Positions 1 to 23,639 of a stretch of 23,639 nt of DNA are shown here, one piece after another. Positions within the stretch are counted from its first letter, which is position 1. The number at the start of each line of letters is the position of its first letter. The notes beneath the pieces are model-generated. The model made no database searches and was not told where the DNA came from. It saw nothing but the letters and a program-made list of their open reading frames with translations. The translations under genes were made by a program, and so were the position numbers. The stretch spans positions 1 to 23,639 of IMG/VR virus record IMGVR_UViG_3300025112_000195; one strand, 5' to 3'. Source of the DNA: a virus.

Positions 1-34
1 TGGGAAATTGTGTGGCTGTTTGCTCGGCCATTGG

Positions 35-66
35 CCGCCGAAAGTGCGGCGGTTATTTTTTCGGCG
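35..66 (+). terminator. Rightward intrinsic terminator at the left edge
   Basis: CCGCCG at 35-40 pairs with CGGCGG at 47-52 around the loop AAAGTG, and G-U pairs can extend the stem by two. The stem is followed by TTATTTTTT at 53-61, and a second T-run begins at 67. A GC stem followed by U-rich RNA on the plus strand fits a rho-independent terminator. It would end a rightward transcript from outside the window, where it meets the leftward operon that ends at 103. Read leftward, the stem has no T-run behind it. Confidence 0.7.
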
Positions 67-102
67 TTTTTTTCGTTAATATTTATCGGCTTATCCATCA
101 CG

Positions 103-738
103 TTAGTTGCTCCATTGTTGTGCCATTTGAGTGGCAATTCCTGAATATGTCTCACTGCGTACCTGCCAGCGGTTGGCAGATGGTGGTAAGCGGTTCTGAC
201 CGCTGTTGGTCTGGTTAGCCCACCGTTCCTTGCCATCAACCAGTCTGCCGCTTATGCGGTCTGCCGGATCGGCAACCAACAGCGGCAGGTTCTTGAGCCA
301 TAGGCCGGTCTTCTTGCTGGCATCCGATCCGTAGTCATAGGGCTGGATGTACTGGTCTGCCTTGCGCCATCTGGTGGACATCACGCCGACCGGATTTTCA
401 ATACAGATATGCCTGATCGGGGCATTGGCCATCTCCATGAAAAATTCTTCGGCTTGATCACGGGCGGCTCGTCGTGCAGCGCCGGTGAGGGTGTCTGCCT
501 TGACCTTCTGATGGTATGGACCGTCTGAATATGCCCACTCTGCGCTACTGGTGAGGTAGGTACACGGTGGGTGGGCAATGAGCATATTCCAGTTATCGGT
601 GAGGTACTGCAACACATCGCCTTGCAGATGGTAGGGACTGTCACTGGGTAACAGATCACATGACCATGCGTTATGACCCAGTGCGCGGAAAGCATCTCTG
701 ACGACTCCTGACGACTCACAGGCGACTAGGACTCTCAT
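103..738 (-). CDS. Phage DNA cytosine methyltransferase-like protein (C5-MTase fold, short form)
   Basis: The 211-residue protein carries the main C5-cytosine methyltransferase landmarks in order. There is an N-terminal SAM-loop-like strand with ACESSG at residues 6-11, a PPC motif at 57-59 whose C59 would be the catalytic cysteine, and an ENP at 114-116 matching the usual ENV motif. The tail has the patterns I associate with a short phage family: KKTGLWLKNLP near 142-152, then LPPS and RW near 184-191. Full bacterial C5 methyltransferases are usually well over 300 residues, so a separate target-recognition domain is small or missing. The likely role is SAM-dependent base modification that protects phage DNA from host restriction (inference). 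The ATG at 738-736 overlaps the stop of the upstream 51-aa frame as TGATG, so the pair is translationally coupled. It is the last gene of the leftward operon. The family call is fairly firm; base and target specificity are not readable. Confidence 0.82.
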   Translation of the reverse strand: MRVLVACESSGVVRDAFRALGHNAWSCDLLPSDSPYHLQGDVLQYLTDNWNMLIAHPPCTYLTSSAEWAYSDGPYHQKVKADTLTGAARRAARDQAEEFFMEMANAPIRHICIENPVGVMSTRWRKADQYIQPYDYGSDASKKTGLWLKNLPLLVADPADRISGRLVDGKERWANQTNSGQNRLPPSANRWQVRSETYSGIATQMAQQWSN

Positions 739-893
739 CAGTCAAAGTCCTTCGGGTCGAATCCACATTCTTCAGCCAGTCGAGCCAGTGCCGCCCATAT
801 CTCATCGCTGTCCAGTATCTGAACCTCAAACTCATCACCAAACGCCACGTCAGCAAGGGTGTACAGCCGTTGGATGTCTTCTTTAACAGTCAT
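738..893 (-). CDS. Small acidic hypothetical protein (51 aa)
   Basis: This short leftward frame starts at the ATG at 893-891 and stops with TGA at 740-738. It encodes 51 residues, strongly acidic, with a C-terminus ending in FDPKDFD. Both ends support it: its ATG overlaps the stop of the upstream 172-aa gene as ATGA, and its TGA overlaps the start of the methyltransferase-like gene as TGATG. It therefore fills the gap between two convincing genes with no spare bases. No family is recognised. Small acidic early phage proteins often bind and inhibit host proteins, but nothing in this sequence shows that. Confidence 0.72.
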   Translation of the reverse strand: MTVKEDIQRLYTLADVAFGDEFEVQILDSDEIWAALARLAEECGFDPKDFD

Positions 894-1408
894 GCCGCAT
901 ACTCCCTGTAGAGGTCAAAGGCTTCATCAATAGGCAGGTTGTTGAGTACGACTGCATCAGGGTGCTTGTCTGCGACAATCTTAATACAACGATCATCAAT
1001 AGAACGAATACCCTTGAATCCTGACGCCCATATCTGATCATCTTCAATGTAGACAACCTTGGATTTCATACTTCTCATCAGATGCTTACGGCCTTCAACC
1101 TGATTCATCTGGTCGGCAATCAGTAACTGCAAATCCCATGGCATTGAGAAGTCATCGTCCAGTTTGTAGGGTGGCAGGGTCTTGCAATGCTCTGCAACCG
1201 CTGCCATCGCTGTCTCAAACGAGGTGACTTCTTTATTGTTGGCTGGTCTGCCATGAGGTGAGTAGGCATAGAAATTATCAGGTCCACCGTGACCGTCATT
1301 ACTTGCGAGGATTGACCTGACTCCATCAACATAGATTGTCGCTTGGTAGCAGGTTGTTTCTTCTGATGCAAACTCCGCAATCTTCAGGTTCTTAATCTCA
1401 AATTTCAT
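890..1408 (-). CDS. Conserved hypothetical phage protein (172 aa)
   Basis: The protein is soluble, with no signal peptide or membrane segment. Residues 1-60 look like a beta-rich domain containing a glycine-rich NDGHGGPDN stretch near 37-45. The middle has a helical segment rich in Met, Lys and Glu, and residues 110-172 alternate predicted strands and helices. I do not recognise a family. The start at 1408 is preceded by AAGGACCAA about 5 bases upstream, the same element seen before two other genes of this operon. The stop overlaps the ATG of the next gene as ATGA. The upstream gap of 83 bases contains an inverted repeat. As part of the leftward operon it probably acts in takeover or DNA metabolism rather than in the virion, but only position supports this. 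Confidence 0.75.
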   Translation of the reverse strand: MKFEIKNLKIAEFASEETTCYQATIYVDGVRSILASNDGHGGPDNFYAYSPHGRPANNKEVTSFETAMAAVAEHCKTLPPYKLDDDFSMPWDLQLLIADQMNQVEGRKHLMRSMKSKVVYIEDDQIWASGFKGIRSIDDRCIKIVADKHPDAVVLNNLPIDEAFDLYREYAA

Positions 1409-1444
1409 ATTGTTGGTCCTTTGGTTTATCGGGTACTTCTACGG

Positions 1445-1477
1445 GCTAACCGCCACGATGGTCTGCGGCGGTTGGTC
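1445..1477 (-). other. Intercistronic inverted repeat in the leftward operon
   Basis: AACCGCC at 1448-1454 is complementary to GGCGGTT at 1467-1473, with a 12-base loop. The stem extends outward by about three to four more pairs if G-U wobbles are allowed. It lies between the stop of the 60-aa gene and the AAGGACCAA element of the 172-aa gene. No T-run follows it in the leftward direction, so a processing site, stability element or translational control hairpin is more likely than a terminator. Confidence 0.5.
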
Positions 1478-1491
1478 GGTCGGGTGGTGGG

Positions 1492-1674
1492 TTAGTTGTC
1501 TTCAATCTCTTCGATGGTGATGTTACCTTCCATCAGATCAATAACCGCCGCCATCCCCTCCTCGTAGGTCATGCCGTGCCATTTGCTACCCTCATCCATA
1601 GCTGTGAAAATGATGGTCATAAGCCGCTCGTATTCATCGCTTGTAATATTGTGGGCGAAATGTTTAATCGTCAT
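1492..1674 (-). CDS. Small acidic hypothetical protein (60 aa)
   Basis: I place the start at the ATG at 1674-1672 because AGGAG sits about 9 bases upstream. A longer reading from a TTG at 1704 would put that ribosome-binding site inside the gene. The product is about 60 residues, acidic towards the C-terminus (ending near EIEDN), probably helical and without membrane segments. It resembles no family I can name. The upstream neighbour ends at 1709, so the two genes are about 35 bases apart in the same operon. An inverted repeat separates it from the next gene downstream. Confidence 0.65.
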   Translation of the reverse strand: MTIKHFAHNITSDEYERLMTIIFTAMDEGSKWHGMTYEEGMAAVIDLMEGNITIEEIEDN

Positions 1675-1708
1675 GCTGTCGTACTCCTGTTGATGTCTTT
1701 CCAAGTGG

Positions 1709-1987
1709 TTAGATGATAGGACCGCATCCTGCTTTCATGGCAGCCAATGCCATGTTGTTGAATAGTTGGGTGGAACAGTGTTCCCTACTGTTATCGATCA
1801 GGTTGCGGATGATCGGCTTGTATGATTCCGGTAACGTGCCGAAATTGCGCCGGTTCCGCTTCAGCATCCACTCAAAAAGATGCACGTCATCCAATTGACC
1901 GTTAACTGCCAAGTCCAATTCGTTGGCATCGCGCAGTGTTGCGATGGTAAGTAGTAGTACGTCGATCTGTCGCTTGGTGAATCTCAT
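1709..1987 (-). CDS. Hypothetical phage protein (92 aa), helical
   Basis: The 92-residue protein is basic at the N-terminus (RFTKRQ) and looks mostly helical, with a leucine-rich segment at about residues 9-25. It lacks recognisable motifs. The ATG at 1987-1985 has AGGAGG about 7 bases upstream and overlaps the stop of the 229-aa gene as ATGA, so the two are translationally coupled. Its C-terminus is GCGPII. The N-terminal pattern (TKRQ-DVLLL-A-L) could belong to a small DNA- or protein-binding helical domain, but that is a guess. The reading frame is well supported by operon packing. Confidence 0.7.
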   Translation of the reverse strand: MRFTKRQIDVLLLTIATLRDANELDLAVNGQLDDVHLFEWMLKRNRRNFGTLPESYKPIIRNLIDNSREHCSTQLFNNMALAAMKAGCGPII

Positions 1988-2673
1988 GCTTGTGCCTCCT
2001 GAAATTTGCTAGCCTTGCCACCGTGGGCAAGGATGACGATGGATGCCTTGCGACCGGTCTGACCGTTGCAGGCTTGGCAGTCAATGCATTGCAGCTTACG
2101 GCCCATCTCCTCACTGGCCGGGCAGTGTGCCTCGTTGCTTGCCTTGTGCCCGTCTGCAGGGGCCACGCGAAAGGTGCGCCATCCCTCAGTCTGTGCTTTA
2201 GTGGCTTGTACTTGGCTGTCAACACTCGCCATCACAATTGATTTCCAGCCGGTAGTAGCGCGTGGCGTGTCCCATTGGTGGCTGTAGCCGGTACGCCCTT
2301 CGGTGATGTCGAGCAACGGTTGCCATGCTGACTGGGGTACTGCCAACGGGTCGCCATAGCTGCCCAGTCTGAGCGGTTGACCGGCGAATTGGTCGATGGT
2401 GCGGGTAGCGTAGCTGCCACGGTGAAATGCTCTGTAGACTGATAGCGGAGCCTGAAACGTGAGGACGTAACAGTCACGGTCCCGGTGGGGGCAATCCCCA
2501 CATACGCTGTAATCGTCGCCCGTCTTGACTGCAGTGTGAGGCTCAATATCTGATCGCATGATCCAAGTCTGCACCATGTTGCCAGTCTTGCGGTTGCCTA
2601 TGGATTTGCTGAGAGTGGCTATTGCTACGATGGGTTTGCCGTCGATCGCGGATGGTCCTTGATAGAAGATCAT
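1984..2673 (-). CDS. Cysteine-cluster phage protein, possibly metal or Fe-S binding (229 aa)
   Basis: Seven cysteines fall in two groups: C58, C61 and C68 (CxxC then CYV), and C184, C196, C199 and C202 (CxxCxxC). This spacing suggests a zinc or iron-sulfur site made from both halves of the chain. Other marks are GNRKTGNM near 26-33 and PLRLGSYGDP near 100-109. The protein resembles a widespread phage family of unknown function with the same GNRKTG and CGDCP patterns; I cannot confirm the name from sequence alone. No membrane segment is visible. The ATG at 2673 is preceded by the AAGGACCAA element, and the stop overlaps the next gene. A role in nucleic-acid modification or redox chemistry is possible, but unproven. 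Confidence 0.75.
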   Translation of the reverse strand: MIFYQGPSAIDGKPIVAIATLSKSIGNRKTGNMVQTWIMRSDIEPHTAVKTGDDYSVCGDCPHRDRDCYVLTFQAPLSVYRAFHRGSYATRTIDQFAGQPLRLGSYGDPLAVPQSAWQPLLDITEGRTGYSHQWDTPRATTGWKSIVMASVDSQVQATKAQTEGWRTFRVAPADGHKASNEAHCPASEEMGRKLQCIDCQACNGQTGRKASIVILAHGGKASKFQEAQA

Positions 2674-2693
2674 TGGTTTGGTCCTTGGTTGGG

Positions 2694-2978
2694 TTAGCGG
2701 ATAAAATGAGTCAGGTTGATGACGTTGGAGTCATGGTCCATCGCCATCCATCGGTCGAACAGTTCGGCGAGTTCTTCAGCCAAAATAGCTTTCACCTCGT
2801 CGGTCATGCTGTCGTACTGGACGCAGTGCAGGGATCTGATATTGTGGTAGTGGGGGTTATCGCGATAATTGGGGATGTCCCTGAGTTGACACACCCTATC
2901 GATGTGAGTGACGTTGAAGTAGTTGTTTTCTGCGAGTTGAGAGAGATGAAAATTGCTGAGTCGGTCGATATTGGTCAT
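2694..2978 (-). CDS. First gene of the leftward operon, hypothetical (94 aa)
   Basis: The protein has 94 residues and is rich in His, Asn and Asp in the first half. A helical acidic stretch (VKAILAEELAELF) follows at about residues 62-74. No family is recognised. It is the promoter-proximal gene: a TATAAT box lies about 30 bases upstream of the ATG at 2978-2976, and AAGGACCAA is placed about 4 bases before the start. Only about 20 bases separate its stop from the next start, which is typical of one operon. Promoter-proximal genes of phage accessory operons often act early against the host, which is only an expectation here. Confidence 0.7.
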   Translation of the reverse strand: MTNIDRLSNFHLSQLAENNYFNVTHIDRVCQLRDIPNYRDNPHYHNIRSLHCVQYDSMTDEVKAILAEELAELFDRWMAMDHDSNVINLTHFIR

Positions 2979-3010
2979 GGGTTGGTCCTTAATTGGTGAG
3001 TGTGTGAACC

Positions 3011-3038
3011 ATTATAGCGAGTGATAGCAAGATAGCAA
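3011..3038 (-). promoter_or_regulatory. Leftward sigma70-type promoter of the accessory operon
   Basis: On the minus strand, TTGCTA (3038-3033) is followed after 16 bases by a perfect TATAAT (3016-3011), placing a start about 25 bases before the ATG of the 94-aa gene. The -35 box lies inside a tandem GATAGCAA repeat, so a protein binding that repeat would block the promoter. The host RNA polymerase is the likely user. Confidence 0.65.
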
Positions 3039-3091
3039 GCCCTGGGTGATATATTTTTTCCTGCTGCTATCAATCAATCTGCCTGCTATCA
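3022..3091. repeat. TGATAGCA octamer cluster, possible operator
   Basis: TGATAGCA occurs at 3022-3029, and its reverse complement TGCTATCA occurs at 3065-3072 and 3084-3091. GATAGCAA is also repeated head to tail at 3023-3030 and 3031-3038. Several exact octamers in both orientations within 70 bases, overlapping the -35 box of the leftward promoter, look like binding sites for a regulator. The protein that would bind is not identified in this window. Confidence 0.5.
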
Positions 3092-3140
3092 TAGGGTCAA
3101 ATAGGCTGGAAGCCAGGTAGGGCGTGGGATGTGGGCATTC

Positions 3141-3164
3141 GGGCAGTGATTTGGGCAGTGATTT
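3141..3164. repeat. Tandem 12-bp repeat (two copies)
   Basis: GGGCAGTGATTT is repeated exactly at 3141-3152 and 3153-3164 in the divergent region. Nothing in the unit is recognised. Two copies are too few to call an iteron array, but the repeat adds to the unusual structure of this region. Confidence 0.6.
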
Positions 3165-3351
3165 GGACACCCGACACCCGCCGTTTACCCAATCATAGTG
3201 GGTATGCTACAGCCCTTTGTTTATGCGGGTTGTAGAGAATCTTGCCCACCACCCCTCGATTGGTCCTACTCCGCTACAAATCCCCCTATGATATATACCA
3301 TATAGCAGGCTATCTACACCCCCTCCCACCGACTACTATATATATATTAAA

Positions 3352-3367
3352 GGGTATAGGGGTATAG
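3352..3367. repeat. Tandem 8-bp repeat (two copies) beside an AT-rich tract
   Basis: GGGTATAG is repeated at 3352-3359 and 3360-3367 immediately after a run of alternating TA bases. Its position about 115 bases before TerS would suit a control element or a packaging or origin signal; this is inference. Confidence 0.5.
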
Positions 3368-3443
3368 AAGGGCGAAAGGAGTGTGATATCAACGACTTAC
3401 GAGTTACCCCCAGGCTAGGTAATCGGCGGGTAAGCCGGGTGTG

Positions 3444-3471
3444 TTGTGTGTAGGGTGGTAGATTGTATAGA
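3444..3471 (+). promoter_or_regulatory. Weak possible promoter of the TerS gene
   Basis: TTGTGT at 3444-3449, a 16-base spacer and TATAGA at 3466-3471 give a modest sigma70-like match. A transcript from it would begin within a few bases of the TerS ATG at 3481, so the message would be nearly leaderless. The match is weak and could be chance. Confidence 0.25.
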
Positions 3472-3480
3472 CTGTGAGGC

Positions 3481-3825
3481 ATGACAAAACAGTTATACAG
3501 TAGTCCTGCAGATATCCAGATCATGGTTGACCTGTACTTTGATGATGCGGTTGCGGCTGAAGACCCCGTGAGTATTGCTGGGTTGGCTTATGCACTAGGC
3601 TTCGTCAGTCGGCAGTCGTTGTACGACTATGAACGCAAAGAATTGTACGCTGACGTAATAAAAAAAGCCCGTCTTAGGGTCGAAGCATACATGGTCAAAC
3701 GGTCGATCAAATCGAATGGGGCGGGGGCTATATTCCAGCTAAAGAATATGGGCTACACAGACCGCCAGGTTATGCAAATTGAGCCTGTAACGATCAATAT
3801 TAGCGGTAAGGACAGCGAATTGTGA
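3481..3825 (+). CDS. terS: Terminase small subunit (DNA-packaging protein)
   Basis: The 114-residue protein matches the pattern of phage small terminase or DNA-packaging proteins of the gp3-package type. It has an N-terminal helix-turn-helix-like stretch (SIAGLAYALGFVSRQSLYDY, about residues 31-50), a basic helix, and SNGAGAIFQLKNMGYTDRQ near 79-97, where such proteins typically read GNAAGAIFALKN. TerS oligomers recognise the packaging site and feed DNA to TerL. An in-frame TGA at 3475-3477 sits just before the ATG, so translation cannot begin further upstream. The only purine-rich match, GAGG, ends one base before the ATG, which is too close for a normal ribosome-binding site. It is the first rightward gene after the divergent region. 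TerL follows about 2.3 kb later rather than next door, which is unusual. Confidence 0.82.
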   Translation: MTKQLYSSPADIQIMVDLYFDDAVAAEDPVSIAGLAYALGFVSRQSLYDYERKELYADVIKKARLRVEAYMVKRSIKSNGAGAIFQLKNMGYTDRQVMQIEPVTINISGKDSEL

Positions 3826-4048
3826 GGCGGTCGGGAAGCCGCCCCCACCCCCGCCTGACAGCGGGGGGAGGTCTTCGGGCGGCTGTTTACTCACCGCCCA
3901 CAAATTTTCAGACCTACAACCCAACCAACGCTCAACCAACCGTTTGGCCGCTGAAAAACGGGTCATCGCTAAATTTTATCGACCCCAACCAACAATCTGA
4001 CCGCTCAAAAACCGACCCCTCCCAAAATTTTTCAGGAGATCCTGACAG
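3826..4048 (+). other. Structured, gene-free spacer after TerS
   Basis: This 223-base spacer begins with a nested hairpin. AGCCGCCC at 3837-3844 pairs with GGGCGGCT at 3877-3884, and inside it CCCCCGC at 3848-3854 pairs with GCGGGGG at 3861-3867 around CTGACA. No T-run follows directly, so termination would be inefficient at best. The rest is C- and A-rich with imperfect repeats: AAATTTT recurs, ACCAAC recurs, and TGACCGCTCAA occurs at 3998-4008 and again at 4050-4060 over the next start codon. A weak frame here (3822-4052) reads as low-complexity protein and I do not accept it. Confidence 0.55.
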
Positions 4049-4411
4049 ATGACCGCTCAACTAACACCTTATTATCAACCTGATGGTGCTATTTACGCCC
4101 CCAACGAGCAAGACGCTGTGGCATCTGCGTTGCAACTGGACACGGCCACGACCGCTGAGTCCCACACGTTTGCAACCAGTGACGCACTCAAGATTATACG
4201 CATCCAGGCCGACCAGGATATTTACTATGCGTTCGGGGCGACCGCCGCTGCACCGACTGATGATGACATAGCCGGTGCATCGATCTACTTACCGGCAGGC
4301 CAGGAACGGCTGATCCAACTGACTCCGCACCCAAGCACTGGGGAGTTGCCTTACATCTCATGTGTCTCAGCGGTTAATGAGACAAATGTGAATATTCTCG
4401 GTTGGGGGTAG
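4049..4411 (+). CDS. Small beta-rich phage virion-type protein (120 aa)
   Basis: The protein has alternating short strands: residues 39-66 (TFATSDALKIIRIQADQDIYYAFG), then a YLPAG turn near 80-84 and a C-terminal IS-C-VSAVNETNVNI stretch. This is the pattern of small phage proteins that read I-R-I-x-A-D-x-D-x-x-x-A-F-G followed by YLPA, often found among head or neck genes. Their function is not established. AGGAG lies about 10 bases upstream of the ATG. It is followed by the 52-aa basic gene after three bases. No signal peptide or membrane segment is seen. A minor head or decoration protein is the best guess. Confidence 0.65.
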   Translation: MTAQLTPYYQPDGAIYAPNEQDAVASALQLDTATTAESHTFATSDALKIIRIQADQDIYYAFGATAAAPTDDDIAGASIYLPAGQERLIQLTPHPSTGELPYISCVSAVNETNVNILGWG

Positions 4412-4414
4412 CAA

Positions 4415-4573
4415 ATGACCGCCGCCCAACGCATGATGGATCGGCAGAGGCAGCAGCGACAGAGGCAAATGCGTCGGGCGATTGTTCGCATTCATCGTAC
4501 CAACAATTCATTTCATACGAGTGCTGGTAGACCGTTTTATACCAGTGCTGGTAGTAGATTCTACGGAGCATAG
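4415..4573 (+). CDS. Small basic Gln/Arg-rich peptide with repeated TSAG motif (52 aa)
   Basis: The frame starts at the ATG at 4415, four bases after the previous stop, with GGGGGT upstream as a ribosome-binding site. It ends with TAG at 4571-4573, two bases before the next gene. It encodes 52 residues: an N-terminal helix dominated by Gln and Arg at residues 5-21, then a tail in which TSAG occurs twice (near 35-38 and 43-46), each preceded and followed by aromatics or arginine. It fits exactly between two accepted genes, which is the main support. A nucleic-acid- or capsid-binding peptide is possible, but no family is recognised. Confidence 0.6.
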   Translation: MTAAQRMMDRQRQQRQRQMRRAIVRIHRTNNSFHTSAGRPFYTSAGSRFYGA

Positions 4574-4575
4574 TT

Positions 4576-5148
4576 ATGGCCGCACCATATGTTAGTACAC
4601 ACACAGGGGCAGTGATTGACGGTGCCGTAACTGACCTGGCTGCACTGGTTGCTGCCGGTGGGTTGGGTAAAAGCATTGCGCTTCAGGATACGTTCGGGGT
4701 TAGTTTTGCTGCTACCAGTGACGCCGCCGGTATGACCAGTGAGTTGTTGGACGACTATGAAGAGGGGACATTTACTCCGCTCATGCAATTTGCTGCTGGA
4801 TCGGGAACGATCACTTACACATTGCAGCAGGGGGTATATACCAAGGTCGGGCGGCTTGTTTCAATTGCTGGTCGGATTATCACATCGTCCATTGCTTCCA
4901 GAACTGGTGCGGCTAATATGGCTAATATGCCCTATCCAGCCGGTGCAACATATGGATATTCTGCCAGCATTGGACAGGCTGGTGGGTTTAATATCACCGC
5001 TGGATGCTCTGTAACAGGGTATATGGCTGCTTCATCACCGTTATTATTCCTGTATTTATGGGATGCGACTGCTGGTACGTCTTCTCTCATAGACACGGAG
5101 TGGACGGATGACGGCGGGTTTTTCTTTCAATGTAATTACATGGCGTAA
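4576..5148 (+). CDS. Fibre-like beta protein with phage receptor-binding-type C-terminal domain (190 aa)
   Basis: After an Ala- and Gly-rich N-terminus (residues 1-55), the protein has LDDYEEGTFTP at about 58-68, then YTLQQGVYTKVGRLVSIAGRI near 81-101. The pattern D-Y-E-E-G-T-W/F-T-P followed by Y-T-K-x-G-R-L-V is common in the C-terminal beta-sandwich of phage tail fibres and tailspikes. The remainder is Gly-, Ser- and aromatic-rich strands ending in FFFQCNYMA. GGAG lies about 8 bases before the ATG. At 190 residues it is short for a fibre and lacks an obvious tail-attachment domain. It could be a head-attached fibre, a distal fibre module or a decoration protein. Its location between TerS and TerL is unexpected. 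Confidence 0.68.
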   Translation: MAAPYVSTHTGAVIDGAVTDLAALVAAGGLGKSIALQDTFGVSFAATSDAAGMTSELLDDYEEGTFTPLMQFAAGSGTITYTLQQGVYTKVGRLVSIAGRIITSSIASRTGAANMANMPYPAGATYGYSASIGQAGGFNITAGCSVTGYMAASSPLLFLYLWDATAGTSSLIDTEWTDDGGFFFQCNYMA

Positions 5149-5151
5149 GTT

Positions 5152-5700
5152 ATGAGCAGACAACAGACAACAGACTTAATTGAGATCACGCAGACGAATG
5201 CAATCTGCATACGGGACATTATCTCGCAAGGTGGAGTTAGACGGTTTCACCGCCATGTTATTGAGGCAGAGTGTTCAGATGAACACCCACTGGCCCATGC
5301 GATCAGGGACGTGCTGCCTATGGTTGATCCTCGTGATTTTTCGCGTATGACCGACGGAGTGAAGGTGTATCAGGATTTTATTCGGGTACAGGTGCGGTCT
5401 GGTTTTGTACGGGTAGACGACTGCACCTATGTGGTTGAGGATGGTCAGGTGGTTGTTGATGAGATAACGGCCAGACGGGTGATCTACCCAGGCGACGATT
5501 ATTCTGGCGAGAAGGTCAAGGTGCGGAAGGTGTGTGAGATCGTTCATACGCAGGAAGCAATCGACAACTATGCCACCATCAAAGCGGCAGACGCAGCAGC
5601 AGAGGCCAAGCGAGTGGATGAGCAGGACGCTGTTCTCGCCCAGGCCGCAGAGGAGTTCAAGCAGGCAGTGGCAGATGAGGTAGCGAGGCAACTGGCATGA
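5152..5700 (+). CDS. Hypothetical phage protein with Ala/Glu coiled-coil tail (182 aa)
   Basis: Residues 1-130 are mixed alpha/beta with no known motif. Residues 135-182 form an Ala-, Glu- and Lys-rich helix likely to be a coiled coil (AADAAAEAKR and later EEFKQAVADEVARQL). No good ribosome-binding site precedes the ATG, which lies three bases after the previous stop, so expression is probably coupled to the fibre-like gene. Its stop overlaps the start of the peptidase gene as ATGA. The coupling suggests these three proteins are made together. A chaperone or attachment partner for the preceding fibre-like protein is a possibility inferred only from position and the coiled coil. Confidence 0.65.
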   Translation: MSRQQTTDLIEITQTNAICIRDIISQGGVRRFHRHVIEAECSDEHPLAHAIRDVLPMVDPRDFSRMTDGVKVYQDFIRVQVRSGFVRVDDCTYVVEDGQVVVDEITARRVIYPGDDYSGEKVKVRKVCEIVHTQEAIDNYATIKAADAAAEAKRVDEQDAVLAQAAEEFKQAVADEVARQLA

Positions 5701-6119
5701 TAACCGCCCGACTGTCTCTCCGTAATGATGCCGCCGGTGCTGGACACTTTGGTGCCCCTCGTGGGAGTCGGACTCACAAAGGACAGGACTATGCCGCCAC
5801 CATTGAAGCGCCTGTCAGTGGTAAGGTTACCAAACTTGGGTACCCGTATGGCTCAGGCTATGGGGGTGCCAGTCACACGGGTGAGGAGGAAACGTATCGG
5901 TATGTCGAGATAACAGATACTATCGAGCGACGGCATCGGGTGTTCTACATTCAGCCCGATCCAGCCATCAAGGTCGGAGACTTTGTGTCAATGGGTGACC
6001 CGATAGGTGTTCTTCAGGCTGTCACGTCGCGCTATCCGCAGTATCCTGCCATGACCGTTCATTCACACTACGAGATCATGCTGCCCGATGGCAGTTGTGT
6101 CGATCCGGTAGAGGGTTAG
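5697..6119 (+). CDS. M23-family zinc metallopeptidase (peptidoglycan endopeptidase), candidate endolysin
   Basis: The 140-residue protein is nearly all one LytM/M23 domain. HKGQD at residues 27-31 supplies H27 and D31, and HSH at 122-124 supplies the second zinc and catalytic histidines, the family's HxxxD and HxH pattern. Between them come APVSGKV (about 38-44) and VGDFVSMGDPIGV (about 92-104), both typical of this fold. M23 enzymes cut peptide cross-links of peptidoglycan. There is no signal peptide, so release would need a holin, or the enzyme could be carried in the virion. GAGG precedes the ATG at about 8 bases, and the ATG overlaps the previous stop. TerL starts three bases after its stop. 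Metal-site residues are intact, so activity is expected. Endolysin or virion-associated hydrolase cannot be separated by sequence. Confidence 0.82.
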   Translation: MITARLSLRNDAAGAGHFGAPRGSRTHKGQDYAATIEAPVSGKVTKLGYPYGSGYGGASHTGEEETYRYVEITDTIERRHRVFYIQPDPAIKVGDFVSMGDPIGVLQAVTSRYPQYPAMTVHSHYEIMLPDGSCVDPVEG

Positions 6120-6122
6120 ATC

Positions 6123-7547
6123 TTGAGTTGGAATGACGCCAAACCAGGGTTCGAACCAACCGTCGACCAGGTGAAGGCGATGGATATCCTGACTTCCCGC
6201 GCCACACACTGTGCGTTAGGTGGGGGTGCCAGGTCCGGTAAGACGTTCTGGATTGTCCGTGCACTGATCATGCGCTCACAGTTGGCACCAGGGTCCAGAC
6301 AAGCGATATTCCGCTTCCGGCAGAACTCCCTGGTGGCAGCGGTGGTCGAAGACACGTTTCCGAAGGTTATGGACCTGTGTTTTCCGACTAACTTCTACCG
6401 GCCAGAGATCGGCTGGCACAAGACCCCCAATCTGTTCTATGAGTTCGCTAACAAGTCACAGATATGGTTTGCCGGACTGGACGACAAGGAACGGGTGGAA
6501 AAGGTACTGGGGCAGGAATTTGTCGGCATGTACTTCAATGAGTGCAGTCAGATACCGTGGGGATCGGTCACGACTGCTAAAACTCGTTTGGCTCAAAAGG
6601 TAGCTACGGTCACCGATCCACCACGCGACCTGAGCCTCAAGTGTTATTACGATTTCAATCCCCCGTCAAAGCGACATTGGACTTATCAGCAATTCGTCGA
6701 AAAGAGAGATCCGCTCACCAAGCACCCCGTCGATGATGAGTTCAATATCGCGTATATGCTGATGAATCCAGAGGGTAATAAAGCCAATCTGTCAGCCGAC
6801 TACATCAAGATACTGGAAGACCTGCCACCCAAGGCTCGACGACGTTTTTTGCTAGGGCAGTTTGCTGACGACAGTGATGGGTCGCTATGGACCGAAGAAC
6901 TGTTGGATCAGCAGCGTATTGATCCCAGGCAGGTAATACCGGAACTGGTTCGCATTGTCATAGCGGTTGACCCGTCAGGTTGCACCGGCCCCGAAGACTA
7001 CCGATCCGACGAAGTGGGTATTGCAGTGGTCGGCCTGGGCACCGATGGGCACGGGTACCTGTTGGAAGACCTGTCTGGCCGGTTCGGACCACGCGACTGG
7101 GCACGGGTCACTAACAGTGCGTTCCAGCGGCATGAGGCTGACCGGATTGTGTGTGAACAGAATTATGGCGGTGAAATGGTCAGGTCCACACTGGAAGCGG
7201 AGAACCCGAATCTGCCGATCAGCCTGGTACATGCCAGTCGAGGTAAGATCGTTCGGGCCGAACCGATTAGCCAGTTGTACGAACGGGCATTGGTGCACCA
7301 CGTAGGGCACTTCCCTGAGATTGAAGACCAGATGATGTCGTTCACTACATCGGGCTACCAGGGTCTTAATTCCCCTGACCGTGCAGATGCCGTGGTGTGG
7401 GCCTTGACCGAACTGTTTCCAAGCATTGCACAGAAGGGCCGGAGTAAGCCGTTCGTGCCCCCTACCGTTATTACCAGGCCGCGCAGTGCCAGTGCCTACA
7501 ATCGACCCAGTAGATATGCAACCAAGAGAAGGAGTGCAAGACGATGA
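6123..7547 (+). CDS. terL: Terminase large subunit (packaging ATPase and nuclease)
   Basis: The 474-residue protein has a Walker A loop GGGARSGKT at 33-41 and a Walker B-like strand FVGMYFNE at 133-140, with E140 as the likely catalytic glutamate. The C-terminal RNase H-type nuclease has acidic residues D283 (AVDPSG), E345 (CEQNYGG) and D419/D422 (SPDRADAVVWAL). This is the complete motor of a dsDNA phage: it pumps DNA into the prohead and cuts concatemers. The start is a TTG at 6123 with GAGG about 8 bases upstream, and the next in-frame ATG at 6180 would leave the N-terminal segment out. It follows the M23 gene by three bases, and its stop overlaps the next ATG. Length is normal for the family. 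Confidence 0.95.
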   Translation: MSWNDAKPGFEPTVDQVKAMDILTSRATHCALGGGARSGKTFWIVRALIMRSQLAPGSRQAIFRFRQNSLVAAVVEDTFPKVMDLCFPTNFYRPEIGWHKTPNLFYEFANKSQIWFAGLDDKERVEKVLGQEFVGMYFNECSQIPWGSVTTAKTRLAQKVATVTDPPRDLSLKCYYDFNPPSKRHWTYQQFVEKRDPLTKHPVDDEFNIAYMLMNPEGNKANLSADYIKILEDLPPKARRRFLLGQFADDSDGSLWTEELLDQQRIDPRQVIPELVRIVIAVDPSGCTGPEDYRSDEVGIAVVGLGTDGHGYLLEDLSGRFGPRDWARVTNSAFQRHEADRIVCEQNYGGEMVRSTLEAENPNLPISLVHASRGKIVRAEPISQLYERALVHHVGHFPEIEDQMMSFTTSGYQGLNSPDRADAVVWALTELFPSIAQKGRSKPFVPPTVITRPRSASAYNRPSRYATKRRSARR

Positions 7548-7741
7548 GTAAATTATTTGGCGGTAATAGAACACCCAAGGAAGAACCGGAACCCGTTGCT
7601 CCGATTCCAGACGAAGAACTGGAACGAATTAATCAGGAACGGGCGTATCAACGTAGGTATCATAAGATGATATCCCAGTCCTCCAAGGGACGATCCGGCA
7701 CCATACTTTCAGGTCAATCAGGCACCCTAGGACTGGCATGA
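7544..7741 (+). CDS. Small hypothetical protein between TerL and connector (65 aa)
   Basis: The 65-residue protein has a Pro- and Glu-rich N-terminal half, an Arg- and Tyr-rich helix near residues 28-42, and a C-terminal SGTILSGQSGTLGLA. Small proteins ending in a similar R-x-S-T-I-L-T-G and LGL pattern are common between terminase and portal genes in podoviruses; their role is not established. AAGGAG lies about 8 bases before the ATG, which overlaps the TerL stop. A head-completion or packaging accessory function is plausible from position. Confidence 0.7.
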   Translation: MSKLFGGNRTPKEEPEPVAPIPDEELERINQERAYQRRYHKMISQSSKGRSGTILSGQSGTLGLA

Positions 7742-7872
7742 GCAAGTTGTCTCGCAGGACGAAGAAAAAGACACGGGATAAACACCAGTGCCCTACAACA
7801 CGACCGCTGCATATCGACGCGATGTGCGAAAACAAGGTGTTGGTAAGCGGGGATTTCAGGCTGGTACGGTAG
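7738..7872 (+). CDS. Possible small basic peptide overlapping the next frame (44 aa)
   Basis: An ATG at 7738 overlaps the stop of the 65-aa gene as ATGA and opens a 44-residue frame. Its N-terminus is Lys- and Arg-rich (SRRTKKKTRDK) and it stops with TAG at 7870-7872. The start coupling supports translation. The C-terminal half overlaps a different frame (7788-7898) that looks more like a normal protein, so one of the two, or both, may be real. No family is recognised. Confidence 0.4.
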   Translation: MSKLSRRTKKKTRDKHQCPTTRPLHIDAMCENKVLVSGDFRLVR

Positions 7873-7898
7873 TGGATCGGAGAGGACAGCTTGGATGA
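7788..7898 (+). CDS. Possible 36-aa basic peptide with GTG start
   Basis: A GTG at 7788 opens a 36-residue frame reading PYNTTAAYRRDVRKQG, then VVDRRGQLG. It ends in a TGA that overlaps the next ATG as ATGA, the coupling used throughout this operon. The amino-acid composition looks protein-like. There is only a weak GGGA upstream, and an in-frame TAA at 7779 prevents a longer product. It shares 85 bases with the 44-aa frame in another phase. Confidence 0.4.
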   Translation: MPYNTTAAYRRDVRKQGVGKRGFQAGTVVDRRGQLG

Positions 7899-8167
7899 GC
7901 AAGTCACTTAACAACTCACATAATCTTGCGATCAGTACTGATCCGTTGTCACGACAGGCGAAAAATCGTGATCTTGACTTTGCTGGTGAAATACTTGCAC
8001 CTATCGAACCGCTGCCGCCAAAAGGTCCGAAATCGACACCCGTGCCATATTCATCCACTCGTACCGGTCAACGGTCCAGACGCCGACCGATCCAGGCACC
8101 CTTACAAAGGGATTTGTTCGCCGGTACAGTATTGGGCGGTGAAGCTACAAGGAATACATTAGGATGA
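7895..8167 (+). CDS. Hypothetical protein upstream of the connector (90 aa)
   Basis: The 90-residue protein is Pro-, Ser- and Arg-rich with little predicted secondary structure in its middle. It has PIEPLPPKGPK near 36-46 and a basic TRTGQRSRRRP near 55-65. The ATG has GAGAGGA upstream, and its stop overlaps the ATG of the connector gene. It is probably flexible, which fits a small head or packaging accessory protein, but I recognise no family. A shorter alternative frame at 7926-8162 is treated as its shadow because it lacks a coupled start. Confidence 0.6.
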   Translation: MSKSLNNSHNLAISTDPLSRQAKNRDLDFAGEILAPIEPLPPKGPKSTPVPYSSTRTGQRSRRRPIQAPLQRDLFAGTVLGGEATRNTLG

Positions 8168-9744
8168 AACTGGATGCTACGAAGTTAATAGAACTGGCTG
8201 ACAAGCAGTTTAAAAATCAGTCAGTGATGAAAAGCCTGTGGCAAATATTGGGTGATCATTTCTATCCTGAGAGAGCAGATTTCACTACAACTCGTAATGT
8301 CGGCCAGGAGTTTGCTGACAACCTGATGGATTCGTTTCCGCTCTTAATCCGTCGTGACCTGGGTAACTCGCTGTCGGCAATGCTGCGCGATGGCAACTGG
8401 TTCAAAATGGGTGTTGCCAATCGAGAACCTGACTACGCCGGTATCGAGTGGTTGCAACGTAATACCATACAGTTGCGACGCCATATGTACCACCGATCCG
8501 CAGGGTTCGTGAGAGCGTCCAAGGAAGGCGACCATGATTTCGTTACGTTCGGGCAGTGTGTTAAATCAGTCGAAATGAACCGTTTGCACAACGGACTGTT
8601 GTTCCGCTGTTGGCACATGCGGGATTGTGCCTGGTTTGAAGACGAAACAGGTCAGGTGTGCGGAGTTATGCGTAAGGCGAAGATGTCCAGACGTGATTTG
8701 ATCAGTTATTTTGGTAAGGACAATATTCATGCGGAGATCGTGCGGGACGAGATGCGCGACCCGTTTCATGAGATTGAGGTGCTACACCTGTCTATTCCAA
8801 CGAGAATGTTGGGTGACGATGAAATGGAATCGAAATTCTCGTATGTATCGATTTGGATTGACAAGGCGCACAAGGAAGTGATTGAGGAAGTGGGTATGAA
8901 CCACAAGATGTATGTGGTTCCCAGGTTCCAGACGATTGCCGGTAGTGCCTATGCGTACTCACCAGCCACTACGGTCGGTCTGTCAGATTCACGTACCCTG
9001 CAAGCGATGACGCATACCCTGATGGAAGCGGCAGAACGGTATGCCCGTCCACCGGTTATTGCGACAGCTAATGTAACACGCTCAGATATCGACCTGGGGC
9101 CGGATGGTGTCACTTACGTGGATGAGGGGTATGATGAGCGACTGGGTCCCTCACTGCGTACCATCGCCCAAGACAGGGGTGGGTACCCCATTGGTAAGAC
9201 TGAGCGCGAACGGATCACTGATACCCTGAACAGTGCGTTTTATCTGAACAAATTGAGTCTACCCGATGTCACTCATGAAATGACTGCGTATGAGGTGAGC
9301 GAACGGATGAAGCAGTTCCGGCGCGAGAATTTACCGCTGTTTGCACCCATCGAGGCAGAGGACAACGGTCAGACCTGCGAACTCGCGTTTGAAATTGCAA
9401 TGGAAAACAATATGCTTGGGTCGCACTACGACATACCCCCGTCGTTACGTGGCGCTGATGTAGAGTTTAAATTTGAATCACCGCTGACCGCCAGTGAGAA
9501 TGAAGAAATCGCGGAACGCTATGCACGGACCAGGGAAATGCTGGCCGGTGCAATTGAACTCGATCCGATGGTGGGTCATGATATCGATCTGTCAGAAGCA
9601 ATCCGTGACGCAGTAGTTGGGATCGGCGCACCGACAACCTGGCTGGTTCCACCGGATGAGGCGTTGGAAAGCAAGCAGATGGCTAAGGTTCAGGAAGTAG
9701 CTATGCAAGCATTGGAGACTCAAGGGAATGACGGTTCAAGATGA
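8164..9744 (+). CDS. Head-tail connector (portal) protein, T7 gp8 type
   Basis: The 526-residue protein matches the podovirus head-tail connector family. It has an N-terminal helical segment with KSLWQILGDHFYPERADF (about 19-36), DLGNSLSAMLRDGNWFKMGV near 61-80, a mid-domain ending near VVPRFQ, and a long helical C-terminal half containing VTHEMTAYEVSERMKQFRRENLPLFAPIE. Connectors form dodecamers at the unique capsid vertex, initiate prohead assembly and conduct DNA for TerL. T7 gp8 is 536 residues, so this length is normal. The ATG overlaps the previous stop as ATGA. The last 17 bases overlap the next gene. No truncation is seen. Confidence 0.9.
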   Translation: MKLDATKLIELADKQFKNQSVMKSLWQILGDHFYPERADFTTTRNVGQEFADNLMDSFPLLIRRDLGNSLSAMLRDGNWFKMGVANREPDYAGIEWLQRNTIQLRRHMYHRSAGFVRASKEGDHDFVTFGQCVKSVEMNRLHNGLLFRCWHMRDCAWFEDETGQVCGVMRKAKMSRRDLISYFGKDNIHAEIVRDEMRDPFHEIEVLHLSIPTRMLGDDEMESKFSYVSIWIDKAHKEVIEEVGMNHKMYVVPRFQTIAGSAYAYSPATTVGLSDSRTLQAMTHTLMEAAERYARPPVIATANVTRSDIDLGPDGVTYVDEGYDERLGPSLRTIAQDRGGYPIGKTERERITDTLNSAFYLNKLSLPDVTHEMTAYEVSERMKQFRRENLPLFAPIEAEDNGQTCELAFEIAMENNMLGSHYDIPPSLRGADVEFKFESPLTASENEEIAERYARTREMLAGAIELDPMVGHDIDLSEAIRDAVVGIGAPTTWLVPPDEALESKQMAKVQEVAMQALETQGNDGSR

Positions 9745-10222
9745 AGCAATAGGTGTACTCAAGGATCTGGTAGCCACTCCCAACGGTCAAGTCAGGCTGT
9801 GGGGTATGGTGATGAGCGGTGGGTCAGTGTTCGGCGCAGGGTTCGGGTTAAAAGCCGATCCGGTATTGTTGATCGGGTGCTTTATTGCCGGTGTGGTCTT
9901 TATCCTGCTGTCAATTTGGATGGCTGACAGACGGGCACAGTTTGAAGCATCGAAGGAGCGTCGATCATCCCAACGGGCAACACTGGCATTGTCTGAAAAG
10001 ACCAGGAAGTTTGCGACTATGATTGAGGGGCCGATGCAGCAGCATGAACTCGCTGCCATAGATTTTCCTGAAGGCGGCAGTAAGGATGAGTTAATTCAAA
10101 CGATTCGGATCTTGCGCGGTCGTGAGGCGGCACGAGAGGGATCAATACTGTATTGGGAAAACGGTCAATACATTCCACGGGTCAGCGGCGAAAAGACCGT
10201 ACTGTACACGGATGGAGGGTAG
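9728..10222 (+). CDS. Membrane protein with two predicted hydrophobic segments (164 aa)
   Basis: Residues about 22-40 are weakly hydrophobic and glycine-rich, and residues 44-66 form a strong membrane span (PVLLIGCFIAGVVFILLSIWMA) followed by the positive cluster DRRA. The remaining 95 residues are soluble, helical and charged, ending in a short beta stretch. Such a hairpin plus cytoplasmic tail is compatible with a holin-like or envelope protein, but holins are usually smaller. The gene starts inside the connector gene with a 17-base overlap and precedes a second membrane protein. The pair lies between connector and scaffold, where lysis genes are not usually found. Function is unknown. Confidence 0.65.
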   Translation: MTVQDEAIGVLKDLVATPNGQVRLWGMVMSGGSVFGAGFGLKADPVLLIGCFIAGVVFILLSIWMADRRAQFEASKERRSSQRATLALSEKTRKFATMIEGPMQQHELAAIDFPEGGSKDELIQTIRILRGREAAREGSILYWENGQYIPRVSGEKTVLYTDGG

Positions 10223-10226
10223 TAAG

Positions 10227-10535
10227 TTGGCTAACGGGAGAGGTACGACAGCAAGCATAGTAACCGCAATAGTGTCGGTGGTTCTGGTTGCGTTCGGGGT
10301 GTTCGGATATTACGTTACAGGGGCCGCTGAGGATGAAGCGAGGAAAGTTGTCGCGCCTGTTGAAGCAACGATTGAAGCGGTACACGCTGACGTGGAAGCG
10401 AAGATTGTTGTTGTAGATGATAGGGTTGATATAAATACGACCAATATCGCTGTGATGACTTCCAGGCTGGACAATGTAATCGTTATCATCAAAGAGCAGA
10501 ACGTGAGATTGGACAAGATCATAGATAAGCTATGA
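10227..10535 (+). CDS. Single-pass membrane coiled-coil protein, i-spanin-like candidate (102 aa)
   Basis: I start at the TTG at 10227 because GGAGGG lies 6-10 bases upstream. A longer in-frame reading from 10122 would run through the previous gene and add an unlikely N-terminus. The 102 residues have a short basic N-terminus, one membrane span at about 9-31, and a long amphipathic helix at about 33-102 with heptad-like hydrophobics. That is the architecture of inner-membrane spanins (Rz) and some hemolysin XhlA-like phage proteins. Its neighbour upstream is also a membrane protein. No outer-membrane lipoprotein partner frame was noticed. Function is inferred from shape only. Confidence 0.6.
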   Translation: MANGRGTTASIVTAIVSVVLVAFGVFGYYVTGAAEDEARKVVAPVEATIEAVHADVEAKIVVVDDRVDINTTNIAVMTSRLDNVIVIIKEQNVRLDKIIDKL

Positions 10536-10810
10536 GTAGACCGGAATGTTTCAATGTACCCAAGATAACCAAACGAGAAGTTATGGCACTTCAGGCACTT
10601 GGTGCTGGCACGGCTGATGCTTATCAGCAAAAACTGGCACTGGCCGTTATCAGTAACAAGTTTTGTAGGCCGCACGACCTACTGTTTGTTCCTGGTAAGC
10701 CGGATGAGACGGTGTTTATGAACGGTCGTGCGTTTCCAGGTATGCAGATTTTAAAAACGCTCAACATTAAAGTTGGGCAACTTCAAGACGATGAGGAGCA
10801 GGGAAAATGA
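10532..10810 (+). CDS. Hypothetical protein between membrane and scaffold genes (92 aa)
   Basis: The 92-residue soluble protein has a helical N-terminal half (REVMALQALGAGTADAYQQKLALAVI, shown in parts at about residues 15-40). A short beta part (FCRPHDLLFVPGKPDE) follows, and then an acidic C-terminus. The ATG overlaps the previous stop as ATGA, and the stop overlaps the scaffold ATG in the same way. No family is recognised. Its place just before the scaffold suggests a prohead-assembly role. Confidence 0.65.
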   Translation: MSRPECFNVPKITKREVMALQALGAGTADAYQQKLALAVISNKFCRPHDLLFVPGKPDETVFMNGRAFPGMQILKTLNIKVGQLQDDEEQGK

Positions 10811-11739
10811 GCGAAGTAGCACCGGTAGTACCAGGCACACCACCAGCCGATCCACCAGCCGATCCACCAGCCGATCCAGGCACACCACCAGTAACGGTCG
10901 TGACCGATCCACCAGCCGATCCACCAGCCGATCCACCAGTGTCATGGCTCGACAGTGTGCCGGATGGTTGGCGCGAGGATTTAGCCGGTGAAGATGATGC
11001 ACGACTGAATCATTTGAAACGGGTAGGTGGTTTACCGGCCTTGGTCGATAATTACTTTAATGCCCAGGAGAAAATCCGTACCGGTCAGATTGAAGCGGCG
11101 GCAGAACCGGATGAGCATTCGTCTGATGAGGATTGGGTACAGTTTCGGACTGAGAAGGGTATTCCTGCTACCGCTGAAGAATACACGGTGACGATGGAGG
11201 AAGGACTGGTGCTTGGTGAGGAAGACCAAGAAGTGCTGGACGGTGTGTTTCCCGTTGCCCACAAAATGAATCTGTCGTCAGAGCAAGTGTCGCTACTGAC
11301 CAATGCCATGATGGACGGGCAGCAGCAACAATTCCACAAGCAGGAGATCCAGCAGGAGGAGTATCGTAAAGAGGCTGACGGCCAGGTTCGGTCGTTGTGG
11401 AAAGGCGAGTATGATACAAACCTGAATTTATTGAAATCATCTATCCTTGGATCGTTGCCGGAAACAGTACGTGATCTGTTTGCCCATGCGGTTTTAGCAG
11501 ATGGTCGTAAGGTGTTCAATTCGCCTGAAATGCTAATTGCTATGACCGACTGGGCACGTAAATTGAACCCCAGTGCGACCGTGGTACCGAACGCTGCAAA
11601 CCCAATGAAAGCGATTACAGATGAAATTGCTGAACTGGAAGAACGGATGGGAACGAAGGAATGGTTTGAAGATCAACCGGCTCAGGATCGGTACCAGGCA
11701 CTGGTTACTGCCCGTGACAATTTGAATGCAGAGGAGTAA
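10807..11739 (+). CDS. Capsid assembly scaffold protein
   Basis: The 310-residue protein is acidic and mostly helical and lies between connector and major capsid genes, the standard place for a scaffold. The N-terminus (residues 9-45) is a Pro/Ala/Asp repeat. Next comes WLDSVPDGWREDLAG near 47-61, a pattern often seen in scaffold proteins, and Glu- and Gln-rich helices follow. Scaffolds guide capsid assembly and then leave. T7 gp9 is 307 residues, a close match in length. The ATG overlaps the stop of the preceding gene. The C-terminal helix (residues about 275-310) is charged and probably contacts the capsid protein, as is known for other scaffolds. Assignment rests on position, length and composition. 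Confidence 0.8.
   Translation: MSEVAPVVPGTPPADPPADPPADPGTPPVTVVTDPPADPPADPPVSWLDSVPDGWREDLAGEDDARLNHLKRVGGLPALVDNYFNAQEKIRTGQIEAAAEPDEHSSDEDWVQFRTEKGIPATAEEYTVTMEEGLVLGEEDQEVLDGVFPVAHKMNLSSEQVSLLTNAMMDGQQQQFHKQEIQQEEYRKEADGQVRSLWKGEYDTNLNLLKSSILGSLPETVRDLFAHAVLADGRKVFNSPEMLIAMTDWARKLNPSATVVPNAANPMKAITDEIAELEERMGTKEWFEDQPAQDRYQALVTARDNLNAEE
10843..10940 (+). repeat. Tandem 12-bp repeat encoding PADP in the scaffold
   Basis: The unit CCAGCCGATCCA appears three times in a row at 10843-10878, then again in a second block at about 10904-10940 after a 25-base interruption. It encodes proline-rich PADP units. Exact repeats of a whole number of codons can expand or contract by slippage without breaking the frame. 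Confidence 0.8.
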
Positions 11740-11879
11740 GATTTAAAACGCACACCATTGTGTAGACCCTTGAGGCTCGTAAAAGTGACCCCTGGATTAC
11801 CAGGTCAACTCACGTAAAACGACTGATAGCCAACTCAAAGCACTGGTTACTATTAACTTGAACTTAGAGGACATATGCA
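11740..11879 (+). promoter_or_regulatory. Leader of the major capsid gene with hairpin
   Basis: This 140-base gap contains a stem-loop at 11786-11807: TGACC pairs with GGTCA, and TGG with CCA around ATTA, with a two-C bulge. A weak promoter match, TTGTGT at 11758-11763 and TAAAAG at 11780-11785 with 16 bases between, lies just upstream. A separate promoter or RNA processing site for the most abundant virion protein would make sense, but neither element is strong. GAGG lies about 10 bases before the ATG. Confidence 0.4.
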
Positions 11880-12710
11880 ATGGCTGACACAGCATTTCAA
11901 ACTATGTATCGTCAAGAGTTTGTTGCTGGTTTTGAGAAACGCCAGTCTTTGATGCGTCATACGACCATCACGGAGACTGAGATAAACGGTAACACTGCAA
12001 CCTTTCTGGTTGCTGACTCTGGCAGTGCAACCGCTGTCACTCGTGGTGCGAATGGTGACATTCCGACACGAGCTGACAATCTGAATCAACCTGCTGCTAC
12101 CTTAGCAGAATGGCATGATGTTCCTGAACGAACCGGCTTCAACCTCTATGCCTCACAAGGCAATGGTCGTCGGATCATGCAGGAAACATCAATGGCAGTT
12201 ATCAATCGTAAGATTGACGAAGACATTCGTACTGCCTTGGATGCCGCAACCGTGACCTGGGGTGCAGCAGCAGTTGCTACACTCACAAGAGTTACAGTTG
12301 CAAAAACAAAGTTGGGAAATGCGTTTGCGACAAAGGACGCCCCGATTTATGCTGTAATAACACCGGCCTTTCACGGGTATCTGATGGGATTAGCATCGTT
12401 TACTTCCGTAGACTATATCAGTCAGAAACCATTTGAGAAAATATCTACGGATATAGCCTTCGCATGGTTTGGAGTGAACTGGCTTGTTGATGGTGATCTC
12501 AACGGTGCCGGTAGTGCCAATGCGACGTGCTTTATGTACTCGCAGAATGCCATCGGTCATGCGATGGACGCCGAACGACTTCAAACGTATGCAGACTACG
12601 ACAGAAAAAATGACAAGTCGTGGGTCAGATGTACGACATACATGGGGTCTAAACTCTTGCAAAACGCCGGTGTGGTTAAGATGCCGCACGACGACTCTGC
12701 ATTGTCATAA
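11880..12710 (+). CDS. Major capsid protein
   Basis: The 276-residue protein has the pattern of a podophage capsid family: MADTAFQTMYRQEFVAGFEKRQS at the N-terminus (given here only as a landmark), TATFLVADSG near 40-49, AVTRG then DIPTRADN near 52-66, and a C-terminal WVRCTTYMGSKLLQNAGVV region. It follows the scaffold and a 140-base leader, as expected for a highly expressed capsid gene. HK97-fold capsid proteins form the icosahedral shell. No protease gene or N-terminal processing region is evident here. The ATG at 11880 is used rather than the out-of-frame ATG at 11874. Family and role are inferred from sequence pattern and position. Confidence 0.85.
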   Translation: MADTAFQTMYRQEFVAGFEKRQSLMRHTTITETEINGNTATFLVADSGSATAVTRGANGDIPTRADNLNQPAATLAEWHDVPERTGFNLYASQGNGRRIMQETSMAVINRKIDEDIRTALDAATVTWGAAAVATLTRVTVAKTKLGNAFATKDAPIYAVITPAFHGYLMGLASFTSVDYISQKPFEKISTDIAFAWFGVNWLVDGDLNGAGSANATCFMYSQNAIGHAMDAERLQTYADYDRKNDKSWVRCTTYMGSKLLQNAGVVKMPHDDSALS

Positions 12711-12725
12711 GGGAGGTAGTAACAA

Positions 12726-13646
12726 ATGAGTTATGCAATAAGTAATCCTCCTCGTATGATCTCTCAAAGTGTTGGTGCCAATGGTGGCGACCTGTGGATG
12801 TACAAAGACGGCGACAGCCTGACAACTGTCGGCGGTGTCAATTACGTGTCTAATGCTGCCGATCTTGGTCTTAAAGCCGGTGATGCTGTTTTGCATATAG
12901 ATGAAACTTTGTTGACTACCACCCTTACAACTGCTGTTGCTCATCGCACCAGTGGTACTGCTAGTGGTGCGCTGTGTAGTGCCATTGAGCCAATCGGTGA
13001 AAGTTCCATTGCACTGCAAAGTGCGGGAACCGGTACCTTTGTGATCGACGATATTGTCACCTTTGATAACGATCCAGATACTGAGTATCGAATCACTACC
13101 GGTGATGCTGATATCTCAGGTGGTGGTACGTTGGTAGTCACACCTGTGTTGGTCAAGGCGACAGCAGTGGGTACGGGTATCAAGGTCAAATCGGGTGTTA
13201 TCAATCTTGCAACCGGCAAGACTGGTCGCAAAGTCCACGCATCGTCAGCAGCAACCCGACTGATCCAACCGTCGGAATCTGGTGACATGTTCTTGATGGA
13301 CAGTGCTGCTGGTCAGTCGTTCACTCTGCCGGAAGCTGTTGTTGGTCTGAAGTATAGTTTCCTGGTCACGGTCGATCTGACATCGAACGCTTATGCGGTG
13401 CTTTGCAGCACGGCAACAGCCGGTGATTTCATGGTCGGTGCCATGCAGGGTAATATCGAAGGTGCCGCAACAGGTGAGACTCACTTTGCCAACGGCAGTA
13501 CCCACCTTGGGATGTCCATGAACAAGACCACTACTGGTGGTTTGATCGGTACATGGTTCGAGGTCGAGTGTATTTCTACGGTCTTGTGGGCGGTCACAGG
13601 CGTTGCGTCCTGTACGGCTACCCCCGCAACCCCGTTTACTACATAA
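12726..13646 (+). CDS. Capsid decoration-type beta protein, copy 1 (306 aa)
   Basis: The protein is Thr-, Ser-, Gly- and Ala-rich and all-beta. Residues about 30-60 (KAGDAVLHID) precede a core at about 68-190 that includes FVIDDIVTF, a DTEYRITTG strand and TLVVTPVLVKA. A C-terminal jellyroll-like part starts at LPEAVVGLKYSFLV near 200-213. The core strands resemble the small beta domain used by phage decoration or cement proteins and by capsid insertion domains. It directly follows the major capsid protein. GGGAGG is placed about 8 bases before the ATG. The next gene is its paralog: the cores are nearly identical in protein while both termini differ. A head decoration or head-fibre role is likely, not proven. 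Confidence 0.7.
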   Translation: MSYAISNPPRMISQSVGANGGDLWMYKDGDSLTTVGGVNYVSNAADLGLKAGDAVLHIDETLLTTTLTTAVAHRTSGTASGALCSAIEPIGESSIALQSAGTGTFVIDDIVTFDNDPDTEYRITTGDADISGGGTLVVTPVLVKATAVGTGIKVKSGVINLATGKTGRKVHASSAATRLIQPSESGDMFLMDSAAGQSFTLPEAVVGLKYSFLVTVDLTSNAYAVLCSTATAGDFMVGAMQGNIEGAATGETHFANGSTHLGMSMNKTTTGGLIGTWFEVECISTVLWAVTGVASCTATPATPFTT

Positions 13647-13659
13647 ACGGATAACCAAA

Positions 13660-13679
13660 GGTGCGTCTTCGGGCGCACC
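13660..13679 (+). other. UUCG-tetraloop hairpin between the decoration paralogs
   Basis: GGTGCGTC at 13660-13667 pairs with GGCGCACC at 13672-13679 around the loop TTCG. This gives an eight-pair stem (one G-U) closed by C(UUCG)G, an exceptionally stable RNA hairpin. No T-run follows; instead AGGAG of the next gene starts within two bases. A mRNA stability or RNase-barrier element is more likely than a terminator. Confidence 0.7.
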
Positions 13680-13691
13680 CAGGAGATTAAA

Positions 13692-14618
13692 ATGACTTAT
13701 GTAATAGCTAATCCTCCTCGACTGGTTACCCAAAGTGTTGGTGCCAATGGTGGTGATCTGTGGGTGTATAAAGATGGCGACACGCTGAACAGCGTTGCCG
13801 CTGTAAACTACGTGTCCAATGCTGCTGATCTTGGTCTTAAAGCCGGTGACGCAGTACTGCATGTAGACACTACCGACTTGGTTACCAATCTGTTAACGGC
13901 AGTTGCCCATCGTACCAGTGGTACCGCGAGTGGTGCCCTGTGCAGTGCTATCGAGCCAATCGGTGAGAGTTCCATTGCACTACAGAGTGCGGGAACCGGT
14001 ACGTTTCTGATTGACGATATCGTAACCTTCGATAATGATCTGGATACTGAGTATCGTATCACCACGGGTGACGCTGATATTTCCGGTGGTGGCACGTTGG
14101 TGATCACGCCTGTGTTGGTCAAGGCGACTGCGGTTGGCACGGGTATTAAGGTCAAATCAGGTGTGGTCAATCTGTCAACCGGTAAGACTGGGCGCAAAGT
14201 TCATGCGTCGTCACCAGCAACCCGACTGATCCAACCGTCGGAATCTGGCGACATGTTCCTGTTCGATAGCGCAGATGGTCAGGTGTTCACGCTGCCAACG
14301 GCAGTTGTCGGTCTGAAGTATAGTTTTATGACGACCGTAACTGTGACTGCGGCCGATACTTACGGACTGCTAACCAGTACGGCAACAGCCGGTGATTTCT
14401 TTGCCGGTGCTGTCATAGTATCTGTAGAAGGAAGCGGTAGTGAGAATGACACTTACTTTGCAGATGGTGCTGCTGATCTAGGTGTTGTGTCAAACGGATC
14501 GACTACAGGTGGTCTGATCGGTGGCTGGATTGAAATCGAGTGTCTAACAACAGCAGTTTGGTCGATCAAGGCTGTTCTTAATGGCACCGGTACAATCACC
14601 ACTCCGCTCACCACATAG
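13692..14618 (+). CDS. Capsid decoration-type beta protein, copy 2 (308 aa)
   Basis: This is the tandem paralog of the preceding gene. From about residue 68 to 190 the two proteins differ at only a handful of positions, mostly conservative. The first 65 residues are moderately similar, and the last 100 diverge clearly (here DSADGQVFTLPTAVVGLKYSF, then a different ending). The same architecture applies: N-terminal strand region, conserved beta core, C-terminal beta domain. Most differences in the core are synonymous, which points to an old duplication kept by selection. AGGAG lies about 6 bases before the ATG, just after the tetraloop hairpin. Two related proteins could occupy different sites on the capsid, or present different outer surfaces on a common capsid-binding core. 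Confidence 0.7.
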   Translation: MTYVIANPPRLVTQSVGANGGDLWVYKDGDTLNSVAAVNYVSNAADLGLKAGDAVLHVDTTDLVTNLLTAVAHRTSGTASGALCSAIEPIGESSIALQSAGTGTFLIDDIVTFDNDLDTEYRITTGDADISGGGTLVITPVLVKATAVGTGIKVKSGVVNLSTGKTGRKVHASSPATRLIQPSESGDMFLFDSADGQVFTLPTAVVGLKYSFMTTVTVTAADTYGLLTSTATAGDFFAGAVIVSVEGSGSENDTYFADGAADLGVVSNGSTTGGLIGGWIEIECLTTAVWSIKAVLNGTGTITTPLTT

Positions 14619-14624
14619 TAATTC

Positions 14625-14646
14625 GGTGCGCCTTTCGGGGCGCATC
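14625..14646 (+). terminator. GC-rich hairpin after the decoration genes, possible weak terminator
   Basis: GGTGCGCC at 14625-14632 pairs with GGCGCATC at 14639-14646 around TTTCGG, with one G-U pair in the stem. A U-G closing pair would again leave a UUCG loop. ATCTTTTG follows at once, so partial termination is possible. The sequence resembles the hairpin after copy 1. Confidence 0.55.
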
Positions 14647-14670
14647 ATCTTTTGAAGAAAGGAAAGTAAA

Positions 14671-15171
14671 ATGAGCGAAGTACAAGTTGAAGAAAGAAAG
14701 TTAGATCCACTCAAACCCAAAGACTTGGAGTTTGGAGTTCATGCGTATCAGGCATATAGTTGTCGGGTTGCCGCAGGTATTACACCTGAAGACCTGGTGA
14801 AGAAAGAATTTTGGGCGTTCGTTGTCCCCAGGCTAAAGATGGGTGCAGAGATCAGAGTAATACCTGTTGATTTTTCTTATCACGCAGTGCTTTTGGTCAC
14901 GTATACGGATGGCAAAAACATCAGACTGAAGATGTTATCACTCACCCAACTTGACGATGTGAAGCCTGATGTTAAATCGGACAAGTCCAAAGACTTCAAG
15001 TTAGTGATGCGCGGCCAGCAAAAGTGGTGCATACAACGACTTGATGATGGTGAGTTCATCAAAGAAATGATTCCAACCAAACAAGAAGCAACCGTGTGGC
15101 TTGATAAGTATATCCTCGCTCTCGATGGTGACACTGACGCAGAGGGGTTTTTAACTAAGCTGGAGTACTAA
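14671..15171 (+). CDS. Conserved hypothetical phage structural-type protein (166 aa)
   Basis: The protein contains HAYQAYSCRVAAGITPEDL near 24-42, then FWAFVVPRLKMGAEIRVI near 47-64 and YHAVLLVTY. This matches a recurring small podophage protein found between capsid and tail-adaptor genes, whose exact role is unknown to me. It appears to be a small alpha/beta fold with a charged KSDKSKD linker near 102-108. AAGGAAAG precedes the ATG. The first 12 bases of the gene equal those of the scaffold gene (MSEV start). The adaptor gene starts three bases after its stop. A connector- or tail-associated role is inferred from position. Confidence 0.6.
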   Translation: MSEVQVEERKLDPLKPKDLEFGVHAYQAYSCRVAAGITPEDLVKKEFWAFVVPRLKMGAEIRVIPVDFSYHAVLLVTYTDGKNIRLKMLSLTQLDDVKPDVKSDKSKDFKLVMRGQQKWCIQRLDDGEFIKEMIPTKQEATVWLDKYILALDGDTDAEGFLTKLEY

Positions 15172-15174
15172 TTC

Positions 15175-16923
15175 ATGGCTGTTACAAAACTCAGCCTCTA
15201 CAATGATGCGCTCTTGCTGGTCGGGGAACGTGCCCTCTCAAGTGATACAGAGGATGTTCCGGTACGTTATGATCTGGATCGTGCATATGACGATCCAGAC
15301 GCTAACGACTACTGTCTGGAACTGGTCAAGCCTAAGTTCGCAATGCTGGTGGGCAAACTCAGCCCAGGTACGGTAGCGACCAACCACGGACTGGCTCAGA
15401 CGTATGCGTTTCCGGCAGCATACATTGCGTTTGTTGAAGTCTACGATACCGCAGAACTCGATGAGGTAATTCACCGTTATATCATTGAGGATCGGACGCT
15501 CTACTGTGATGTAGATACAAACATCTGGTTGCGGTACATTCAAAGTGGTATAGCACTTGCCAACTGGACCCCGACGTTTGCCAGTGTGGTAGCCTGTTAT
15601 CTGGCTAAGTCAATCGCGCCACGGGTCGCACCGCAGAAACTGATCAGTTTGGAAGAACTGTTTCTCAGTCGGGTGCAAGCGGCGATCACACTTGAGGGTG
15701 CCAAGGAAACTCAGCCACGTCCACCGTCGTCCACGGTAACGCTGACCAGTGACTATCAGAATGTTTATAACGGTGCGCTCAATCTCATGGGTAAGCCTCA
15801 CATCATCAGCACCAATGATGATTCTGAGATACGGGTCGCACTGGACTCGATCATCGACAGTGGTGCGGTCAACTACCTGTACGAGATTACCAAACCCAAG
15901 TTCGCACTTGAGACTAACAGGCTGACATCCTCATCGACCAGTGCCAATCACGATCTTGACAACGTGTTTACTTTGCCTTCTGACTACCTGGCAATCTGTG
16001 AACTACATGCCGATCCGCTGATGGACGAACCAATCACCCAGTATTTGATCGAGGGTCGGACGATTGCCTGTAAGTACGAAACGATCTACTTGCGGTTTAT
16101 TTCCAGCAGTCCAGCGACCAGTGACTGGACCCCAGGTTACAAACAGTTGTTGTCAGCTTATCTGGCCGATCAAATCAAGGCCCGATTTGTCGAAGACGCT
16201 GAACTTCGTAAGGACATCACCGCTACATTCTCTGTCCGACTGAACTACCTGATCAAACATGAAGGGTTCAAGGAATCGGATCGAGGCACCAGAACAACAG
16301 CTACAATCGACGACGAATGGCGCAAGATATATAACAAGGCGTTTTTCATCTTGGGACTCGATGAGATAGTATCCAACGACGACGATTCGCCCCGTCGCAC
16401 CAAGGCAGATGTGTCGGTCGGTATGGGCATTGTCAACGCTACTCTGGAAGATATCGGTTGGGCGTTTGCGATGACCGGCCAGGAGATAACCTACGATCCG
16501 TCGTTAGAACCAGGGTGGGGGCATAACAGGGTGTACGCTCATCCTAGTGACATGCACCGACTGGGCGGTGTCTTTCAGGATGAGTTCTTCACTACCCCAC
16601 TGAAGGACTACGAAGATGACAATGGTTACTGGTTCTGCGGATTGGACACGATCTATGTCAAGTACGTCAAGACCAGTTTCATGACAGCACCCAGTAGCTG
16701 GCCGCAGTATTTCGCCAATCTCGTTGCTGCCAATATTGCAATTGAGATCGGCCCCAGTCTAAGCGGCAATGTGGATAACGCAGTCGCACGACAGGACCAG
16801 TTCAAACGTGAGGCACGGTCAACGGATGCTATGACCGGCTCACCCCAACACATCAGAGAAGGCAGATGGGTGAGATCGAGGTCAAGCGGTCGGTCTACCG
16901 GCTTGCGTAATGGTAGACCTTAA
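15175..16923 (+). CDS. Tail adaptor (T7 gp11-like) with three tandem domains
   Basis: T7 gp11 (tail tubular protein A) is about 196 residues; this protein has 582 and reads as three copies of that domain. Repeats begin at Y9, Y198 and Y386 (YNDAL, YNGAL, YNKAF), spaced 189 and 188 residues. Each has the same order: a Tyr-Asn-x-Ala helix, an acidic turn, W/KPKFA-like helix, F-P-x-Y/D hydrophobic strand (FPAAYIAF, LPSDYLAI, HPSDMHRL), R/Y-YI-E-x-x-I/L-Y-x-K/D strand, then W-P/T-x-F and AxxIA helix. The gp11 ring joins the connector to the nozzle. Repeats 1 and 2 are closer to each other than to repeat 3, and the C-terminus after 560 is Arg- and Ser-rich. GGAG lies about 9 bases before the ATG. 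The single frame is intact, so this is a fusion or triplication, not a frameshift. Confidence 0.85.
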   Translation: MAVTKLSLYNDALLLVGERALSSDTEDVPVRYDLDRAYDDPDANDYCLELVKPKFAMLVGKLSPGTVATNHGLAQTYAFPAAYIAFVEVYDTAELDEVIHRYIIEDRTLYCDVDTNIWLRYIQSGIALANWTPTFASVVACYLAKSIAPRVAPQKLISLEELFLSRVQAAITLEGAKETQPRPPSSTVTLTSDYQNVYNGALNLMGKPHIISTNDDSEIRVALDSIIDSGAVNYLYEITKPKFALETNRLTSSSTSANHDLDNVFTLPSDYLAICELHADPLMDEPITQYLIEGRTIACKYETIYLRFISSSPATSDWTPGYKQLLSAYLADQIKARFVEDAELRKDITATFSVRLNYLIKHEGFKESDRGTRTTATIDDEWRKIYNKAFFILGLDEIVSNDDDSPRRTKADVSVGMGIVNATLEDIGWAFAMTGQEITYDPSLEPGWGHNRVYAHPSDMHRLGGVFQDEFFTTPLKDYEDDNGYWFCGLDTIYVKYVKTSFMTAPSSWPQYFANLVAANIAIEIGPSLSGNVDNAVARQDQFKREARSTDAMTGSPQHIREGRWVRSRSSGRSTGLRNGRP

Positions 16924-16925
16924 TT

Positions 16926-19667
16926 ATGTCAGTCCCAGTCCGTCAATACGGGAACAAGTTCAATCGTGGTGAGATAGACGCACTCGCAATAGCGAGGGAT
17001 GATATTGTCAAGGTCAACACCTCCGGCACCTTGATGGAAAATTTCATGCCGATCCGTCTTGGTCCCATGATGTTTCGGCCAGGGTTTGAGTACATCGGTG
17101 AACATGCCGATGCTACCGATGTCTATAACATTCCTTTTGTGGCGTCAACTTCCGATACCGCAAGTTTAGAATTCACCGACAATCTGTTGCGCGTGTGGGT
17201 GTCTGACGCACTTCTCGCCGCCGTTACCCGAAACACTACAATCGCCAATGGTACGTTTGATGCTAATGTGACCAGTTGGACAGATGCTGATGGGACTGGT
17301 GCAACCAGTGTATGGGTGGCTGGTGGATACTGTGGACTTACTGGTACTGGTACTGAGTCTGCTGTTAGATATCAAGGAACATCAGCATGGGACACTGCGG
17401 CAGAGCATCGATTACGAATAATTATCAAAGATGCTCCTGTACTGGTTGAAATAGGTAACACAGTTGCTGCAACTCCTGCCGCACATACTGCTGATATTTT
17501 TTCTGGTATTCTTGGACCAGGCACCCATTCATTAGTGTTTACTCCAACCGCTGACATTGATATTACATTTAGTAACTCAAGCAAGCAAAGAGCATTAGTT
17601 GACAGTGTAGCGTTTGAAACTACTGGTACTTTTTCGCTCCCCACATCGGTAGCCGAAGCAAACCTGCCAACAATCAGGTACGCCCAGTCTGCCGATGTGG
17701 TTTTTGTTGCATACTCAGGCGGTCAGCAATTCAAGATCGAGCGTCGTAGTACAGGGTCATGGTCGATTGTCGATTATAAACCGCTTGATGGCCCTTTTGG
17801 GTTTATCAATTCCACCGATGTAACATTGGCACCTGGTGCGTTGTCTGGCGGTAATCAAACTTTGACGGCCAGTAAAGCCTATTTCAATTCAAACGATGTT
17901 GGGTCTATTTTTAAACTGGTATCTCAAGGCCAAGAGGTGACAGCAACTCTGACAGCCCAAAGTACAGGGACAGGGTCAATACGTGTAACAGGTGTTGAAG
18001 CATCCCGAATATTTATCATTATAGTGACAGGTATTGTTGACTCAACGATTACCTTGCAGCGGTCAACGGATGATTCTACTTGGACAGACGTTGAGTCGTA
18101 TGGCACTGTACAAATTAAGAATTTTGATGACGGGTTTGACAATTCAATTCTCTATTATCGATTACACATCAAGACCGGTGATTACGGGACGGATACAGTT
18201 GCTGCATCGTTAGAATATGAAGGTGGTTCAGTTGAAGGCATTGGCCTGGTTACTAGCTACAGCTCAACTACAATTGTCAACATCAATATCGTGATTGATT
18301 TTGGTCGAACAGACGCTACCCGTGACTGGTATCGAGGTGAGTGGAATACGAAGTCTGACGGCACCAGTGGCTACCCGACCGCTGTTGCATTGTATGAAGG
18401 CAGGTTGTGGTGGGGTGGTCGTACAAAGGCATGGGGGTCGGTGTCAGACGCATTCACGTCATATGATGACACGATTTCAGGAGATTCAGCGGCAATACCT
18501 AAGACTATTGGTTTCGGTCCTGTTGACAATGTTGAATGGTTGTTGCCGCTGAATCGACTGATCATGGGTATTGCATCAGATGAACTGTCTGTCCGATCCA
18601 ACAGTTTTGGTGATGTACTGACACCCAGTAACACTAACATCAAACGTGGGTCCAGTCAGGGTGCGGGAGGTCGAGAACCTGTTGCTGTGAACGGTCGAGG
18701 ATATTTTATTCAACGGTCATTACAGAAGATCTACGAACTTGAATATGAATACAACCAGGACATTCATGATTCAGCCGATTTAACCGTACTGAATCCCAAT
18801 ATATTGAGTGCAGGGGTTAAGCGAATAGCAGTAACCATGCAGCCGGAAATACGGATATACGTCGTATTGGATGACGGTGAGGCGAGAGTTTTTCTGATGG
18901 ACAAGTCAGAGGATGTAATGGCGTGGAGTCGAATCATAACTGCCGGATCGGACACCATTGAAGATGTCCATGTGTTGCCAGCCACTGGTGAGGACCGTGT
19001 GTATTTTTCTGTTATCAGAGGAGGTGGTCATTATCTTGAGAAGATGGCGTTGTTCAGCGAAGCAATTGGTGGCAGCACATCCAAGCACACGGACTCATTT
19101 AAAACGTATACATCACCTGGGAGTGCAGTTCTCACAGGGTTAGATCATATTGAAGGTGAAACAGTCCATGTGTGGGCTGATGGTGCGTATGAGGGCACCT
19201 ATACTGTAGCAAGCAATCAGATCACGGTCGGATCGGCAGCGTACACTAACGTGGTCGTTGGGATGCGGTACACTGCCAATTACACATCGTCGAAGTTGGG
19301 TAATGGAAAGTATTCGACCTTGACCTACGATAAGCGAGTGGTTAACACAGGGTTCATTCTGCAAAACTACTGGCCGAATGGTTTGTTGGTCGGGCCGGAC
19401 TCATCGAACTTGAAAGCGTTTCCCGATATTGAAGACGGTAAGGCAGTGGTGCTGACAGCTACATTATCAGCATACGATCATAAACCGTTCACGTTTGATG
19501 GTGTAATGGAAACCGATCCGCGTATTCATCTTCAGGCGGTCAATCCGGTAACGATCAAGGCAATGTCATACGGACTGGATGAAAGCAATGATCCGACTCA
19601 ACAAGAAATGTTAGCAAACAGACAATTGGATTATTACGGTGCAGATAAGACCGATGATACAGAGTGA
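16926..19667 (+). CDS. Tail nozzle (T7 gp12-like, tail tubular protein B)
   Basis: The 913-residue protein starts with a short motif used by nozzle proteins: N/F-x-P-I/R-x-G-P near 39-47 and RPGFEYIG at 51-58. A long beta-rich body follows with VALYEGRLWWGG at 487-498 and SDAFTSYDD at 507-515, typical of this family. T7 gp12 is about 794 residues; the excess of roughly 120 matches an apparent insertion at about 104-232 (starts TIANGTFDANVTSW), a pattern common in galactose-binding-like or carbohydrate-binding beta domains. The nozzle forms the short tail tube below the adaptor and bears fibre sites. The gene begins two bases after the adaptor stop. No fibre gene is seen elsewhere in the window except the short one at 4576. 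Confidence 0.85.
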   Translation: MSVPVRQYGNKFNRGEIDALAIARDDIVKVNTSGTLMENFMPIRLGPMMFRPGFEYIGEHADATDVYNIPFVASTSDTASLEFTDNLLRVWVSDALLAAVTRNTTIANGTFDANVTSWTDADGTGATSVWVAGGYCGLTGTGTESAVRYQGTSAWDTAAEHRLRIIIKDAPVLVEIGNTVAATPAAHTADIFSGILGPGTHSLVFTPTADIDITFSNSSKQRALVDSVAFETTGTFSLPTSVAEANLPTIRYAQSADVVFVAYSGGQQFKIERRSTGSWSIVDYKPLDGPFGFINSTDVTLAPGALSGGNQTLTASKAYFNSNDVGSIFKLVSQGQEVTATLTAQSTGTGSIRVTGVEASRIFIIIVTGIVDSTITLQRSTDDSTWTDVESYGTVQIKNFDDGFDNSILYYRLHIKTGDYGTDTVAASLEYEGGSVEGIGLVTSYSSTTIVNINIVIDFGRTDATRDWYRGEWNTKSDGTSGYPTAVALYEGRLWWGGRTKAWGSVSDAFTSYDDTISGDSAAIPKTIGFGPVDNVEWLLPLNRLIMGIASDELSVRSNSFGDVLTPSNTNIKRGSSQGAGGREPVAVNGRGYFIQRSLQKIYELEYEYNQDIHDSADLTVLNPNILSAGVKRIAVTMQPEIRIYVVLDDGEARVFLMDKSEDVMAWSRIITAGSDTIEDVHVLPATGEDRVYFSVIRGGGHYLEKMALFSEAIGGSTSKHTDSFKTYTSPGSAVLTGLDHIEGETVHVWADGAYEGTYTVASNQITVGSAAYTNVVVGMRYTANYTSSKLGNGKYSTLTYDKRVVNTGFILQNYWPNGLLVGPDSSNLKAFPDIEDGKAVVLTATLSAYDHKPFTFDGVMETDPRIHLQAVNPVTIKAMSYGLDESNDPTQQEMLANRQLDYYGADKTDDTE

Positions 19668-19995
19668 TCTTGTTGCTCAATATGGGTTTGGGTTTCCGTA
19701 CTCAGTGCGGGGATTTGCTGCTGAACATGACGGTGAAGTTGTGGGTGTGGCAGGGATCATGTACTCAAAACCACCTCAGTGCTTTAGCAAGTTGGATGAC
19801 ATAGTGAAGAACTTTCCACGGTCGGTTGTGGTAGCTATGCGAGTGATCAGGGAGTTGTTGGATCGACAGACTGTACCAGTGTACGCAACACCGGATAAAG
19901 ACGAACCGACTGCCAATAAATTCTTGAAGCATGTCGGATTTAGAGAAACTGAAATGACAGGAGTGTGGAAATGGGTGCAGAAACAGCCATCATAG
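19639..19995 (+). CDS. GNAT-fold protein in the T7 gp13 position (118 aa)
   Basis: The 118-residue protein begins QIRPMIQSDL, the usual first strand of GNAT acetyltransferases. It has GEVVGVAGIMY near 32-42 and ends with ANKFLKHVGFRE near 92-103, the family's typical C-terminal helix-turn. A clear acetyl-CoA pyrophosphate loop (Q/R-x-x-G-x-G/A) is missing. T7 gp13 and relatives also have a GNAT-related fold and act in virion morphogenesis, which fits the order nozzle, this gene, then gp14- to gp16-like genes. I use the GTG at 19639 because it gives the full first strand and GGA lies about 8 bases upstream; an ATG at 19654 is the alternative. It overlaps the nozzle gene by 29 bases. Confidence 0.75.
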   Translation: MQIRPMIQSDLVAQYGFGFPYSVRGFAAEHDGEVVGVAGIMYSKPPQCFSKLDDIVKNFPRSVVVAMRVIRELLDRQTVPVYATPDKDEPTANKFLKHVGFRETEMTGVWKWVQKQPS

Positions 19996-20447
19996 CGGCA
20001 ATGGTCGCTGCAACAGTCGTTTCTGCTGCTGGAACAATGCAACAAGGTAAGGCAGCGGATCGGGCAGCACGATTTGAAGCCCGTCAGCGTGAACGTCAAG
20101 CCAAACGAGAATTTGCTGCTGGTACTCGTGAGTCACATGAGGCAAAGCGTCGTAGTGACAAGCTTATATCTGACATGAGGGCGCAAGCAGCGGCCAGTGG
20201 TGGTACGACAGATGACCCAGGTATGACCAGAGATTTTGCTGAAGCTGGTACTGTGGGGAAGTATAACGCACTGGCGGCAATGTATGACGCTGAGAGTCGG
20301 GCGCAGGGGCGCAGGTTTCAAGCGAAGGCCCGACGGCTTGAAGGTAAGAACGCTAAGACGGCAAGTCGGTGGAGAGCAATGTCCACTGTGCTTAGTGGTG
20401 CTAGTAGGGTGGGTTCTGCGGGATACGATATGGGGACGTGGGGATAA
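19971..20447 (+). CDS. Internal core protein, T7 gp14-like (158 aa)
   Basis: The start ATG at 19971 has AGGAG seven bases upstream, favouring it over the GTG at 19965. Residues about 3-22 are hydrophobic and Ala-rich (TAIIAAMVAATVVSAAG). The rest is a basic helical protein rich in Arg, Lys and Ala with Gly-rich breaks, including REFAAGTRESHEAKRRSDKL in about residues 45-65. T7 gp14 is about 196 residues, also with a hydrophobic N-terminus, and is ejected with DNA to form the outer-membrane channel. Order and composition support this role. It overlaps the GNAT gene by 25 bases, and its stop overlaps the next start as TAATG. Confidence 0.7.
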   Translation: MGAETAIIAAMVAATVVSAAGTMQQGKAADRAARFEARQRERQAKREFAAGTRESHEAKRRSDKLISDMRAQAAASGGTTDDPGMTRDFAEAGTVGKYNALAAMYDAESRAQGRRFQAKARRLEGKNAKTASRWRAMSTVLSGASRVGSAGYDMGTWG

Positions 20448-22468
20448 TGGCAACAATCGGTAGACCAGAAGATATAGAACGAGTCATTCCCCGTGGCAGT
20501 CAACCTATTGCAACCATTCGTAATGCTGGTGCCATCGGTGCAGCGGTTGCTGATCTGGGTACTAGCATCGATCAAGCGGCCAGGGTTGCTGAAAATTACA
20601 AGCTGCGCAAGGACCGGACAGAACTTGTAACGGCCAACAGTAAGTTCGGTATTGATCGGTATAAGTTGCTCAAAGAATTTGAAGATCGTGATGGTGCTAA
20701 CGGAAGCTACAACAAATGGGGTGAGGAGTATCAGACAAATGTTGACGAGTTACTCCGTGAACGAGCAAAGACTATTTCAAACTCCAGGCTGAGAACTGAG
20801 TTTGAAGAATCTCAACAACTCAGTATTGCCGAAGGTGCCGGACGACTGCATGATCACGTTAAGAAAGTTGAGACAGATTTCAAACTTGAAGACTTGAATG
20901 TTCAGTTGGACGACTGGCGAGAGGCTGCGATTAATGGGGATGGTAGGAGCGCTATTTTTGCTATTGAGAGCATGGTTGAACGTTATGAGCTGAACGGGTG
21001 GTTACCGGAGAATAATCAAGTAGCTGAAAATTTCAGACAGAGTGCTGTTAAGGGTTGGATCGAATCACTACCGTCGAACGGGGAACAAGTTGCAGCATTA
21101 GAGTCAGAGTTGGCGAAAGCTAATATGCGGACCGACGTGCGTAAGGCATTACTCAAGGTTGCCAAGGTAGGGGAACTTGCTTATGTCGCTGAACAGATTA
21201 CTCAGAAATATATCGATGACGACATGACATTCGGTGAAATGATTAAAGACGCCGATGATATCGAGGTTGGTGATAAGAGGATCGGTAAACATTTCACTAA
21301 GGAAAGTCTTGTTAAGTTGAAAGTTGAAATCAGACGTCAGGCTAGAAATCGAGAGACTTATCGAGACCATGCCGATCTGGATACTCAGTCTGATCTTCAT
21401 CTTGAATATTACCAGAATATTCGTAGGGGGAAAATCAATCCGGAAACTGGACAACCTTACAAAGTGTCGGACATCCTTCCTGCCGATCTTGAAGAGATGT
21501 CGATAGGTTTACGCAACATGCTGATCGCCGCAGAAGGACAGACGGGCGATCGCACAGTGACACGAACACCTGAGGCAATTCTCGATAAGTTGCTTCAGTA
21601 TCAACACGCTAAAGATTGGACCGGTATGCGTAAATATATATTAGGTTACAAAGAGTCTGCTCCTGATACTAACGGCGAGACTGTTCGTAAAGAGCAGATC
21701 CAGGAACAAAAGGATGCTCTTTTTGAGAAAATTAAAAACGTTCGTCAGACATATAGATTACCAAGTAAAGGCCTGACTAACGATGAAATGTTAGACATAG
21801 AGTCTGCTGTTAGATGGGGGCTTCCAACAATGCCCCCGGACGATCGTAAAAGGATCGAGAGATTTATCGAGACCACAATTCGCGACAAAGGCAAGAATTA
21901 CGATGAAATACTGGTAGCCATAGAGTCAGTTTTGACGAAAGCTGACGCCAGTATTGATGATGAGGAGGAGGCAGGTGTTAAGACAATTGAAGGAGTCGCC
22001 CAGTGGATGACCGCCAGTCACGCTGACAGGTTCATGTCGATGGCATATGACAAGTCTTATAATCCCGACAAGCGACGTAGTTTCTTCACTACTATGGAGA
22101 TGATTCGTTCAAAGTTGGACAAGGCAAAGAAAAAGGATGGTTTCTCTGCGATGGTTGATGCTACCGGCATGTGGATAGACGCGATTTACGAAAACACCGG
22201 TCAGGAACCGACAGATAAGCAGGTTAGAGATTTTGTCGATACGCAGTTAATGATCGACTATGATTGGTATAATGAACGAGTTTATGAATTGGATGCTGAA
22301 GAGCTGGACAAGTTCTATTCTGAGAATATGACAGATGAACAGAAATTTCAGTATATGACAACGACTAGGCCGTTTCTTTATCAGAAGATTCGAGACCTTC
22401 CGGACTTTGAGGATGCAAGCAATCAGAAAATATTAGAGGCAATGGAGCACAGTGCCGCTAACAGATGA
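20447..22468 (+). CDS. Internal core protein, T7 gp15-like (673 aa)
   Basis: This large hydrophilic, helix-rich protein is full of Lys, Glu, Asp and Arg, with likely coiled-coil parts at about 50-160 and 400-560. It shows no enzyme motif, signal peptide or membrane span. T7 gp15 is 747 residues and forms the middle of the internal core that is ejected into the periplasm. Position between the gp14- and gp16-like genes is the main evidence. The ATG at 20447 follows GGGGA about 3 to 8 bases upstream and overlaps the previous stop, so I prefer it to the GTG at 20438. The last 17 bases overlap the next gene. Confidence 0.7.
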   Translation: MATIGRPEDIERVIPRGSQPIATIRNAGAIGAAVADLGTSIDQAARVAENYKLRKDRTELVTANSKFGIDRYKLLKEFEDRDGANGSYNKWGEEYQTNVDELLRERAKTISNSRLRTEFEESQQLSIAEGAGRLHDHVKKVETDFKLEDLNVQLDDWREAAINGDGRSAIFAIESMVERYELNGWLPENNQVAENFRQSAVKGWIESLPSNGEQVAALESELAKANMRTDVRKALLKVAKVGELAYVAEQITQKYIDDDMTFGEMIKDADDIEVGDKRIGKHFTKESLVKLKVEIRRQARNRETYRDHADLDTQSDLHLEYYQNIRRGKINPETGQPYKVSDILPADLEEMSIGLRNMLIAAEGQTGDRTVTRTPEAILDKLLQYQHAKDWTGMRKYILGYKESAPDTNGETVRKEQIQEQKDALFEKIKNVRQTYRLPSKGLTNDEMLDIESAVRWGLPTMPPDDRKRIERFIETTIRDKGKNYDEILVAIESVLTKADASIDDEEEAGVKTIEGVAQWMTASHADRFMSMAYDKSYNPDKRRSFFTTMEMIRSKLDKAKKKDGFSAMVDATGMWIDAIYENTGQEPTDKQVRDFVDTQLMIDYDWYNERVYELDAEELDKFYSENMTDEQKFQYMTTTRPFLYQKIRDLPDFEDASNQKILEAMEHSAANR

Positions 22469-23639
22469 AGAAAAACGCGCATTAGATGAAATGGGCGACG
22501 ACCGCTTAGGGCAGTCGCTATATCGTGCTGCTCGAAAGAATCCTGATGAGTCAGCCAAGATTATCCAGATATCCGACAGCCAAGGACTTCCCACCGATAC
22601 GGTTGAACGTAATCGGGTAGAGACTGAGGCACGTCACAAATACGGTAATATCAGTGTAAGCGAACTTCGTAAGGCCAGTCCGATTACGGCTGAGTACCTG
22701 GAAGACAACGCCCGTGTATCAATTGATGATATCCCAGTCCTCAGAGGTATCGAGAAGGCGCTTACTGATTCTGCGACCCCTTGGTCTGAGGTGTTCAGTA
22801 GATCATTCGATGCTGGCACTTTGGGGCTTGCTAAAAGTGCTTCTGAAATAATTGGGCAAATGCATATCGGTTTGCGTTACCCAATTGCTGATTATATGGA
22901 TGATCGAGAAAGAGCCGAATTGTATAAACGTGTTAACTCGTCATCTTCTGCTTCTCGTCTGCGTGATGAACTAGCCCAACTTGATACACCGGAAGAAAAG
23001 CAGGCATTGCGCGATAAATATGCTGACATTATTGAAAATCCATTGACACCAGAACAATCAGCTCGACGCACACAGGATATTCTCAGTGACCCTGACATTG
23101 CATCTCAACGAAATATCAGCACCAGTCTTGACCAGCAAGCCAGTGAGATGCGAATCAAAACAGATCGGTTTACACCTCGTGGTGTAATTTCAGCAGCCAT
23201 AGAGTCAGTCACCCACATGGTACCAGGATTAGCACTGGGCGCTCTTACTGGAACAGGTAGTATTGCATTGGGATCAATTGCTGCTCATGTGTATGGTCAA
23301 GAATTGTATTATGGGCGCGAAGTTCTTGGTCTTGATGAAAATACGAATCTAGGTCGCGCATTCACGATGGCGAGTACCGAAACATTAGCTGAAATACTTC
23401 CTGTCATGGCATTTTTGGGTAAAAGTGGTGCTGACACCGCACTTCGACAATGGTTACTGGGGACCTTTGGTGAAGCGGGTGAAGAAGTAATTACTGAACT
23501 TGTGCAAAAGGGATTGGATAAAGGGATATACGAAAAAGATGCCAATATGGACAAGGTATTTGACTGGTTATTTTCTCTTGAAGGTTTAAAGGATCTAGGG
23601 TTTTCAGGTCTTGTTGGTGGGCTTGTTGGCACTGTGTTG
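22452..23639 (+). CDS. Internal virion (ejection) protein, T7 gp16-like, cut by the right edge
   Basis: The frame opens with a GTG at 22452 (GGAG four bases upstream) and stays open for 396 codons to the window end, so the product is longer. The start is PLTDEEKRAL. Residues about 1-100 are helical and charged, and 100-260 contain helices with a Leu- and Arg-rich charged run. A Gly/Ala-rich hydrophobic segment follows near 255-280 (MVPGLALGALTGTGSIALG). After it come YGQELYYGREVLGLD and a FGEAGEEVITELVQKGLD-like run near 348-365, patterns frequent in very large phage polyvalent or internal virion proteins. No lytic transglycosylase domain is visible in this part. T7 gp16 is about 1,318 residues, so roughly one third is seen. 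Confidence 0.72.
   Translation, partial: MPLTDEEKRALDEMGDDRLGQSLYRAARKNPDESAKIIQISDSQGLPTDTVERNRVETEARHKYGNISVSELRKASPITAEYLEDNARVSIDDIPVLRGIEKALTDSATPWSEVFSRSFDAGTLGLAKSASEIIGQMHIGLRYPIADYMDDRERAELYKRVNSSSSASRLRDELAQLDTPEEKQALRDKYADIIENPLTPEQSARRTQDILSDPDIASQRNISTSLDQQASEMRIKTDRFTPRGVISAAIESVTHMVPGLALGALTGTGSIALGSIAAHVYGQELYYGREVLGLDENTNLGRAFTMASTETLAEILPVMAFLGKSGADTALRQWLLGTFGEAGEEVITELVQKGLDKGIYEKDANMDKVFDWLFSLEGLKDLGFSGLVGGLVGTVL

Follow-up and report, generated by a model that had tools for sequence, protein, structure and literature searches.

Three tandem gp11-like domains in one viral tail adaptor gene, a series of relatives with other domain numbers, and a proposed stack of rings between portal and nozzle

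The window considered here is the whole stretch of DNA that was analysed, 23,639 nucleotides of the virus record IMGVR_UViG_3300025112_000195, and its principal features are collected in Table 1. The tail adaptor gene occupies the place usual for tail adaptors, downstream of the portal and capsid genes and adjoining the tail nozzle gene, and no other adaptor-like open reading frame was found in the 23.6-kb window. Among solved structures the nozzle protein matched the 'Tail Nozzle' of Carin-1 (8ck1_A, E 7e-18) and orf18 of LME-1 (9efk_M, 6 chains, E 2.3e-9). The interval between the capsid and adaptor genes holds two genes (12726-13646 and 13692-14618) whose products, of 306 and 308 aa, are 74% identical over 295 residues and both match phrog_18004 at the N-terminus; the pair is a recent tandem gene duplication, with a role perhaps in head decoration. 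Elsewhere in the window a gp3-like small DNA-packaging protein is encoded at 3481-3825 (PF16677, E 1.8e-12), 5697-6119 gave a weak match to an M23 peptidase that lies below the cut-off (E 8.9e-5), and the incomplete last gene (22452-23639) matched LPD22, a large polyvalent protein associated domain (E 1.9e-12).

Table 1. Coordinates of the adaptor gene, its parts and the neighbouring structural genes in the window
Feature	Position	Strand	Remarks
Tail adaptor gene, three tandem gp11-like domains (F-I-T)	15175..16923	+	582 aa + stop codon
Domain 1, class F (first)	15175..15741	+	phrog_394 E 8.7e-20 alone; class profile A4; segment test
Domain 2, class I (internal)	15742..16305	+	phrog_394 E 2.3e-18 alone; class profile A2
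Domain 3, class T (terminal)	16306..16920	+	phrog_394 E 1.6e-19 alone; class profile A3
Domain 1 residues 17-40 (helix1-helix2 loop and helix 2)	15223..15294	+	position of T7 gp11 nozzle contact
Basic C-terminal tail, residues 562-582	16858..16920	+	pLDDT <50 in monomer model; position of T7 gp11 portal-embracing element
Tail nozzle gene	16926..19667	+	913 aa; phrog_376 E 1.5e-115; directly downstream of adaptor
Portal (head-to-tail connecting protein)	8164..9744	+	526 aa; PF12236 E 1.9e-46; phrog_332 E 1.1e-55
Major capsid protein	11880..12710	+	phrog_3437 E 1.7e-50; PF19821 E 2.9e-21

A first-pass annotation had read the adaptor frame as three homologous domains starting at Y9, Y198 and Y386, each close in length to T7 gp11, and had proposed that the thirds be aligned with each other, compared with gp11 by profile and examined for a common fold. 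The 582-aa translation bears out this description, with repeat start pairs at Y9-N10, Y198-N199 and Y386-N387, and the length of T7 gp11, given as about 196 residues, is indeed 196 aa (CDS 24228-24818). Pairwise local alignment of the thirds, each against 1000 shuffles, placed all three comparisons far above the shuffled scores, with 255 for domains 1 and 2 (shuffle maximum 52, z 45), 141 for domains 2 and 3 (shuffle maximum 51, z 26) and 87 for domains 1 and 3 (shuffle maximum 57, z 12.5). Identity within the protein was 33% between domains 1 and 2, against 25% between domains 2 and 3 and 21% between domains 1 and 3, and the third repeat is the most diverged, as had been claimed. The whole protein matched phrog_394 (190 aa, 'tail protein') in three stretches with an E of 4.4e-60, and each third also matched this family by itself.

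T7 gp11 is assigned to phrog_446, not to phrog_394. The profile A5, built from 30 relatives with a single domain, was aligned by hhalign with the family profile of T7 gp11 over 185 columns, with a probability of 95.5% and an E of 1.6e-8, the match to T7 gp11 as one sequence being weak (probability 19%). Searched against the PDB, the same profile retrieved the 'Connector Protein' of Carin-1 (8ck1_E, E 3.8e-14) and LME-1 orf17 (9efk_T, E 1.7e-7), which is present in 12 chains in 9efk. A direct sequence search of the PDB with the 582-aa protein or a three-row profile gave no matches, and the deeper single-domain profile was needed. An AlphaFold2 monomer model built from 42 sequences (mean pLDDT 85) predicted helices at residues 5-16, 29-38 and 41-51 of domain 1, strands within 57-123 and helices at 133-151 and 153-174; this order (H-H-H-beta-H-H) recurs from residue 192 and again from residue 380, and the predicted order of helices and strands is identical in the three thirds. 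The linkers between the domains were modelled with low confidence and the C-terminal tail as disordered. Foldseek comparison of the model with the PDB placed LME-1 (E 3.5e-8) and Carin-1 (E 4.1e-8) at the top, followed by PhiM1, KP32 TTPA, E1004, P-SCSP1u and T7 gp11, all of them adaptors or portal-tail complexes (entries matched include 9efk, 8ck1, 7box, 6r21 and 5mu4). The hallmark of the adaptor superfamily, a helix bundle with an inserted beta fibre-dock domain of ~190 aa, is thus present three times, and the feature that is absent is the single adaptor domain per chain, the number being three here and from 1 to at least 6 in relatives. Because of the profile matches, the repeated fold and the adaptor matches in Foldseek, the 582-aa protein is identified as a single chain of three adaptor domains, and so as a variant with several domains within the gp11 / tail tubular protein A superfamily. 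The conditions that the first-pass annotation had named as refuting it, a failure of the thirds to align with one another or with gp11 and a difference in fold between them, were checked and did not refute it.

Comparison with known adaptors shows where the protein departs from them. With T7 gp11 (tail tubular protein A, phrog_446; PDB 6r21, 7box) it has in common the fold, the whole-domain profile similarity and the Foldseek match, and the place before the nozzle points to an adaptor role; the T7 protein, however, is a single domain of 196 aa in another PHROG and without a direct single-sequence match. LME-1 orf17 and the Carin-1 connector are the closest solved sequence relatives by profile, and the nozzles of these phages are also related, but both are single-domain adaptors, of 201 and 222 aa. 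Gp13 of Vibrio phage VP5 / phiVC8 (phrog_9239) has one phrog_394 domain at its N-terminus and adjoins a tail protein of the phrog_376 type, which was recovered with the nozzle model used here as well, but in the VP5 protein (L002, 5983-8211) the adaptor domain is followed by several Ig/Hoc-like domains and not by more adaptor domains.

Relatives were sought by scanning viral contigs with the domain profiles, a narrower profile (A11) taking the place of the terminal-class profile A3, which was too diverse for scanning, and near-identical proteins were merged. A single-protein search of viral contigs had found no close relatives, and no host or prophage copies were found in bacterial and archaeal genome contigs. 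The complete open reading frames comprised 60 with one domain (N=1), 51 with N=2, 13 with N=3, two with N=4 (L013 and L119), one with N=5 (L096, 960 aa) and one with N=6 (L020, 1165 aa), counts which reflect what the searches returned and not frequencies in nature. The gene of the window is thus one member of a copy-number series, which the first-pass annotation had not recognised. One further N=3 array (L204) is a relative of L122 (1099-4251), a gene of at least six domains that is cut by a contig end. The longest array is apparently one of about 10 domains, if L099 (8001-10037) and L100 (1-3542), which carry 3.6 and 6 domains at the two ends of the 56-kb contig IMGVR_UViG_3300046534_001186, are one gene. 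Both contig ends fall inside repeats with 97-98% protein identity, and it is therefore probable that long arrays are under-counted or split in short-read assemblies. A separate adaptor gene was sought in 21 virus records of up to 56 kb and none was found, all matches falling in one array gene. One single-domain adaptor (L078, 7992-8798) ends at its C-terminus in ~18 Thr-Pro repeats.

The domains of the arrays are ordered First-Internal(n)-Terminal, with one clear exception in L122, where domain 3 (residues 387-562) is interior yet terminal-like in its A3 profile match and WxF motif and lies between internal-type domains. In proteins with N of at least 4 the internal neighbours are the most alike (48-98% identity) and the end domains the least like their neighbours (24-38%), except in the diverse L119 and L122. 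Extra copies arise by duplication of internal domains, and the recent ones are under purifying selection; young internal copies gave dN/dS values of 0.02-0.26, from which it follows that the copies were kept working, though gene conversion could contribute to such values. A tree of the nozzle proteins built with FastTree placed N=1 on one side of a branch with support of 98 and derived all multi-domain forms from one origin; at least five changes are required to account for N=3 on this tree, and a high-N group mixes N = 3, 4, 5, 6 and about 10. The N=2 state therefore looks single in origin and the further copies repeated. In the high-N group (L020, L096, L100, L104 and L119) the nozzle proteins are 1137 to 1609 aa long, some of them cut, the usual length being 860-960 aa. 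The N-terminal region of the nozzle, compared between N=1 phages and those with N of at least 2, was conserved no better than the rest of the nozzle and so adds no support.

T7 gp11 touches the nozzle through the loop that joins its helices 1 and 2, with E26, D35 and D39 as contact residues, and the portal (stem) through its dock together with the C-terminal embracing helix (PMC6702177). Domain 1 of the array has the N-terminal helix-loop-helix common to single-domain adaptors, domain 3 has the GWxFA / DPSLEPxWG dock and the basic C-terminal tail, both also held in common with them, and domain 2 is T-like in its lower segment and F-like in its upper segment. The four classes, single-domain (S), F, I and T, were compared segment by segment. 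Residues 1-45 of the single-domain adaptors were matched best by F in 51/57 cases, residues 46-135 by T in 54/57 and the C-terminal tail by T in 47/57. Mean BLOSUM scores over non-redundant sets paired S with F (1.91) and I with T (1.41) at residues 17-40, against 0.72 for S-T and 1.15 for F-I, and the pairing was reversed both in the beta dock (S-T 1.47 and F-I 1.61 against S-F 0.80 and I-T 0.75) and in the C-terminal tail (S-T 1.11 and F-I 0.82 against about 0 for S-F and I-T). Residues 1-40 gave a contrast statistic of +0.63 where random columns gave -0.37 +/- 0.20, a null that takes no account of phylogeny or of the single origin of the multi-domain forms, and the segment 131-172 did not separate S-F from S-T. 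The suggestion in the first-pass annotation that repeat 3 is specialised was upheld. The portal-side dock and tail of single-domain adaptors were found on the last domain only. By analogy with T7 gp11, the comparison suggests that the first domain alone has kept the surface of the nozzle side and the last domain alone that of the portal side, and that the inner domains share different, matching surfaces at the positions where domains would meet each other. Opposite matching at the two ends of a domain is not what neutral divergence following a single duplication should produce; an early recombination event could have contributed to the pattern. End surfaces on different domains, with the opposite pairing inside, are what is expected for N stacked rings, but not what is expected for a ring of equivalent domains or for one complete ring with decorations at its side.

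The preferred reading, held at a probability of roughly three in four, is that the covalent tandem array is the adaptor between portal and nozzle and that twelve chains would form N coaxial rings in the order portal-T-I...-F-nozzle. Assembly would take place on the 12-fold portal, domain k of each of the twelve chains entering ring k; the terminal domain, at the C-terminus, would grip the portal, the first domain, at the N-terminus, would seat the six-fold nozzle, and the internal domains would form the rings between those of the terminal and first domains. Together the N dodecameric rings, three in the present virus, would make up a coaxial barrel, and gain or loss of internal domains would change the length of the tail. 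Stacked rings were among the options that the first-pass annotation had offered, and the end surfaces of F and T together with the copy series now argue for them. The reading is preferred because the copy series has a fixed order, because of the interface pattern, because the LME-1 relatives are present as 12 adaptor and 6 nozzle chains and because a precedent exists in PhicrAss001; the lack of a separate adaptor gene in the 21 records and the low dN/dS of young copies add to this. In LME-1 the 12 chains of orf17 and the 6 chains of the orf18 nozzle in 9efk are sequence relatives of the adaptor and nozzle of the window. The three-domain model had a pTM of 0.46, and models of two-domain relatives a pTM of 0.60, so that single chains gave no confident domain-domain orientation, which fits a geometry set by assembly, without proving it. 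T7 gp11 is a monomer in the absence of the portal (PMC6702177). The T-like interior domain of L122 counts against the reading.

Among the alternatives the one that fares best, though it is improbable, is that one domain from each of twelve chains forms a single canonical ring and the other domains project outward as fibre or spike docks or as decoration. The fold includes a beta domain that is a fibre dock in T7 (PMC6702177), the related gp13 of VP5 carries Ig-like decoration domains after its one adaptor domain, and the low-confidence linkers leave the inter-domain orientation free in the models. Against it, the nozzle-side (F) and portal-side (T) features lie on different domains and none has both contacts, and the fold is complete in the internal domains too, down to the helices which in T7 form the lining of the channel. 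Less credit can be given to the proposal, made in the first-pass annotation, that one ring of twelve domains is built from fewer chains (12/N, four here) with consecutive domains side by side. Linkers of ~17 residues could also bridge adjacent domains of one ring, and the first scan gave only N = 1, 2, 3, 4 and 6, all divisors of 12; the rule that N divides 12 was dropped once the complete N=5 gene L096 appeared. Five does not divide twelve, which argues against a ring of four chains and twelve domains, since a five-domain protein cannot tile it in whole chains; nor does the array of about 10 domains on two contig ends favour it, and the features of the nozzle and portal sides occur once per chain on domains that are not interchangeable, yet in such a ring every domain would touch both. 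Least probable of all is a polyprotein counterpart of the PhicrAss001 stack, in which a protease would release the adaptor domains singly from the chain and the freed domains would build separate rings. Model confidence is lowest in the linkers, and the window has a gene that weakly matches a phage protease (10807-11739, phrog_458 E 2.4e-6), but this gene immediately precedes the capsid gene, the usual place for a head-maturation protease.

Short-tailed phages normally have one adaptor ring. The precedent for several is PhicrAss001, in which five stacked dodecameric rings made from four paralogous ring proteins form a barrel of ~23 nm, and the ring nearest the muzzle binds and adapts to the six-fold muzzle through its residues 15-26 (PMC10172136). 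Its authors noted that other podoviruses had previously been seen with one ring only and that theirs was the first with several (PMC10172136). The ring domains of R1-R5 are paralogous and have in common a beta-sandwich and three conserved helices (PMC10172136; PDB 7qog, 7qoj), and ring chains of this phage (7qog_B and 7qoj_D) were among the Foldseek matches of the model. The likeness would lie in several dodecameric rings between the portal and the muzzle or nozzle, as judged here from the sequence pattern and the copy series. However, the rings of PhicrAss001 are separate proteins, four genes serving five rings, whereas the domains here make up a single fused chain, encoded in an unrelated gene set beside phrog_376-type nozzles and with a copy number of 1 to at least 6. 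The array may work like the ring barrel of PhicrAss001, but it is not a member of that type, because one gene holds all the domains and none was found elsewhere in the 21 records. At ~4.6 nm for each ring (the 23 nm of PhicrAss001 divided by five) three rings would give a barrel of ~14 nm.

If the reading of the array as stacked rings is true, these phages reached the several-ring end of PhicrAss001 by fusing and multiplying a ring domain instead of by using several genes, and a length ruler would be written as a repeat count and not as a tape-measure protein or as separate ring genes. It is somewhat favoured, with less assurance than the stack itself, that the number of adaptor domains per chain sets the length of the tail barrel throughout the lineage, each internal gain or loss amounting to one ring, up to ~10. 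The natural series from N = 1 to at least 6, and apparently ~10, amounts to an experiment already set up, the gene sets being otherwise similar, and the question it poses is whether barrel length and reach through capsules or outer layers vary with repeat number. The series would also show how a stack of rings evolves, with the end interfaces kept and the inner interfaces changing.

The adaptor superfamily and the principle of stacked rings were already known, and it is the fused, countable form that appears to be new. A described adaptor with a tandem layout was not found in the papers searched, which belonged to one open literature collection, nor was a structure of a multi-domain form. Several tandem adaptor proteins nevertheless stand unnamed in the databases. 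Two unnamed UniProt/BFVD entries gave full-length structural matches to the three-domain model, A0A516L4P3 (583 aa, 66% identity over 584 columns) and A0A516M5L4 (1139 aa, 36% identity over 594 columns), so that multi-domain relatives are already deposited without name or description. A single-domain adaptor (L154, 7998-8570 of MW202898.1) has been deposited as 'major capsid protein', a label that is probably wrong.
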